64,000 nt of DNA from Gemmatimonadota bacterium (GTDB taxonomy: Bacteria > Gemmatimonadota > Gemmatimonadetes > Gemmatimonadales > Gemmatimonadaceae), in NCBI GenBank assembly GCA_016194585.1, contig JACQBG010000027.1, forward strand, positions 1-64,000, in the 5' to 3' direction. The position numbers and the translations under genes were made by a program. The notes below the pieces were generated by a model. The model had not been told where the DNA came from and did no database searches. It worked only from the letters and a program-made list of their open reading frames with translations. This document shows positions 1 through 64,000 of this stretch, piece by piece; the stretch's first letter is position 1; the number at the start of each line of letters is the position of its first letter.

Positions 1-1298
1 ATCGCGCGGTCGACGTCGTCGCTCTCCCCCAAGGGCGCGCCCCACTGCGCCATCACCGCGTCGCCGATGAACTTGTCGAGCGTGCCGCCGTGGCGGAACA
101 CGCACTCCACCATCTCGGTGAAGTACTCGGTGAGCAGCCTCGCCATCGCGTCCGGGTTCATCGTCTCCGAGAGCGCCGTGAACCCGCGGATGTCGCTGAA
201 CAGCACGGCGACGGGGCGCTTGTCGCCGCCCAGCTTCACGGCGTCGGCGCTGTTCGCGATGCGCGCCGCGAGGTGCGGGGTGAAGAACCGCTCGAAATTG
301 CTGCGCACGAGCGCCTCGCGGCGGATCCGGTCGCTGAACTGCCCGTTCTCGATCGCCACGGCCGCGATGCCGGCGAACGCGATGAGGAAGTCGAGGTCCG
401 CTTCGCCGAACCGGTGCGTCGTCAGGAAGTTGTCGACGTACAGCACCCCCAGCACCCGGTTCTCCGAGCCGATGAGCGGCACGCACATCGCCGAGCGCAC
501 CTTCTGCAGCAGCACCGACTGCCCCGTGAACCGCTCGTCCTCGCCCGCGTCGTCGCTCAGCACGGCGACCTTGTCGCTCACCGCCGTCAACGCGATCGAC
601 TGCGGGATCGCCTGCGGCGCGTCGGCGCCGCGCTTGTCGCGCGACACCTTGCTCACCAGCAGGCCGCGGTCGTCGAGCAGCGAGATGGCGCACCGGTCGG
701 CTTCGAGGATCTCGAACGCGTAGTCCGCCACCTTGCGGAGCAGCACGTCGACGTCGGCGGCGCGCGTCAGTCCCTTCGAGACCTCGAGGAGGATGCGGAG
801 CTTCTGCCGGTCCTTCTCGGCCGGGTCCGTCGCGCCGGCGATGACCGCCTTGATGCTCCCGCTCGCCGGTCCCATCGCCCCGATGGCGCCGAAGCCACCG
901 GTCGCCGACGGCACCTGCCGCACGATCGTGCCGCCGGCGCGCGGCGGCGGGGCAGGCGGCGCCGAGGGCGCCGTCGTGACCGGCGTGGCGCCCTGCGAGT
1001 CCGCGCGCGCCGGCGCGGTCGACTCCACCTTGAACGCGACCTTGCCGAACGTCAGCGTGTCGCCGGGCACCACGAAATAGCTGTCGACCTTCACGCCGTT
1101 CACGAAAGTGCCGTTGCTCGACCCGGCATCCTTCACCTGGATGCCACCGTTCTGCACCACGAGATCGGCGTGCTTTCGCGACACGGTCGGGTCGACCACC
1201 GGGCAGTCGCTGCTCACGGCACGCCCCACGACGAGCGTCGTGCCGGGACGCAGCTCGAAGTGGAACTCGTTCTCGATGCCGGTGAGGCGGAAGGTCAT
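1..1298 (-). CDS. FHA-GAF-adenylate/guanylate cyclase (3' end outside window)
   Basis: Class III nucleotide cyclase with sensory N-terminus. The open frame from the ATG at 1298 runs off the left edge after about 432 codons. In order it shows an FHA domain (about residues 1-95, with [19 protein letters not shown] and SSNGTFVNG, the phosphothreonine-binding loops), a Pro/Ala-rich linker, a GAF domain (about 165-320) and the start of a cyclase catalytic domain with [16 protein letters not shown] (metal-binding Asp) and [14 protein letters not shown] (second metal Asp, with a Lys compatible with ATP use). The residues that bind the transition state lie beyond the window, so activity and ATP/GTP choice cannot be settled. 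No membrane segment is seen, so it is probably cytoplasmic and senses a phosphoprotein and a small ligand. It starts 3 bases after the trpE stop, implying co-transcription with trpE. Confidence 0.88.
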
Positions 1299-1301
1299 GC
1301 C

Positions 1302-2810
1302 CTAATTATGGCGAACGCGGCCGATGGCCGTCAGCATCGCCCGGGCCTTGTTCTCGGTCTCGTCCCACTCCGTGGCGGGCACGGAGTCGGCGACGATCCC
1401 GGCCCCGGCCTGCACGTTGGCCTCCCCGCCGGCGATCACGCAGGTGCGGATCGTGATCGCGAGGTCCATCCGGCGGTCGCCGTACGCGATGTAACCGACC
1501 GCGCCCGCGTAGGGCCCCCGCCGCTCGGGCTCGAGTTCGTCGATGATCTCCATCGCCCGCACCTTCGGCGCGCCCGTCATCGTCCCGGCCGGGAACGTCG
1601 CGCGGAACACGTCCATCGTCGAACGCCCGGGCGGCAGCTGTCCCTCGACCTGGCTCACGATGTGCAGCACGTGCGAGTACTTCTCCACCGTCATGAGGTC
1701 GGTGACGGACACCGTCCCATACTCGGCCACGCGGCCGACGTCGTTCCGGCCGAGGTCGACGAGCATCACGTGCTCCGCACGCTCCTTCTCGTCCGCGAGG
1801 AGCTCCGCCGCCATGCGCGCGTCCTGCTCGGCGTCGCGGCCGCGCGGCCGCGTCCCGGCGATCGGGCGCACGATCACGCGGTCGTCGGCGACGCGCACCT
1901 GCAGTTCGGGCGAGCTGCCGACGAGCTCCACGCCGTCGAGCGCGAGGTGGTACATGTACGGGCTCGGGTTCAGCGCCCGGATCGCGCGGTAGAGCGCCGT
2001 GCTGTCGAAATCGAACGGCACCACGATGCGGCGCGCCAGCAGGGCCTGGAAACAGTCCCCGGCGCGGATGTATTCCTTGATCCGCTCGACGTCGGCCATG
2101 AACTTCTCGCGGCTGTACGTCGAACGTCCCGTGGCCGGCGCGGCGGCCGGGTCGAGGTCGAGCGGCGGGAGCGCGGGGCCGTGCCGCAGCCGCTCGATCG
2201 TCGCGTCGATGCGCGCGTTCGCCGCGCGTTCGAGGGCCTGCGCCTCCACGTCGGTCGTCCCGTGCGGCACGCGCATCGGCGTCACGACGCGCGCCTGCGC
2301 CCGCAGGTTGTCGATGATCACCACCGTGCCCGTGAACACGAACAGCGCGTCGGGGGCCTTCACGCCACGCGGCGGCGCGTGCGGCAGGCGCTCGATATGG
2401 CGCACCGCGTCGTAGGCGAAATAGCCGACCGCGCCCCCCCAGAACGCCCCGAGTTCGGGTGTATCCACGGGCGCGAACGCGGTCAGTCGGTCGCGCAGGT
2501 CGGCGAACGGGTCGTCCACCGTATGCGCGCCGTGCCACCCTCGCGCCGAGTCCCATTCCTCCACCACGCCGTCGGTGAGCCGCCACGCGCCGAGCGCCTC
2601 GGCGCCGAGGAAGGTGAAGCGCGCCCACGTCTCGCTCCCCGCCGGCGCCGACTCGAGCAGGAACGCGAACGGCTGCGCGTCCGGGGCGAGCGCGCCACGC
2701 AACTTCGCGAACGCCCCGACGGCCGTCTCCGTGTCGAGCAGCACGTCGCGCCAGACGGGGATCAGCACGCCCGTTGCCCTGTCCGTTCCGCCCGATGAAC
2801 TTCCCTGCAT
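1302..2810 (-). CDS. trpE: Anthranilate synthase component I
   Basis: Converts chorismate plus ammonia or glutamine to anthranilate, the first step of tryptophan synthesis. The 502-residue length is normal. The N-terminal LLES motif (residues 51-54) is the tryptophan-feedback site of TrpE, and the catalytic half carries LVGSSPELQVRV, PIAGTRPRG, DLGRNDVGRV, FPAGTMTGAPKVRAME and PYAGAVGY. PIAGT rather than PIKGT, together with LLES, favours TrpE over PabB. I place the start at the ATG at 2810-2808 because conserved sequence begins shortly after it; the frame stays open to 2954, but the extension is low-complexity and reads through the oppositely oriented neighbour. The start codon shares bases with the divergent gene's ATG. 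No trpG or trpD is adjacent and no leader peptide or attenuator is visible. The FHA cyclase follows 3 bases downstream. Confidence 0.93.
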   Translation of the reverse strand: MQGSSSGGTDRATGVLIPVWRDVLLDTETAVGAFAKLRGALAPDAQPFAFLLESAPAGSETWARFTFLGAEALGAWRLTDGVVEEWDSARGWHGAHTVDDPFADLRDRLTAFAPVDTPELGAFWGGAVGYFAYDAVRHIERLPHAPPRGVKAPDALFVFTGTVVIIDNLRAQARVVTPMRVPHGTTDVEAQALERAANARIDATIERLRHGPALPPLDLDPAAAPATGRSTYSREKFMADVERIKEYIRAGDCFQALLARRIVVPFDFDSTALYRAIRALNPSPYMYHLALDGVELVGSSPELQVRVADDRVIVRPIAGTRPRGRDAEQDARMAAELLADEKERAEHVMLVDLGRNDVGRVAEYGTVSVTDLMTVEKYSHVLHIVSQVEGQLPPGRSTMDVFRATFPAGTMTGAPKVRAMEIIDELEPERRGPYAGAVGYIAYGDRRMDLAITIRTCVIAGGEANVQAGAGIVADSVPATEWDETENKARAMLTAIGRVRHN

Positions 2811-4872
2811 GCGTCCTCTGTGCGTGGCGTGTGTTGTTGCGTGTGCGGCGAGCCTGCTCCCCGGCACGGCGCGCGCGCAGGCCTGGAACGACCAGCGGAC
2901 CATGTCGCTCGTCGACCTCGCCATCGCCCGGCGGTCCGCCCAGCTCGCCGACACCGGCCTCTCGGACTACCACGCGACCGCGCATGGGTACCTCACCTTC
3001 CTCGCGCAGGTCGGCGCCGGCTATCCCGACCCGCCCAAGGTGGTGCGCACCGACGAACTCGCCGTCGAAGTCTATTGGCGCGCGCCGAACCAGAGCAAGC
3101 AGCGCATCGTCGGCCGCCGCGACACGCTGCTCCTCCCGACCGACATCGCCTACCATCGCGACCACCTCGCGATCGTGCAGAACAACTTCCCGGGCATCAT
3201 CCGGCTCGGCGACGGCGACGAGGTGCGCGACGTCCCCCATCCGCTCTCGGCAGCGGGGCGCGAGGCGTACGACTACGCCGTCGCCGACTCCCTCAGCATC
3301 CGCACCGTCGACCGCCGCTGGGACGTGATGATGGTGCAGGTGCGCCCCAAGGACGACCGCCTGCCGCGCGCCGTCGGCGCCGTCTACCTCGACCGCGCCA
3401 CCGGCTCCGTCGTGCGGATGACGTTCAGCTTCACGCGCGCCGCCCTCAAGGACCCGCAACTCGAGGATGTCTCGATCATCCTCGAGAGCGGCCTCGTCGA
3501 CGGCCGCTTCTGGCTCCCGCGCCGCCAGGAGATCGAGATCCGTCGCACCGCCACGTGGATGGACTTCCCGATGCGCGGCATCATCCGCGGGCGCTGGGAC
3601 ATCTGCTGCGTGACGGTCAACCAGCGGTTGCCGGCGCAGTGGTTCGCCGGGCCCGAGATCGTGGCCGCGCCCCCCGCGCAACTCAAGGCGTACCAGTTCC
3701 CGGGCACCATCCTCCAGAGCCTCCCCGGCGACGTCACCCTCGGCGAGAACGACGACGTCCTCAAGGTGCAGGAGCAGGCGCGCGAGCTCGTGCGCGCCGG
3801 CGCGCTCGCCCGCGCACGGCTCACCGTGCCGAGCGCGCGCAGCGTGAGCGACCTCGTGCGCTTCGACCGCAACGAGGGGCTGGCGCTCGGCGGCGGCATC
3901 GCGCACCGGTTCGGCGACGGCCTCTTCGCCAAGGCCCGCGGCCGCTTCGGCACCGGCGACCACCAGTGGAAGCACGAACTGTCCGTCGGGTGGCAGCGCG
4001 CGAGCGGCGCCGGCGTGACGCTCACCGCGCGCGACGATTGGCGCGACGCCGGCGTCGAACCCGAGGCGAGCGGCCTCCGCAACAGCATCGTGGCACAGGA
4101 GTTCGGCAGCGACCTCACCGACAGCTATCGCGCGCGCGGCCTCTCGCTGGTCCTCGACGCGGGGACGGCCGGCGGATGGCGGTGGGCGCTGACGCTCGAC
4201 GCCGAACGGCAGGACGCGCTCGGCCTGCACGCGCGTCCGGCGAGCGGAACGTTCGCCCCCGCCTTCGCCGCCGACCCCGCGACCGTCCGGCGCGCGACGC
4301 TGCTCGCCACGCGCCCGGCCGCGCCCGGTCCGTTCGGTAGCACGGTGTCGGCGTCGGCGGCGTTCGGCGTCGAGGGCGCGACGTTCGAGGCGGGCCCGAG
4401 CTCCGGCGCCAGCACCACCTTCGGGCGCAGCGAGCTCGTCGCGAACGTCGAACGTCCGTTCGGTTCTGCCCGTCTCGTGCTGCACACCACGGCCGCGGCC
4501 GTCCTCGGCCCCGACGCGCCCCGGCAGGCGCTCGTCCGCTTCGGCGGACCGGTGACCGGTCCGGGCTACGACCTGCATCAGCTGTGGGGAACCGCCGGCG
4601 TGTCGCAGCGCGTCGAGTGGCAGCTCCCCGCCGGCGCGATCCCGCTCTCGCTCGGCCGCTTCGGCTCGCTCGCGATGCCCGTCACCGTGGCGCCGTATGC
4701 CCAGGCGATCTGGGTCGCGGGCGGTGGCGCGGGGAGCGCCGCCTACGGCTCGCTCGGCGTCGCCGTCCTCACGGTGTTCGACCTCGTCCGGCTCGACGTC
4801 GCGCGCGGCCTGCGGGGCGGCCGGTGGTCGTTCGGTTTCGACCTCACCAGGGACTACTGGCGAATCTTTTGA
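2809..4872 (+). CDS. Outer-membrane beta-barrel protein of unknown function
   Basis: A 687-residue exported protein I do not recognise as a named family. Residues 1-25 form a clear signal peptide (hydrophobic core, then GTARAQA), which fixes the start at the ATG at 2809. Residues about 30-290 form a mixed alpha/beta region with LolA-like character (strand-rich, YLDRATGSVVRM, WLPRRQEIEI), which is my inference from pattern only. From about residue 360 the sequence has alternating hydrophobic/polar strands typical of a transmembrane barrel, and the last residues (DYWRIF) end in Phe, the usual outer-membrane insertion signal. The gene is divergent from trpE and alone in its orientation until the ATPase at 4978. 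Its -10/-35 region must lie inside trpE. Substrate unknown. Confidence 0.8.
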   Translation: MRPLCVACVVACAASLLPGTARAQAWNDQRTMSLVDLAIARRSAQLADTGLSDYHATAHGYLTFLAQVGAGYPDPPKVVRTDELAVEVYWRAPNQSKQRIVGRRDTLLLPTDIAYHRDHLAIVQNNFPGIIRLGDGDEVRDVPHPLSAAGREAYDYAVADSLSIRTVDRRWDVMMVQVRPKDDRLPRAVGAVYLDRATGSVVRMTFSFTRAALKDPQLEDVSIILESGLVDGRFWLPRRQEIEIRRTATWMDFPMRGIIRGRWDICCVTVNQRLPAQWFAGPEIVAAPPAQLKAYQFPGTILQSLPGDVTLGENDDVLKVQEQARELVRAGALARARLTVPSARSVSDLVRFDRNEGLALGGGIAHRFGDGLFAKARGRFGTGDHQWKHELSVGWQRASGAGVTLTARDDWRDAGVEPEASGLRNSIVAQEFGSDLTDSYRARGLSLVLDAGTAGGWRWALTLDAERQDALGLHARPASGTFAPAFAADPATVRRATLLATRPAAPGPFGSTVSASAAFGVEGATFEAGPSSGASTTFGRSELVANVERPFGSARLVLHTTAAAVLGPDAPRQALVRFGGPVTGPGYDLHQLWGTAGVSQRVEWQLPAGAIPLSLGRFGSLAMPVTVAPYAQAIWVAGGGAGSAAYGSLGVAVLTVFDLVRLDVARGLRGGRWSFGFDLTRDYWRIF

Positions 4873-4885
4873 CACTCGCAAGCCC

Positions 4886-4914
4886 CTGACCAGCCGCCGG
4901 ACTGGCGTTAACAT
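4886..4914 (+). promoter_or_regulatory. Candidate sigma70-type promoter for the ATPase-REC gene
   Basis: A CTGACC -35-like hexamer (4886-4891), a 17-base spacer and TAACAT (4909-4914) lie 64 bases ahead of the ATG at 4978. A GGCGCGCC/GGCGCGCC hairpin (4930-4955) sits in the leader. This is inferred from consensus matching only. Confidence 0.35.
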
Positions 4915-4977
4915 TAGACGTTAGGCCACGGCGCGCCGGGAGGGTGTGGCGCGCCGCCACGCTCGAGACGAGGATCG

Positions 4978-7062
4978 ATGGGCACGTCCGCACGCGCTGC
5001 ACGAGACGAATGGCTGCTGCCGACGCTCGAGGGTCTCGTGACCCCCGAGCAGTTCGCGGCGTTGAAATCGGCGCGTGAGGACAGCGTGTGGGAGACGGCG
5101 GTCCGCCGCGGCTTCACCTCCGACGACCAGATCCTCACCGCGCTCGCCTCGCGGTTCCGGATGAAGATCGCGAACATCAACATGATCTCGCAGCAGGCGC
5201 GCGAGCTCGTGCCCGAGCAGCTCGTCCGCAAGTACCGCGTGCTGCCGCTGCAGATCAGCGACTCCGTCCTCGACATCGCGACCGCCGATCCCCACGACCT
5301 CGACTGCGAGCGCACCCTCGCGTTCGCGCTCGGCCGGACGATCCGCATGTCGCTCGCCTCGCCGACGAAGATCCTCGAGCGGCTCGACGAGGTGTACCGC
5401 CCGGAGAACGTGATCGAGAAGATCCTCGAGAACGTCGCCGGCGACTACGACATCGAGACGCTCAGCGAGCAGATCGAGGATTCCGACCTCGAGCTCGGCG
5501 CCAACCGGGCGAGCGAACGGCCGGTCATCCAGCTCGTCGACCGCATCGTCGCCGAGGGGATCCAGTCGCGCGCGTCGGACATCCACCTCGAGCCCGAGGA
5601 AGCCGGCGTCGCGGTGCGCTACCGCATCGACGGCGTGCTCCGCCAGGTCATGATCCTGCCGAAGGCGGCCGGCATCCCGCTCGTGTCGCGCGTCAAGATC
5701 ATGGCGCAACTCGACATCGCCGACCGGCTGCGTCCGCAGGACGGCCGGTCGCGCGTCGTCGTGAGCGGCAACCGCGTCGACCTGCGCGTCTCGACCCTCC
5801 CCGCGTCGCAGGGCGAGAAGGTCGTCATCCGTATCCTCGACCAGCGCGCGACGGTACTGTCGCTCGACGGACTCGGACTCAACCCCGACGAGCTCGAGCG
5901 CATCCACGGCCTGCTGCAGGCGCGCGAGGGCGTCGTCCTCGTCACCGGCCCGACGGGCAGCGGCAAGACGACGACGCTGTACTCGATGCTCCGCACCATC
6001 CAGGCCCGCGGCGACGCGGCGAGCTCGGTCACGCGTCTCCTCGACATCGGCGTCGAGAGCTACAAGATCGCCGCGTCGCTCAAGGGCGTCGTCGCGCAGC
6101 GCCTGCTGCGCCGGCTCTGCGTGCATTGCCGCGAGCTCGCCGTGGGGCAGGTGCCCGATCGCCTGCGCAAGTGGTTCCCCGATGGCTCGACGCTCTACCG
6201 TCCCGTGGGGTGCAGCGAGTGCTCGCAGACGGGTTATCGCGGCCGCCTCGCGATCACGGAAGTCCTCACAGGGAGTCCCGAACTCGAGCGGCGCGTCGCC
6301 GCGAACGAGTCGTCGGAGCGCATCGCCGACGCGGCGCGCGAGGGTGGGATGCGCGGGCTGTGGGAGTCCGGCGTGCAGCACGCGCGCAACGGCACGACGA
6401 GCCTCGAGGAGCTGCTGCGCGTGCTCGAGGCGCCGGCGGAACCCACCGCGCCGCACAAGCCCGCCGCGCCGACGACCCGCAACACGGCGTCGGTGATGCC
6501 GGGCGAGTCAGCGGCGCCACCGGCGCCCATCGTCACCGACACGGCCGCGCCGACCATAGAAGCCGACCTCCTCCCACCGCCGCCGAAGGGGCGCGTCTCG
6601 ACGCTCCACGCCACGCCGCCCGCGAGCTTCACCGGCGACTCGTTCCAGCTCGTCGACGAGGAACACGCCAACGTCGGCGAGTCGAAGAAGGTGCTCCTCG
6701 TCGAGGACGAGGACGCGTTGCGCCGCGTCGTGAAGGACCTCCTCGAACGCGAAGGGTTCACCGTGTTCGAAGCCGCCGACGGCGTGAAGGCGCTCGACGA
6801 GATCGACCGCGCCGCGCCCGACATCGTCGTGCTCGACCTCAACCTGCCGCGGCTCGACGGCTACGGCGTGCTGAGCCACCTCCGCGCCCGGCCGAGCACG
6901 GCGAACCTCCCCGTCATCGTCCTCACCGCGAAGGGCGACGAGGACAGCGAGGTGCGCGTGTTCGAGTACGGCGCGAGCGACTATCTCACCAAGCCGTTCC
7001 GCCCGCGCGCCCTCTCGGCGCGCCTGCATTCGCTCCTCGCCCGCGGCCACAACGCCACCTGA
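4978..7062 (+). CDS. PilB/GspE-like ATPase fused to a receiver domain; ATPase core deleted
   Basis: Family of type IV pilus/type II secretion motor ATPases, here 694 residues. Residues about 10-150 resemble the GspE N-terminal (MshEN-like) domain. The ATPase half has SDIHLEP, RYRIDGVLR, RLRPQDGRS and Walker A GPTGSGKT (324-331). After TIQARG (to 345) the chain jumps to DAASSVTRLLDIGVE, which in relatives lies just after the His box. The Asp box, Walker B and His box, about 75 residues, are therefore absent with the frame kept. Downstream elements are present: AQRLLRRLC, two CxxC pairs for zinc, and GYRGRLAITEVL. A Pro/Ala linker (about 480-565) leads to a C-terminal REC domain with phospho-acceptor D620 and the conserved TAK and KPF. 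The missing segment should abolish ATP hydrolysis; it may be a real adaptation, a mutation or an assembly collapse. The prepilin peptidase gene at 47.7 kb could serve the same machine. Confidence 0.85.
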   Translation: MGTSARAARDEWLLPTLEGLVTPEQFAALKSAREDSVWETAVRRGFTSDDQILTALASRFRMKIANINMISQQARELVPEQLVRKYRVLPLQISDSVLDIATADPHDLDCERTLAFALGRTIRMSLASPTKILERLDEVYRPENVIEKILENVAGDYDIETLSEQIEDSDLELGANRASERPVIQLVDRIVAEGIQSRASDIHLEPEEAGVAVRYRIDGVLRQVMILPKAAGIPLVSRVKIMAQLDIADRLRPQDGRSRVVVSGNRVDLRVSTLPASQGEKVVIRILDQRATVLSLDGLGLNPDELERIHGLLQAREGVVLVTGPTGSGKTTTLYSMLRTIQARGDAASSVTRLLDIGVESYKIAASLKGVVAQRLLRRLCVHCRELAVGQVPDRLRKWFPDGSTLYRPVGCSECSQTGYRGRLAITEVLTGSPELERRVAANESSERIADAAREGGMRGLWESGVQHARNGTTSLEELLRVLEAPAEPTAPHKPAAPTTRNTASVMPGESAAPPAPIVTDTAAPTIEADLLPPPPKGRVSTLHATPPASFTGDSFQLVDEEHANVGESKKVLLVEDEDALRRVVKDLLEREGFTVFEAADGVKALDEIDRAAPDIVVLDLNLPRLDGYGVLSHLRARPSTANLPVIVLTAKGDEDSEVRVFEYGASDYLTKPFRPRALSARLHSLLARGHNAT

Positions 7063-7069
7063 GCGCGCG

Positions 7070-7531
7070 ATGACCGACCTGCGCGTCGGCGTCGTCGACG
7101 TCTACGTCATCCGCATCGTGAAGGGCCGCTGGCGCGTCCTCACCCTGCGCCGCGGCGGCCCCGGCCGCAGTCCCGGCTCGTGGGAGACAGTGCACGGACG
7201 CATCGAGCCGGGAGAGACGCCACCGCAGGCCGCGCGGCGCGAACTGCGCGAGGAGACGGGGCTCGAGGCGGCGCGCCTGTTCAGCGTGACCGTCCACCCG
7301 TTCTACCTGCATCGCACCGGCGAAGTGCAGATGGCCGTCGTCTTCGCCGCGTTCGTCGACCGCGACGACGTCGCGCTCGGCGCCGAGCACGACACGCACG
7401 AGTGGCTCTCGCCGGCGAACGCCGCGAAACGGTTCACCTGGCCGCGCGAAGCCGAAGCCCTCGCCCACATCAGGAAACTGTTCCCGAAGGGCGAGGGCGG
7501 GGTGGTCGCCGACGTGCTCGAGATGGAGTGA
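7070..7531 (+). CDS. Nudix hydrolase
   Basis: A 153-residue Nudix pyrophosphohydrolase, cleaving a nucleoside diphosphate linked to another moiety. The Nudix box is complete: G43-x5-E49-x7-R57-E58, E61, E62, G64, giving the metal-binding helix. The length and the single-domain layout resemble the dihydroneopterin-triphosphate/MutT-like housecleaning group, but the substrate cannot be read from the sequence. It begins 7 bases after the ATPase-REC stop, so it is probably co-transcribed, without an obvious functional link. It is convergent with the acetyltransferase gene; the gap holds a repeat-rich segment (7556-7605). Confidence 0.88.
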   Translation: MTDLRVGVVDVYVIRIVKGRWRVLTLRRGGPGRSPGSWETVHGRIEPGETPPQAARRELREETGLEAARLFSVTVHPFYLHRTGEVQMAVVFAAFVDRDDVALGAEHDTHEWLSPANAAKRFTWPREAEALAHIRKLFPKGEGGVVADVLEME

Positions 7532-7555
7532 GCGTGGGGAGCGAACGGCGGTGGA

Positions 7556-7605
7556 CGGCGTGCCGTTCACCGTCGACGACGAACGATCGACGACGAACGG
7601 TTGAC
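7556..7605. repeat. Intergenic repeat, locus A (GTTCACCGTC / ACGACGAACG family)
   Basis: Between the convergent Nudix and acetyltransferase genes lies CGTTCACCGTC followed by two near-identical direct copies of TCGACGACGAACG. The same words recur at 57465-57520, and a related block lies at 55742-55817. No coding capacity. Confidence 0.5.
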
Positions 7606-7616
7606 GCGTTTCCTCC

Positions 7617-8456
7617 TTACTCCCCTCTGTCCGCGCTCGTGCTGAGCCGGTCCGCCGTCCCCGACGGCGCGTTCGGCTTCACCCGCACCGACTTCGCCGG
7701 GATCCCGACGTTCACGTGGTAGGCGCGCACGTCCTTCGTCGCCACCGCGCTCGCCCCGACCATCCCTTCCGTGCACACCCGCACCCCGGCGAGCACCGTC
7801 GCGTGGTAGGTGATGCGCACCCCGTCCTCGAGCACCGTCACGGCGTTCGTCACGTCCACCTGGTCGACGATGCTGTGCGTGTGGCTGTAGATGTTCGCGT
7901 AGTCGCTCACGCTCACCTTGTTCCCCATGACGATCCCGCCGCGGTCGTCGAGCAGCACGTGCCGGTGCACCACCACGTCGTCGCCGACCTCCATGTTGTA
8001 GCCGAACGAGAACTCGACGTGCTGGAACGCCTTGAACCGTTCGCCGCACCGCTTGAAGATGTGCGGCGCGAGCAGCCGCCTGAACCGCACCCCGAGGTCC
8101 ACGTTCTGCCCGGCGAGCGGGAGCCGGTCGAACGAGTACCAGAGCCAGAGCAGCGGCTTCACGCGCTGGAACTTCTCGTCGTCGCACTCGGCGTAGTACT
8201 CGGGCTCGAGCGTGACGTTGCGCGGGTCGAGCGCCGCGAGCGCGAGCCGCGTGCCGAGCGGCACGGCGGCGTCGTGCACCGCCGTCGCCCAGTCGGCGAC
8301 GTAGTGCGGATACGCGAGCTCGCACAGCACCTCGCGGCAGAAGCGCGCGCGGTCGAGCGTCGGGTCGGCGAGCGACGCGGCGATCCGCTCGAGCCACGCG
8401 TCGGCGATCGGCGCGTCGGCGGTCGGCGGGAGGGTGCGCAGGGGACGAAGGACCAT
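7617..8456 (-). CDS. Hexapeptide-repeat (left-handed beta-helix) acyltransferase
   Basis: 279 residues. The C-terminal half (about residues 125-260) has the irregular hexapeptide pattern of the LbH/XAT acetyltransferases: NMEVGDDVVVHRHVLLDD, GNKVSVSDYANIYSHTHS, LEDGVRITYHATVLAGVRV and a terminal YHVNVGIPAKSVRV, the typical coenzyme A-binding end of the helix. The acyl acceptor (sugar, antibiotic or other) is not evident. The N-terminal 120 residues are helical and not assigned. I use the ATG at 8456, which has a GGAGG-type ribosome-binding site at 8461-8470; the longer frame to 8807 runs through the upstream gene. It follows the exported-protein gene by 29 bases and may belong to the same transcript as engB. 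Confidence 0.82.
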   Translation of the reverse strand: MVLRPLRTLPPTADAPIADAWLERIAASLADPTLDRARFCREVLCELAYPHYVADWATAVHDAAVPLGTRLALAALDPRNVTLEPEYYAECDDEKFQRVKPLLWLWYSFDRLPLAGQNVDLGVRFRRLLAPHIFKRCGERFKAFQHVEFSFGYNMEVGDDVVVHRHVLLDDRGGIVMGNKVSVSDYANIYSHTHSIVDQVDVTNAVTVLEDGVRITYHATVLAGVRVCTEGMVGASAVATKDVRAYHVNVGIPAKSVRVKPNAPSGTADRLSTSADRGE

Positions 8457-8485
8457 CGGGCCTCCGGAGGCCGGGGGGAAGGGCG

Positions 8486-9112
8486 TTACGGCTTCTTCTG
8501 GGGCGCGGCCGAGGCGCGCGACCACACCGCCGCCCGCTCGGAATCGAGCCGCGGCTGCACGTCGGTCCACGCCGAGCTCTGCTGCCCGGCGGCGAGCAGC
8601 GTGATCGGTTGCGTCAGGTCGATCGAGGGGTCGAACACGTACAGCGCCTGCTGCTGCCCCCGCGCCGCGACGCGGCCGTTGCTGAACGCCGGCGTCACCG
8701 CGAGCACCTCGAGCGGGCGGAAGTCGCCCGTCGGGGTGCGCATCACGAGGTCGGTCGCGTCGAAACGCGCCTCCCCCTGTTCGAGCGTGTAGTACGTCAC
8801 GAGCCACACCTGCACGGCGGGGAGCCCCATCCGCGCGGCGATGGCGGCGAGCTCCTTGGCCCGGCTCTCGCGTTGCGCACGCATGGCGCGGTAGGAGTCC
8901 GGCGCCAACAGCCGGATGATCCCCTCGTCGAGCGGGATCGCCTTGATCGAGAGCCCCATGTTCTGGAGCTTCACCGCGATGTCGTCCTGGCGCAGCGAGC
9001 CGAACCCCGCCGGCGGGAGCGCGCCGCGCGCCGCCGGCTGTGCGGCGGCTCCCGCCGCGACCGCCGCCACGAGCGCGGCGGCGCCCATCCCACGTCGCAC
9101 GATCTGCCTCAC
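8486..9112 (-). CDS. Exported protein of unknown function
   Basis: 208 residues, family not recognised. A GTG start at 9112 overlaps the engB stop (GTGA), the usual sign of translational coupling, and puts a good signal peptide at the N-terminus (positively charged RQIVRR, hydrophobic MGAAALVAAVAAGAAAQ). The mature part contains DDIAVKLQNMGLSIKAIPLD, a region of basic/acidic helix (RAMRAQRESRAKELAAIAA), and a beta-rich second half with VQVWLVTYYTLEQGEARF and QQQALYVFDPSIDL. Likely periplasmic. Context (downstream of engB, upstream of an acyltransferase) gives no functional clue. Confidence 0.72.
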   Translation of the reverse strand: MRQIVRRGMGAAALVAAVAAGAAAQPAARGALPPAGFGSLRQDDIAVKLQNMGLSIKAIPLDEGIIRLLAPDSYRAMRAQRESRAKELAAIAARMGLPAVQVWLVTYYTLEQGEARFDATDLVMRTPTGDFRPLEVLAVTPAFSNGRVAARGQQQALYVFDPSIDLTQPITLLAAGQQSSAWTDVQPRLDSERAAVWSRASAAPQKKP

Positions 9113-9771
9113 GCGTCCTCCTCCTCCACGGTGCGCCACGACGGCTGCGACAGCAGGTCGACGATCGCCGCGGCGAGTTCGTCGCGCCCCTCGCCCGTCA
9201 CGGCGCTGAACGGGATCATCTGCTCCCCCTCGATGCCGAGCGACACGGCGAGCGCGTGCAAGCGAGCCGCCACCTGCGAGGGCTTCACCTTGTCGACCTT
9301 GGTCGCGACCACGATGGTTGGTACCCCGATGTCGGCCAACATGTCGAACATCTGCTCGTCGTCCGCCGTCGGGTCGTGGCGCACGTCGAGCAGTTGCACG
9401 ATGCCGCGCAGCTGCGGACTCGCCCGCAGGAACCCCTCGATGAGCGGCTTCCACTCGGCGCGCCGCCCCTTCGAGATGCGCGCGTAACCGTAGCCCGGCA
9501 GGTCGGCGAGCGTGAACAGCTTGTTCACGGCGAAGAAATTGATCTCGCGCGTGCGCCCCGGCGTGTTGCTCACCCGGGCGAACGCCTTGCGGCGCACGAG
9601 CTTGTTGAGGAGCGACGACTTGCCGACGTTCGACCGGCCGGCGAAGGCGATCTCCGGGAGCTCCGCGGCCGGGCGCCATCCGTCGGCCGTCGCCATCGGG
9701 CCGAGGAACTCGAGATGGCGGATGACCAGCGGGTCGGTCGCCTGCTGGGGGGGTGCGGCGCGGTCGGTCAT
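9109..9771 (-). CDS. engB: Ribosome-biogenesis GTPase EngB (YsxC/YihA)
   Basis: A 220-residue GTPase needed for maturation of the large ribosomal subunit. The G motifs are intact: GRSNVGKSS (G1), NTPGRTREINFF (G2 switch), DLPGYGYARISKG (G3), TKVDK (G4), SAVTGEG (G5). The start is the ATG at 9771. It lies downstream of clpX but is separated from it by a terminator-like hairpin whose T-rich tail reaches the start codon, so engB may rely on read-through or its own promoter. The stop overlaps the GTG of the next gene. Confidence 0.95.
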   Translation of the reverse strand: MTDRAAPPQQATDPLVIRHLEFLGPMATADGWRPAAELPEIAFAGRSNVGKSSLLNKLVRRKAFARVSNTPGRTREINFFAVNKLFTLADLPGYGYARISKGRRAEWKPLIEGFLRASPQLRGIVQLLDVRHDPTADDEQMFDMLADIGVPTIVVATKVDKVKPSQVAARLHALAVSLGIEGEQMIPFSAVTGEGRDELAAAIVDLLSQPSWRTVEEEDA

Positions 9772-9807
9772 GGTTAAAAGATAACGGCGGGACTGGTCGT
9801 CCCGCCG
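9772..9807 (-). terminator. Intrinsic terminator after clpX
   Basis: On the minus strand, a 9-bp perfect stem (CGGCGGGAC/GTCCCGCCG, 9785-9793 with 9799-9807, loop of 5) is followed by TTATCTTTTAAC (9773-9784). It immediately precedes the engB start, so it may attenuate engB. Confidence 0.6.
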
Positions 9808-9851
9808 CATCGATCCCCTCGTCGCTCCGGCGCGCGCCGGCCGCGCGAGGT

Positions 9852-11111
<1,260 letters not shown>

Positions 11112-11206
11112 CGACGGGAACGAGCCTCAGTGACGGCGTGGGGGCAGGTCGCCACCCGGAGGTGGGGGCGTACCGCTTCCGACGCTCGACTTTCGGATGA
11201 GTAACA

Positions 11207-11224
11207 GACCCCCCGGAGGGGGTC
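11207..11224. promoter_or_regulatory. GC-rich hairpin overlapping a possible clpX promoter
   Basis: GACCCCC (11207-11213) pairs with GGGGGTC (11218-11224) around a 4-base loop. On the minus strand a TTGACC (11221-11226) followed 17 bases later by TACTCA could be a weak promoter for clpX, with the hairpin inside its spacer. Speculative. Confidence 0.3.
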
Positions 11225-11244
11225 AAGCAACTAGGGAGAGCATC

Positions 11245-11270
11245 GGCCTTGTGAACGATTTCACAAGGCC
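11245..11270 (-). terminator. Perfect 11-bp hairpin downstream of clpP
   Basis: GGCCTTGTGAA (11245-11255) pairs perfectly with TTCACAAGGCC (11260-11270) across a CGAT loop. It lies 22 bases past the clpP stop; no long T tract follows on the minus strand, so partial termination or mRNA 3'-end protection is possible. Confidence 0.5.
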
Positions 11271-11292
11271 CGACTTCCGCCTCGCTAACCCC

Positions 11293-11916
11293 TTACTTCG
11301 TTCCCACGAGCGCGCCCGCGACGGCCTCGTCGCGGTGCGTGATCACGCTGTCGATCAGCCCGTACGCCTTGGCCTCTTCGCTCGACATGAAGAAGTCGCG
11401 CTGCATGTCGTTCTCGATCTGCTCGATCGCCTTCCCGGTGTGCTTGGCGTACAACCCGTTCATCTGCGCGCGCAGGTACAGGATCTCCTTCGCCTGGATC
11501 TCGATGTCGGCCGCCGTCCCCTGCGCGCCCCCCGAGGGCTGGTGGATCATGATGCGCGAGTGGGGGAGCGCCGACCGCTTGCCTTCCTTGCCGGCGGCGA
11601 GCAGGAACGACCCCATCGACGCCGCCATCCCCATGCAGATCGTGTTCACCGGCGACCGCAGGAACTGCATCGTGTCGTAGATCGCCATGCCGGCCGACAC
11701 GCTGCCGCCCGGCGAGTTGATGTACAGGTGGATGTCGCGCCCCGGGTTGTCCGCCTCGAGGAAGAGCATCTGCGCGATGATCATGTTCGCCACGTCGTCG
11801 TTGATCGGCGTGCCGAGGAAGATGATGCGGTCCATCAGGAGCCGCGAATAGACGTCGTAGCTCCGCTCGCCGCGGCTCGACCGTTCGATGACGTACGGGT
11901 TCGGGATCATGGGCAT
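11293..11916 (-). CDS. clpP: ATP-dependent Clp protease proteolytic subunit ClpP
   Basis: A 207-residue serine peptidase forming the ClpP tetradecamer. The catalytic triad is visible: S100 in GMAASMGS, H125 in IMIHQPSGG and D174 in [19 protein letters not shown] forms the oxyanion loop. The start at 11916 has GAGG eight bases upstream; the longer frame to 12609 is noise within tig. Between tig and clpP lie 95 bases. It works with ClpX encoded just downstream. Confidence 0.97.
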
Positions 11917-12011
11917 GTCGTCGTCCTCGTGATTCGGTTGGAGGCGGCCGCCGGGCGCGTCGCCGGGCGCCGCGGCGCCCGGTGCTGCCCCGAGTATCGG
12001 CCGCGGTTCGT

Positions 12012-13256
12012 TCACGCCTGCTCGACCGTGTTCTGCCCGAGGAGCCACGCGAACACGCGCTCCTCGGTCACGCCGCGCTCGATCTCGCGCAGCCGCCCGG
12101 CCTTCTCCAGCGCCGCGTACACCTGCGACACGTCCGCGCCGCGCTTCTCCGCCATCTCGGCGACCTTCTCGTCGACGTCCTTCTCCGTCGCCGCGAGCTG
12201 CTGGCGCTGGGCGATCGTCTCGATCACGAGGTCGCGCCGCACCTGCCGTTCCGCCGTCGCGTGGAACTGGTCGGCGAACTGCTCGATCTCCCCTTCGGGC
12301 ACCTGGTACGCCTTCGCGTACGCCGCCACGAGCTGCTTCACCCACGACGGCGGGACGTCGAACGGGTTGGCGCCGATGATCTCCTCGAGGAGCGCACCGC
12401 GCGCGGCCGCGTCGGCCTCGCGCACGGCGTTCGCCTCGAGGTCCTCGCGCACGGCCTTCGTGAGCGCGTCCAGCGACTCGAAGTCGCCGAGCTCGCGTGC
12501 CAGCGCGTCGTCGAGGGCGGGGAGCGTCTTGCGCTTCACCTCGCTCAGCGCCGCCCGCACCTGCTTCGACTTGCCGCGCTGCGCCTCGTCGGGGAAGTCG
12601 TCGGGCCACTTCACCAGCTGCTCCGTCGACGCGCCCGGCGCGAGCCCGAGGATCACTTCCTCGATCGCCGAGATCGCCTGTCCCTCGCCGATCACGAGGC
12701 GGTACTCCTTCCCCTCGGCGATCGTGCCGTCGTCATCGGCCACGGCGAGCGTGACGGTGACCATGTCGCCCTCGCGCGGCTTCTCCTCCACCGGCGCCCA
12801 GGTCGCGCGCTGGTCGCGCATCGACTCGAGTTGGGCGGCCACCGTCTCGTCGGTCACGGTGGGATTCGGGCGCGTCACGCGGAAGCCGCTCAGGCGCTCC
12901 AGCGCCAGCTCGGGCTTCACCTCGCAATGGAGCTCGAACGTCAGCGCCTGCGTGTCGTCGAACTTCACGTCGTGGGCATGCGGCTGCGTGATCGGCTCGA
13001 GCTTCTCGCTCTCGATCACGCTCTCGTACGCTTCGCGCATCAGCTGGTCGATCGCTTCGGCCTCGATCTCCTGCGCGAACTTCTTGCGCACGATCGCGGC
13101 GGGCGCCTTGCCGGCCCGGAAGCCGGGCAGCCGCACCGACTGGGCCACGCGCTTCGCCGCGCGCTCCTTGGCTTCGGCCACGCGCGTCGCCGAGACCGAG
13201 ATCTGCAGCCGGCGCTCGAGGCCTTCGGCCTTACGGGAAAGAACCTGGATGTCCAT
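12012..13256 (-). CDS. tig: Trigger factor, ribosome-associated chaperone and prolyl isomerase
   Basis: A 414-residue chaperone binding nascent chains at the ribosomal exit. The N-terminal ribosome-binding domain holds the signature PGFRAGKAP (ribosomal L23 contact GFRxGxxP); a central FKBP-like domain (about 155-240, [16 protein letters not shown]) and a helical C-terminal domain follow. Length is close to the usual 430. It heads the tig-clpP-clpX operon, transcribed leftward from the 213-base gap shared with the tRNA-Leu gene. Confidence 0.94.
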
Positions 13257-13469
13257 GGGTCGCTATGGGTAAATACCCCGCCACAGGCATGCCCGGGCGG
13301 GGTGGAGAAGGGCTGTTCGTGTGAGGAGGAATCTAAACGGATGTGGGGGGGTGGGCCAAGGTAGGGAGCCCGGCCTTCGCGCCCGGCGAACCCACGGGAA
13401 CGACGCCTCGGATCCACGCCGGCACGGCAACGACGCCGCAGATCGACGCAGAGATGGCAGGAACATCGA

Positions 13470-13551
13470 TGCGAGAGCCGGGGGTCGAACCCGGACGGAT
13501 TTCTCCACAGGATCCTAAGTCCTGCGCGTCTGCCAGTTCCGCCACTCTCGC
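13470..13551 (-). tRNA. tRNA-Leu (anticodon UAG)
   Basis: On the minus strand, acceptor strands GCGAGAG (from 13551) and CTCTCGC (to 13471) pair, a D-arm GCGGAACTGGCAGACGC, the anticodon stem CAGGA/TCCTG enclosing CTTAGGA (anticodon TAG), a long class II variable arm, and a T-arm with GGTTCGACCC follow. The discriminator is A (13470); CCA is not encoded. A possible -10 TAAGAT lies just upstream at 13559-13564. Confidence 0.95.
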
Positions 13552-13572
13552 GTCCCGTAATCTTACAGACGA

Positions 13573-13609
13573 ACGAGCGCCCGCGGCTGCATCAGCCGCG
13601 GGCGCTCGT
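13573..13609 (-). terminator. 17-bp perfect hairpin downstream of degP
   Basis: The arms 13573-13589 and 13593-13609 are perfectly complementary, with a CAT loop. It starts 20 bases beyond the degP stop and precedes the tRNA-Leu gene. Stability suggests an intrinsic terminator, although the following bases are only weakly T-rich. Confidence 0.6.
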
Positions 13610-13628
13610 CATGCTGCTGCCACGGCGT

Positions 13629-15185
13629 CTACTGCCCGACGCGTAGGTTCACGACGCGGCTGAACGGCTCGCCGCTGCGCGAATCGATCGCGGTGAGCTT
13701 GAGGCCGACGTAGTCGCCGTCCTTGAGCGCCGCGAGCGCGCGCATGAGGTCCGACGCGTTGCGCACCGGCCCCTTCACCTTCTCGGGGAACGTGATGTCG
13801 GTGATGATGTCCCCCGGACCGACCTTCTGCCACGACGGCCCGTTGCGGTCGATGTCCTTCACGATCACGCCGGTCTGGTTGTCGCTGAACCGGTTGGCCT
13901 TGAGGATCGAGGGCGTCAGCGCCTCCACGGCGAAGCCGAGCTTCTTCGCGGTCGCCGTCGGGCCGGCCGCGTTGTCGTCGGAGGGGCGCGCGGCGACCGC
14001 CACCGCCTTCCCGTCGCTCTCGGCTTCCATGAGCTTCACCTTGAACGTCTTCTTCTCGCCGTAACGGACCCCTTCCATCTCCACCGTCTCGCCGGGCTGG
14101 TGCGAGCGCACGATGCGCTGCAGGGTGCTCACGCGGTCGACGGGCTTGCCGTCGGCCTTGAGGATGATGTCACCCGACTCCATCCCCGCCTTCTCGGCCG
14201 GGCCGTCGGGCGGATTGAAGCTCCCGATCTTCACGCCGGCGATGTCCTTCAGCTTGTTCACCGCGGCGTCCTCCGCCGTCACCTCGCCGATCGTCGCGCC
14301 CATGATGGCGCGGCGCACGCGGCCGTGGGCGATGATGTCGTCCATCACCGTCTTGGCGAGCGTGATCGGGATCGCGAAACCGTAACCCGTGTACGTGCCC
14401 GTCGGACTGGCGATGGCGCTGTTGATGCCGACCACCTCGCCGCGGATGTTCACGAGCGGCCCGCCCGAGTTGCCGGGGTTGATCGCGGCGTCGGTCTGAA
14501 GGAAGTCCTGGATCGCGAGCCGGTCGCGGTTCAGCCCCTGCAGCTCCTGCGACCGCCCCTTCGCGCTGATGATCCCGGCCGTCACCGTGAAGTCGAGGCC
14601 GAGCGGATTGCCGATCGCCAGCGCCCACTCACCGACGCGCACCTTCGCGTCGTCGCCGAGCGAGACCGTCGGCAGGTCCTTGGCGTCGATCTTGATCACC
14701 GCCACGTCCGTCTGCGGGTCGCGGCCGATGACCTTCGCCTTGAACGAGCGGCGGTCGGTGAGCGTCACCGTCACGTGGTCCGCGCCCTCGACGACGTGGT
14801 TGTTGGTGAGCACGTAGCCGTCGGTCGACACGATGAAGCCCGAGCCGCTCGATTCCTGCGGACCCTGGGCGCGCGGGTCCTGGAACAGGTCCTCGAACCC
14901 CTGCATCCCGGGCGGCAGCTGGCGCTGGCGGCGGGCATCGGCCGGACGCGCGTCGCGCTCGGCGACGATCGAGACCACCGCCGGCGTGACGTGCTCGGCG
15001 ATGGCGACGAAGGCGTTCGACTGGTCGGCGAGCGGCTGCACCGCGGCGCTCAGCGGCTTCGACGGCCCCTTGCCCTGGGCCGACAGGATGCGCGTCCAGT
15101 CCATGGACGACGCGAACACGATGCCGGAGACGAACGCGGTCGCCGCGATGGCGAAGATCTTGGGTCTGGTCAGATTGAGGCTCAT
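13629..15185 (-). CDS. degP: DegP/HtrA-family periplasmic serine protease
   Basis: 518 residues from the ATG at 15185, chosen because MSLNLTRPK begins a proper signal/anchor segment (residues 8-27). The trypsin-like domain carries the triad H130 (TNNHV), D160 (QTDVAVIK) and S240 (NPGNSGGPL); two PDZ domains follow (about 295-390 and 420-515, with AEKAGMESGDIILKADGKPV and GPGDIITDITF). The family degrades or refolds misfolded envelope proteins. The first PDZ-linker region has a glutamine/arginine-rich regulatory loop (ADARRQRQLPPGMQ) typical of HtrA LA loops. It lies downstream of dnaK, 147 bases away, so both are likely stress-linked though not necessarily one operon. Confidence 0.93.
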   Translation of the reverse strand: MSLNLTRPKIFAIAATAFVSGIVFASSMDWTRILSAQGKGPSKPLSAAVQPLADQSNAFVAIAEHVTPAVVSIVAERDARPADARRQRQLPPGMQGFEDLFQDPRAQGPQESSGSGFIVSTDGYVLTNNHVVEGADHVTVTLTDRRSFKAKVIGRDPQTDVAVIKIDAKDLPTVSLGDDAKVRVGEWALAIGNPLGLDFTVTAGIISAKGRSQELQGLNRDRLAIQDFLQTDAAINPGNSGGPLVNIRGEVVGINSAIASPTGTYTGYGFAIPITLAKTVMDDIIAHGRVRRAIMGATIGEVTAEDAAVNKLKDIAGVKIGSFNPPDGPAEKAGMESGDIILKADGKPVDRVSTLQRIVRSHQPGETVEMEGVRYGEKKTFKVKLMEAESDGKAVAVAARPSDDNAAGPTATAKKLGFAVEALTPSILKANRFSDNQTGVIVKDIDRNGPSWQKVGPGDIITDITFPEKVKGPVRNASDLMRALAALKDGDYVGLKLTAIDSRSGEPFSRVVNLRVGQ

Positions 15186-15253
15186 GGATGAATTCCGGTT
15201 CTGCGGGGGACGCAATTAAGAACCCGGGGCCGCCAGAAAAGTTGCCCGCTGCG

Positions 15254-15316
15254 CGACGGCCGACGCTCCGAAGTTAGCGACGCCACTGGGCATCGCGCTC
15301 GGATCGTCGGCCGTCG
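15254..15316 (-). repeat. 12-bp inverted repeat downstream of dnaK
   Basis: CGACGGCCGACG (15254-15265) and CGTCGGCCGTCG (15305-15316) are perfect complements 39 bases apart, between dnaK and degP. It could form a long-loop stem at the dnaK 3' end; a terminator role is uncertain. Confidence 0.35.
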
Positions 15317-15332
15317 GCCCCGGCGGACCGGG

Positions 15333-17264
<1,932 letters not shown>

Positions 17265-17378
17265 TGGATCCTCGGAGTTACTTTTTGTGGGCGTCGCGCC
17301 GCGCGAGCCGTGTCCGGCACACACGACGGAAGCCGCCGGAGCTCGGTTTCGCTCCAGCGTGCACCGTCATGAACAGCA

Positions 17379-17404
17379 AGGATAGGGCCATGAAAGCGTG
17401 TCAA
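17379..17404 (-). promoter_or_regulatory. Candidate promoter for dnaK
   Basis: On the minus strand, TTGACA (17404-17399) is followed by CCCTAT/TATCCT (around 17387-17379). Spacing is shorter than sigma70 optimum and resembles a heat-shock sigma pattern (TTGAA-like then CCCCAT-like). Inference from consensus only. Confidence 0.35.
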
Positions 17405-17484
17405 AGTGGCCAGAAGTCGTTGATTTTGAAGCAGTTGGACAGTGCCAAATCGGCATATGACAGTTTGGGGGACCAAGAGACCGC

Positions 17485-18267
17485 ATGATCCCGCTTTCGG
17501 ATGAGAATCCGACCGTCCGCACGCCGTGGATGACCATCCTGATCCTCACGGCGATGTTCGCCGTGTGGTTCGTTGTGCAGGGGGCTGGCGGGCTGTTCGG
17601 TCCCAGCGATCTCTTGGCCCGGAGCGTCTGCAACCTCGGCCTCGTCCCAGGTGAGCTGACCGGGCGCGCGCCGCTTGGCAGCGGGGTGCCGATCGGCGAC
17701 GGGTTGGCCTGCGTCGTCGATCACGACTGGATCAACTGGCTGACGCCGCTCATCTCGCTCTTCCTGCATGGCGGCTGGGCGCACATCCTCGGCAACGCCC
17801 TCTTCTTCTGGGTGTTCGGCAACAACATCGAGGACGTGATGGGGCGCGGGCGGTTCCTCGCGTTCTACCTCCTGTGCGGGCTGGTCGCGTCGGCGACGCA
17901 CGTGCTGGTCGATCCCGCGTCGCCGGTGCCGACGGTGGGCGCGAGCGGCGCGATCTCCGGCGTCATGGGCGCCTACCTCGTGCTCTTTCCCCGCGTGCGC
18001 GTGCGGATGTTCTTCTTCTTCCTGATCTTCTGGAAGGTGATCCCGATCCCGGCGTGGGCGGTGCTGCTCTGGTGGTTCGGCATGCAACTGCTCTCGGGCT
18101 TGCCGCAGGTGCTCACGCCGAGTCCGGAGATCGCCGGCGGGGTGGCCGTGTGGGCGCACATCGGCGGGTTCCTCACCGGGGTGATCCTCGTGCGGGCGTT
18201 CGAGGACCCGGAACTGGTGCAGCGGCGGCGGATCGCGCTCGCCGGGCTGGGCGTCCCGCCGGGATGA
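17485..18267 (+). CDS. Rhomboid-family intramembrane serine protease
   Basis: 260 residues with about six membrane segments. The catalytic serine is S154 in GASGAISG and the general base is H225 in WAHIGGF; the conserved HGGWAHILGN (95-104) contributes the oxyanion asparagine. Rhomboids cleave transmembrane substrates inside the inner membrane. The substrate here is unknown. The gene is divergent from dnaK across 220 bases and ends before the phosphate-transport pair. The long soluble loop between segments 1 and 2 (residues 40-85) is a common feature of bacterial homologues. Confidence 0.92.
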   Translation: MIPLSDENPTVRTPWMTILILTAMFAVWFVVQGAGGLFGPSDLLARSVCNLGLVPGELTGRAPLGSGVPIGDGLACVVDHDWINWLTPLISLFLHGGWAHILGNALFFWVFGNNIEDVMGRGRFLAFYLLCGLVASATHVLVDPASPVPTVGASGAISGVMGAYLVLFPRVRVRMFFFFLIFWKVIPIPAWAVLLWWFGMQLLSGLPQVLTPSPEIAGGVAVWAHIGGFLTGVILVRAFEDPELVQRRRIALAGLGVPPG

Positions 18268-18301
18268 CCATGGGCCGGCGGCCGCCGCGGCTTTATGGTT
18301 T

Positions 18302-18322
18302 GCGCCCGATTGTCACGGGCGC
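18302..18322 (+). terminator. Small hairpin after the rhomboid gene
   Basis: GCGCCCG (18302-18308) pairs with CGGGCGC (18316-18322) around a 7-base loop, followed by CTAAATT. It may end the rhomboid transcript or sit in the promoter zone of the DUF47 gene at 18377. Confidence 0.35.
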
Positions 18323-18376
18323 CTAAATTCCGGCACTGCATCACTCCCACCCCCGCGTACGCCGAGGCACGCCCCC

Positions 18377-18988
18377 GTGCGGCTGATCCCCAGAGACGAA
18401 GGCTTCTTCGAGTTGTTCGACGGGCTGGCGACGCGCATGACGCGTTCGGCCGCCCTCCTCAATGCGCTCTTCACCGAGCCCACGCGGCTCGACCAGTACG
18501 CCGGCCAGATCAAGGAGCTCGAGCATCAGGCCGACGAGATCACGCACGAGATCATGAACCGCATCGACCGGAGCTTCGTGACGCCACTCGATCGCGAGGA
18601 CATCCACCTGCTGGCGACGCGGCTCGACAACGTCGTCGACCTGATGGACGGCACGGCGCGGCGCGCGCAGATGTTCCATCTCGCCGACCGCCGCGACCCG
18701 GCCAAGGACCTCACCCGCGTGCTGCTGCAGGCGACCGAGGCGATCGCCCAGGCGGTGACGTCGATCAAGGACCCGTCGGCGGTGGCGCTCATCGGGCGCG
18801 ACGTGAAGAAGCTCGAGGAGGAGGCCGACGCGATCTACTCGTCGGCCGTCGGGGCGCTGTTCGACGGCAAGCCCGACGCGCTCGAGGTCATCAAGTGGAA
18901 GGAGCTCTACGACAACATCGAGCACGCGATCGACGAGGCCGACGACGTGCTCAACGTCCTCGAGAGCATCTCCATCAAGAACAGCTAG
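18377..18988 (+). CDS. DUF47 (PhoU-like) protein, Pit accessory
   Basis: 203 residues, GTG start at 18377, all-helical. It shows the PhoU-like repeat with acidic clusters that bind metal in this fold (KELEHQADEITHEIMNRID, DREDIHLLATRLDNVVDLMD, KKLEEEADAIYS, DNIEHAIDEADDVLNVLE). DUF47 genes commonly precede pit genes and are thought to regulate the transporter; here pit starts 6 bases later, which supports that role. Cytoplasmic. Confidence 0.93.
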   Translation: MRLIPRDEGFFELFDGLATRMTRSAALLNALFTEPTRLDQYAGQIKELEHQADEITHEIMNRIDRSFVTPLDREDIHLLATRLDNVVDLMDGTARRAQMFHLADRRDPAKDLTRVLLQATEAIAQAVTSIKDPSAVALIGRDVKKLEEEADAIYSSAVGALFDGKPDALEVIKWKELYDNIEHAIDEADDVLNVLESISIKNS

Positions 18989-18994
18989 GCGCCC

Positions 18995-20032
18995 GTGATC
19001 ACGTACGTCATCGTCATCATCCTGATCGCGTTCGTCTTCGATTTCCTCAACGGGTTCCACGATTCGGCGAACTCGATCGCCACGATCGTCGGCACGCGGG
19101 TGCTGTCGCCGCTCGCCGCCGTGATGTGGGCGGCGACGTTCAACTTCGCCGCCGTCCTGTTCGGCAGCACCGCGGTGGCCAAGGCGGTGAGCGGCGGGTT
19201 CATCGTGCAGGGGGTCGTCACGCCGAACGTGATCTGCGCGGGGCTCGTCGGCGCCGTCGTGTGGAACATCATCACGTGGTACTTCGGCATCCCCTCGAGC
19301 TCGTCGCACGCGCTCATCGGCGGGCTGGCGGGGGCGGCCGTCGCCAAGGCCGGGTTCGGCGCCCTCCTCTGGGGGGGGAAGTGGATCGAGACGCTCGTCG
19401 CCATCGTGCTCTCGCCGCTCATGGGCATCGTCATCGGCTTCGCCCTCATGGCGCTCGTCTTCAACCTGTTCCAGAAGGTGACGCCGCGGCGCGTCGACAA
19501 GCTGTTCCGGCCCGGGCAGTTGCTCTCCTCGGCGTGGCTCTCGCTGGCGCACGGCACGAACGACGCGCAGAAGACGATCGGCGTCATCGTCGGCCTCCTC
19601 GTCGCGTCGAAGGACGCGATCGCGAAGGAGCCGGGGTGGACGCATTACCTGTACGTCGACAGCATCGACCACATCCCGGCGTGGGTGAAGCTCGTCGCCT
19701 ATTCGTGCATCTCGCTCGGCACGCTGTTCGGCGGCTGGCGCATCGTGCACACGATGGGGTCGCGCATCACGCGGCTGCGTCCGGTGAGCGGGTTCTGCGC
19801 CGAGACGGGCGGGGCGATCGTGATCTTCACGGCGGCGCACTTCGGCATCCCGGTGAGCACCACGCACACCATCACCGGCTCGATCGTCGGCGTGGGGGCG
19901 ACGAACCGGCTGTCCGGGGTGCGGTGGGGGATCGCCCGGCGCATCGTGTGGGCGTGGGTGCTGACGATCCCGATGGCGGGGATGGTCGCCGCGATCAGTT
20001 ACCTGCTGCTGTCGGCGTTCCTCCCGTACTAG
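18995..20032 (+). CDS. pit: Inorganic phosphate transporter, PiT family
   Basis: 345 residues, GTG start at 18995. The two inverted PiT signature motifs are present: FLNGFHDSANSIATIVGTR near the N-terminus and SLAHGTNDAQKTIGVI in the second half, with GIPSSSSHALIGGLAG and GIPVSTTHTITGSIVG. About ten membrane segments. It is a low-affinity, ion-coupled phosphate (usually metal-phosphate) importer of the inner membrane. It pairs with the DUF47 gene and lies directly before pstS, giving low- and high-affinity uptake side by side. A strong hairpin terminator follows. Confidence 0.95.
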   Translation: MITYVIVIILIAFVFDFLNGFHDSANSIATIVGTRVLSPLAAVMWAATFNFAAVLFGSTAVAKAVSGGFIVQGVVTPNVICAGLVGAVVWNIITWYFGIPSSSSHALIGGLAGAAVAKAGFGALLWGGKWIETLVAIVLSPLMGIVIGFALMALVFNLFQKVTPRRVDKLFRPGQLLSSAWLSLAHGTNDAQKTIGVIVGLLVASKDAIAKEPGWTHYLYVDSIDHIPAWVKLVAYSCISLGTLFGGWRIVHTMGSRITRLRPVSGFCAETGGAIVIFTAAHFGIPVSTTHTITGSIVGVGATNRLSGVRWGIARRIVWAWVLTIPMAGMVAAISYLLLSAFLPY

Positions 20033-20060
20033 CGGTCTCGGCCGCATCGGTGACTGACGA

Positions 20061-20090
20061 GGGGCGGGGCCGCGAGGTTCCGCCCCTTTA
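20061..20090 (+). terminator. Intrinsic terminator of the DUF47-pit operon
   Basis: GGGGCGGGGCC (20061-20071) pairs with GGTTCCGCCCC (20076-20086), including two G-U wobbles, across a GCGA (GNRA) tetraloop, followed by TTTA. It lies 28 bases past the pit stop. Confidence 0.75.
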
Positions 20091-20141
20091 CGCGTTCGTT
20101 ACCGCGCTCGCGGCGCGCCGTTACAGAGCTGGTCGAGCTTA

Positions 20142-20170
20142 TTGGCTCCACTCTACACACCTGGAGCCAA
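20142..20170 (+). promoter_or_regulatory. Hairpin sequestering the pstS ribosome-binding site
   Basis: TTGGCTCCA (20142-20150) and TGGAGCCAA (20162-20170) are perfect 9-bp complements across an 11-base loop. The GGAG at 20163-20166 is the only Shine-Dalgarno-like sequence ahead of pstS and lies within the 3' arm, 7 bases before GTG 20174. Folding would block ribosome entry, so a thermometer, ligand- or protein-controlled switch, or a DNA operator, is possible. Confidence 0.55.
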
Positions 20171-20173
20171 TCC

Positions 20174-21208
20174 GTGACCATGCGATTTGTCCGTGCCGCT
20201 GCCGCGACGCTGCTTGCCGCGATCGCCGCCGCTGCCCCCGCCGCCGCGCAGGACCTGACCGGTGCGGGCGCCACGTTCCCGAACCCGATCTACTCGAAGT
20301 GGTTCAACGACTACGCCGCGAAGACGGGCGTGAAGATCAACTACCAGTCGATCGGTTCCGGCGGCGGCAAGCGCCAGATCAGCGAGATGACGGTCGACTT
20401 CGGCGCCAGCGACGGCCCGATGGCGAACGAGGAGATGGCGAAGGCGAAGGGGGGCGCGCTGCTGCACATCCCGACGGTGATGGGTGGCGACGTCGTCGTG
20501 TACAACGTCCCCGGCGTGAAGGGGAAGCTCAAGTTCACGGGCGATGTGCTCGCCGACATCTTCCTCGGCAAGATCACGAAGTGGAACGATCCGCGCCTCG
20601 TCGCGCTCAACAAGGGTGAGGCGCTCCCCGCGCAGGACATCCTCGTCGTGCACCGCTCCGACGGCAGCGGCACGACGTACATCTGGACGGACTACCTCTC
20701 CGCGGTGAGCCCGTCGTGGGCCGCCGGCCCGGGGAAGGGGACCGACGTGAAGTGGCCGGTCGGTCTCGGCGGCAAGGGCAACGAAGGCGTCGCCGGACAG
20801 GTGCAGCAGCTCCCCGGCTCGATCGGCTACGTCGAGCTGATCTACGCCCTGCAGAACAAGATCGCGTTCGGCCTCGTCAAGAACGCCGCCGGCAACTTCG
20901 TCGATGCGTCCACGGCGACGATCACGAACGCCGCCGCCGGCATCGCCAAGGGGCTTCCGGCGAACACCGACTTCCGCATCTCGATCGTGAACGCGCCGGG
21001 CAAGGACGCGTACCCGATCTCCTCGATGACGTGGCTGCTGGTCTACCAGAAGTCGGCGAACGCCGCGAAGGGGAAGAAGCTCGTCGACTTCCTGAACTGG
21101 ATGCTCGTCGACGGCCAGAAGTCGGCGGCGTCGCTCGATTACGCGCCGCTCCCGCCCGCCATCGTGAAGCAGATCAAGGCGAAGGTCGCCACGATCTCCG
21201 TGAAGTGA
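20174..21208 (+). CDS. pstS: Phosphate ABC transporter, periplasmic phosphate-binding protein
   Basis: 344 residues, binds phosphate for PstCAB. A signal peptide covers residues 1-27 (AATLLAAIAAAAPAAAQ). The mature protein begins DLTGAGATFPNPIYSKWF, and has the phosphate-site words YQSIGSGGGKRQI, DFGASDGPM, RSDGSGTTYIWTDYL and GSIGYVELIYAL. I take the GTG at 20174 because its distance to GGAG is better; ATG at 20180 is the alternative. It is placed away from the pstCABB operon by the efflux cluster, but its partner is clearly PstCAB. A porin gene follows 46 bases later. Confidence 0.95.
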   Translation: MTMRFVRAAAATLLAAIAAAAPAAAQDLTGAGATFPNPIYSKWFNDYAAKTGVKINYQSIGSGGGKRQISEMTVDFGASDGPMANEEMAKAKGGALLHIPTVMGGDVVVYNVPGVKGKLKFTGDVLADIFLGKITKWNDPRLVALNKGEALPAQDILVVHRSDGSGTTYIWTDYLSAVSPSWAAGPGKGTDVKWPVGLGGKGNEGVAGQVQQLPGSIGYVELIYALQNKIAFGLVKNAAGNFVDASTATITNAAAGIAKGLPANTDFRISIVNAPGKDAYPISSMTWLLVYQKSANAAKGKKLVDFLNWMLVDGQKSAASLDYAPLPPAIVKQIKAKVATISVK

Positions 21209-21254
21209 CCGAACCGACCTGACCCCACTCACCGACCCCCGAGGCCGATTCCGC

Positions 21255-22688
21255 ATGCAGACGTCCACGTTCCTGCGACGCGCGCTCCTCGCGCTGCTCG
21301 CCACCGCCGCTCTCGTCCCGGCGCGCGCCGCGCGCGCCCAGGACAGCACGGCGTCCATCAAGTACAAGGCGGTGACGATCACCCCGATCGGCTTCGTCGC
21401 CGCCGAAGGTGTCTACCGCCAGCGCAACATCACGGCCGACATCGGCTCGTCGTACAACGCCATCCCGTTCTCGGGCACGACCAACGGCAACATGAGCGAG
21501 TCGCGCGTCACCGGGCGCCAGTCGCGCATCGGCCTCGCCCTCGCCAGCGCCGTGGGCAAGACGAAGGTGAACGGCTACTGGGAGTCGGACTTCCTCGGCG
21601 TCGGCACCACGTCGAACAGCAACGAGAGCAACAGCTACGTGCTGCGCCTCCGCCAGTTCTGGGGCTCGGCCGCCTTCGAGAACGGCTGGACGCTCTCGGG
21701 CGGCCAGATGTGGTCGCTCGTCACGCCCAACAAGACGGGGATGCTGAACCGCACGGAGGCCGTGCCGCTCACCATCGAAGCGCAATACGCCGCCGGCTTC
21801 AGCTGGGCGCGCCAGTTCGGGTTCCGCGCCGTCAACAAGCTGAGCGACGAGACGTCGTTCGGCCTCGCCATCGAGGGTTCGCAGACCACGTTCAGCGGCC
21901 GCAACCTTCCGGCGAACTTCGTCATCGGCCAGACGGGTGGCAGCCTGCTCAACGGGACGACGACGTACTCGACGGACGTCTCCCCGGACCTCGTCGCCAA
22001 GCTCGCCTTCGACCCGAAGGGCTTCGGCCACTGGGAGCTGAAGGCGGTCGGGCGGCAGATGCGTGATCGCATCGTCGACCCCTCGAACGCCAACGGCGGC
22101 TCGCGCAACGTGACGTCGACCGCCTACGGCGTGGGCTTCGGCGTGTTCTACCCGGTGATGATGGACAAGCGCGACATCGTCGACATCGGCCTCTCAGGGC
22201 TCTATGGCAACGGCGTCGGCCGCTACGGCAGCGTGCAGCTCCCCGACGCCACGATCGGCGCCGACGGGTCGCTCAAGCCGATCACGGCCGGCCAGGCGCT
22301 CCTCTCGATCGAGGCGCACCCGACGACGGATCTCGACGTGTACGCGTACGGCGGCGCCGAGTATGCCGATCGCACCGCGTTCGTGAACAGCACCGGCAAG
22401 GGCGTCGGCTACGGCTCCGACCTGAACAACAACAGCGGCTGCACCACCGAGGCCGCGCCGACGAACCAGACGACGCCGAACTCCGGCAGCTGCGCCGCCG
22501 ACACGCGCGCCTTCTGGCAGGGCAACGTCGGGTTCTGGTACCGCTTCTACAAGGGCGCCGCGGGCACGCTGCAGTGGGGCCTGCAGTACAGCTACAACAG
22601 CAAGAACACGTGGAGCGGCGTGGGCGGGCTGCAGCCGGAAGCGATCGACAACATGTTCTTCGCCTCGTTCCGTTACGTGCTGCCGTAG
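21255..22688 (+). CDS. Outer-membrane porin, probably phosphate-related
   Basis: 477 residues with a signal peptide (residues 1-28, ending ARAARAQ) and a strand-rich barrel ending SFRYVLP. Sequence features such as SRVTGRQSRIGLALAS, a surface loop rich in Asn/Thr/Cys (around residue 405, GCTTEAAPTNQTTPNSGSC) and FWQGNVGFWYRFYKG are porin-like. The name phosphate porin rests on position behind pstS, not on recognisable selectivity residues; other anions are possible. The two cysteines in the late loop could form a disulfide. Followed by two hairpins. Confidence 0.82.
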   Translation: MQTSTFLRRALLALLATAALVPARAARAQDSTASIKYKAVTITPIGFVAAEGVYRQRNITADIGSSYNAIPFSGTTNGNMSESRVTGRQSRIGLALASAVGKTKVNGYWESDFLGVGTTSNSNESNSYVLRLRQFWGSAAFENGWTLSGGQMWSLVTPNKTGMLNRTEAVPLTIEAQYAAGFSWARQFGFRAVNKLSDETSFGLAIEGSQTTFSGRNLPANFVIGQTGGSLLNGTTTYSTDVSPDLVAKLAFDPKGFGHWELKAVGRQMRDRIVDPSNANGGSRNVTSTAYGVGFGVFYPVMMDKRDIVDIGLSGLYGNGVGRYGSVQLPDATIGADGSLKPITAGQALLSIEAHPTTDLDVYAYGGAEYADRTAFVNSTGKGVGYGSDLNNNSGCTTEAAPTNQTTPNSGSCAADTRAFWQGNVGFWYRFYKGAAGTLQWGLQYSYNSKNTWSGVGGLQPEAIDNMFFASFRYVLP

Positions 22689-22703
22689 GACCACACCGGC
22701 GGC

Positions 22704-22728
22704 GGGGCGACCGCGAGACGGTCGCCCC
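22704..22728 (+). terminator. Terminator hairpin after the porin gene
   Basis: GGGGCGACCG (22704-22713) and CGGTCGCCCC (22719-22728) pair perfectly over a 5-base loop, 15 bases past the porin stop. Confidence 0.6.
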
Positions 22729-22750
22729 ACCGGGGGGTGGGGGGTGTACG

Positions 22751-22790
22751 AAAAGCGCCGGGGAGCCGAACCATGGCTCCCCGGCGCTCT
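22751..22790. terminator. 14-bp bidirectional terminator between porin and tolC
   Basis: The arms 22754-22767 and 22775-22788 are perfect complements with a 7-base loop. On the minus strand it is followed by CTTTTC, suiting termination of the efflux operon; on the plus strand it backs up the porin terminator. Confidence 0.7.
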
Positions 22791-22857
22791 CGTTTGTGGG
22801 TCCTTCCCGCGGGCGCCCGTCTCGAATGGACGCCGCGGACGGAGGCGAGCCGTCCCG

Positions 22858-24234
22858 CTATGGCTGCAGCGGGGCGCCCGTCACGAACCGGAGCACGCTC
22901 TTGCTGAGCGCGAGGTTCACGGTGGACTGCTCGCGCTGCGCGCGCGCGTAGGTCAGCGCCGACTGGGCGCCGATCACGTCGACGAACGTCGCGAGCCCGA
23001 CGTCGAACCGTCCCGACACGGCCGTGTAGGCCTCCTCGGCCGCTTCGACGTTCGCCGCCGCGGCGCGCGACCGCGCGATGGCCGCGACGTACTCGTCGCG
23101 GGCCTGCCGCACGTCGCTCTCGATGCGGATGCGCAGGTCCTCGGCGGCGAGCGCGCTCTGGTGGGCGACGGCCTTGGCCTGCTCGATCTGGGCCTGGCTC
23201 TCGTAGCGGTCGAAGAGCGGCACGCTCACGCCGATCGAGTACACGCCGAGCCCCTGGCGCCCGAGCTGCGAGTCGAGCGGGCGCTGGTCGACCGTTCCGA
23301 GCGTGCTCACGCCGTGCTGCCGCTCCCAGTCGTACACGCGGCCGGCGGCGATGAAGTCCGCGCCGACGACGACGCGCGGAAGGAAGAGGCTGCGGGCCTC
23401 CTTCACCCCTTCGTCGGCGGCGGCGGTACGGGCGATGGCGGCGGCGAGGTCGCCGCGGTCGCGGCGCGCCCGGGCGAGCAGCGCGTCGAGGGCGAGCGAA
23501 TCCTCGGGGACGAGCGTGGTGTCGAGCGCGGGCTCCTCGACCGTCAACGTCTGCGCCGGTTCGAGCCGCAGGCGCCGCACGAGGGCGAGCAGGTCGGCCT
23601 CGACGCGCGTGTCGGCGTCGATGACGGCGGCCTCGTCGGTGGCCGACTGGGCGCGCTGCCGGTAGAGGTCCGGCGGCGCGCGCGTGCCGATGCGCACCTG
23701 TTCCTCGAACTGCGACTGGCGCGTCGTCGAGAGCCGGAGGTTGGCGCGCGAGACCTCGGCGAGCCGGCGGTCGAGCACCACCTGCAGGAACGACTGCAGC
23801 GCGTCGAACACGACGATCTGCCGGGCCCGCGTGAGCGAGAAGGTCGCCGCATCGCGGCCGAGGGTCGCGGCGTGCAGCGCGGCCTGGTCGCGGAAGCCGT
23901 TGAAGAGGTTCAGCGCCGTCGAGAGCTGCAGCGACGCCGAGCGCCAGCGGGCGTCGCTCGCCTCGAGCGCGGTGGAGGAGAGGAGCGTCGTCCCCTGCGC
24001 GAGCAGGGCGCCGCCGCCGGCGGCGGCGGCCGGCAGGAAGCGACCGTACGACTCGAGCACGCGGGCACCGCTCACCTTGAGGCTGTCCTGGCTGAGCAGC
24101 ACCGGCGTGGCTTCGCGCTCGGCGCGGGCGAGGCTCGCCTGCAGCGTGAGCCGCGCCGTGTCGGGCTTCACGGGGGCCTGGGCACGCGCGGCCCCGGCCG
24201 CCAGGACGACGAGCGTCGCGAGGCGACGGATCAT
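22858..24234 (-). CDS. TolC-family outer-membrane efflux protein
   Basis: 458 residues from the ATG at 24234, which overlaps the stop of the adaptor gene (ATGA). A signal peptide (residues 1-18) is followed by two duplicated helical-hairpin repeats typical of TolC/OEP proteins: long Ala/Arg/Gln-rich helices with TRARQIVVFDALQSFLQVVLDRRLAEV and, in the second half, EQAKAVAHQSALAAEDL and GRFDVGLATFVDVIGAQSAL, the conserved G-x-x-x-F/L-D motif region. It forms the outer-membrane channel of the efflux pump encoded upstream in the same operon. Confidence 0.92.
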   Translation of the reverse strand: MIRRLATLVVLAAGAARAQAPVKPDTARLTLQASLARAEREATPVLLSQDSLKVSGARVLESYGRFLPAAAAGGGALLAQGTTLLSSTALEASDARWRSASLQLSTALNLFNGFRDQAALHAATLGRDAATFSLTRARQIVVFDALQSFLQVVLDRRLAEVSRANLRLSTTRQSQFEEQVRIGTRAPPDLYRQRAQSATDEAAVIDADTRVEADLLALVRRLRLEPAQTLTVEEPALDTTLVPEDSLALDALLARARRDRGDLAAAIARTAAADEGVKEARSLFLPRVVVGADFIAAGRVYDWERQHGVSTLGTVDQRPLDSQLGRQGLGVYSIGVSVPLFDRYESQAQIEQAKAVAHQSALAAEDLRIRIESDVRQARDEYVAAIARSRAAAANVEAAEEAYTAVSGRFDVGLATFVDVIGAQSALTYARAQREQSTVNLALSKSVLRFVTGAPLQP

Positions 24235-25382
24235 CGCGTGGCTCCCGCGGTCGCGGTCTTCGCCGGCCGCACGCGCGCGCCCTCGGCGACCGAGTCGCCG
24301 ACGTTCAGCACGACCGTCTCGCCCGCCGACACGCCCGACGACACTCGGATGCGCTTGCCGTCGTTGTACACGACCGAGACGTCCTTGAAGTGCACCGTGC
24401 TGTCGGCGGCGAGCACCGGGACCTGGGTCTTCGACTGACGCACGACGAGCGCCTCCACCGGGAGCTCCGGCAACACCTTCGACGGCAGGTCGAACTGCAC
24501 GTGCACGAAGCTGCCGGCGAGCAGCTCGCCGTTGCGGTTGTCGACGTCGAGCTCGACGAGGAGCTTGCGCGTCTTGGCGTCGAGTTCGCCGGCCGTGCGC
24601 GCGACGTGCGCGACGAGGTGCAGGTCGGGCTTCTCGTCGCTCGTGATCGTCGCGGCGAGCCCGGTGCGCACGGCGACCGCGTCGGGCTGGTCGAGATAGG
24701 CGTACAGGCGGAGCCGCGAGACGTCGCTCACCGTGACCACCGGCAGCGCCGACGTCTGCGAGTTCGCGGCGTTCTGCATCAGCGCGCCCGGGTCGGCGAA
24801 CCGCGCCGTGACGGTGCCGTCGAACGGCGCGCGGAGCTTCTCGAACTCGCGCTGCTGCGTGAGCGAGGAGAGGCGTTCCTTGGCGACCGCCGCGTCGGCG
24901 TTGGCCTGGTCGGACTCCTGCGGCGAGACGAGCTTCTTCGCCAGCAGCTGGCGGATGCGGGAGGCGGTGACTTCTCGCTGGTCGGCCTCGGCCTTCGCCG
25001 CGCTCCACGCGGCGTCGGTCTCTGGCGACTCGACCACGGCCAGCACCTGGCCCTGCTTCACGTGGTCGCCCTTGTCGACCGAGACGGACGCGAGGTAGCC
25101 GCTGACCTTCGCGTACAGCGTGACGGCGGCGTACGGATGCACTTCGCCGAGCACCGAGATGGCGCGCGAGGCCGCTGACGGCGTGACCTCGGCGGTGCGC
25201 ACGAGGGGGCCGCTGCCGACCTCGCGTTCGCGCGCCGAGCGCTCGTCCTTGGCCGCCGCCGTGTTGCGCGACGACACGAAGAACGTGGCGGCGGCGGCGA
25301 TGACGACGAGCGCCACGCCGGCGCCGATGATGCCGGGGGAGAGGACGGCGCGGGGCGCCGGGGGATTCGTTGGTGCACTCAC
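24231..25382 (-). CDS. RND efflux periplasmic adaptor (membrane fusion protein)
   Basis: 383 residues, GTG start at 25382, one base after the RND gene stop. A membrane anchor (about residues 15-36) precedes the lipoyl half-motif (VSGYLASVSVDKGDHVKQGQ), a helical hairpin (AAKAEADQREVTASRIRQLL), the second lipoyl half (KLRAPFDGTVTARFADPGAL) and beta-barrel domains. It links the RND pump with the TolC channel. Membership of the HlyD/AcrA family is firm; substrate is not. Confidence 0.93.
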   Translation of the reverse strand: MSAPTNPPAPRAVLSPGIIGAGVALVVIAAAATFFVSSRNTAAAKDERSAREREVGSGPLVRTAEVTPSAASRAISVLGEVHPYAAVTLYAKVSGYLASVSVDKGDHVKQGQVLAVVESPETDAAWSAAKAEADQREVTASRIRQLLAKKLVSPQESDQANADAAVAKERLSSLTQQREFEKLRAPFDGTVTARFADPGALMQNAANSQTSALPVVTVSDVSRLRLYAYLDQPDAVAVRTGLAATITSDEKPDLHLVAHVARTAGELDAKTRKLLVELDVDNRNGELLAGSFVHVQFDLPSKVLPELPVEALVVRQSKTQVPVLAADSTVHFKDVSVVYNDGKRIRVSSGVSAGETVVLNVGDSVAEGARVRPAKTATAGATR

Positions 25383-25383
25383 G

Positions 25384-28300
25384 TCAGATCACCTCGTGGG
25401 AAGACCCTTCGTTCGCCTCGGCGAGGAACCGCTGCTCGAGGAGATGCTTGGTCGGGATGGCGGTGCGCAGCTTGGCGTACACGACCGGGACGATGAGGAG
25501 CGTGACCACGGTGGCCACGAGCAGGCCGCCGATCACGGCGCGGCCGAGCGGCGCGTTCTGCTCGCCGCCCTCGCCCGTGCCGAGCGCCATCGGGATCATG
25601 CCGAGGATCATCGCGAGCGCCGTCATGAGCACGGGGCGCAGTCGCACGCGGCCGGCCTCGACCGCCGCGGCCGACGCCGTGAGGTCGCGCGCGATGCGTT
25701 CGTCGTTCGCGAAGCTCACCAGCAGGATCGCGTTGCTGACCGCGATGCCGACGGCCATGATCGTGCCCATCAGCGACACGACGTTGATCGTCGTGCCGGT
25801 GATGGCGAGCATCCACACGATGCCCACCAGCGCGCCCGGCACGGCCACCATGATGATGAAGGGGTCGAGCCATGACTGGAACATGATCACCATGAGCAGA
25901 TACACGAGCAGCACCGCGATGACGAGGCCGAGCGAGAGACGACCGAACGCCTGGTTCATCACCTCGCCCTGCCCGCGCACGGAGATCTCCATCCCCGGCG
26001 GCAGCTTGCCGAGCTTCTTGATCACGTCGGCGATGCCGCTCACCACCGAGCCGAGGTCGCGCCCCTCGACGTTGGCGTCGACGTCGAGGACGCGCTGCAC
26101 CGTGTAGTGGTCGATCTCGTTCGGCACGACCTGGTTCTTGAGCACGCTGATGTTGCCGAGCGTCCGCGCCGGGCCGTGCGGCCCCTCCGACGGCGCCGCC
26201 GCCCGCTCCGTCTGGAGGAGCGACTGCGACGGCCCGATCGGGGTCGACAGCAGGTTCTCCACCGACTGCATCTGCTCGAGCGGCTGCTTCACCGCGACGA
26301 GGTAGTTGACGTCGTTCGTCGGGTTGATGTAGAACGACGGCGAGACGAGCGCGCTCGACGAGAGCGTGATGAGCATCGCGTCGGCGACGTTGCGCTGGCT
26401 GAGCCCCATCTCGGAGGCGCGCTGGCGGTCGACGTCGAGACGCAGCGTGGGATAGTCGAGCACCTGCTTGATGTGCACATCGGCCGCGCCCGGCACCTTC
26501 CGGATCTCGTCACGCAGCGTCGACGCGACCTTGTAGGACTCGTCGAGCTTCGGGTACTGGATCTGCACGTCGATCGGCGACGAAAGCCCGAAGTTGAGCA
26601 CCTGGCTCACGATGTCGGCGGTCTGGAAATACACCGACGCGTCGGGGAAGGAGGCCAGCAGGTCGGCGCGGATGCGCTTGACGTACCCCGCCGTGGGATG
26701 GTGCCCGGGCTTGAGCGAGACGAGGATCTCGGCGTCCATGCCGCTCGCGTTGTCGGTCGGCACGAACGCGATGCTGAGCGAGCTCGGCACGCCGATCATG
26801 GAGTTCACGGTGCCGAGCTCCTCGGGCGGCACGATCGCGCGGATGTGCTGCTCCACCTGCGCGACGAGCTCCTCGGTGTGCTCGATGCGCGTGCCGCTCG
26901 GCGCCCGGAAGTGCAGCTTCATCAGTCCGGTGTCGGTCGACGGGAAGAAGTCGCGGCCGAGCGTCGTCGCCATCCCCGCCGTCACGACGAGCAACAGCCC
27001 CGAGATGGTGAGCGTGTAGCGCGGGTGCGCCACGAGCACGGCGAGGAGCCGCGCGTAGCGCTCCTGGAACGCGCCGAACCACTTGTCGCGCGTGTGGTTG
27101 AACCGGTACGAGAAGCGCGACAGCGCGGACGCCTCGGCGCCGTCGGCCGCGTCGACGTCGTGCCCCTGGCCGTGCGCCTTCTCCCCCGCGAGGAGCATGC
27201 GGGAGAGCGTCTTCACGAGCGACCGCGAGAGCAGGTACGACGCCAGCATCGCGATCACCACGGCGAGCGCCATCGGCACGAACAGGAAGCGCGCCGGCCC
27301 GGTGAGCAGCAGGATCGGGAAGAACACGATGCAGATCGCCAGCGTCGCCATGATCACGGGGAGCGAGATCTGCGCCGCGCCGTCGAGGATCGAGATGGTG
27401 AGCGGCTTCCCCATCGCGCGGTTGCGATGGATGTTCTCGACGGTGATCGTCGCCGTGTCGACGAGCAGGCCGATCGACAGCGACAGCCCGCCCAGCGTCA
27501 TGATGTTGAAGCTGTTGCCCGTGAGCTTGAGCCCCGTGATCGCGCAGGCGATGGCGAGCGGGATCGACGCCACCGCGACGAGCACGCTGCGCCAGCTGCC
27601 CAGGAACACGAGGATCATGAGCGACACCAGCACCGCCGCGATGATCCCCTCGCGCACCACGGAGGCGACGGCGGCCCGCACGAACACCGACTGGTCGAAG
27701 TCGAGCCGCACGTCGAGCCCCTCGGGGGCGACGGCGCGGATCGTCGGCAGGAGCGCCTTCGTCGCCTCGACCACGGCGAGCGTCGACGCGTCGGCCTTCT
27801 TGAGGATCGAGAGGTACGCGGCGCGCCGTCCGTCGATGCGCACGATGTTCGTCTGGTCGGCGTAGCCGTCCTGCACCTTGCCGATGTCGCCGATCGTCAC
27901 CGGCACGCCGTTCACCACCTTCACCGGGATCGCGGCGAAGTCGGCGACGGCCGACGGACTCGAGTTGAGCGAGACGTTGTACTCGCGCTGGCCGATGCGG
28001 GCGACGCCCGCCGGGATGAACGGGTTCGAGGCCAGCACCGCGGTCACGATGTCCGACGCCGAGAGCCCCTTCGCGGCGAGCAGCGACGGGTTCACGTCGA
28101 CGGTGATCTCACGCGTCTTGCCGCCGTACGGCGCCGGCGTCGACAGCCCGGGCACCGTGAACAGCCGCAGGCGGAGGAAGTTCTGCCCGTAGTCGGAGAT
28201 CTCCGCCTCGGGCATCGTCGCGCTCGACATCGTGAGCTGCGCGACGGGGACGCTCGACGCGTTCGATTGGATGACGTACGGCGGCTGGATGCCGCGCGGC

Positions 28301-28659
28301 ATGCGTCGCAGCGACGTGGCCGACGACGACGCGATCTGCGCGATCGCGTTGCCGATGTCGGTGCCCGGCTGGAAGTACACCTTGAGCATGCCGATGCCGG
28401 GGATCGACTGCGACTCGATGCGCTCGATGCCGTTGACGACCGAGGAGAGGCCGCGCTCGCTGAGCAGCGTGACGCGCTTCTCCATGTCCTCGGCGGAGAG
28501 CCCCGGATACGTCCAGACGACGGCGACGACGGGGATGTCGATGGCCGGGAAGATGTCGACGAGCATGCTCTGCATCGAGAGCACGCCCATGAGCAGCATC
28601 ACGGCGGCGATGACGGCGACCGTATACGGTTGCCGGAGGGCGAGACGTACCAACCACAT
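25384..28659 (-). CDS. RND-family efflux permease
   Basis: 1091 residues from the ATG at 28659 (MWLVRLALRQPYTV, the normal first membrane segment); upstream codons back to 28758 are low-complexity. Twelve membrane segments and two large periplasmic loops are recognisable. The proton-relay helix 4 reads LSLSIGLLVDTATITVENIH: one Asp is kept and the second position is Thr, a variant seen in a subset of RND pumps, unlike the DD of AcrB. FPAIDIPVVAVVWTYPG and GMIPMALGTGEGGEQNAPLG are further family marks. It exports hydrophobic compounds or metals using the proton gradient; the substrate is unknown. Divergent from a LysR regulator that probably controls it. Confidence 0.93.
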   Translation of the reverse strand: MWLVRLALRQPYTVAVIAAVMLLMGVLSMQSMLVDIFPAIDIPVVAVVWTYPGLSAEDMEKRVTLLSERGLSSVVNGIERIESQSIPGIGMLKVYFQPGTDIGNAIAQIASSSATSLRRMPRGIQPPYVIQSNASSVPVAQLTMSSATMPEAEISDYGQNFLRLRLFTVPGLSTPAPYGGKTREITVDVNPSLLAAKGLSASDIVTAVLASNPFIPAGVARIGQREYNVSLNSSPSAVADFAAIPVKVVNGVPVTIGDIGKVQDGYADQTNIVRIDGRRAAYLSILKKADASTLAVVEATKALLPTIRAVAPEGLDVRLDFDQSVFVRAAVASVVREGIIAAVLVSLMILVFLGSWRSVLVAVASIPLAIACAITGLKLTGNSFNIMTLGGLSLSIGLLVDTATITVENIHRNRAMGKPLTISILDGAAQISLPVIMATLAICIVFFPILLLTGPARFLFVPMALAVVIAMLASYLLSRSLVKTLSRMLLAGEKAHGQGHDVDAADGAEASALSRFSYRFNHTRDKWFGAFQERYARLLAVLVAHPRYTLTISGLLLVVTAGMATTLGRDFFPSTDTGLMKLHFRAPSGTRIEHTEELVAQVEQHIRAIVPPEELGTVNSMIGVPSSLSIAFVPTDNASGMDAEILVSLKPGHHPTAGYVKRIRADLLASFPDASVYFQTADIVSQVLNFGLSSPIDVQIQYPKLDESYKVASTLRDEIRKVPGAADVHIKQVLDYPTLRLDVDRQRASEMGLSQRNVADAMLITLSSSALVSPSFYINPTNDVNYLVAVKQPLEQMQSVENLLSTPIGPSQSLLQTERAAAPSEGPHGPARTLGNISVLKNQVVPNEIDHYTVQRVLDVDANVEGRDLGSVVSGIADVIKKLGKLPPGMEISVRGQGEVMNQAFGRLSLGLVIAVLLVYLLMVIMFQSWLDPFIIMVAVPGALVGIVWMLAITGTTINVVSLMGTIMAVGIAVSNAILLVSFANDERIARDLTASAAAVEAGRVRLRPVLMTALAMILGMIPMALGTGEGGEQNAPLGRAVIGGLLVATVVTLLIVPVVYAKLRTAIPTKHLLEQRFLAEANEGSSHEVI

Positions 28660-28750
28660 CGCGAGGTGCGGCGGAGGGACGGATGAGCCCCGCGGCGCGG
28701 GGCGGCCGGCCCGGCGGCGAGGCGGCGACAGGCAGAATACTGGAGGGGCC

Positions 28751-28800
28751 CGAATCATAAAGCAAATGGATGTATATTATTGCTATCATAACAGAATCAT
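28751..28800. promoter_or_regulatory. AT-rich divergent promoter/operator between RND operon and lysR
   Basis: An unusually AT-rich island. AGCAA (28761-28765) and TTGCT (28780-28784) form an interrupted dyad of LysR-box size. TATGAT on the minus strand (28759-28754) and TATCAT on the plus strand (28784-28789) are plausible divergent -10 hexamers. The latter would start transcription only a few bases before the lysR ATG. Confidence 0.45.
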
Positions 28801-29709
28801 ATGCTCACCAACCTCAGCTACCTCCGCGCCTTCGCCGCCGTCGCCGAACAGCGCAGCTTCACCGCCGCCGCCGTCTCGCTCGGCGTCAGCCAGCCCGCCG
28901 TCTCCCGCGCCGTGCGCGAACTCGAGCGCGCCTGTGGCTTCACCCTCCTCGAACGCACCCCCCGCAACGTCCGGCTCACCCGCGAGGGGGTGATCGTCCT
29001 CGAGGACGCCCGCACCGTGCTCGCGGCCGTCCGGAGCGCCGACGAGCGGATCGCCCAGGTCGTCGGCCTCTCCCGCGGCCGCCTCCACGTGGCTGCCACC
29101 TCCACCATCGCCCCCTACGTGCTCCCGGCCTACGTCGGACGCTTCATTGAAGAGCACCCGTCCATCGACCTGCGCCTCACCACGGCGCACACCCGCGACG
29201 TGCAGCAGATGCTGCTCGACTACGCGGTCGACCTGGGGCTCACCGAAGCGGCCGTCACGCACCCGCGCATCCGGTCCAGGCGCTGGGGCACCGACCGGCT
29301 CGTCGTGATCGCCTCGCCCGCCCACCCGCTCGCCGGGCGGCGTCCCGTGCCGCCGGCCGCGCTGAACGAGGAACTGCTGCTTCTCCGCGAGCCGGCTGCC
29401 GGCACCCGCAAGATCGTCAACGCGTCGCTGCGCGCCATCGGCATCGCGCCGAGCCGCACGATCGAGGTCGATGGCCCGGAGGCCATCAAGCAGATCGTGG
29501 CGCACAGTCGCGGCATCGCCATCGTGTCGCAGGCGTCGGTGGCCGAGCAGGTCGCACTGGGGCGCCTGGTCGTGCTCGACGTCACCGGACTGCACATCGA
29601 GCGTCCCTTCTTCAGGTTGTCGCTGGCCGGCCATCGGGGGAGTCCGGCGGCCCGGGCCTTCGACGCCATCCTCGACGACCGCGGCGGGGCGCGCGCACGG
29701 CGTCGCTGA
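28801..29709 (+). CDS. LysR-type transcriptional regulator
   Basis: 302 residues. The N-terminal winged helix-turn-helix is textbook (LRAFAAVAEQRSFTAAAVSL, GVSQPAVSRAVRELERACGF, LLERTPRNVRLTREG), and residues about 90-295 form the periplasmic-binding-like effector domain. Divergent orientation next to the efflux operon, with an AT-rich dyad between them, suggests it senses a pump substrate and controls that operon and itself. No Shine-Dalgarno lies before ATG 28801, and the candidate -10 is so close that the mRNA may be leaderless. The effector is unknown. Confidence 0.93.
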   Translation: MLTNLSYLRAFAAVAEQRSFTAAAVSLGVSQPAVSRAVRELERACGFTLLERTPRNVRLTREGVIVLEDARTVLAAVRSADERIAQVVGLSRGRLHVAATSTIAPYVLPAYVGRFIEEHPSIDLRLTTAHTRDVQQMLLDYAVDLGLTEAAVTHPRIRSRRWGTDRLVVIASPAHPLAGRRPVPPAALNEELLLLREPAAGTRKIVNASLRAIGIAPSRTIEVDGPEAIKQIVAHSRGIAIVSQASVAEQVALGRLVVLDVTGLHIERPFFRLSLAGHRGSPAARAFDAILDDRGGARARRR

Positions 29710-29716
29710 ACGCCTT

Positions 29717-29734
29717 CTGTCACGACTTTGTATC
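29717..29734 (+). promoter_or_regulatory. Candidate Pho box upstream of pstC
   Basis: CTGTCAC (29717-29723), a 4-base spacer, then TTGTATC (29728-29734), followed by G. This is the 7-4-7 direct-repeat layout of PhoB boxes (CTGTCAT repeats). A near-identical site lies before the nucleotidase gene (42115-42132). A CATAGA 13 bases further on could serve as -10. Confidence 0.55.
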
Positions 29735-29788
29735 GCGCGGCGGGGACCATAGAGAAGGCCCTCCGTCAGTCCTTTCTTTAAACGACTG

Positions 29789-30796
29789 ATGACAGCCCCA
29801 TCCACCCCAGCCGGTCCGGAGTCCGTGGCCCCCCCAGCCCCCGCGCCCAGCATCGAGCGGAGCCATCTGCAGGGGGGCGGGCTGGCCGATCGCGCGTACG
29901 ACGCGACGATCACGGCGTTCGCCCTGTGCGTGCCCCTCCTGCTGCTCCTGCTCGTCGTCGCACTCGGCGAGGCGGCGTGGCCGGCGCTCAAGCAGTTCGG
30001 CTTCGGGTTCCTCACGTCGAGCGACTGGGACCCGAACAACGAGAAGTTCGGCGCCGCGCCGGCCATCTACGGCACGATCGTGTCGTCGATCATCGCCCTC
30101 GTCATCGCCACACCGCTCGCGCTCGGCGTGGCGATCTACATCGCCGAATTCGCGCCCCGCTGGCTGCGCCGGCCGGTGGCGTTCCTCATCGACCTCTTGG
30201 CGGCCATCCCGAGCGTCGTCTACGGCCTCTGGGCGATCTTCGTGCTCGTGCCGCTGATGCGCACGGCGGTCATGCCGTTCCTGCGCGACACGCTGCACCT
30301 CGGCGCGACGCCGCTCTTCAGCGGCCCCGCCTACGGGCCGTCGATGCTCACGGCGGGGCTCATCCTCGCCATCATGGTGCTCCCGTACATCTCCTCGGTG
30401 TCGCGCGAAGTGCTGCTCGCCGTGCCGCGCTCGCAGCGCGAGGCGGCGCTCGCGCTCGGCGCGACGCGGTGGGAGGCCATCCGGGGCGCGGTGCTCCCGT
30501 TCGCGCGTTCGGGGATCATCGGCGGCATCATCCTCGGACTCGGCCGCGCGCTCGGCGAGACGATGGCGGTGACGATGGTCATCGGGAACCGCCACGAGAT
30601 CGCCGCTTCGCTGTTCGCGCCCGGCTACACGATCGCCTCCCTCATCGCCAACGAGTTCTCGGAGGCGTCGGGTGACCTCCACCTCTCCGCACTCATGGCG
30701 GTGGGGTTCATCCTGTTCGTGATCACGCTGATCGTGAACGGCGTGGCGCGCTGGCTCGTGTGGCAGACGGGCGGCTCGCGGAAGGTGCGCGCGTGA
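29789..30796 (+). CDS. pstC: Phosphate ABC transporter permease PstC
   Basis: 335 residues, inner-membrane subunit of the high-affinity phosphate importer. About six membrane segments; the cytoplasmic coupling loop reads [20 protein letters not shown] followed by the permease EAA motif GATRWEAIRG and LGRALGETMAVTMVIGN. The first 35 residues are a Pro/Ala-rich cytoplasmic extension. First gene of pstC-pstA-pstB1-pstB2-phoU, behind a candidate Pho box. Confidence 0.95.
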   Translation: MTAPSTPAGPESVAPPAPAPSIERSHLQGGGLADRAYDATITAFALCVPLLLLLLVVALGEAAWPALKQFGFGFLTSSDWDPNNEKFGAAPAIYGTIVSSIIALVIATPLALGVAIYIAEFAPRWLRRPVAFLIDLLAAIPSVVYGLWAIFVLVPLMRTAVMPFLRDTLHLGATPLFSGPAYGPSMLTAGLILAIMVLPYISSVSREVLLAVPRSQREAALALGATRWEAIRGAVLPFARSGIIGGIILGLGRALGETMAVTMVIGNRHEIAASLFAPGYTIASLIANEFSEASGDLHLSALMAVGFILFVITLIVNGVARWLVWQTGGSRKVRA

Positions 30797-31722
30797 CCTC
30801 CGCGACCGCGCCCGTGACGCCGGGGCGGCCGTCGCGGCCGAGTGTCAGGCAGCGCGCCGCCGCGGCCCGCACGAGCCGCACGCTCGTCCGTCGCCGCATC
30901 GTGAACAACGTGATGGTCGGGTTGCTCACGTTGTCGGCGGTGATCGCGACGCTGCCGCTGCTGTTCATCCTCTACCATCTCGCGAAGTCGGGTGCGTCGT
31001 CGCTCTCGGTGGCGTTCTTCACCGAGGACCCGAAGTCGGTGGGGGAGTCGGGCGGCGGCATGGCCAACGCGATCGTCGGCACGCTCATCGTGGTGAGCGT
31101 CGCCTGCGCGATCGGGTTGCCGATCGGCGTCGGCGCCGGCTTGTACGTGGCGGAGCAGAAGCACACCAAGCTCGCGACGGTCGTCCGCTTCCTGGCCGAC
31201 GTGTTGAACGGGTTGCCGTCGATCGTGATGGGGATCTTCGCGTGGCAGTTCCTCGTGCGGCCGGTGGGGCACTTCTCGGCCGCCGCCGGCGGCGTGGCGC
31301 TGGCGGCGATGCTCGTGCCGATGGTGACGCGGACCACCGAGGAGATGGTCGCGCTCGTGCCGCAGTCGTTGCGCGAGGCGGCGTTGGCGCTCGGCTACTC
31401 GCGGGCGCGCACCGGGCTCGTGATCGTCCTGCGGACGGCGATGGGGGGGATCGTGACCGGCGCGCTGGTGGCCGTGGCGCGCATCGCCGGCGAGACCGCC
31501 CCGCTGCTCTTCACGGCGCTGGGGAACCAGTTCCGTTCGTTCTCGTTGACGAAGCCGATCGCGGCGCTTCCGCTGCAGATCTTCCAGTACGCGGTGAGTC
31601 CCTACGAGGACTGGCACTCGCTCGCGTGGGCCGGTGCGCTGGTGCTCATCGGACTCGTCCTCACCATCAGCCTCGTGGCCCGCGTGGCCACCCGATCCCA
31701 TGGCGACGGCAGCGGTGACTGA
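30793..31722 (+). CDS. pstA: Phosphate ABC transporter permease PstA
   Basis: 309 residues. I use the GTG at 30793, overlapping the pstC stop as GTGA; upstream codons are inside pstC. It has about six membrane segments and the coupling loop [20 protein letters not shown], with [18 protein letters not shown], a region conserved in PstA. It pairs with PstC to form the phosphate channel. A basic N-terminus ([17 protein letters not shown]) precedes segment 1, consistent with cytoplasmic location. Confidence 0.94.
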
Positions 31723-32554
31723 GGCGACGGTGGCGCGCCGTGCGTTCCCCGCCACCATGCACGTCGACCGCAGCGGCGCCGCCGACGCGCCGACGCGCGA
31801 GCGTATCCGCGTGAAGGGGCTCTCGGCCTATTTCGGCGCCAAGCGTGCCGTGCGGGACGTGTCGATGACCATCCTCGACAACCGGGTCACGGCGATCATC
31901 GGGCCCTCGGGGTGCGGCAAGTCGACGTTCCTCCGCTGCCTGAACCGCATGCACGAGACGATCGGCGGGGCGACGGTCACGGGCGAGGTGCTGCTCGACG
32001 GGCACGACATCTTCGACCCGAGCGTGAATCCCGCCGCGATCCGCAAGCACGTCGGCATGGTGTTCCAGCGCCCCACGCCGTTCCCGACGATGACGATCCG
32101 CGAGAACGTCGCCGCCGGGCTCAAGGCGATGTCGCCGCGCCCGTCACGCGGCGACGTGAACGGCATCGTCGAGCGCGCGCTCCGCCGGGCCGCGCTCTGG
32201 GACGAGGTCAAGGACCGGCTCGACGCCCCGGCGACGGGGATCTCCGGCGGGCAGCAGCAGCGGCTCTGCATCGCGCGCGCGCTGGCGACCGACCCCGAGG
32301 TGCTCCTGCTCGACGAACCGACCGCGTCGCTCGACCCGATCAGCACGCAGCGCGTCGAGGAGTTGGTGTACGAGCTCCGCAAGGAGGTCGCCGTCGTGAT
32401 CGTGACGCATAACATGCAGCAGGCGGCGCGCGTGTCGGACTCGACGGCGTTCTTCCTGCACGGCGAGCTCGTCGAGTTCGCGCCGACGGCTCGGCTCTTC
32501 ACGGCGCCGGCCGACGCGCGCACGGAGTCGTACATCACCGGGCGGTTCGGGTGA
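31700..32554 (+). CDS. pstB: Phosphate ABC transporter ATP-binding protein PstB, first copy
   Basis: 284 residues. ABC ATPase motifs: Walker [11 protein letters not shown]-loop [15 protein letters not shown] (the PTPFP of PstB), signature [16 protein letters not shown], Walker [15 protein letters not shown]-loop [15 protein letters not shown]. The start is uncertain: ATG 31700 overlaps pstA by 23 bases, and GTG 31715 or ATG 31757 are alternatives. It powers PstCA. A second, different pstB follows directly. Confidence 0.93.
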
Positions 32555-33378
32555 CCGCGGCGGAGCCGCTCGCCGGCCGCGCGCCGCTCGTGGAATCGCC
32601 GACCGGCGCCGACCTGCCCGGGACCCCGGGGATCCTCGAGGCGGTCGACTACTCGTTCTGGTACGGCCAGAAACAGGCGCTGTTCGACGTCTCGCTCTCC
32701 ATCCGGCCCCGCTCCATCACGGCGTTCATCGGCCCGTCGGGGTGCGGCAAGTCGACCTTCCTGCGCTCCATCAACCGGCTCAACGAGCTCATCGTCGGCA
32801 CGCGGCACGAAGGGGAGATCCGCCTCGACGGCGCCGACATCTACGCGCGCGGCACCGACGTGGTCGCCCTGCGCCAGCGTGCCGGGATGGTGTTCCAGCG
32901 GTGGAACTGCTTCCCCAAGTCGATCTACGAGAACGTCGCGTTCGGTCCGCGCATCAACGGCGAGTCGCGCCGCGACGTGCTCGATGATATCGTCGAGAGT
33001 GCGCTGCGCCGCGCCGCGCTCTGGGACGAGGTGAAGGACCGCCTCCGCGAACTCGCGACCGGCCTCTCCGGCGGCCAGCAGCAGCGTCTCTGCATCGCCC
33101 GCGCGCTCGCCAACGACCCCGAGGTGCTGTTGCTCGACGAACCCTGTTCGGCGCTCGACCCGATCGCCACGCAACGCGTCGAGGAGCTGCTCGTCGAGCT
33201 CAAGCGGGAGCTCACGGTCGTCATCGTCACGCACAACCTGCAGCAGGCGGCCCGCGTCTCGGACCGCACGGCGTTCTTCTACATGGGCACGCTGGTCGAG
33301 GAAGGGCGCACGGAACAGATCTTCACGAGTCCGCGCCAGGAGCGGACGGAAGCCTACGTCACGGGGAGGTTCGGATGA
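32551..33378 (+). CDS. pstB: Phosphate ABC transporter ATP-binding protein PstB, second copy
   Basis: 275 residues, GTG start overlapping the first copy's stop (GTGA). All motifs are intact ([53 protein letters not shown]), but the Q-loop reads [17 protein letters not shown], in place of QRPTPFP, and Walker B ends EPCSALD instead of EPTASLD. It is therefore not a recent duplicate. Both copies could alternate on the same PstCA pair or form a heterodimer. The phoU ATG overlaps its stop. Confidence 0.93.
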
Positions 33379-34130
33379 GCACGGACATCGAACGCGCCAC
33401 CATCGAAGCCGAGGCGGCGGCGGGGCCGGGCTTCCGGCATTTCCACGACCAGTTGCGCGACCTCAAGCAGCGCCTGCTCGAGATGTCGGAGCGCGCCGAG
33501 ACGCTCGTCGAGATGGCGGTGTCGGCGCTGCTGCACCGCGACGAGACGAAGGCCGAAGCGGTCATCAGCGGCGACCACCATATGGATGCGCTGGAGATCG
33601 AGGTGGAGAACCTCGCCATCTCGCTGCTCGCGCTGCAGCAGCCGATGGCGCGCGACCTGCGCTTCATCATCAGCACGATCAAGATCTCGAGCGATCTCGA
33701 GCGCGTCGGTGACCACGCGGTGAACATCGCGCAGTCGGCCATCCGCCTGTCGCAGCTGCGCGCCGGCGTCGTGCCAGGGCCGGAGATCGAGGACATGGCC
33801 CGCCGCGCCCGGCGCATGCTGAGCGATGCGCTGGACGCATTCATTAGAGCGGACGGCGCGCTCGGGCGTGCCGTCTGCGGCATGGACGACCAGGTCGACG
33901 CCCTCAACGACTCGGTCTTCCGGATCGTGATAACCCACGTACTGGAAGATCCGACGACCATCACGGCGGCGCTCGAACTCTTCCTGGTGAGTCGTAACTT
34001 GGAGCGGGTAGCGGACTTAGCCACGAATATCGGCGAAGATGCCGTCTACCTCGCCGAAGGCAAGCAAATCAAGCATAATTTCGAGGAACGCCGGGGCGAC
34101 GCCGCGTCCGCGCCCCGAGCGGTCCCCTGA
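33375..34130 (+). CDS. phoU: Phosphate signalling protein PhoU
   Basis: 251 residues, all-helical, two PhoU repeats each with the metal-binding pattern ([40 protein letters not shown], and [20 protein letters not shown] in the second repeat). ATGA overlap with the second pstB. It restrains the PhoR kinase when phosphate is plentiful and limits Pst flux. It ends 11 bases before ppk, linking phosphate uptake to polyphosphate synthesis. Confidence 0.95.
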
Positions 34131-34141
34131 CCGGTTCCACC

Positions 34142-36292
34142 GTGCAATCCGCCCTCACGACGTCCGCCGAGTTCGCCACCAACCCGACGCGGTTCCTGAA
34201 CCGCGAACTGTCGTGGCTCGAGTTCAACGCGCGCGTGCTGGCCGAGGCGTTCGACGAACGCAATCCGCTGCTCGAGCGGCTGAAGTTCCTCGCCATCTTC
34301 GGCTCGAACCTCGACGAGTTCTACATGGTGCGGGTGGCGGGGCTCCGCCGGCAGGTGTCGGCCCGCGTGCAGAAGCTCCCGCCCGACGGCTTCACCCCGC
34401 GCGAGCAGCTCGACCGCATCGAACGGCGCGTGGCCGAGATGCTCGAGAGCGCCCGCGTCTGCCTGCACGAGCAGCTCCTCCCCGGACTCGCGGCGCACGG
34501 CGTGCGGCTGCTCGGCATCGGCGACCTCACGGCGGCGGAGCGGCAGCAGGTGGACGCGTTCTTCGAGCAGAACGTCTATCCCGTGCTGACGCCGCTCGCC
34601 GTCGACCCGGGGCATCCGTTCCCGTACATCTCGAACCTCTCGATCTCGCTCGCCGTCGAGCTGCGCGATCCCGAACGGACGTCCGATCACTTCGCGCGCG
34701 TGAAGGTGCCGAAGTCGCTCCCGCGCTGGGTGCCGGTGGAGGGGCGGCCGAACCAGTTCGTGCCGCTCGAAGCGGTGATCGGCGCGCACCTGGGGCGGCT
34801 GTTCCCGGGGATGCAGATCGTCGGGTGGCACACCTTCCGCATCACCCGCTACTCCGACCTCGAGGTCTCGAACACCGAGGAGCCGGAGGACCTGCTGGCG
34901 ATGATCGAGGAGCAGGTGTTCCAGCGCCGGTTCGGCGAGGTGGTGCGCCTCGAGGTGCAGACGGGGATGCCGGCGGCGCTGCGCACGTTGCTGCTCGACG
35001 AGTTGCGCGAGAGCGAGGATCCCGAGTTCGAGCCGCTCGTCGACCGTGAGGTGCACGAGAGCGGGCCGCTGCTCGACCTCGGCGACCTGCTCGCGCTCTC
35101 GACGCTCGACGTGCCGGAGCTGCGCGACACGCCGTTCCAGGCCGTGGTGCCGCAGGACCTGCGCGACCCCGATCGTTCGATCTTCGACGTGATCCGCGAG
35201 CGCGACCTGCTCGTGCACCATCCGTTCGAGTCGTTCACGGCGAGCGTCGAGCAGTTCATCGAGGCGGCGGCGCGCGACGACCGCACCCTCGCCATCAAGA
35301 TGACGCTGTACCGGACGTCCGGCGACGGCGCGATCGTGAAGGCGCTCACCGAGGCGGCGCAGCGGGGCATCCAGGTCGCCGTGCTCGTCGAGCTGCAGGC
35401 GCGCTTCGAGGAAGCGAACAACATCAACTTCGCGCGTACGCTCGAGTCGTTCGGGGTGCACGTGGCGTACGGCGTGCCGGGGCTCAAGACCCACGCCAAG
35501 CTCGCGCTCGTCGTGCGCCGTGAACACGACGAGATCCGCCGCTACGTGCACATCGGCACCGGCAACTACAACTCGCGCACCGCCCGCGTCTACACCGACC
35601 TCGGCCTCTTCACCTGCAGCCAGTCGGTGGGCGCCGACGTGAGCGACCTCTTCAACATGCTCACCGGCTTCTCGCGGCAGCGTGTGTACCGCAAGCTGGT
35701 GGTGGCGCCGAGCGGCATGCGGCAGCGGGTGATCCAGCTGATCGATCGCGAGGCCGAGCATGCGCGCGCCGGCCGGCCGGCGCGCATCATCGCCAAGATG
35801 AACGCGCTCGTCGACGCCGAGACGATCGACGCGCTCTACCGCGCGTCGAAGGCGGGGGTCGAGATCGACCTCATCGTGCGCGGCATCTGCTGCCTGCGTC
35901 CGCAGCTGCCGGGGGTGAGCGACCGCATCCGCGTCGTGAGCGTCATCGGCCGGTTCCTCGAGCACTCGCGCGTCTATTTCTTCTCGAACGACGGCGCGGG
36001 CGAGTACTACATCGGCTCCGCCGACTGGATGCCGCGCAACTTCGACCGCCGGGTCGAGGCGATCGTGCCCGTCGAGGACGTGCGGTGGCATCCGCGCCTC
36101 GCGTCGTTGCTCGAGACCTGCCTCGCCGACAACCGGCAGGCATGGGAGCTCTCGGCCGACGGGAGCTACGCCCAGCGCGTCCCGCTCGACGGCGTCGAGC
36201 GCGCGACGCACCGGCTGTTGCAGCGCGATCCGTGGGGTCAGGTGCGCGACTCGGCCACTGCGCGCGAGCTGCCCGCCGAGGCGTTCGGCTAG
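34142..36292 (+). CDS. ppk: Polyphosphate kinase 1
   Basis: 716 residues, GTG start at 34142. Reversibly transfers the gamma-phosphate of ATP to polyphosphate. The N-terminal FLNRELSWLEFNARVLAEA, IFGSNLDEFYMVRVAGL and the C-terminal phospholipase-D-like domains are typical. The active-site histidine is H451 in KTHAKLALVVRRE, and IGTGNYNSRTARVYTDLGLF and IGSADWMPRNFDRRVEA are present. As the last gene of the Pst operon its dose should follow phosphate starvation and recovery. It complements ppx (37.3 kb). Confidence 0.96.
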   Translation: MQSALTTSAEFATNPTRFLNRELSWLEFNARVLAEAFDERNPLLERLKFLAIFGSNLDEFYMVRVAGLRRQVSARVQKLPPDGFTPREQLDRIERRVAEMLESARVCLHEQLLPGLAAHGVRLLGIGDLTAAERQQVDAFFEQNVYPVLTPLAVDPGHPFPYISNLSISLAVELRDPERTSDHFARVKVPKSLPRWVPVEGRPNQFVPLEAVIGAHLGRLFPGMQIVGWHTFRITRYSDLEVSNTEEPEDLLAMIEEQVFQRRFGEVVRLEVQTGMPAALRTLLLDELRESEDPEFEPLVDREVHESGPLLDLGDLLALSTLDVPELRDTPFQAVVPQDLRDPDRSIFDVIRERDLLVHHPFESFTASVEQFIEAAARDDRTLAIKMTLYRTSGDGAIVKALTEAAQRGIQVAVLVELQARFEEANNINFARTLESFGVHVAYGVPGLKTHAKLALVVRREHDEIRRYVHIGTGNYNSRTARVYTDLGLFTCSQSVGADVSDLFNMLTGFSRQRVYRKLVVAPSGMRQRVIQLIDREAEHARAGRPARIIAKMNALVDAETIDALYRASKAGVEIDLIVRGICCLRPQLPGVSDRIRVVSVIGRFLEHSRVYFFSNDGAGEYYIGSADWMPRNFDRRVEAIVPVEDVRWHPRLASLLETCLADNRQAWELSADGSYAQRVPLDGVERATHRLLQRDPWGQVRDSATARELPAEAFG

Positions 36293-36342
36293 CGCGATCG
36301 CGCCGTCGGCGCGGTCGATGCCCGGACGGGCGATCGCGAGAA

Positions 36343-36371
36343 TTGACAGGGCGAGCGCGGCGAGGAAGATT
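36343..36371 (+). promoter_or_regulatory. Candidate promoter for the MBL-fold hydrolase
   Basis: TTGACA (36343-36348), 17 bases, AAGATT (36366-36371). Transcription would begin almost at ATG 36378, although a GAGGAAG lies at 36362-36368, so promoter and ribosome-site readings conflict. Confidence 0.3.
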
Positions 36372-36377
36372 CGCCGC

Positions 36378-37322
36378 ATGCAAAGGCGTGTGTCGATCGT
36401 CGCGCGGTTTGCGCTGCTCCTGGCGGTGGCCCGGCCCGCCGCCTCACAGCCGGCGCGCGAGTGGTGCGCCAAACTGCCGCGGCCGGCGAACGCGGCGCTC
36501 GTACGGGTCGAAGTTTCCGACTGGTACCGCGTGTACCGCGTGACCGACGGCGTGTTCGCCCTCGCCGAGCCGGAGCAGTGGCAGGAGGCAATCGCGTACC
36601 TGATCCTCGGGACCGACCGCGCGCTGCTCTTCGACTCGGGGATCGGTGTCGTGCCGATCCGGCCGGTGGTCGAGCGCCTCACAAAACTTCCCGTGACGGT
36701 GCTCAACTCGCACACCCATTTCGACCACATGGGCGGCAATTGGGAATTCGATCGCATCGCCGCGATGGACACGCCGTTCACGCACCAGAGCGAGGCGGGA
36801 GTGCCGCACGCCGCGATCGCCGCGGAGGTCGCGCCTGGCGCGTTCTGCGGCGCGTCGCCCGCGGGGTTCGACACCGCGACGTATCACACCGTGGCGTGGC
36901 GCGCGACCGAGACGGTTCGCGACGGCACACGCCTCGCGTTGGGCGGACGCACCCTCGAAGTGCTGCACGTGCCCGGCCACACGCCCGACGCGCTCGCCCT
37001 GTTCGACCGCGCGAACGGCCTGCTCTGGACCGGCGACAGCTACTACGACGGGCCGATCTGGCTCTTCGCTCCCGAGACGGACCTCGCCGCGTACGAGCGC
37101 TCGATGGCGCGCCTGGTGGCGCTCGGCACCGCGGTGCAGCGGTTGCTCCCAGCCCACAACACGGCGAGCGCCGATCCCGCGGCGCTCGGCAAGACGCTCG
37201 CCGCGATCCGCGCGATCCGGGCGGGTCGGGCGAAACCACGCGACGCCACGGCCGCCGAGCGCGTCTACGAGGTGGGCGGCATCACGATCGTGACGAGCGA
37301 GGCGGCGCTCAAGAAGCGCTAG
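36378..37322 (+). CDS. Exported metallo-beta-lactamase-fold hydrolase
   Basis: 314 residues from the ATG at 36378 (GAGGAAG ribosome site); the frame open to 36318 is inside the intergenic gap. A signal peptide covers residues 1-24 (VARFALLLAVARPAASQ). The zinc motif HTHFDH is residues 112-117 (H112, H114, D116, H117); further ligands are in VLHVPGHTPDALAL and WTGDSYYDGP, and LLPAHNTASAD gives the final His. Not a recognisable antibiotic lactamase subclass; substrates in this superfamily include phosphodiesters, lactones and sulfates. Position between ppk and ppx may hint at phosphate release, but this is inference. Confidence 0.87.
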   Translation: MQRRVSIVARFALLLAVARPAASQPAREWCAKLPRPANAALVRVEVSDWYRVYRVTDGVFALAEPEQWQEAIAYLILGTDRALLFDSGIGVVPIRPVVERLTKLPVTVLNSHTHFDHMGGNWEFDRIAAMDTPFTHQSEAGVPHAAIAAEVAPGAFCGASPAGFDTATYHTVAWRATETVRDGTRLALGGRTLEVLHVPGHTPDALALFDRANGLLWTGDSYYDGPIWLFAPETDLAAYERSMARLVALGTAVQRLLPAHNTASADPAALGKTLAAIRAIRAGRAKPRDATAAERVYEVGGITIVTSEAALKKR

Positions 37323-37329
37323 CCGGTCG

Positions 37330-38964
37330 CTACTCGACGCGCTCGTCCATCTCGGCGGCCCGCACGACGGTGCCGTCGGGCGCGACCACCTCGATCGGCA
37401 CTCCGAGCAGCTCGGCGAGCAGGTCCGACTTTCGCGCGCCGCCCCACAGCTCGAGGCGCAGCGACTTCGCGCGCGGTACGGCCGTCGCGTGCACGCGCAG
37501 CGCGCGCTCGGTGCGGCGGGGGCGCAGCTGGTCGATCTCCGCGATGTGGCCGCGATCGAAGCCGTCGGCCATGCGAAGGATCGCCGAGAGGCGGCGGATG
37601 CGCTGCCGCGTCGCCTTGTCGAGCTGCCCGAACGCGGGATGCTTCTTCTTGTCCGGCAACGCGCCGCGGTGGTAGCGCGCCACGTGCGCGATGACGAGCT
37701 GCTCGCCCGGCGCCACGCCGAGCAGGTCGGCGTGCACGATCAGGTGGTACGAGTGCTTGTTGTGCCCCTGATAATTGATGTGGTAGCCCACGTCGTGCAG
37801 CAGCGCCGCGTCGGCGAGCATGGCGCGCTCGCCGCTCTCGCAGCCGAGCCGCTTGCCGAGCGAGTCGAACAGCTGCAGGGCGAGCCGCTGCACCTGGCGC
37901 GCGTGCGGCTCCTCGTAATGGCACCGTTCGGCGAACTCCCGCACCGACCGTTCGCGGGCGACGCCGGGGTCGGTCGTGGTCGGCATCACGCGGGCCACGT
38001 CGAGCAGGAGTCCCTCGCGGATGCCGAACGCCGAGGCCGCGAGGTCGCGCGGTTCGACGCGGTCGAGCACCTCCGCGGCCACGGCGAGGCCGGCGACGAT
38101 GATGTCGGCGCGTCCCGCGTTGAGTCCCGGCACGCCGAGGCGCTCGGCGAGCGTCATCGACCCGAGCAGCTCCAGGATGTGGTCGACGTCGACGCGCGGG
38201 ATGCGCGTGCCATGCACCGAGCGCGCCGCCTGCAGTCCCTGCCGGGCGAGGTGGATCCCCGCGAGGTTCGTGAATGTGCCTCCCGACCCGATGACCATCG
38301 AGCCGCGCCAGTCGCGCGCCGGGATGGCGGCGCGGATCTCGTCGCGGATGAACTTGCGGAGCTTCTTCACCGACTTCGGCCGCGGCTCGGGCCGCAGGAA
38401 CTGCTCGCTCAGCCGGAGCGCGCCGAAGGGGAGGGAGATCAACCGCTCGACGAGACCTTCGGCGGCGAGCGCCAACTCGAGCGAACCGCCGCCGATGTCC
38501 ATCACGACGGCGCGGCCGCGGCCGATCTCGAAGTGCGCGAGCGCCGAGCGATAGGCGAGGCGCGCCTCCTCCTCGCCGACGAGCACGCGCACCTTGAGTC
38601 CGGTCTCGTGCCGGATGCGCTGGATGAAGCGGATGCTGTTCGAGGCTTCGCGCACGGCGCTCGTCGCGACGGCCTCGACGCGTTGCGCGCCGAGCTGCTT
38701 CGCGAGCAGCGCCATGCGGGTGAGCGCCTCGATGGCGAGCCGCATCGGCTCGTCGGCGAGCACGTTCGTCTCGTGCAGCCCCGTGCCGAGGCGCGGGGCC
38801 GCCTTCATCTCGTCGACGACGCGGATCGATCCGGAAGGACTCACGTCGGCGATGATCTGCCGGATGGAGTTCGACCCGATGTCGATCGCGGCGATGCGCT
38901 GCTCCCCCTCGTCACGAGAGGGGCGGCCGCCGTCGGCGAGGTGGAGGCGCGGAGCGCTGGTCAT
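37330..38964 (-). CDS. ppx: Exopolyphosphatase / pppGpp phosphohydrolase (Ppx/GppA) with HD domain
   Basis: 544 residues. The N-terminal ASKHA ATPase-like fold has IAAIDIGSNSIRQIIADV, VATSAVREASNS, VMDIGGGSLELALA and VIGSGGTFTNLAG; the C-terminal part (about 340-500) is HD-like with LLHDVGYHINYQGHNKHSYHL, a metal-binding H-D. It releases phosphate from the ends of polyphosphate and may also act on pppGpp. ATG at 38964; a TTG at 38973 is less likely. It ends 7 bases from the convergent MBL-fold gene and lies downstream of phoR, 43 bases away. Confidence 0.93.
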   Translation of the reverse strand: MTSAPRLHLADGGRPSRDEGEQRIAAIDIGSNSIRQIIADVSPSGSIRVVDEMKAAPRLGTGLHETNVLADEPMRLAIEALTRMALLAKQLGAQRVEAVATSAVREASNSIRFIQRIRHETGLKVRVLVGEEEARLAYRSALAHFEIGRGRAVVMDIGGGSLELALAAEGLVERLISLPFGALRLSEQFLRPEPRPKSVKKLRKFIRDEIRAAIPARDWRGSMVIGSGGTFTNLAGIHLARQGLQAARSVHGTRIPRVDVDHILELLGSMTLAERLGVPGLNAGRADIIVAGLAVAAEVLDRVEPRDLAASAFGIREGLLLDVARVMPTTTDPGVARERSVREFAERCHYEEPHARQVQRLALQLFDSLGKRLGCESGERAMLADAALLHDVGYHINYQGHNKHSYHLIVHADLLGVAPGEQLVIAHVARYHRGALPDKKKHPAFGQLDKATRQRIRRLSAILRMADGFDRGHIAEIDQLRPRRTERALRVHATAVPRAKSLRLELWGGARKSDLLAELLGVPIEVVAPDGTVVRAAEMDERVE

Positions 38965-39007
38965 CTGCCGCAATATGGGGCGGACCGTGCCCGCCGCGCG
39001 AGGCGGG

Positions 39008-40720
39008 TCAGCCGCGGGCGGCCGCGTCGGGGAAGGTCGCCATGATGCTCGTCCCCGCGCCCACCGTGCTCTCGGCCCGTACCCGGCCGCCGTGCGACTC
39101 CACGAGGTGCTTCACGATCGCGAGGCCGAGGCCCGTGCCCCCCTCCTCTCGCGAACGCGCCGGATCGACGCGGTAGAACCGCTCGAAGATGCGCGGGAGG
39201 TGCTCGGCTGGGATGCCGCTCCCCGTGTCGCGCACGCCGACGGCGACGAGGCCGCCCTCGCGCCGCGAGAACACGGTGACGCCGCCGCGCGCGGTGTGCC
39301 GCACGGCGTTGTCGACGAGGTTGCCGAGCACCTGGCGGATGGCCGTCGGGTCGGCGAAGCAGGTCGTCGCGTCGGCGGCGAGTTCCGTCGTGAGGGCGAG
39401 TCCCTTCAGCTCCGCGGCCGGTCGCGCCGCGAGCAGGGCGTCGGCCGCGGCGGCGGCGACGTCGGTCTCGACCGGCTGGGGCACCCAGCCCCCCGATTCG
39501 ATGCGCGACAGGTCGAGCAGGTCGTCGACGATGCGCTGCATGCGCCGCGTGTTCGAGAGGATCGTGCCGACGAACTTCCGGCGGACCTCCGTCTCCGGGT
39601 CGTCGTGCACGAGCGTCTCGGCGAACCCGCGCACCACCGTGAGCGGCGTCTTGAGCTCGTGCGACACGTTCGACACGAAGTCGCGCCGCACCGTCTCGAG
39701 GCGGCGCAGGCGGGTGAGGTCGAGGAGCGCGACCACGGCGCCTCCGCGGTCGAGCGGACGCGCCGAGATGGAGAACGTGCGGCCGGCGAGCGTCGCCTCG
39801 ACGTCGCGCACCGTCTCGCCGCCGAGCGCGGAGGCGATCGCGTCGCGCAGCGCGCGCTCGCGCGGCAGGATGTCGGACGGGAAGGGGAGCGCCTCGCGGC
39901 GGCCGAGCAGCGCGCGGCACGTCTCGTTGATGCGCACCACGTGCCCCCGCGCGTCGACGGCGAAGATCCCCTCGTTGAGCGACTCGGCGAGCTCGCGCAT
40001 CAGGGTCTCCTCCGACCGGAGCGCCTCGACGCGCGTCGCCAGCTGTTCGGCGAGCCGGTGCACGGCATCCGCGAGCTCGCCGACTTCGCCCGGCGCGGCG
40101 AGGGCCGGGCGCCGCGTGAAGTCGCCGTCGGCGAGCGCGCGCGCCACGTCGCGCAGCTCGCGCACCGGGCGTGACACGTCGCGGGCGAACAGCCCGGCGA
40201 GCACGAGCGCTCCCAGCATCGCCACGGCGCTGGCAACGGCGACGTCCTGCTTGGCCGACATGATGATGGCGTCGAGCGACGACGTGGTGAGCGACACGCG
40301 CGCCGTGCCGCGGGCCGCGCGCACCGCAACGTACAACTCGAGGTCGCCCGCCGACGGGCTGCGCCGGCGGGACGAGCCCATGCCGGTCGCCCGCGCGGCC
40401 ATCACTTCCGGGCGGTGTGCGTGATTCTCGAGCTGGAGCCGGGCGCTGCCGCGGAACTCCGAGTCGCCGATCACGACGCCCGTCGAGTCGATGAGCGTCA
40501 CGCGGTGCCCGGTCGCGATGCCGGTGTGTTCGGCGAGCACGACGGGATCCACTCCGGGGGTCCACTCCGACGCCACGAGGCGGGCTTCCCGCGCCAGGCC
40601 ATCGGTCGCCTCCGCCGTCAGCCGCTCGGCGAGCTTCTGGTCGACCTCGAACGTGAGCACGACTGCCAGCATCGCGACCACCGCGAGGGCGCCGAGGAGC
40701 AGGCGCGTGGGGAGCCTCAT
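39008..40720 (-). CDS. phoR: Phosphate-regulon sensor histidine kinase PhoR-like
   Basis: 570 residues from the ATG at 40720, overlapping the phoB stop (ATGA). Membrane segment 1 (about residues 5-25), a periplasmic/extracytoplasmic stretch, membrane segment 2 (about 155-180), HAMP (SRPVRELRDVARALADGDF), PAS (ELAESLNEGIFAVDARGHVV), HisKA with H354 in NVSHELKTPL, and HATPase with NLVDNAVRHT, VRDTGSGIP and GGTGLGLAIVKHLVESHGG. With PhoB upstream and PhoU in the Pst operon this is most likely the phosphate sensor; the assignment is by context, since kinases of this layout have other roles too. Confidence 0.9.
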   Translation of the reverse strand: MRLPTRLLLGALAVVAMLAVVLTFEVDQKLAERLTAEATDGLAREARLVASEWTPGVDPVVLAEHTGIATGHRVTLIDSTGVVIGDSEFRGSARLQLENHAHRPEVMAARATGMGSSRRRSPSAGDLELYVAVRAARGTARVSLTTSSLDAIIMSAKQDVAVASAVAMLGALVLAGLFARDVSRPVRELRDVARALADGDFTRRPALAAPGEVGELADAVHRLAEQLATRVEALRSEETLMRELAESLNEGIFAVDARGHVVRINETCRALLGRREALPFPSDILPRERALRDAIASALGGETVRDVEATLAGRTFSISARPLDRGGAVVALLDLTRLRRLETVRRDFVSNVSHELKTPLTVVRGFAETLVHDDPETEVRRKFVGTILSNTRRMQRIVDDLLDLSRIESGGWVPQPVETDVAAAAADALLAARPAAELKGLALTTELAADATTCFADPTAIRQVLGNLVDNAVRHTARGGVTVFSRREGGLVAVGVRDTGSGIPAEHLPRIFERFYRVDPARSREEGGTGLGLAIVKHLVESHGGRVRAESTVGAGTSIMATFPDAAARG

Positions 40721-41421
40721 CCTTCGACCTTCATCCGGTAGCCGAACCCACGCACCGTCTCGATGAGGTCGCCCGCCGGCCCGAGCTTCGTGCGGAGCCG
40801 CTGCACGTGCATGTCCACGGTGCGCGTCTGGATGTCGGGCGCGGCCTCCCACACCGTCTCGAGCAGGTGGGCGCGCGACTGCACGCGCCCGCGCCGCTCC
40901 GCGAGCGTGATGAGGAGCTTGTATTCGGTCGGGGTCAGCTCGATCTCCGCGCCCTCGACCTGCACGCGGTGGGCCGACCGGTCGATGGCGATCGGCCCCG
41001 CCGTCAGCACGTCCGCCGCGGGCTGCGCGCCGGCCGTGCGGCGGAGGATCGCCGCCACGCGCAGCACGAGTTCCTGGGGGCTGAAGGGCTTCGCGAGATA
41101 GTCGTCGGCGCCGAGCGTGAGGCCGCGGATGCGGTCGGGCTCCTCGCGGCGGGCCGTGAGCATGAGCACCGCGACGTTCCTGGTCGCGCGGTCGGCGCGG
41201 AGCTGCTCGAGCACCTCGAACCCGGTGAGCCCCGGGAGCATGAGGTCGAGCACGACGAGCGCGGGGCGCTCGCGACGCGCGATGGCGAGCGCGTCGGTGC
41301 CGTTCTGTGCCGAGGAGACGCGGTAGCCCGATTTCGCGAGATGGTACACGACGAGCGCGACGATGTCGGGTTCGTCGTCGACGACGAGGATGCGTTCGCC
41401 GGAGGCGGGCGCTTCGGTCAT
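40717..41421 (-). CDS. phoB: Phosphate-regulon response regulator PhoB-like
   Basis: 234 residues, OmpR/PhoB class. Receiver: acidic pair VVDDEPD, phospho-acceptor D59 (VLDLMLPG), T/S position TA (89-90), K111 (YLAKPF). DNA-binding winged helix: EIELTPTEYKLLITLAERRG, RTVDMHVQRLRTKLG, IETVRGFGYRM. It binds direct repeats (Pho boxes) like the two candidates before pstC and the nucleotidase. Start ATG 41421 overlaps the udk stop, so it is translated in one transcript with udk and phoR. Confidence 0.93.
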   Translation of the reverse strand: MTEAPASGERILVVDDEPDIVALVVYHLAKSGYRVSSAQNGTDALAIARRERPALVVLDLMLPGLTGFEVLEQLRADRATRNVAVLMLTARREEPDRIRGLTLGADDYLAKPFSPQELVLRVAAILRRTAGAQPAADVLTAGPIAIDRSAHRVQVEGAEIELTPTEYKLLITLAERRGRVQSRAHLLETVWEAAPDIQTRTVDMHVQRLRTKLGPAGDLIETVRGFGYRMKVEG

Positions 41422-42044
41422 GTGGCCTTGTTGCCGAGTCGTCGGAGGATGGTCGAGATGATGAGGTCGATGGCCACGGAGTTGTGGCCGCCACGGGGCA
41501 CGATCACGTCGGCGTACCGCTTGCTCGGCTCGACGAACTGCAGGTGCATCGGTTGGACGGTCGTCAGGTACTGCTCGAGGATCTCGTCGAGCGGACGTCC
41601 GCGCTTGGCCATGTCACGCCGGATGCGGCGGATGAGCCGCACGTCGGCGTCGGTGTCGACGAACACCTTCACGTCGCACCGGTCGCGCACCCGCTGGTCG
41701 ACGAAGAGCAGGATGCCGTCGATCACGATCACGTCCGACGCCCTCACGGGGACGGTCCGCGTGTCCCGCAGGTGCGACACGAAATCGTAGACCGGCTTCT
41801 CGATGCCTTCGCCCCGCGCCAGCGTGTCGAGGTGCGCGGCCAGCAGGTCGAGGTCGAAGGCGTCCGGATGATCCCAGTTCAGGTGCCGCCGTTCGTCCAG
41901 CGTGAGGTCCGTCCGGTTCCGGTAGTACGCGTCCATGTCGATGAACGCGACCGACGCGGGAGTGAGCGCCTCGGCGATCTTGCGGGCGACGGTCGATTTC
42001 CCCGACCCGGACCCGCCGGCGATGCCGATGATGAGTGGTTTCAT
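41418..42044 (-). CDS. udk: Uridine kinase
   Basis: 208 residues. Phosphorylates uridine/cytidine to UMP/CMP. P-loop GGSGSGKST (residues 10-18), FIDMDAYYRN, NWDHPDAFD (substrate site), VIVIDGILLF, RLIRRIRRDMAKRGR and the lid are all present. It is first in udk-phoB-phoR with 4-base overlaps on both joins, and divergent from the nucleotidase operon; the two operons together salvage nucleosides. Its 5' end shares the 166-base intergenic region with the candidate Pho box. Confidence 0.94.
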   Translation of the reverse strand: MKPLIIGIAGGSGSGKSTVARKIAEALTPASVAFIDMDAYYRNRTDLTLDERRHLNWDHPDAFDLDLLAAHLDTLARGEGIEKPVYDFVSHLRDTRTVPVRASDVIVIDGILLFVDQRVRDRCDVKVFVDTDADVRLIRRIRRDMAKRGRPLDEILEQYLTTVQPMHLQFVEPSKRYADVIVPRGGHNSVAIDLIISTILRRLGNKAT

Positions 42045-42114
42045 CTGATGGTGGTGCCGGCCTTCCGTGCGAGTGAAAACTCCGGCACGACGGCGTGAAA
42101 GAGAAGCGGAGGAC

Positions 42115-42132
42115 GCGTCACGGTTCTGTATC
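42115..42132 (+). promoter_or_regulatory. Candidate Pho box upstream of the nucleotidase operon
   Basis: GCGTCAC (42115-42121), 4-base spacer, CTGTATC (42126-42132), followed by G. It matches the site before pstC at 13 of 18 positions in the same 7-4-7 layout. It lies 78 bases before ATG 42211, and also upstream of udk-phoB-phoR on the other strand, so it may serve both directions. Confidence 0.5.
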
Positions 42133-42210
42133 GTGGGCCGGATGACGGTGCCCCGTCAACCACCGGGCGTCACCCTCGCTCCGGCGACGTGCCCCGCATA
42201 GCTTTCCCCC

Positions 42211-43935
42211 ATGGAACGGCTGATCGCGGCGCTCTGCGCCGTTTTGACGGCATTCCCGGCGGCGGCGAGCGCCCAGGGGATCCCGGTGGACGTGGTCATC
42301 GCGTCGACCACCGACGTGCACGGGCGGCTGCGGGGCTGGGACTACTACGCCGACACCGCAGAGTCCGCGCGCGGACTCGCGCGGGCGGCGACCATCGTCG
42401 ACTCCGTGCGCGCCGCCAATCCCGGCCGGGTGATCCTCGTCGACGCGGGCGACCTGCTGCAGGGGAATCCGCTGACGTACGTGGCGGCCCGTCTCGACAC
42501 CGCCGCCCCGCACCCCGTGATCGCGGCGATGAACGCGATGCGCTACGACGCGGCGGCGATCGGCAATCACGAGTTCAACTACGGCCTGCCCGTGCTGCGG
42601 CGAGCCCTGTCGCAGGCGAACTTCCCGTTCCTCGCCGCCAACGCGCGACGGCCCGACGGCACGCGAGCGTGGCCGGCGTACACGATCGTCGCGCGCGGCG
42701 GGATGAAGATCGCCCTCGTCGGCGCGACCACCCCGGGCTCGATGGTCTGGGACCGCGAGCACCTCGCCGGCCAGGTCGTGATCGGCGACGTCGTGCCCGA
42801 AGTGCGGAGCGCGGTCGAGGCGGCCCGCGCCGAGGGCGCTGACGCCGTCGTCGTGCTCGTCCACGGCGGACTCACGGGCGAGGCGAGCTACGATACCGTC
42901 ACCACTGGCCTCGGCAGCGAGAACCCCGCCGCGCGCATCGCGCACGAGGTGGCGGGCATCGACGCCATCGTCTACGGCCATTCGCACCGCGAGCTCGCCG
43001 ACACGATGATCAACGGCGTCCTGCTCACCCAGCCGCGCAACTGGGCGACGAGCGTGTCCGTCGCGCACCTGCGCTTCGAGATCCGCGGCTCGGAGTGGCG
43101 CCCCATCGGCAAGGACGCGTCGATCGTGCGCGCCGCCGGCCACGCCGAGGCGCCGGCGCTCGTCGCGCTCCTGCAGCGCGGGCACGATGCGGCCCGCGCC
43201 TATGCGTCGCAGGTCGTGGGGCGCACCGCCGTGCCCTGGCGCGCCGACTCGGCGCGCGTGGCCGATACGCCCCTCATGGACTTCGTCACCGAGACGATGC
43301 GCCGCGCCGCGGGCACCGACCTCGCCTCGGCCGCCGCGTTCTCGCTCGACGCGCGGCTGCCGGCGGGTCCCATCACCGTCGCCCAGCTCGCGCAGCTCTA
43401 CCCGTACGACAACACGCTCAAGGCCGTTCGCGTGACCGGCGCCCAGTTGCGTGCCTATCTCGAGCAGAGCGCCCGGTACTTCCGCGTCACGGGCGAGGGC
43501 GCGGCGCGGCACGCCGCGCCGGACCCGGGCATCCCGGGCTTCAACTTCGAGATGGTGCAGGGCGCCGACTACACGATCGACCTCTCGCGCCCCGCGGGCG
43601 ACCGCATCACCGGGCTGCGCGTGCGTGGCCGCGCCGTGCGCGACGACGATTCGTTAACGCTCGCGCTCTCGAACTACCGCGCCGGCGGTGGCGGCGGCTA
43701 TGCGATGCTGCGCGACGCACCGGTCGTGCACGACAAGCAGCTCGAGATCCGCCAGCTGCTGATCGACGAGGTCACGCGCCGCGGCACCCTCCGCCCGGCC
43801 GATTATTTCGTTCGCAATTGGTCAGTGACGCCGCAGTCGCTCGCCGCGGAAGCCTACGACGCCATGCGACGCGCCGGCGATTTCGAGGCGGTGCGACCGG
43901 CGCCGCTCCCCACGAAGTCCAAACCCGCTCCATGA
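42211..43935 (+). CDS. Secreted 5'-nucleotidase / cyclic nucleotide phosphodiesterase (UshA/CpdB family)
   Basis: 574 residues with a signal peptide (residues 1-22). The metallophosphatase domain has TTDVHGRL (D35, H37), DAGDLLQGNP, IGNHEFNYG and VYGHSHRELAD; the C-terminal nucleotide-binding domain follows (about 330-540, with the conserved PYDNTLKAVRVTGAQLRAYLE and SNYRAGGGGGYAML). It hydrolyses external nucleotides to nucleosides and phosphate in the periplasm. Length and the DVHG opening fit the 2',3'-cyclic phosphodiesterase/3'-nucleotidase branch or UshA; I cannot separate these. It leads an operon with ADA and PNP and carries a candidate Pho box. Confidence 0.92.
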   Translation: MERLIAALCAVLTAFPAAASAQGIPVDVVIASTTDVHGRLRGWDYYADTAESARGLARAATIVDSVRAANPGRVILVDAGDLLQGNPLTYVAARLDTAAPHPVIAAMNAMRYDAAAIGNHEFNYGLPVLRRALSQANFPFLAANARRPDGTRAWPAYTIVARGGMKIALVGATTPGSMVWDREHLAGQVVIGDVVPEVRSAVEAARAEGADAVVVLVHGGLTGEASYDTVTTGLGSENPAARIAHEVAGIDAIVYGHSHRELADTMINGVLLTQPRNWATSVSVAHLRFEIRGSEWRPIGKDASIVRAAGHAEAPALVALLQRGHDAARAYASQVVGRTAVPWRADSARVADTPLMDFVTETMRRAAGTDLASAAAFSLDARLPAGPITVAQLAQLYPYDNTLKAVRVTGAQLRAYLEQSARYFRVTGEGAARHAAPDPGIPGFNFEMVQGADYTIDLSRPAGDRITGLRVRGRAVRDDDSLTLALSNYRAGGGGGYAMLRDAPVVHDKQLEIRQLLIDEVTRRGTLRPADYFVRNWSVTPQSLAAEAYDAMRRAGDFEAVRPAPLPTKSKPAP

Positions 43936-44174
43936 CTGAACCCACCCAGCTCCGCGTCTTCGTCAACGGCAAGGCGCTCTTCGTCCCGCACGGCGCGACG
44001 GCGCTCGACGCCGTGCGCCAGCTCGACCCCGCGCTCGCCGACGCCATCGCCGCCGGCGAGCGCGCCGTCACCGACAGCCGCGGCCTCCCCGTGCCGCCCT
44101 CGAGCGCGGCTACGGGCGGCGCCGTGTATCGCGTCGTCTCGGCGCGCGCCCTCCGCGACCAGGACCCGTCGTGA
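43932..44174 (+). CDS. Small beta-grasp-like protein of unknown function
   Basis: 80 residues, flanked by 4-base overlaps (ATGA with the nucleotidase, GTGA with ADA). No named family recognised. The pattern LRVFVNGKALFVPHGATALD, then a helix (AVRQLDPALADAIAAGER), then VTDSRGLPVP and YRVVSAR resembles ThiS/MoaD-type ubiquitin-like or ferredoxin-type beta-grasp folds, but it lacks the C-terminal Gly-Gly of a sulfur carrier. No cysteines are present. Its constant place in the operon suggests a role with ADA or the nucleotidase. The fold call is inference. Confidence 0.7.
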   Translation: MTEPTQLRVFVNGKALFVPHGATALDAVRQLDPALADAIAAGERAVTDSRGLPVPPSSAATGGAVYRVVSARALRDQDPS

Positions 44175-45215
44175 CGGAGTTGCCCAAGGAGTTGCTCCGC
44201 CGCATCCCGAAGGCCGAACTGCACTGCCACCTCGACGGCTCGGTGCGTCCCTCGACGTTGCTCGAGCTCGCCGAGGAGTACGGCATCCCGATGCCGGCGC
44301 TCACCCCCCGAGGAGCTCGCGCACCACATGTACGTGCGCGATGCCCGCCACCTCGAGGATTATCTCACCCGCTTCGACACCACGCTCAGTGTCATGCAGA
44401 GCGTCGCGTCGCTCGAGCGCATCACGTACGAGCTCGCCGAGGACGCGGCCGCCGATGGCGTGCGCTACATCGAGGTGCGCTACGCGCCGGTGCTCAACCA
44501 ACAGTGGGGGATGACGCTCGACGAGGCCGTCGACGCGCCCGCCCGCGGGCTCGAGCGCGCGTTCAAGGACCACGGCATCACGGGCCGCCTCATCATCTGC
44601 GCGCTCCGGCACCTGCCGCCGAGCGTCTCGCTCGAACTCGCGCGCCTCGCGGTGAGCTGGCAGGGGCGTGGCGTCGTCGGCTTCGACCTCGCCGGCGGCG
44701 AGGCCGGGCATCCGGCCGCGGTACATCAGTCGGCGTTCCATCACGCGCTCGACCACGGGATGTTCTGCACCTGCCATGCCGGCGAGGGCGCGGGGGCCGA
44801 GAGCGTGCGCGAGGCCGTGCACGTCTGCGGCGCGACGCGCATCGGACACGGCACGCGCCTCATCGAGGACGAGCGGCTCACCGACGAGCTCGGCGAACGC
44901 GGCATCGTCATCGAGGCCTGCCTCACGAGCAACGTGCAGACGCGCGCCGCGAAGGACTTCGCGTCGCATCCGCTGCGCGCCTTCTTCGACCGCGGCATGA
45001 AGGTCACCCTCAACACCGACAACCGGCTCATGAGCGGCGTGACCCTCACCGACGAGTACGCGCACGCCGCCCGCGAGTTGCACTTCACCTTCGACGAACT
45101 GTGCCGCCTCTCGCGCACGGGCTTCGAGGGGGCCTTCCTGCCCGACGACGAGAAGCGCGCTCTCCTCGAGCGCGTCGACCGCGAGTTCGCCTCACTCCGT
45201 CAGGAGCTCGGATGA
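44171..45215 (+). pseudogene. add: Adenosine deaminase, interrupted by a +1 frameshift
   Basis: Deaminates adenosine to inosine when intact. The GTG at 44171 starts LPKELLRRIPKAELHCHLDGS (zinc ligands H18, H20) and reads normally to PALTP. A run of six C (44304-44309) holds one C too many; dropping it joins EELAHHMYVRDARHLEDYL and the rest of a normal enzyme (YIEVRYAPVLNQQ, CHAGEGAGAESV, RIGHGTRLIED, CLTSNVQT, NTDNRLMS) to the TGA at 45215. Every catalytic element after the shift is conserved and the coding is clean, so a sequencing slip or a very recent mutation is likeliest. An unshifted product would stop being ADA after about 45 residues. The stop overlaps the pnp start. Confidence 0.85.
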
Positions 45216-46039
45216 TCGACCCCCATGGCAGCACCGCGGCGCGCGCCGCTGCGGCGTCCGTCGCCGACCGCCTCGGCGTCACGTCGCCGGTCTGCGCCAT
45301 CGTGCTCGGCTCCGGGCTCGCCGCGCTCGCCGATCGCCTCGAGGGCGCGACCCGCGCGAACTACAACGCGATCCCCGGCTTCCACGCGCCGCACGTCGAG
45401 GGGCATCGCGGTGAGCTGATCCGCGGCTTCCTCGGCGGACGCGAGGTGCTCGCGCTGTCGGGGCGCTTCCACATGTACGAGGGACACGATGCCCGCGTCG
45501 CCGCGTTCCCGGTGCGCGTCGTGCACGCGCTCGGCGCGAAGGTGCTCTTCACGTCGAACGCGGCCGGCGGCGTGAATCGCGCCTTCAAGCCGGGCGACCT
45601 GATGGTGATCGAGGATCACCTCAATCTCATGTTCCGGAACCCGCTCATGGGCGCGGTCGAGCCGGGGGACACGCGGTTCCCCGACATGTCGGCGCCGTAC
45701 TCGCCCCGCCTCATCGCCCTGCTCGAGGAGAGCGCGCGGGCCGCGGGGGTGCCGGTGCAGAAGGGCGTCTACGCCGGACTGCTCGGGCCGTCGTACGAGA
45801 CGCCTGCCGAGGTGCGCATGCTCGAGCGGCTGGGCGCCGATGCCACCGGCATGTCCACGGTGCCGGAGACCATCGTCGCCGCGGCGATGGGGATGGAGGT
45901 CGCGGCCGTCTCGTTGATCACGAATCCCGCCGCGGGGATCTCCATGACCCCACTCGATCACGCCGAGGTGGTGGCGGTGGGCGCCCAGGCCGCCGGGCGG
46001 TTCGCCGACCTCGTCACCGCGTTCGTGCAGCGCCTCTGA
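45212..46039 (+). CDS. pnp: Purine nucleoside phosphorylase
   Basis: 275 residues from the ATG at 45212, overlapping the ADA stop. Cleaves inosine/guanosine (deoxy forms too) with phosphate to the base and ribose-1-phosphate. Motifs: IVLGSGLAALAD (phosphate loop), GRFHMYEGH (conserved phosphate/ribose contacts), TSNAAGGVN, TGMSTVPETIVAAAMG and SLITNPAAG with the base-binding NPAAGIS Asn. The sequence belongs to the trimeric inosine-guanosine class. It completes the nucleotidase-ADA-PNP salvage route. Confidence 0.95.
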   Translation: MIDPHGSTAARAAAASVADRLGVTSPVCAIVLGSGLAALADRLEGATRANYNAIPGFHAPHVEGHRGELIRGFLGGREVLALSGRFHMYEGHDARVAAFPVRVVHALGAKVLFTSNAAGGVNRAFKPGDLMVIEDHLNLMFRNPLMGAVEPGDTRFPDMSAPYSPRLIALLEESARAAGVPVQKGVYAGLLGPSYETPAEVRMLERLGADATGMSTVPETIVAAAMGMEVAAVSLITNPAAGISMTPLDHAEVVAVGAQAAGRFADLVTAFVQRL

Positions 46040-46102
46040 GCCGCCGGGCCGGCGCGCGCCCGCCAACGGGCGGCGTCGAGCGCCGGCGCATGCCGGCCGC
46101 GG

Positions 46103-46948
46103 TCACTGCTTCGACGCGCGCTTGCTCACCGGCAGAGACTGAAGCCGCTGCTTGAACTCCTGGAACCGCGGCCCGTCGACGACCATCCCCTTGAGCTGCG
46201 CCGCGGGGTACTGCGCGATCAGCGCGTTCGTCGCCGCGATGCGGTCTTCCTCGAGCGGGTGCGACGCGAAGAACGTGTCCAACGCACCGGGCGTCTGCTT
46301 CCGCTCGTCGAGCAGGATGCGGAACATCTGCGGGATGCCGTGCGGGTCGATCCCCGCGCGCACGAGGAGCTTCACCCCTTCGGCGTCGGCCTCGGCCTCG
46401 TCGTCGCGACTGAACTTCGCGAACACGCCGTTCGCGGCGACGCTGATCACGTCGCCCGCGTCGCGGCAGGTCTGCGGACTCACGATGCACAACCCGGCGT
46501 ACCCGATGCTCGCCCCCTTCTCCTTCTCCATCTGCTTCACCGAGTGGCGCCGCACCACGTGGCCGATCTCGTGCCCCACGACGCCGGCGACCTGCGCCAT
46601 CGTCTGCGCACGCTCGATCAGCCCGCGATTGACGTAGATGTAGCCCCCCGGCACCGCGAACGCGTTCACGTCCTTGCTGTCGACGATCGCGAAGTGCCAC
46701 ACGAGGTCGCTCCGCTCCGTCAGCTTGGCGAGCGTGTTCCCCAGCTCCGTCAGGTAGGCGGTCGACGCCGGGTCGTCGACCAACGGCATCTGCTTGGAGA
46801 CCTGGGCGGCGTAATTCGCCCCCATCTCGATCTCCTGTTGCTGGCTGATGGCGCATCCGCCGGCGGTCCAGCTGGCGGCCAGGAGGGCCAGAAACGCGAG
46901 GGCAGGTCCGCGCGTCCTCTTATGAATGGTCGGGGTGGTCAGGAACAT
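46103..46948 (-). CDS. M48-family metalloprotease, lipoprotein
   Basis: 281 residues from the ATG at 46948, with a lipobox ending at C32 (ASWTAGGC). The zinc motif HEIGH is residues 126-130 (VVGHEIGHVV), and EAEADAEG supplies the third ligand. Typical of periplasmic BepA/LoiP-like M48 proteins that handle outer-membrane assembly quality control. An upstream ATG at 46960 is possible and would share its bases with the divergent methyltransferase ATG. The longer frame to 47716 is a shadow of that gene. Confidence 0.9.
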   Translation of the reverse strand: MFLTTPTIHKRTRGPALAFLALLAASWTAGGCAISQQQEIEMGANYAAQVSKQMPLVDDPASTAYLTELGNTLAKLTERSDLVWHFAIVDSKDVNAFAVPGGYIYVNRGLIERAQTMAQVAGVVGHEIGHVVRRHSVKQMEKEKGASIGYAGLCIVSPQTCRDAGDVISVAANGVFAKFSRDDEAEADAEGVKLLVRAGIDPHGIPQMFRILLDERKQTPGALDTFFASHPLEEDRIAATNALIAQYPAAQLKGMVVDGPRFQEFKQRLQSLPVSKRASKQ

Positions 46949-46958
46949 CGAAAAGGGC

Positions 46959-47738
46959 ATGGTGAGACGGGTGGCTGAGGTGCGTCTGTTGACCCTAGCA
47001 AGGGACTTGAAGCGTCGCAAGGCGAGAGAGCGGCAGTCGCTCTTTGTCGCCGAAGGGGTGCGCGCCGTGGAGGAATTGCTCCACGCCGGGCTCACCGTGC
47101 GCGGCGCGCTCGCCTCGCCGGCGCTCGACCGCACGCCGCGTGGCGCCGCGCTCCGCGACGCGCTCGGTGCGCATCGCATCGAGGTGGCCGCCGTCTCCGA
47201 GACCGACTTCCAGTCGGCCGCCGACACCGAGAGCCCGCAGGGCGTGCTCGCGATCGCCGACGTGCCCGCGCGCACGCTCGATTCGGTGACGCTCGCCGCG
47301 ACCTCCCGCCTGCTCGTGCTCGACGGCATCCAGGATCCGGGGAACGTCGGCACGCTCGTGCGCACCGCCGCAGCGCTCGGCGCCACGGCCGTCATCGCGC
47401 TCCCCGGCACCGCCGACCTCTGGAACGCCAAGGCCGTGCGCAGCGCCGTCGGCGCACAGTTCCGCATCGCCTCCCTCCACGAGTCCACCCCGGTCGTCCT
47501 CTCCTGGCTTCGGGCCAACGGCGTCGCGCTCTGGGGTGCCGACGCGCACGGCGAACCCGTCCATGCCGCGTCGCCGCCGGCGCGCCTCGCCATCGCCGTC
47601 GGCAACGAGGGCGCGGGGCTCAGCGCCGACGTCCGCGCCGCCGCCGACCGCCTCGTCGCGCTGCCGATGGCCGCCGGCGTCGAATCGCTCAACGTCGCCG
47701 TCGCCGCCGGCATCACCCTCTACGCCCTCCGCCCGTGA
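46959..47738 (+). CDS. SpoU/TrmH-family RNA 2'-O-methyltransferase
   Basis: About 259 residues. N-terminal substrate-binding domain (LTLARDLKRRKARERQSLF, VAEGVRAVEELL), then SPOUT motifs: LVLDGIQDPGNVGTLVRTAA (motif 1), LAIAVGNEGAGLSADV (motif 2), and LPMAAGVESLNVAVAAGI (motif 3, the knot). It methylates rRNA or tRNA at a 2'-OH; the RlmB branch is possible. ATG 46959 is used, but GTG 46980 (which begins RLLTLARDLK) is an equally good start by alignment. The stop overlaps the prepilin peptidase GTG. Confidence 0.9.
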   Translation: MVRRVAEVRLLTLARDLKRRKARERQSLFVAEGVRAVEELLHAGLTVRGALASPALDRTPRGAALRDALGAHRIEVAAVSETDFQSAADTESPQGVLAIADVPARTLDSVTLAATSRLLVLDGIQDPGNVGTLVRTAAALGATAVIALPGTADLWNAKAVRSAVGAQFRIASLHESTPVVLSWLRANGVALWGADAHGEPVHAASPPARLAIAVGNEGAGLSADVRAAADRLVALPMAAGVESLNVAVAAGITLYALRP

Positions 47739-48556
47739 GTACCCTCTTCGCGGTCTTCAGTTTCGTGCTGGGCGCCATGGTCGGCTCCTTCCTCAACGTG
47801 TGCATCGCGCGGTGGCCGGCCGACGAATCGGTGGTCGCGCCGCGCTCGAAATGCCCGCGGTGCGGCAACGGCATCGCGTGGTACGACAACGTCCCGCTCC
47901 TCTCGTGGCTCGTCCTCCGCGCCCGCTGCCGGCACTGCGGCGAGCCGATCTCGGCCATCTACCCGTTCGTCGAGCTCGTCGTCGCGTTCCTCTGGCTCGC
48001 CGCGTTCGCGACCTTCGGCGCGGGGCTCACCGCCGTCCGCGTCGCGCTCTTCGCCACGATCCTCCTCGGCATCGCGGCGACCGACCTCAAGCACTACCTC
48101 ATCCCCGACGGCTTCACCGTGAGCGGACTCGTGATCGCCCTGCTGGGCGCGTTCGCGGGACTCTGGCTCGGCGAGCGAGGCCCCTTCGCTGGACCCGTGG
48201 ACGCGATCTTCGGCGCCTGCGTCGGCGCGGGAGCCATCACCATCATCGGGTGGCTCGGCGAAGTCGCGCTCAAGAAGGAGGCGATGGGCTTCGGCGACAG
48301 CACGCTCATGGCGATGGCCGGCGCTTCGCTCGGCTCGGCGCGCGCCCTGCTCACCATCTTCGTCGCCGCGCTGCTCGCCGCCGTGATCTTCCTGCTCGTC
48401 GTCGTCCCCGTCGGCTACGCGCGCGCCCGGGCGCGGCACGCGCCGTTCGAGGCGCCGCTCGTGCCGTTCGGCGTGTTCCTCGCCCCCGCCGCGCTGCTCA
48501 CGCTCATCTGGGGCTTCCCGCTCATCAACTGGTATCTCGACCGGGTGCTCGGCTGA
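47735..48556 (+). CDS. pilD: Prepilin peptidase (type IV leader peptidase, PilD/GspO)
   Basis: 273 residues, about eight membrane segments; GTG start overlapping the methyltransferase stop. The N-terminal methyltransferase domain keeps its zinc site (C40, C43, C65, C68 in KCPRCG and CRHCGE). The two catalytic Asp residues are D117 (TDLKHYLIPD) and D188 (GFGDSTLM). It processes type IV pilin/pseudopilin signal peptides, matching the PilB/GspE-REC gene at 5 kb. TGATG overlap joins the next lipoprotein gene. Confidence 0.94.
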   Translation: MSTLFAVFSFVLGAMVGSFLNVCIARWPADESVVAPRSKCPRCGNGIAWYDNVPLLSWLVLRARCRHCGEPISAIYPFVELVVAFLWLAAFATFGAGLTAVRVALFATILLGIAATDLKHYLIPDGFTVSGLVIALLGAFAGLWLGERGPFAGPVDAIFGACVGAGAITIIGWLGEVALKKEAMGFGDSTLMAMAGASLGSARALLTIFVAALLAAVIFLLVVVPVGYARARARHAPFEAPLVPFGVFLAPAALLTLIWGFPLINWYLDRVLG

Positions 48557-49818
48557 TGTCCCGATCCGTGCTCTCATTCGCGTTGCTCCTCTCGGCCTGC
48601 CAGTCGCCGCAGGACGCACCGTACGCCCGCGAGGTCGCCGCCGCCGTGCCGGCGATCGAGAAGGCCGTCGGCCTCAAGTTCAAATCGCCGCCCAAGGTCC
48701 AGACGCGCACCAAGGACGAGGTCCGCGCCTTTCTCGAGAGGAAGTTCGACGAGGACCAGCCGGCCCTCGAGCTCGCCGGCGCCGAGAAGGCCTACAAGCT
48801 GTTCGGCCTCCTCCCCGACACCCTCGACCTGCGCCGCTTCATGCTCACCCTGCTCGCCGAGCAGGTGATCGGTTACTACGACCCGTCCACGAAAGTCTTG
48901 TATGTGGTCTCCGGCGGTGGCGCGTCGAAGGGCGCGCCGTCGCCGGAGATGCTCAACATCACCATCACGCACGAGCTCGTGCACGCGCTCCAGGACCAGT
49001 ACCTGAACCTCGATTCCATCGCGAAGCAGCGCGGCGACAACGACCGTCAGACTGCCGCGCAGGCCGTGATGGAAGGACAGGCGACGTTCGAACAGCTGAG
49101 CGTGATGCTCGGCGGCGGCAATTTCGCGATGAACCTTCCCGGTGGCTGGGACCGCGTGCGCCAGACGATCCGCGAATCGTCGACCTCCATGCCCGTCTTC
49201 GCCAATGCCCCGATGCTCGTGCAGGAGACGTTGCTCTTCCCGTACCTCAGCGGCGCGGAGTTCGTGAAGACGTTCAAGGAGAAGCGGCCGGGGCAGGTGC
49301 CCTACCAGTCGATGCCGGTGTCGACGTCGCAGGTGATGCACCCCGAGCGGCTGCTCGACAGCGTCGTCACGCCGTGGCGCGTCGAGCTGCCCAAGCCCGA
49401 CGGTGCCACGCTGACCTATGCGAACGACCTCGGCGAATTCGAGACGCGCCTCTTCCTGTATCAGTACCTGGGTGACGTGGGTTCGGCGGCGCGCGGCGCC
49501 GCCGGCTGGGCTGGTGACCGCTTCGAGGTCGTCGGTACGTCCAAGGGTGCCGGTCTCGCGTGGGTCACGGTCTGGGACACGCCGGTCGACGCCGCCGAGT
49601 TCCTCGATCTTGCGGGGCAGGCCGTGGAGAAGCGCTTCGAACTCGCGCACGGCGCCGGCGGTCAGGGCACCGTGCGTCGCTTCGCCGCCAAGGGGCGGCA
49701 ACTCGAATTGACGGCGGCGACCATCGAGGGTCGTCCCGCCGTGCTGTATGTGGACGTGCCCGCCGGTGCCTCGACGCGGCTCGTCGATCCCGCCCGCGTG
49801 CGGCTCCGCCGTCCATGA
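48556..49818 (+). CDS. Lipoprotein with zincin-like HExxH motif
   Basis: 420 residues, ATG at 48556 sharing its A with the TGA of the peptidase gene. Lipobox LLLSAC with acylated C15. ITHELVHALQDQ contains HELVH (H139, E140, H143), and E173 in MEGQATFEQL is a plausible third ligand 30 residues on, the gluzincin spacing. The remaining sequence is alpha/beta without a recognised family. Probably a periplasmic or outer-membrane metallopeptidase; activity is an inference from the motif. Confidence 0.82.
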   Translation: MSRSVLSFALLLSACQSPQDAPYAREVAAAVPAIEKAVGLKFKSPPKVQTRTKDEVRAFLERKFDEDQPALELAGAEKAYKLFGLLPDTLDLRRFMLTLLAEQVIGYYDPSTKVLYVVSGGGASKGAPSPEMLNITITHELVHALQDQYLNLDSIAKQRGDNDRQTAAQAVMEGQATFEQLSVMLGGGNFAMNLPGGWDRVRQTIRESSTSMPVFANAPMLVQETLLFPYLSGAEFVKTFKEKRPGQVPYQSMPVSTSQVMHPERLLDSVVTPWRVELPKPDGATLTYANDLGEFETRLFLYQYLGDVGSAARGAAGWAGDRFEVVGTSKGAGLAWVTVWDTPVDAAEFLDLAGQAVEKRFELAHGAGGQGTVRRFAAKGRQLELTAATIEGRPAVLYVDVPAGASTRLVDPARVRLRRP

Positions 49819-49847
49819 GCGGCCGCGGCCGCGCTGAGGAGGTTGTG

Positions 49848-50732
49848 ATGCGTCTTCCCGTCATGCGAATCGTGAACGCCATCCGGCGCCTGTGGCGTCC
49901 GGCCCTCACGCTCGGCGTGCTCCTCCTCGCGATGCCCGCGTGCATCGAGTGGAAGCAGCCCACCGCGGTCGAGGAGGCGACGATCGCGAACTACGTCGCG
50001 AGCGTCCAGACCGCCGACGGCCAGGCGATCGCCGTGCTCAAGACGGGCGTCCCTTCGTTCGGCGACGGCCCGGTCGTCACCGCGCCGATCCCAGACCTCA
50101 TCGTCCTCGGCGGCACCATCCAGGTGTTCGCCACGTCGCCGCTGCCGTTCACCAAGGTCGCCGTCACCATCCCCGGCGTGAACGACTACTGGGAACTCAC
50201 GCTCCCGTCGCCGACGAACAACCAGCCGCTGCTGCTCGTCTTCGGCCAGAACATCCCGAAGACGGTCTTCGACCTGCACTTCGCCGGCTCGAGCGGCGGC
50301 GCCTACGGCGCCGTCCAGTCCACCGGCGTCAACGTCATCACCGTCGGCACGGGCGACGTGCAGGTGAACATCACGTGGGACTCGAAGGCCGACGTCGACC
50401 TCCACGTCGTCGACCCCTCGGGCGCGGAGATCTACTGGGCCGACCGCAACTCGCTCACCGGCGGTCACCTCGACCTCGACTCGAACGCCGGCTGCGCGAG
50501 CGACGGCCCGCGCGCCGAGAACGTCTTCTGGCCTTCGGGGCTCGTCGCGCCGCACGGCGACTACATCGTGCGCGTCGACAACTGGTCGAGCTGCGGCGCG
50601 GGGCTCACGCACTACGTCGTCACCGTCAACGCCAAGGGGAAGGTGCCGCGCGTGTTCACCGGCACGTTCACCGACGCGGGCGACGGCGGCTCGAAGGGCG
50701 CCGGCCGCTCGATCACGCTGTTCTCGTACTGA
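49848..50732 (+). CDS. YfaP/DUF2135-like lipoprotein
   Basis: 294 residues, strong ribosome site GAGGAGG ending about 8 bases before ATG 49848. Signal peptide with lipobox ending at C32 (LLLAMPAC). Residues about 185-270 hold VNITWDSKADVDLHVVDPSG, GGHLDLDSNAGCASDG, and VDNWSSCG: the pattern of the DUF2135/YfaP domain (DxDLHVVxPxG, GGxLDxD), often found in surface-exposed or von Willebrand-associated proteins. The N-terminal half has Ig-like strand character. Function unknown. It lies 29 bases after the zincin lipoprotein gene and probably shares its transcript. Confidence 0.82.
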   Translation: MRLPVMRIVNAIRRLWRPALTLGVLLLAMPACIEWKQPTAVEEATIANYVASVQTADGQAIAVLKTGVPSFGDGPVVTAPIPDLIVLGGTIQVFATSPLPFTKVAVTIPGVNDYWELTLPSPTNNQPLLLVFGQNIPKTVFDLHFAGSSGGAYGAVQSTGVNVITVGTGDVQVNITWDSKADVDLHVVDPSGAEIYWADRNSLTGGHLDLDSNAGCASDGPRAENVFWPSGLVAPHGDYIVRVDNWSSCGAGLTHYVVTVNAKGKVPRVFTGTFTDAGDGGSKGAGRSITLFSY

Positions 50733-50750
50733 GCGAGTGCCCGGCGCGCC

Positions 50751-51701
50751 TCAGCGCGCGAACCACCGCTCGATGGTGAACTGCGCGAGCCCGATGATGC
50801 CGCCGAGCACGTAGCCGAGCTGCACGATCAGGTTGAGCTCGCGCTGCGTCACGCCGCGCACGATCTCCTCCACGCGCTGCGTGCTGAAGCCGAGCACCTT
50901 CCGCTCGACCATGCCGGGGATGTCCACCGTCTCTAGCAGCGCCGGCAGCTGCGCCTCGATCTGTTCCCAGATCGCCGGCGCCGCCGCGGCCACCATGCGG
51001 CGCGGCGCGTCGTCGGGGAGCCATCGGCTCAGCCGCCCGAGCGGCCGGTCGAGCAGCGCCACCCCGCCGCCGCGCACCGCCTCCGCCGCGAGCGCGCGCG
51101 CCCGGTCGGTGCGCGCCGCCCGCACCACCCACTTCGCCAGCATGTCGTTGATGAACCCGGAGGCGAGCCCGGAGGCGCGCGCCGCGATCCCGGGCTTCTT
51201 CGGCTCGGCGAGTTCGATCTCGGTGCCGGCGCTCGCGATCTCGTCCTTCGACCGCGCGACGAACGCCCGCGCCATCGCCTCGAACTCCTCCGTCGCCACG
51301 AACTCCGCGTAGGCGTCGGCCGCGCCGGGCCCGGCATCCTGCAGCGCGCGCTCCAGCTCCACCACCATCGCCGGCGGCAGCAGCTCGCGCAGCGGGCCGC
51401 GCTCCGTGTCGAGCAGCTCGGTCGCGAGCTCGCCGAGCTTCCGCTCGATCGCGTCGCGCAGCCCCGACCGCCGCAGTTCGGCGAGGATGTCGTCGACGGT
51501 GAGCAGCCGCTCCCCCACCGTGCGCCCGATCGTCTTCGCGAGGCGCGCCTTGTTCTTCGGGATCGCGCCGTGCAATCCGAACGTACGTTCGTACGGACGG
51601 AAAATGAGTACGACGGCCACCCAGCTCGTCACGCCGCCCGACACGGAGCCGAGCACGACGTCGAGCCCGAGCCGCGTCCAGAACCCGCTGAGGTCGGTCA
51701 C
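50751..51701 (-). CDS. DUF445-family membrane protein
   Basis: 316 residues, GTG start at 51701. An N-terminal membrane segment (VVLGSVSGGVTSWVAVVLIF, followed by the RPYE motif of DUF445) and a C-terminal segment (VQLGYVLGGIIGLAQF) flank a long helical middle. Biochemical function is unknown in the family. It begins 9 bases after lon ends on the same strand, so the two are co-transcribed; envelope stress linkage is speculation. Confidence 0.85.
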   Translation of the reverse strand: MTDLSGFWTRLGLDVVLGSVSGGVTSWVAVVLIFRPYERTFGLHGAIPKNKARLAKTIGRTVGERLLTVDDILAELRRSGLRDAIERKLGELATELLDTERGPLRELLPPAMVVELERALQDAGPGAADAYAEFVATEEFEAMARAFVARSKDEIASAGTEIELAEPKKPGIAARASGLASGFINDMLAKWVVRAARTDRARALAAEAVRGGGVALLDRPLGRLSRWLPDDAPRRMVAAAAPAIWEQIEAQLPALLETVDIPGMVERKVLGFSTQRVEEIVRGVTQRELNLIVQLGYVLGGIIGLAQFTIERWFAR

Positions 51702-51710
51702 GCGGCCGCC

Positions 51711-54134
51711 TCAGGCGTCCGGATGGGGCGCGTCGGCCACGGGGAACGATTGCGCGACCGCGCGCTCCGGCGCGACGTCGGCGAACTCGGCGACCGGCTC
51801 CGGCAGGATCATCGCCTCGAGCGCGTCGTCCATCGTCGCCACGAACGTGAAGCGCACCCCCGAGCGCACCGTCTCCGGCACCTCGCGCAGGTCCTTCTCG
51901 TTCGCCGCGGGGAGCATCACCTCCCGCAGTCCCGCCCGGTATGCGGCCAGCACTTTCTCCTTCACGCCCCCGATCTCGAGTACGCGCCCGCGCAACGTCA
52001 CCTCGCCGGTCACCGCCACGTCGCGCCGCACGGCGCGCCGGCTCATCACGCTCGCGATCGCCAGCGTCACGGCCACGCCCGCGCTCGGCCCGTCCTTCGG
52101 CACCGCCCCGGCGGGGAAGTGGATGTGGAGGTCCGTCGATTTCATCTCCGCGTCCACGATCCGCAGCCCGCGTGCCCGTGACCGTACGTACGAGCAGGCG
52201 GCGTCCACGGATTCACGCATCACGTCGCCGAGCTGCCCGGTGACGGTGAGCTTCCCCGTGCCCGGCATGCGCAGCGCTTCGATCGTCATCAGCTCGCCCC
52301 CGGTCGCCGTCCATGCGAGCCCGGTCACCGTGCCGATCTCCGGCGCGACCTCGGCCTCCTCGGCGGCGTAGCGCGGCGCGCCGAGCGCGTCGTCGATGCG
52401 TGCCGCGTCGACGATCCACGCCCCCGTCTCCCCCTGCGCCTTGCGGCGCGCCCGGCGGCGCATGATCGCCGCGAGGTTGCGCTCGAAGTTGCGCAGCCCC
52501 GCCTCGCGCGAGTAGCGGCTCGAGATCGTGCCCAGCGCCTCGTCGGTGAACTGCAGGTCGAGGTCGCTGATGCCGTGCTCCGCGAACAGCCGCGGCAGCA
52601 GATAGCGCCACGCGATCTCCACCTTCTCCTCGACCGTGTACCCGGCGATGCGGATCACCTCCATGCGGTCGCGCAGCGCCGCCGGGATGTCGAACACGTT
52701 GTTCGCGGTGCAGATGAACAGCGCCGACGAGAGGTCGAACGGAAGGTTGAGGTAGTGGTCGACGAACCCGTGGTTCTGCTGCGGGTCGAGCACCTCGAGC
52801 ATCGCCGCGAGCGGATCGCCGCTCGGGCCGCCGCTCGTCATCTTGTCGATCTCGTCGATCATCAGCACCGGGTCGTTCACCTGCACGCGCCGCAGCGCCT
52901 GCAGCACCAGCCCCGGGAGCGAGCCGACGTACGTCCGCCGGTGGCCGCGGATCTCCGCCTCGTCGCGCACGCCGCCCACCGAGATGCGATAGAACTCGCG
53001 CCCGATGCTCCGCGCGATCGCCTCGCCGAGCGAGGTCTTCCCCGTGCCCGGCGGTCCCGCGAAGCAGAGGATCGGGCCGTGCGAGTCGCCGCGCTGCTGC
53101 GCGAGCAGCTTGCGCACCGAGAGGTACTCGAGGATGCGCTCCTTCGCCTCCTCGAGCCCGTAGTGCCGGTCGTCGAGCGCCGCCTCCACCTTGTCGAGCG
53201 CGATGTCCTCGTCGCCGCTCCGCCTGTTCCACGGCAACGCGAGGATCCACTCGAGGTAGTTGTGCAGCACCTGGTATTCGCTGCTCGCCGGCGAGAGCGC
53301 GCGCAGCCGCTCCGTTTCGCGCCGCGCCTCCTGCGCCACCGTCGGCGGGAGCGCCGCGGCCTCGATCTGGCGCAGCAGCTCCTCGGTGTCGTTCTCCGCC
53401 GGGTCGCGCTCGCCGAGTTCGGCGCGGATCGCCTGCAGCTGCTGGCGCAGGTAGAACTCGCGGTGATGGCGCTCGACCTTGAGCTCCGTCTGCTGCCGCA
53501 CGTCCTCGAGCACGTGGGCGCGCGTGACCTCCTTCTCGAACTTGGCGGCGACGAGCCGCAGCCGCGCCAGCACGTCGAGCTCCTGCAGCACCTCGTCCTT
53601 CTCGGCGACGCGCAGGTGGCCATAGCCCACGGCGTGGTCGGCGAATCGCGACGCATCCTTCGTGTGCCGCCGCAGCATCCCCGGCACTTCGGCCGGGAAC
53701 TGCTCGTCGACCTCCACCAGCGACTCGGCGGCCGTGAGCACGCGCTCCATCATCTCGCGCGCCTCGCCCTCGGGCGCCGCCGTCTCGTCGACGGCGCCGA
53801 TCGCGGCGAGCGGGAACGGCGCGCGCTGCGACAGCGCGCCGATGCGCACGCGCTGGATGCCGGCGAGCGTCACCTGCGCCGTGCCGGTCGCCGGGTCGCT
53901 CCGGTCCTTCACCCGGGCGAGCACGCCGACTCGCCCCACCAGCCGCGCGGGGTCCTGCGCCTCGTCGCCGAGGGCGATGCCGAGCACGACGAGCGCCCCC
54001 GGTTCGGGATGGGCGCGCAGCAGGGCGAGGTTCTCGGGGGCTCCCATCTGCACGGCGATCGTGCCGTGCGGGAAGACGATCGTGCTCCTTAAGGCGAGGA
54101 GCGGCAGCTCGGTCGGGAGTGGGGGCGCCGTCAC
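51711..54134 (-). CDS. lon: ATP-dependent protease Lon
   Basis: 807 residues, GTG start at 54134. N-terminal LON substrate domain (about 8-200, LPLLALRSTIVFPHG), coiled-coil, AAA+ module (Walker A GPPGTGKT, Walker B VLMIDEIDKM, sensor FICTANN), and the S16 protease with the Ser-Lys dyad (KDGPSAGVAV and GGVKEKVLAA). Degrades damaged and regulatory proteins in the cytoplasm. Slightly longer C-terminal tail than usual, rich in Ala/Val/Pro. The 267-base gap to ffh serves as divergent promoter region and carries a GATC-rich palindrome. Confidence 0.97.
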   Translation of the reverse strand: MTAPPLPTELPLLALRSTIVFPHGTIAVQMGAPENLALLRAHPEPGALVVLGIALGDEAQDPARLVGRVGVLARVKDRSDPATGTAQVTLAGIQRVRIGALSQRAPFPLAAIGAVDETAAPEGEAREMMERVLTAAESLVEVDEQFPAEVPGMLRRHTKDASRFADHAVGYGHLRVAEKDEVLQELDVLARLRLVAAKFEKEVTRAHVLEDVRQQTELKVERHHREFYLRQQLQAIRAELGERDPAENDTEELLRQIEAAALPPTVAQEARRETERLRALSPASSEYQVLHNYLEWILALPWNRRSGDEDIALDKVEAALDDRHYGLEEAKERILEYLSVRKLLAQQRGDSHGPILCFAGPPGTGKTSLGEAIARSIGREFYRISVGGVRDEAEIRGHRRTYVGSLPGLVLQALRRVQVNDPVLMIDEIDKMTSGGPSGDPLAAMLEVLDPQQNHGFVDHYLNLPFDLSSALFICTANNVFDIPAALRDRMEVIRIAGYTVEEKVEIAWRYLLPRLFAEHGISDLDLQFTDEALGTISSRYSREAGLRNFERNLAAIMRRRARRKAQGETGAWIVDAARIDDALGAPRYAAEEAEVAPEIGTVTGLAWTATGGELMTIEALRMPGTGKLTVTGQLGDVMRESVDAACSYVRSRARGLRIVDAEMKSTDLHIHFPAGAVPKDGPSAGVAVTLAIASVMSRRAVRRDVAVTGEVTLRGRVLEIGGVKEKVLAAYRAGLREVMLPAANEKDLREVPETVRSGVRFTFVATMDDALEAMILPEPVAEFADVAPERAVAQSFPVADAPHPDA

Positions 54135-54234
54135 GCCGAAAAGATAGCGTTGCGGCGGTAAGTCGGGAGGCGATGCGTCTCGATCCGTCTCAGTCTCGGC
54201 GATCCAGGCATCCGCTCCGCCGAAATTCAGAGGG

Positions 54235-54248
54235 GATCAGTACTGATC
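54235..54248. promoter_or_regulatory. 14-bp palindrome in the lon-ffh divergent region
   Basis: GATCAGTACTGATC is a perfect palindrome, followed within 25 bases by three further GATC words (GATCGGG, GATCAG, GATCGG). It could be an operator for one of the flanking genes. No regulator can be assigned from sequence. Confidence 0.35.
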
Positions 54249-54401
54249 GGGGATGATCAGATCGGATCGGCGGCGCAGCCGCCCCAAGGCTTCGCCGGCG
54301 CCCGGCCCAGCTCCCCCGCCCGCGGCACACCGGACCCCGAAAAACAGACCCGGAACCCTTGGCCCGAGCCCCTGACCCGGATAACTTCCTAGGCTACCCA
54401 A

Positions 54402-55733
54402 ATGTTCAACGAACTCTCCGAGAAACTCGAAGCCGCCTTCGCGAAACTGCGCGGACGCGGCACGCTGAGCGAAGCCGACATCAAGGACGGCTTGCGCGAG
54501 GTCCGGCGCGTCCTCCTCGAGGCCGACGTCAACTTCCAGCTCACGCGCGAGTTCCTCGAACGCGTCGAGAAGAAGGCCGTCAGCGTCTCGCAGATCAAGA
54601 CGGTCTCCCCCGCGCAACAGCTGGTGAAGATCGTCTACGACGAGCTCACCGCGATGCTCGGCGAGCGCCGCGAAGGACTCAAGCTCTCGAGCGTGCCGCC
54701 CACCGTCGTGCTGATGGTCGGCCTCCAGGGCTCCGGCAAGACGACCACCGCCGCCAAGCTCGCCCGCAAGCTCAAGGGCGAAGGGCGCCAGGTGCGCCTC
54801 ATCGCGGCCGACGTGTATCGCCCCGCCGCCATCGACCAGCTCGAGACGCTCGGCCGCGAGCTCGACATCCCCGTCTACGCCGACCGCTCGACCACCGACG
54901 TCGTCAAGATCGCGCGCGCCGGCCTCGAAGTGGCGCGCCACGAGCGCGACCGCCTCGTGCTCATCGACACCGCCGGCCGCCTTCAGATCGACGACGAGAT
55001 GATGGACGAGCTGCGCCGCCTCAAGGACGCGGTGCGCCCCGACGAGATCCTCCTCGTCGCCGACGGCATGACCGGCCAGGACGCCGTGAAGATCGCGCAG
55101 GGCTTCGACGCCGCGCTCGGCGTCACCGGCGTCATCCTCACGAAGCTCGACGGCGACGCGCGCGGCGGCGCCGCGCTTTCCATCTACGGCGTCACCAAGA
55201 AGCCCATCAAGTACATCGGCGTCGGCGAGAAGACCGACGCGCTCGAGGAGTTCCACCCCGACCGCATGGCCGGGCGCATCCTCCAGCAGGGCGACGTGCT
55301 CTCGCTCGTCGAGAAGGCCCAGAGCGCCTTTGACGCCGACGAAGCGAAGAAGATGGAGAAGAAGGTCCGCAAGGAGGGGATGGACCTCACCGACTTCCTC
55401 GCGGCCATGAAGCAGATCCAGAAGCTCGGCCCGCTCGAGGGCGTCCTCAAGATGCTCCCCGGCGTCAACACCAAGATGCTCAAGCAGGCCAACGCCGACC
55501 CCAAGCGCATCCGCCACGTCGAGGCGATCGTGCTCTCGATGACGCTCGCCGAACGCAAGAAGCCCGACATCCTCAACGGCTCGCGCCGCGCGCGCATCGC
55601 CAAGGGGAGCGGCCGGCCGATCAGCGAAGTGAACCAGCTGCTCGACCAGTTCCGCGGGATGCAGAAGATGATGAAGAAGATGTCGGGGCAGGGCGGCGGC
55701 CGGATGCCCCCCGGCATGTTCGGCATGAGGTAG
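54402..55733 (+). CDS. ffh: Signal recognition particle protein Ffh
   Basis: 443 residues. NG GTPase domain with GLQGSGKTTT, RLIAADVYRPAAIDQL, LIDTAGRLQ, TKLDGDARGG; the C-terminal M domain is Met-rich (FRGMQKMMKKMSG, RMPPGMFGM) and binds 4.5S RNA and signal sequences. Length is standard. Together with FtsY (not in window) it targets membrane proteins. Leads into rpsP-rimM-trmD-rplS, a common conserved order. I did not find the 4.5S RNA gene beside it. Confidence 0.97.
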   Translation: MFNELSEKLEAAFAKLRGRGTLSEADIKDGLREVRRVLLEADVNFQLTREFLERVEKKAVSVSQIKTVSPAQQLVKIVYDELTAMLGERREGLKLSSVPPTVVLMVGLQGSGKTTTAAKLARKLKGEGRQVRLIAADVYRPAAIDQLETLGRELDIPVYADRSTTDVVKIARAGLEVARHERDRLVLIDTAGRLQIDDEMMDELRRLKDAVRPDEILLVADGMTGQDAVKIAQGFDAALGVTGVILTKLDGDARGGAALSIYGVTKKPIKYIGVGEKTDALEEFHPDRMAGRILQQGDVLSLVEKAQSAFDADEAKKMEKKVRKEGMDLTDFLAAMKQIQKLGPLEGVLKMLPGVNTKMLKQANADPKRIRHVEAIVLSMTLAERKKPDILNGSRRARIAKGSGRPISEVNQLLDQFRGMQKMMKKMSGQGGGRMPPGMFGMR

Positions 55734-55741
55734 CTAGATTG

Positions 55742-55817
55742 GTGTACCGTGTGTCGTGAGCGGTTCACGGCGAACGGCACACGACACACGGTACACGGTA
55801 CACGACACACCGTACAC
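55742..55817. repeat. Inverted and direct repeat, locus B, downstream of ffh
   Basis: A 17-base arm (55742-55758) is perfectly complementary to 55780-55796, and a further near-identical direct copy (16 of 17) lies at 55801-55817. The inner part contains GTTCACGGCGAACG, related to loci A and C. The stem could end ffh transcription. Confidence 0.6.
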
Positions 55818-55840
55818 AGCAGTCGCAGTCCCCGAGTGCG

Positions 55841-55857
55841 ATCCGGAACCTCCGGAT
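55841..55857 (+). promoter_or_regulatory. Small leader hairpin before rpsP
   Basis: ATCCGG (55841-55846) pairs with CCGGAT (55852-55857) around a 5-base loop, 48 bases before rpsP. Possibly a leader structure for the ribosomal operon; evidence is the dyad only. Confidence 0.3.
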
Positions 55858-55905
55858 TCGCGATGAGCTCGGCGCAGTCCCATCACCCCTTTCTGGGAGC
55901 ACGAC

Positions 55906-56214
55906 ATGTCCGTCCGTATCCGCCTCCGTCGCACCGGCCGCAAGAAGGCGCCGACCTACCGCATCGTCGTCGCCGACTCGCGCGCCCCGCGTGAGGGCAA
56001 GTTCATCGAGATCCTCGGGCAGTACGCCCCCCGTGGTGGTGAGACCGCGCTGAACCTCGACGTCGCCCGCGCCAACTACTGGCTCGACAACGGCGCCCAG
56101 CCGTCCGACACCGTCCGCTCGCTCCTCCGCAAGGCGGGCGTGCTCAAGGTGCGGCACGAGCAGCGCCTCGCGGCGAAGCTCACCGCCAAGGCCGTCCCGG
56201 TCGCCGAGGGCTGA
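55906..56214 (+). CDS. rpsP: 30S ribosomal protein S16
   Basis: 102 residues; [20 protein letters not shown] and RDGKFIE-like [12 protein letters not shown] are the family hallmarks, with the Lys/Ala tail longer than in short S16 proteins. A GGGAG lies 8-12 bases before ATG 55906. Binds 16S rRNA in the small subunit. First gene of rpsP-rimM-trmD, the order found in most bacteria. Confidence 0.97.
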
Positions 56215-56234
56215 GCGAGCCGCGCGGAGCAGGG

Positions 56235-56792
56235 GTGACCGACTCGCCCGAACTGCTCGCCGTCGGCCGCATCCGTCGCGCGCACGGTGTGCGCGGTGAA
56301 GTGGTGGTCGAACTGCTGACCGACGAGCCGGACGCGATCTTCGCGCCCGGCCGTCGCGTTTTCGCGGGCACGCCCAACGGCACGCGCTGGCGCGACCCGA
56401 AGTCGCACGAGGAACGCACGTTCAACATCACCGGCGTGCGGCCGTTCCAGGACGGCCTCCTCGTGACCGTCGACGCGATCGGCGACCGCAACGTCGCCGA
56501 CCAGTGGCGCAACCACACGCTGCTCGTGCCGCGCGACGAACTCTCCCCGCCCGACGACGGCGAAGTGTACGAGCACGAACTCGAGGGGCTCGCCGTCGTC
56601 GACGCCGCCGGTGCGCCGCTCGGCAGCGTGAGCGCGTGGTACCGGCTCCCGAACGGTTTGCTGCTCGACGTGCGCACCTCGCGCGGCACGGTGAGCGTGC
56701 CCTACAACGAGCGGTTCGTCGTGCGCGTCGATCGCGCCGCGCGCACGCTCACCATGGACATCCCCGACGACCTCTTCCCGGACGCCGGCTGA
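56235..56792 (+). CDS. rimM: 16S rRNA processing protein RimM
   Basis: 185 residues, GTG start at 56235. N-terminal beta-barrel with AVGRIRRAHGVRGEVVVELL and a C-terminal PRC barrel (YEHELEGLAVVDAAGAPLG, VPYNERFVVRVDRAARTL). It assists 30S head assembly and binds S19. Its stop overlaps the trmD ATG (TGATG), implying coupled translation. Confidence 0.95.
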   Translation: MTDSPELLAVGRIRRAHGVRGEVVVELLTDEPDAIFAPGRRVFAGTPNGTRWRDPKSHEERTFNITGVRPFQDGLLVTVDAIGDRNVADQWRNHTLLVPRDELSPPDDGEVYEHELEGLAVVDAAGAPLGSVSAWYRLPNGLLLDVRTSRGTVSVPYNERFVVRVDRAARTLTMDIPDDLFPDAG

Positions 56793-57454
56793 TGCTCACC
56801 ATCCGCGTCGTCTCGATCTTCCCGCAGTTCTTCGAGGGGCCGCTCGGCCTCTCGATCCCGGCGCGCGCGGCGGCCGCCGAGCTCGTGCGCTATCAGCTCG
56901 TCGATCTCCGCGACTACACGCACGACAAGCATCGCACCGTCGACGACGCGCCCTATGGCGGCGGCGCCGGGATGGTGATGAAGCCCGGCCCGTTCTTCGA
57001 GGCCGTCGAGGGGATCGGCGCCAAGCCGCCGATCATCCTCCTCTCGCCGCGCGGGCGGAAGTTCTCGCATGCCGACGCCGAGCGGCTCGCCTCACTCGAG
57101 GAATTCACCCTCCTTTGCGGGCACTACAAGGACGTCGACCAGCGCGTCGCCGACCATCTCGCCACCGAGCAGCTCTCGCTCGGCGATTTCGTGCTCAGCG
57201 GCGGCGAGCCCGCGGCGCTCGCCGTGATCGACGCCGTGGTGCGGCTCCTCCCCGGCGCCATGAGCGACCTCGACAGCGCCCGCACCGACTCGTTCTATGG
57301 GAGGGGGCTCTCGGCGCCCAGCTACACCCGGCCTCCCGAGTTCCGGGGGCACGGGGTGCCCGAGGTGCTTCTCTCGGGGAACCATGCCGCCATCGAGAAA
57401 TGGCGGCTGCAGGAGGGCGTGCGCCTGACCGAGGAGCAGGGCAAAGGCGGGTGA
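56792..57454 (+). CDS. trmD: tRNA (guanine37-N1)-methyltransferase TrmD
   Basis: 220 residues; methylates G37 of tRNAs with S-adenosylmethionine to prevent frameshifting. SPOUT knot motifs: DDAPYGGGAGMVMKPGPFFE, LLCGHYKDVDQRV (CGHYEGVDxR-type; here KD replaces EG), LSLGDFVLSGGEPA, and TRPPEFRGHGVPEVLLSGNH. It is a little shorter than the E. coli enzyme, with the C-terminal domain trimmed. Start at ATG 56792 by overlap with rimM. Confidence 0.95.
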   Translation: MLTIRVVSIFPQFFEGPLGLSIPARAAAAELVRYQLVDLRDYTHDKHRTVDDAPYGGGAGMVMKPGPFFEAVEGIGAKPPIILLSPRGRKFSHADAERLASLEEFTLLCGHYKDVDQRVADHLATEQLSLGDFVLSGGEPAALAVIDAVVRLLPGAMSDLDSARTDSFYGRGLSAPSYTRPPEFRGHGVPEVLLSGNHAAIEKWRLQEGVRLTEEQGKGG

Positions 57455-57464
57455 ATCCATCTTC

Positions 57465-57520
57465 GTGAGTCGTTCACCGTCAACGGTCAACGACGAACGA
57501 TTCACCGTACACCCACCGTT
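57465..57520. repeat. Intergenic repeat, locus C, between trmD and rplS
   Basis: Contains CGTTCACCGTC, ACCGT/ACGGT complementary words, ACGACGAACGATTC, and CACCGTACAC. The first and third match locus A (7556-7605), and the last matches locus B (55742-55817). Non-coding. Confidence 0.5.
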
Positions 57521-57546
57521 GCCTCCCACTCCCACTGCCCTGCCAC

Positions 57547-57575
57547 TTGCCCTAACGCCTGTACTGGTCTAACTT
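57547..57575 (+). promoter_or_regulatory. Candidate promoter for rplS
   Basis: TTGCCC (57547-57552), 17-base spacer, TAACTT (57570-57575), 54 bases before the rplS ATG. It would give L19 its own transcription start after the repeat block. Confidence 0.4.
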
Positions 57576-57629
57576 TGAAGGCTCACCAATCGAACCCTAT
57601 CGGGCGAAGTCCTGCCCCCGAGCTGCGCT

Positions 57630-58010
57630 ATGCACCCGTTCATCGAGACCCAGAAAGAGTGGATGAAGGACGTTCCCCCGTTCCGCGCCGGTGACACGGT
57701 GAAGGTGAACGTGCGGGTGAAGGAAGGCGACAAGGAGCGCATCCAGGCGTTCGAGGGTGTGTGCATCGCCCGTCGTGGCGCTGGCGTGAGCGCGACGTTC
57801 ACCGTCCGCAAGATCTCGAACGGGGTCGGCGTCGAGCGCATCTTCCCGACGCATTCGCCGATGCTCGAGAGCGTGTCGGTCGTGCGCCGTGGCCGCGTGC
57901 GTCGCGCGAAGCTCTTCTATCTCCGCAACGTGACCGGCAAGTCTGCGCGCATCAAGGAGAAGAAGGTGCGCGTAGTGGTGCCGGCGAACGGCACGGCCGC
58001 CGAGGGCTGA
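57630..58010 (+). CDS. rplS: 50S ribosomal protein L19
   Basis: 126 residues; [32 protein letters not shown] and [26 protein letters not shown]-like LFYLRN are L19 hallmarks. It sits at the 30S-50S interface. It is 175 bases downstream of trmD, with its own candidate promoter, and 12 bases before rnhB. Confidence 0.97.
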
Positions 58011-58022
58011 GCGCCGCCACTC

Positions 58023-58658
58023 GTGGCGCGCTGGAGCGCGATCGAGCGGACGTTGCGCGCCAGCGGCGCGCGGACGATCGCCGGAGTCGATGAAGTCGGA
58101 CGGGGCCCCCTCGCGGGCCCCGTCGTCGCATGTGCGGTGATCATGCCCGCCGAGGCGCGCGCCATCGCCGGCGTCGCCGATTCCAAGCAGTTGAAGCGCG
58201 AGGAGCGCGAGCGGCTCGCCGTGCTCATCCTCGAGCGCGCGGTCGCCGTCTCGCTCGGCGCGGCGAGCGTCGCCGAGATCGGGCGGCACAACATCTATCA
58301 GGCGACGGCGCTGGCGATGCGGCGCGCGATCGCGCGGCTCGGTGTGGCGCCCGACGCGGTGCTGGTGGATGGCAAGCCCATCAAGACGCTCGGCGTGGAG
58401 CACACGGCCGTGGTGGGGGGCGATGCGCTCTGCTACAGCGTGGCGTGCGCGAGCATCGTGGCGAAGGTGACGCGCGACCGGCTGATGCGGTCGCTGGCGC
58501 GCCGGTATCCCCGGTTCGGCTGGGAGGAGAACGCCGGGTACGGGACGCCGGTGCATCTCGCGGCGCTGCGGGCGGCGGGGCTGACCCCCCATCACCGCCC
58601 CTTGTTCTGCCGCCGGTTCGTGAACGAGGGTGGGGAGGGCGGGGAGGCCTTTCGTTAA
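58023..58658 (+). CDS. rnhB: Ribonuclease HII
   Basis: 211 residues, GTG start at 58023. Removes ribonucleotides and RNA primers from DNA. GVDEVGRGPLAGPVV gives the catalytic D23-E24 and the conserved GRGPLAGPV; VLVDGK and ASIVAKVTRDRLM (third and fourth acidic residues) and NAGYGTPVHLAAL complete the active site. Tail of the ribosomal operon. Confidence 0.94.
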   Translation: MARWSAIERTLRASGARTIAGVDEVGRGPLAGPVVACAVIMPAEARAIAGVADSKQLKREERERLAVLILERAVAVSLGAASVAEIGRHNIYQATALAMRRAIARLGVAPDAVLVDGKPIKTLGVEHTAVVGGDALCYSVACASIVAKVTRDRLMRSLARRYPRFGWEENAGYGTPVHLAALRAAGLTPHHRPLFCRRFVNEGGEGGEAFR

Positions 58659-59035
58659 AGAGGGCGCCAAACGGGAAATGTTCGGGTCGGTGGTGCGTGC
58701 CGTGTGACCTGACCCGCCCCGGTTCGTCTTGACACGTGATGGATCCGATTCTGCGCGTGGCTGGGCTGGCGCGCGGGAGCGGATCGTTGGTCCGCCCCGT
58801 TTGGGAAGTACTCCGGCGGGGTGCCTGGAAAGGGACGAAATCCATGGGAAAGGCCGGGCGGAACCTCCTCTGAGAATTGGGGTTGCGCGGCGGCTGGCCG
58901 AGTGCGAGATTTCCCGGGAATCTGAAGGTGAAGGACGACGAACGGCTGCGCCCACGCAGGAGCGGTGGGCATCGCTGTCGTCGCGTCGGTATGTAGTGAG
59001 AGCATTTCGTTCTTCCATTTTCTTTTGGGGGTTTC
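58659..59035 (+). other. 377-base gap without a gene
   Basis: Between rnhB and the large lipoprotein gene. It contains TTGACA (58730-58735), a palindrome TTCCCGGGAA (58911-58920), and a pyrimidine-rich stretch running into TTTTGGGGG just before ATG 59036 that may provide ribosome binding. I recognise no RNA family or conserved frame. It may be a long 5' leader of the lipoprotein gene. Confidence 0.5.
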
Positions 59036-61870
59036 ATGAGGATCATTCGTTCGACGCTTGTCGTCGCAGCGGCCTTCCTGGCTGCTTGCGGAGACAAGGT
59101 GACGGTGCCGCCTGCCGTTACCAACACCACTGTCACCACGACTGCCGCGCCGAAGGTCAATAGCTTGACGGTCACGCCGAGCATCGCTGCGATGAACATC
59201 GGCGACAAGATCATCCTGGTGGCCGCGGTGAACGCGGACGCCGGTCTCGCGACCACGGTGACGTGGTCGTCGAGCGACGCGACGAAGGCGACGGTCGATG
59301 CGTCCGGCAACGTGACCGCGGTTGCGGCCACGCCGGGCGTCGCGGTCTGCGCCACGTCGACGGTCGACGCTGGCAAGAAGGGTTGCGCTGCGATCTCGGT
59401 CGCCGCTGCCGCCCAGGTCGTTCCGGCCTCGGTGCGTATCGCCTCGATCACGACCGGCAACCTCAACACGCCGGTGAACAACGCCGCGGTCACGGGCGCG
59501 GTCAACGTCTCGCTCGTCGTGAGCCCGGGCACGCAGACGGTCTCGAAGGTGGCGCTGACGCTGAACGGCCTCGAAGTGGATTCGCAGACGTTCACGGCCA
59601 CGCAGTCGGCGGCGCTTCGCGGCGCGGCTGATCAGGCCGTTGCGACGCAGAGCGCGTTCCCGACGCTCGTGTTCTTCGTGAACACGGCGGCGTACAACAC
59701 GACGACCGGTGTGCCGACGTACAAGAACGGCGCGTACACGGTTGGCGCGAACCTCTACGTCAAGGGCTCGACGGCGGTCGCCTCCACGGCTTCCAACGCG
59801 ACGGGCATCACGACGGCGAACGTCGATGGCTTCCAGGTCACGCTTGCCCCGACGACGTCCGTCCCGGCTGGCGTCGTCGACGCCAACGGCTACCGCTGGT
59901 TCGGTAACGGCACGCTGACGATCAACGCGATCCCGGTCATGTACTCGGGTCTGACCGTTGGTTCGGTCACGGCCACGCTGAGCGGCGGCGCTTGCGCCGT
60001 CGGCGGCACGGGCACGGCTGGCACGGCCACGACGGCCACCGCCGGTGTGTGGGCGAACACGCTCACGCTCGTCGGCTCGCAGACCCCGATCGTCGGTACC
60101 TGCAACACGACGACCCCGAACACCCCGGTCATCACGGCGGCCGACAACAACGGCAACAGCCTGACGCTCGGCGGCACGAACGGCGTGCTCAACACGCAGA
60201 CTGGCATCCGTTGGGACAACGTTGCTCCGGCTGCCCCGGTCTTCACGGGCGGCGCCACGACGGGCCCGAACGGCCGTTCGAACGGCTGGATCAACGATGC
60301 GGTCTCGTTCAACACGATTCAGTCCGGCACCAACCTGAACGGCTACATCAACGCCGCTGTGGCGGACGCTGGCGTCGGTCTCGGTGGCACGGCCGGCACG
60401 ACGTACGCGGTGCTCGTCGGCTCGAACGCCGCCGGCACGGTGAACGCGGCGAAGACTGGCACGGCGCTGACGAACTCGTCGACGCTCGCTCAGACGCCGA
60501 ATGCGACGGCCGGGTATTGCGGCCTCGCGCGTGCGTATGACGCGCTCGGCAACGCTTCGGCGCTGCCGGCTGCTGGCACGGCTTGCACGATCGCGGGTGG
60601 TGCTGCCCAAATCGCCTTCGGCGTGGATCGTGTCGCGCCGATCGTGACGGTGAACGGTGCGGCTGGCAACGCCAAGTCGCTGCGCATGTTCGGCAGCGCC
60701 ACGGCCACCACGCCGAACATCGCGTGGACGCTGTCGGATACGGGCGTGAACGCCGCTGCGGCGACGATCGCCCTCACCGGCCGCGCGACGCGCTACGGCA
60801 GCGCTGCTGCGGACACCGTGTTCATCACGCCGGGCGTTTCCGCCGGCGACCCGGTTCCTGCGGGCACGACGGCGTACACGACCGTCGGTTCCACGGTCGA
60901 AGGCTACTGGACGGTCACGATGACGGGCTCGGACCAGGCCGGCAACTCGATGACGGTCACGCCGTACGTCTACCTGTACGACAAGACGGCTGGCACCGCC
61001 GCGAACGCCCTGCAGACGAACGCGGGCCTGACGGCTGGCAACCAGGAGAACTTCTACGCGACGGCCTCTGACAACGTCGATCTCGATTCGGCGTACGTCG
61101 TGGCCGACATGAACGACGGCGTCAACACGTATCCGTTCGTTCTCAGCATGTCGAAGCTGCAGACCGCCGCATTCCTCGCTGGTGCTCCGGTCAAGAGCGC
61201 GGCGATCAGCGGCGCGTGGCCGGTCTATCCGCGCGGCCTCGCCGCGACGCTCGCCAGTGGCAGTGCGATCAGCACGGTCAGCGGCGGCGCGTTCACGCAG
61301 AGCTCGGGCGTGCACTTCTGGGTGACCGATCAGACGAATGATGCCAACGGCACGATGGACGCGACGGCCGGCAACGGTCCGAACGTGCTGACCGCCGTGA
61401 ACTACACCGCGGTGAATCCGCCGGCCGCTGCGGCTTGGACCGGCACGAACACGGCGTCGACGGTGACGATCACGTCGAGCGCGGTGGCTGCGGCCGCGAC
61501 GTTCTACGGAACGCCGACCGCTTCGCACACGCGTACGTCGGACACGGTCACCGTGGTGCTGCAGCTGTCGTCTGCGACGCCGCCGTCGGCCGCGCCGTAC
61601 GCCCGCGCGGAACTGTGGTTCCGCCACAACGGCACGGCTGCCGGTGCCTCGGCGGCCGCGTCGAAGGGCTTCCATCTGCTGAACGTCGGGACGCCGGTGT
61701 TGACCTACGACGGTCAGGCGCAGATTGCCAAGTGGACGTACACCTACGTGTTCACGCCGGGAACGGCGTACAACATGGCCGCTGGCAGCGCGTTCTACGC
61801 CTTCATCGGCTACGACTCGAAGTTCAACGCGATCCTCACGCCGTCCGCGGCCGTGACCGTCGCGCCGTAA
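59036..61870 (+). CDS. Large Ala/Thr/Gly/Asn-rich lipoprotein with Big-2 Ig-like domain
   Basis: 944 residues. Lipobox FLAAC with C18 after a short signal peptide. Residues about 42-125 form a bacterial Ig-like Big-2 domain (VNSLTVTPSIAAMNIGDKII, VTWSSSDATKATVDASGNVT). The rest is low-charge, very rich in Ala, Thr, Gly, Asn, Val, with strand-like segments and repeated motifs such as TWDNVAPxAPxF (IRWDNVAPAAPVFTGG), VDRVAPIVTVNG and a GSDQAGNS cadherin/invasin-like word. Almost no Cys outside a few pairs. Probably surface-exposed, structural or adhesive. Third-position base use is less skewed than in neighbours (more T). Isolated gene with a strong terminator. Confidence 0.85.
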   Translation: MRIIRSTLVVAAAFLAACGDKVTVPPAVTNTTVTTTAAPKVNSLTVTPSIAAMNIGDKIILVAAVNADAGLATTVTWSSSDATKATVDASGNVTAVAATPGVAVCATSTVDAGKKGCAAISVAAAAQVVPASVRIASITTGNLNTPVNNAAVTGAVNVSLVVSPGTQTVSKVALTLNGLEVDSQTFTATQSAALRGAADQAVATQSAFPTLVFFVNTAAYNTTTGVPTYKNGAYTVGANLYVKGSTAVASTASNATGITTANVDGFQVTLAPTTSVPAGVVDANGYRWFGNGTLTINAIPVMYSGLTVGSVTATLSGGACAVGGTGTAGTATTATAGVWANTLTLVGSQTPIVGTCNTTTPNTPVITAADNNGNSLTLGGTNGVLNTQTGIRWDNVAPAAPVFTGGATTGPNGRSNGWINDAVSFNTIQSGTNLNGYINAAVADAGVGLGGTAGTTYAVLVGSNAAGTVNAAKTGTALTNSSTLAQTPNATAGYCGLARAYDALGNASALPAAGTACTIAGGAAQIAFGVDRVAPIVTVNGAAGNAKSLRMFGSATATTPNIAWTLSDTGVNAAAATIALTGRATRYGSAAADTVFITPGVSAGDPVPAGTTAYTTVGSTVEGYWTVTMTGSDQAGNSMTVTPYVYLYDKTAGTAANALQTNAGLTAGNQENFYATASDNVDLDSAYVVADMNDGVNTYPFVLSMSKLQTAAFLAGAPVKSAAISGAWPVYPRGLAATLASGSAISTVSGGAFTQSSGVHFWVTDQTNDANGTMDATAGNGPNVLTAVNYTAVNPPAAAAWTGTNTASTVTITSSAVAAAATFYGTPTASHTRTSDTVTVVLQLSSATPPSAAPYARAELWFRHNGTAAGASAAASKGFHLLNVGTPVLTYDGQAQIAKWTYTYVFTPGTAYNMAAGSAFYAFIGYDSKFNAILTPSAAVTVAP

Positions 61871-61897
61871 TCCGCTCGACAGTACCGCTCGAAACCT

Positions 61898-61934
61898 CTG
61901 GGGTCCGGTCGAAAGACCGGGCCCCAGTTGGTTT
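61898..61934 (+). terminator. Strong intrinsic terminator after the 944-residue lipoprotein
   Basis: CTGGGGTCCGGTC (61898-61910) pairs with GACCGGGCCCCAG (61915-61927), one G-U wobble, over a GAAA tetraloop, followed by TTGGTTTT. Among the clearest terminators in the window. Confidence 0.85.
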
Positions 61935-61983
61935 TAAGCCCGTCGTGTGCGAAGGGAAACGCACTGGCCGCGCGCTGAGGGCG

Positions 61984-62012
61984 TTTCAGCGGGCTGGGAA
62001 GGCCGCTACATT
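61984..62012 (+). promoter_or_regulatory. Candidate promoter of the tRNA-Lys gene
   Basis: TTTCAG (61984-61989), 17-base spacer, TACATT (62007-62012), 51 bases before the tRNA 5' end at 62064. Consensus inference. Confidence 0.4.
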
Positions 62013-62063
62013 GCTCGAGGTGCGATCGACGCTGGAAGGCTCGCCAAGGGCCGCCACGCGCAC

Positions 62064-62107
62064 GACCCGGTAGCTCAGCTGGTAGAGCAACGGACTTTTA
62101 ATCCGTT
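62064..62107 (+). pseudogene. tRNA-Lys (UUU), 5' portion only
   Basis: GACCCGG acceptor strand, TA, a normal D-arm (GCTCAGCTGGTAGAGC), and a perfect anticodon arm ACGGA-CTTTTAA-TCCGT (anticodon TTT, 62090-62106). Directly after it the sequence becomes CAGTCCCGCAACGCCCC, with no variable loop, no GGTTCGA T-arm and no CCGGGTC acceptor partner for at least 600 bases. The gene as given cannot make a tRNA. The break marks the border with the decayed region to the right. Confidence 0.8.
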
Positions 62108-62401
62108 CAGTCCCGCAACGCCCCGTGTCGTTCAGCGCGGTAGTCGGGAGCCGACAGGGTCTTAGACGGATCCGACGCGTAGCCGAACGGTGACGTACGG
62201 CCGGCGATACGGCATGGTTCTGGCACAGTTTATGGCACAGCGAACACAGGGTGCGCCCGTGCTTCCCCTTCGTGCTCGCCATCAAGGTGGACACCATGCT
62301 CTGCGCCCCCGAGTGGTCGCACGCGCACCGCGTCGGGACCATCGCGGTGGCCCTGCTCCCGACGGCGTGGCAGGGCAGGGACCTCCTCAGGCTCCGTGCG
62401 T
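62108..62401. other. Non-coding junction segment beside the broken tRNA
   Basis: About 290 bases with no gene I can support. It contains two direct copies of TGGCACAG (62221-62228 and 62233-62240) separated by TTTA, and an in-frame stretch on the plus strand (VDTMLCAPEWSHAHRVG, about 62290-62340) that I do not recognise. Could be a former attachment or integrase-proximal region. Confidence 0.45.
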
Positions 62402-62610
62402 TCAGACGGTGAGGCCGAACGCGGCACCGGGGTTATACACCAACGTCTCCTGTACCGCGCCGCCAAGTACCTCGTGCGGCACATGCGCCGGAACCAGACG
62501 AACACGCGCGATGGCTCTGGTCACGACATCAAGAAGCGCGCTGCTGCAGAGCGTGACGCCCCGGAATGGCGTTCGATGTGGCGGCAGAGACGGCCTTTTC
62601 CGAACGTCTT
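62402..62610 (-). pseudogene. lspA: Signal peptidase II (LspA) N-terminal fragment
   Basis: The minus-strand frame ending at 62402 reads RKRPSLPPHRTPFRGVTLCS, then LLDVVTRAIARVRLVPAHVP and HEVLGGAVQETLVYNPGAAF before a premature TGA. This matches the first half of LspA: the D-x-x-T/S-K/R membrane helix and the NPGAAFG box with its Asn. The catalytic Asp residues of the C-terminal half are missing, and no ATG/GTG/TTG begins the frame: GAGGA is followed by GTT at the expected start. lspA beside a metal P-type ATPase is a known metal-island association. Confidence 0.65.
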
Positions 62611-62634
62611 CCTCAAGATCGTTCCGCGTGGTGA

Positions 62635-62866
62635 TCACAGGTCCAGCCCTTCGCCGGGCGGTGTCGGCGGCTTCGTCTCGGGTGCACGGTGGAACGCACG
62701 AACTCGCGCAAGAAGCACGGGCAGCGCCAAGAGTGCCGCGACGGCGCTCCATTGCGCGGGCGTCAGGCCCATGTACCGCGCATCCGCGAGGCGCAGCTGA
62801 TCCAGCGCGAACCGCACCGGCACGTAGAGCGCGACAAAGGTGACGAGGAAGAAACCAGGTGGGCGC
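62635..62866 (-). pseudogene. Prolipoprotein diacylglyceryl transferase-like C-terminal fragment
   Basis: In the frame ending at 62635, PPGFFLVTFVALYVPVRFAL, DQLRLADARYMGLTPAQWSA and LLALPVLLARVR resemble the last membrane helices of Lgt proteins (the Y-x-P-x-R-F and D-x-R-x-x-G-L-T-x-A-Q pattern). The N-terminal three quarters, including the catalytic His-Gly region, are absent; at about 62866 the sequence switches directly into the P-type ATPase. It is a remnant, not a gene. Confidence 0.6.
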
Positions 62867-64000
62867 CGGCGCGTCGTTGACGCCGTCACCAACCATCGCG
62901 ACCGGGCCCGTCGCCGCGAGCTCGCGGATGCGCACGGCCTTCTCCTCCGGGGTGAGCTCCGCGTAGACGGCGTCGATCGCGGCCGCGCGGGCCATGGCCT
63001 GCGCGGTCCGGGCGTTGTCGCCCGTCAACATCACGACCTGGCGAATCCCCCTATCATGCAGCGCCGCGATCACGGCGCGCGCGTTTGGACGGAGCGTGTC
63101 CTGTATGGCGAGGAGTGCCCACGCGGCGTGCTCATCCCCGACGACAATGACCGTCTTGCCCTCGGCTTGGAACCGCGCGATGTGGTCGGCCACGCGCGCG
63201 AGGGTCACCTGGAGCGTTGCCTCGAACAGCAGAGGACTTCCGATGAACACGGTGCGTCCATTCACCCGCGCCGCCGCTCCCGCGCCGGTCCGGGCTTGGA
63301 AGTCTTCGACGTGAGCCGCCTTCACGCCGGCTTCAGTCGCGTAGCGGATCACAGCCTGCGCAAGCGGGTGCTGGCTCCGCGCTTCGATCCCCGCCGCAGC
63401 GGCGAGCACCTCGGCGCGCCCCGGCACGACCGCGGGCTCGCGCTGGGTGGCGCCGTGCTCGCCGCCCAGCGTGATATGTTCCGCGATCGCGTCGCGTGCA
63501 TCGTACGCGTCGGCAAGACTGACAAAGTCGGTGGCCTCCGGGGTGCCGCGCGTGAGTGTTCCGGTCTTGCCGAGGGCAACCACGCGCACCTTAGCCAACT
63601 GCTCGACGAAGACGCCCCCTTTGATCAGGACGCCATTCCATGCTCCAGTCCCGAGCGCCGCGGCGAGCGTGATCGGGATCGAGATGACAAGCGCACACGG
63701 CGCGGCGGCCACGATGAAAACGGTGGCTCGTCCGATTCACGTCATCCACTCCGCCTGCCAGACGAGGGACGGGACGATGGCCATGAGCACGCCCGCCGCG
63801 AGTACGGTGGGGCTGTACCGCTTCCCGAACCGCTCGATGAAGCGCTCGCTGGTCCCCTTCCGCTCTCGCGCCGCCTCGACCATGTGGATGATGCGCGCAA
63901 TCGTGTTTTCGGCGAACACTTTGGTGGCACGCACCTCGAGGGCACCCTCGCCGTTGAGTGTGCCCGCGAACACGCTGTCGCCGGGTGCCTTGCGCACCGG
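62866..64000 (-). pseudogene. Heavy-metal P1B-type ATPase, decayed and cut at both ends
   Basis: From the right edge: ARATK-type actuator end (EVRATKVFAENTIARIIHMV, RKGTSERFIERFGKRYSP), membrane helix, APCALVISIP (metal site APC), LGKTGTLTRG, then the P- and N-domains (ARSQHPLAQAVI, MLTGDNARTAQAMARAA, MVGDGVNDAPA) up to 62866. Three lesions: a TGA at 63737-63739 where WMT-W-IGRATVF is expected; GGC at 63569-63571 replacing the phosphorylated Asp of DKTGT; and loss of everything after GVNDAPA, replaced by Lgt-like sequence. It would have exported Zn/Cd/Co-type ions. Frame is kept through the nonsense codon. Confidence 0.8.

Follow-up and report, generated by a model that had tools for sequence, protein, structure and literature searches.

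The window, i.e., the whole stretch of 64,000 nucleotides analysed here, carries a gene for a protein with the domain order MshEN-T2SSE-REC (GspE/PilB-REC), from which an internal part of the ATPase is missing (Table 1). The reading frame is unbroken although the Pfam match to T2SSE is split in two, and in an intact orthologue the same profile is matched in a single piece (positions 2-370). The open frames of same-genus orthologues comprise 755-826 aa, compared to 694 aa in the window, and outside the gap the protein is 63-87% identical to 13 orthologues. The zinc-site-type cysteines C381, C384, C412 and C415, i.e., the tetra-cysteine motif of the PilB/GspE clade, are all present and invariant in the alignment. 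The gene is located between a gene for a 765-aa protein and a Nudix gene, and the same order is found in G006, G001 and G016. It is the orthologue of ordinary full-length ATPase-REC genes, with which it shares the syntenic slot, and no separate paralogue.

The protein encoded upstream (2575-4872, forward strand) is 68% identical in G006 and matched no Pfam family at an E-value of 0.001. An AT-rich motif like CGTTAGTATTA is present 5' of the start codon of the ATPase gene (CGTTAACATTAG in the window, at about 4903-4928) and also upstream of the gene at the related loci L013, L016, L017, L018 and L020; this motif is possibly a promoter.

Table 1. Features of the MshEN-T2SSE-REC gene in the window
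Feature	Position	Strand	Basis
MshEN-T2SSE-REC (GspE/PilB-REC) gene with internal deletion	4978..7062	+	Open reading frame, 694 aa
MshEN-type N-terminal domain, residues 70-143	5185..5406	+	Pfam PF05157, E 4e-15; AlphaFold2 block with pLDDT ~76-91
T2SSE ATPase, first part including the P-loop, residues 178-345	5509..6012	+	Pfam PF00437, profile 3-169
Walker A GPTGSGKT, residues 324-331	5947..5970	+	Sequence; invariant in the alignment
Deletion join G345/D346, 228 bp of the orthologues gone	6012..6013	+	Orthologue comparison
C-terminal remainder of T2SSE, residues 346-484	6013..6429	+	Pfam PF00437, profile 247-370
REC domain, residues 572-683, acceptor Asp D620	6691..7026	+	Pfam PF00072, E 1e-29; D620 invariant

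The missing segment

Base-by-base comparison with five near orthologues showed that exactly 76 codons are absent, and the two sides abut directly at the join. In the orthologue L010 the segment reads VNIVTVEDPVEY...ILVGEIRD...TTLHTI. It comprises the Asp box, an atypical Walker B motif (ILVGEIRD in the orthologues) that includes the catalytic glutamate, and the TLHTI of the His box (TLHT); the DAASS following immediately is retained in the window protein. In PilB, the Asp box, the Walker B/Glu and the His box serve Mg2+ coordination, catalysis of hydrolysis and contact to the gamma-phosphate, and catalysis in PilT-like ATPases requires these motifs (PMC5424180). The Walker B motif of the PilT type is atypical in that a glycine replaces the usual acidic residue and the catalytic glutamate comes next (PMC5424180).

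A preliminary description of this DNA had stated that Walker A is kept and that the Asp box, Walker B and His box are lacking, which is borne out by the sequence, by the split Pfam match and by the orthologue alignment, as is the statement that the loss is precise and in frame. Its size of about 75 residues was nearly right, being one short of the actual number. The passage across the gap within three residues and a His box reading TLHTND have to be corrected, the latter since the His box of the orthologues is TLHTID in most of the genus; the wording "Walker B Asp-Glu" was loose for a motif of the PilT type. Moreover, the join had been called GC-rich and repetitive. The GC content is indeed about 0.72; however, the DNA of the nearest relative has no direct repeats of at least 10 nt placed with one copy at each deletion end. 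The microhomology at the join amounts to at most 2 nt as judged from the DNA of relatives, from which the intact sequence of this species may differ. Repeat-mediated deletion or repeat collapse was therefore rejected.

Distribution of the gap and fate of the gene in related genomes

To survey relatives, 47 loci around related genes of same-genus, same-family and same-order genomes were translated; as some of these are one gene taken from two collections, they represent fewer distinct genes. A P-loop ORF was found in 46 of them, L075 being a fragment without P-loop. The segment is present in all 45 related loci that are readable through the whole region, and in L021 the contig end cuts inside the segment after VGEIR. 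Moreover, 288 genomes of the order were screened with a 69-residue query that bridges the join. It was matched over its full length in the genome of the window (G000, 135.7 bits), compared to 79 bits in the best other genome, essentially for the right-hand side only. Among the 288 genomes no independent genome has the same gap: only this assembly carries it, and a separate family of pilus ATPases without Walker B is not supported.

The preliminary description had also suggested looking for a second complete pilB. Such a gene exists in the window genome, on contig C7, where it adjoins a PilT-like gene, and complete cores are likewise found in a T2SSE ATPase (C31) and in a second MshEN-T2SSE-REC protein (C45). 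The latter is encoded at L003 (G000:C45, 1087-3183, reverse strand) and is about 40% identical to the window protein before the gap.

In sister genomes the same gene is eroded independently and repeatedly. In G003, a same-genus genome of 2.4 Mb, a 67-codon in-frame remnant lies between the same flanking genes, consisting of the first ~55 and the last ~12 codons joined (L164, G003:C6, from about 3713). In G016 (L033, G016:C7) and G014 (L162/L170) this slot holds an ATPase whose core is complete and whose receiver is truncated, with the same ending in both genomes; in G014 the gene lies in two contig pieces. The gene of G010 starts normally and then runs off the contig, and in G012 a search for the two flanking genes, at the thresholds used, found neither. 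The independent erosion suggests that the receiver-bearing ATPase is dispensable in this genus.

Age and origin of the deletion

No relaxed selection is visible in the rest of the protein. The window protein shows a single change at the 246 columns in which 22 relatives are invariant, and intact near relatives show 0 to 4 changes at the same columns; dN/dS of the retained parts is within the range of intact pairs. This indicates that the gene worked until very recently. The terminal branch measures about 0.3-0.45 synonymous changes per site, and a protein free of constraint along the whole branch would be expected to have acquired about 170-250 changes in these columns, compared to the one observed. 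Any unconstrained period can thereby have covered no more than about 2-3% of this branch, a rough figure which assumes that the loss removed all constraint. The deletion is thus at most of strain-level age, or it is absent from the organism.

The following weights are judgements and not computed values. We lean towards a private in-frame deletion of 228 bp that arose recently, at strain level, in an ordinary GspE/PilB-type ATPase-REC gene and created a loss-of-function allele. The deletion would then be present in living cells. It would abolish Mg2+ coordination by the Asp box, remove Walker B together with the catalytic glutamate, and take away the contacts that the His box makes to the gamma-phosphate and between subunits; as these motifs are removed, no ATP hydrolysis is expected, and the product, as far as can be predicted from its sequence, should neither hydrolyse ATP nor drive a pilus or secretion motor. 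Such a deletion would be tolerated because the gene is dispensable in the genus and because further complete motors, including the second ATPase-REC, are encoded in the genome. The age limit counts against a real event, which would be a lucky catch.

A serious, if less probable, explanation is that the gene of the organism is complete and that 228 bp were lost from the contig, e.g., where a poorly covered stretch was assembled from a read that was chimeric or had an internal deletion. The preliminary description had named an artefact as one option. This is compatible with the data, as relatives carry the missing bases; however, their presence in relatives alone does not separate an artefact from a real, recent and private deletion, and the repetitive join given as a reason was not borne out. 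An artefact would fit with the lack of decay elsewhere in the gene and with a deletion known from one assembly only; the kept frame would then be a one-in-three accident. Errors in the same contig are also hinted at by a frameshift in a conserved gene for an adenosine-deaminase-like protein, presumably add judging from the similarity to the relatives' ORFs (44171-45215, forward strand), in which a run of six C near 44304-44309 is one base longer than in G006. The extra C may reflect either a sequencing error or a genuine mutation; the assembly may thus hold errors. Against it stands that the deletion ends lack direct repeats that an assembler would collapse, making a plain repeat collapse unlikely. 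Moreover, no stray contig or other copy of the missing segment is found elsewhere in the assembly, the best other match (73%) being a paralogue. Finally, a survey of the residues aligned with G006 (about 48,000) and with G015 (fewer) turned up a single clear homopolymer frameshift and no further clean deletion comparable to this one. Shadow ORFs also align and make the survey noisy; the comparison with G006 argues against a generally indel-rich assembly.

We regard it as improbable that the shortened protein is a maintained regulator that binds nucleotide via Walker A and joins or poisons the hexamers of the motor, with receiver phosphorylation as its switch. The deletion is in frame, Walker A, the zinc-site-type cysteines and the receiver aspartate are all kept, and the remaining parts are free of decay, as such a role would have it. 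However, the gap occurs in no other of the 288 genomes, and the gene is orthologous, in the same slot, to full-length ATPase-REC genes, so that the non-hydrolysing regulated paralogue proposed in the preliminary description is not supported. Moreover, the cut takes out the central part of the RecA-like core that surrounds the P-loop, and the ATPase half would hardly fold normally. Even more doubtful is that the shortened protein is expressed and serves, in one lineage, as a receiver-controlled, ATP-binding, non-hydrolysing brake or decoy subunit of the motor. In AlphaFold2 models from a 14-sequence alignment, the N-terminal domain and the receiver of the window protein were confident and its ATPase core was poor; as the core of the intact orthologue was equally poor, with the same two domains confident, the models were dropped as a folding test of the deletion. 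A maintained non-hydrolysing subunit, if true, would be a new way of regulating pilus motors; nothing found here supports it.

Relation to known ATPases

The closest counterparts of the window protein are full-length MshEN-T2SSE-REC proteins from Gemmatimonadota MAGs of the same genus and order (e.g., L060, CANIWQ010000032.1), which share the domain order and the start, are as much as about 90% identical before the gap and, where checked, have the same neighbours (765-aa protein, Nudix). Unlike the window protein, they retain the 76 residues with the Asp box, the Walker B/Glu and the His box. PilB/GspE assembly ATPases of known structure (e.g., PDB 5tsg, 5zfr, 4pht) resemble the window protein in the N-terminal/N2 part, Walker A and the C-terminal cysteine part, but their chains have a complete catalytic core and no receiver-domain match. 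In the literature searched, nothing directly on PilB/GspE-receiver fusions was found.

Automatic annotation could list the gene as a functional GspE/PilB or as a novel variant of the ATPase, whereas the window protein belongs to an ordinary family, of which it is a broken or misassembled copy, and is not a new kind of motor. The remnant in G003 shares with it the slot and an in-frame internal deletion, but this deletion is far larger and leaves no recognisable domain. As a by-product, the analysis revealed that a receiver-bearing pilus/secretion ATPase is widespread in the order and repeatedly eroded in one genus.
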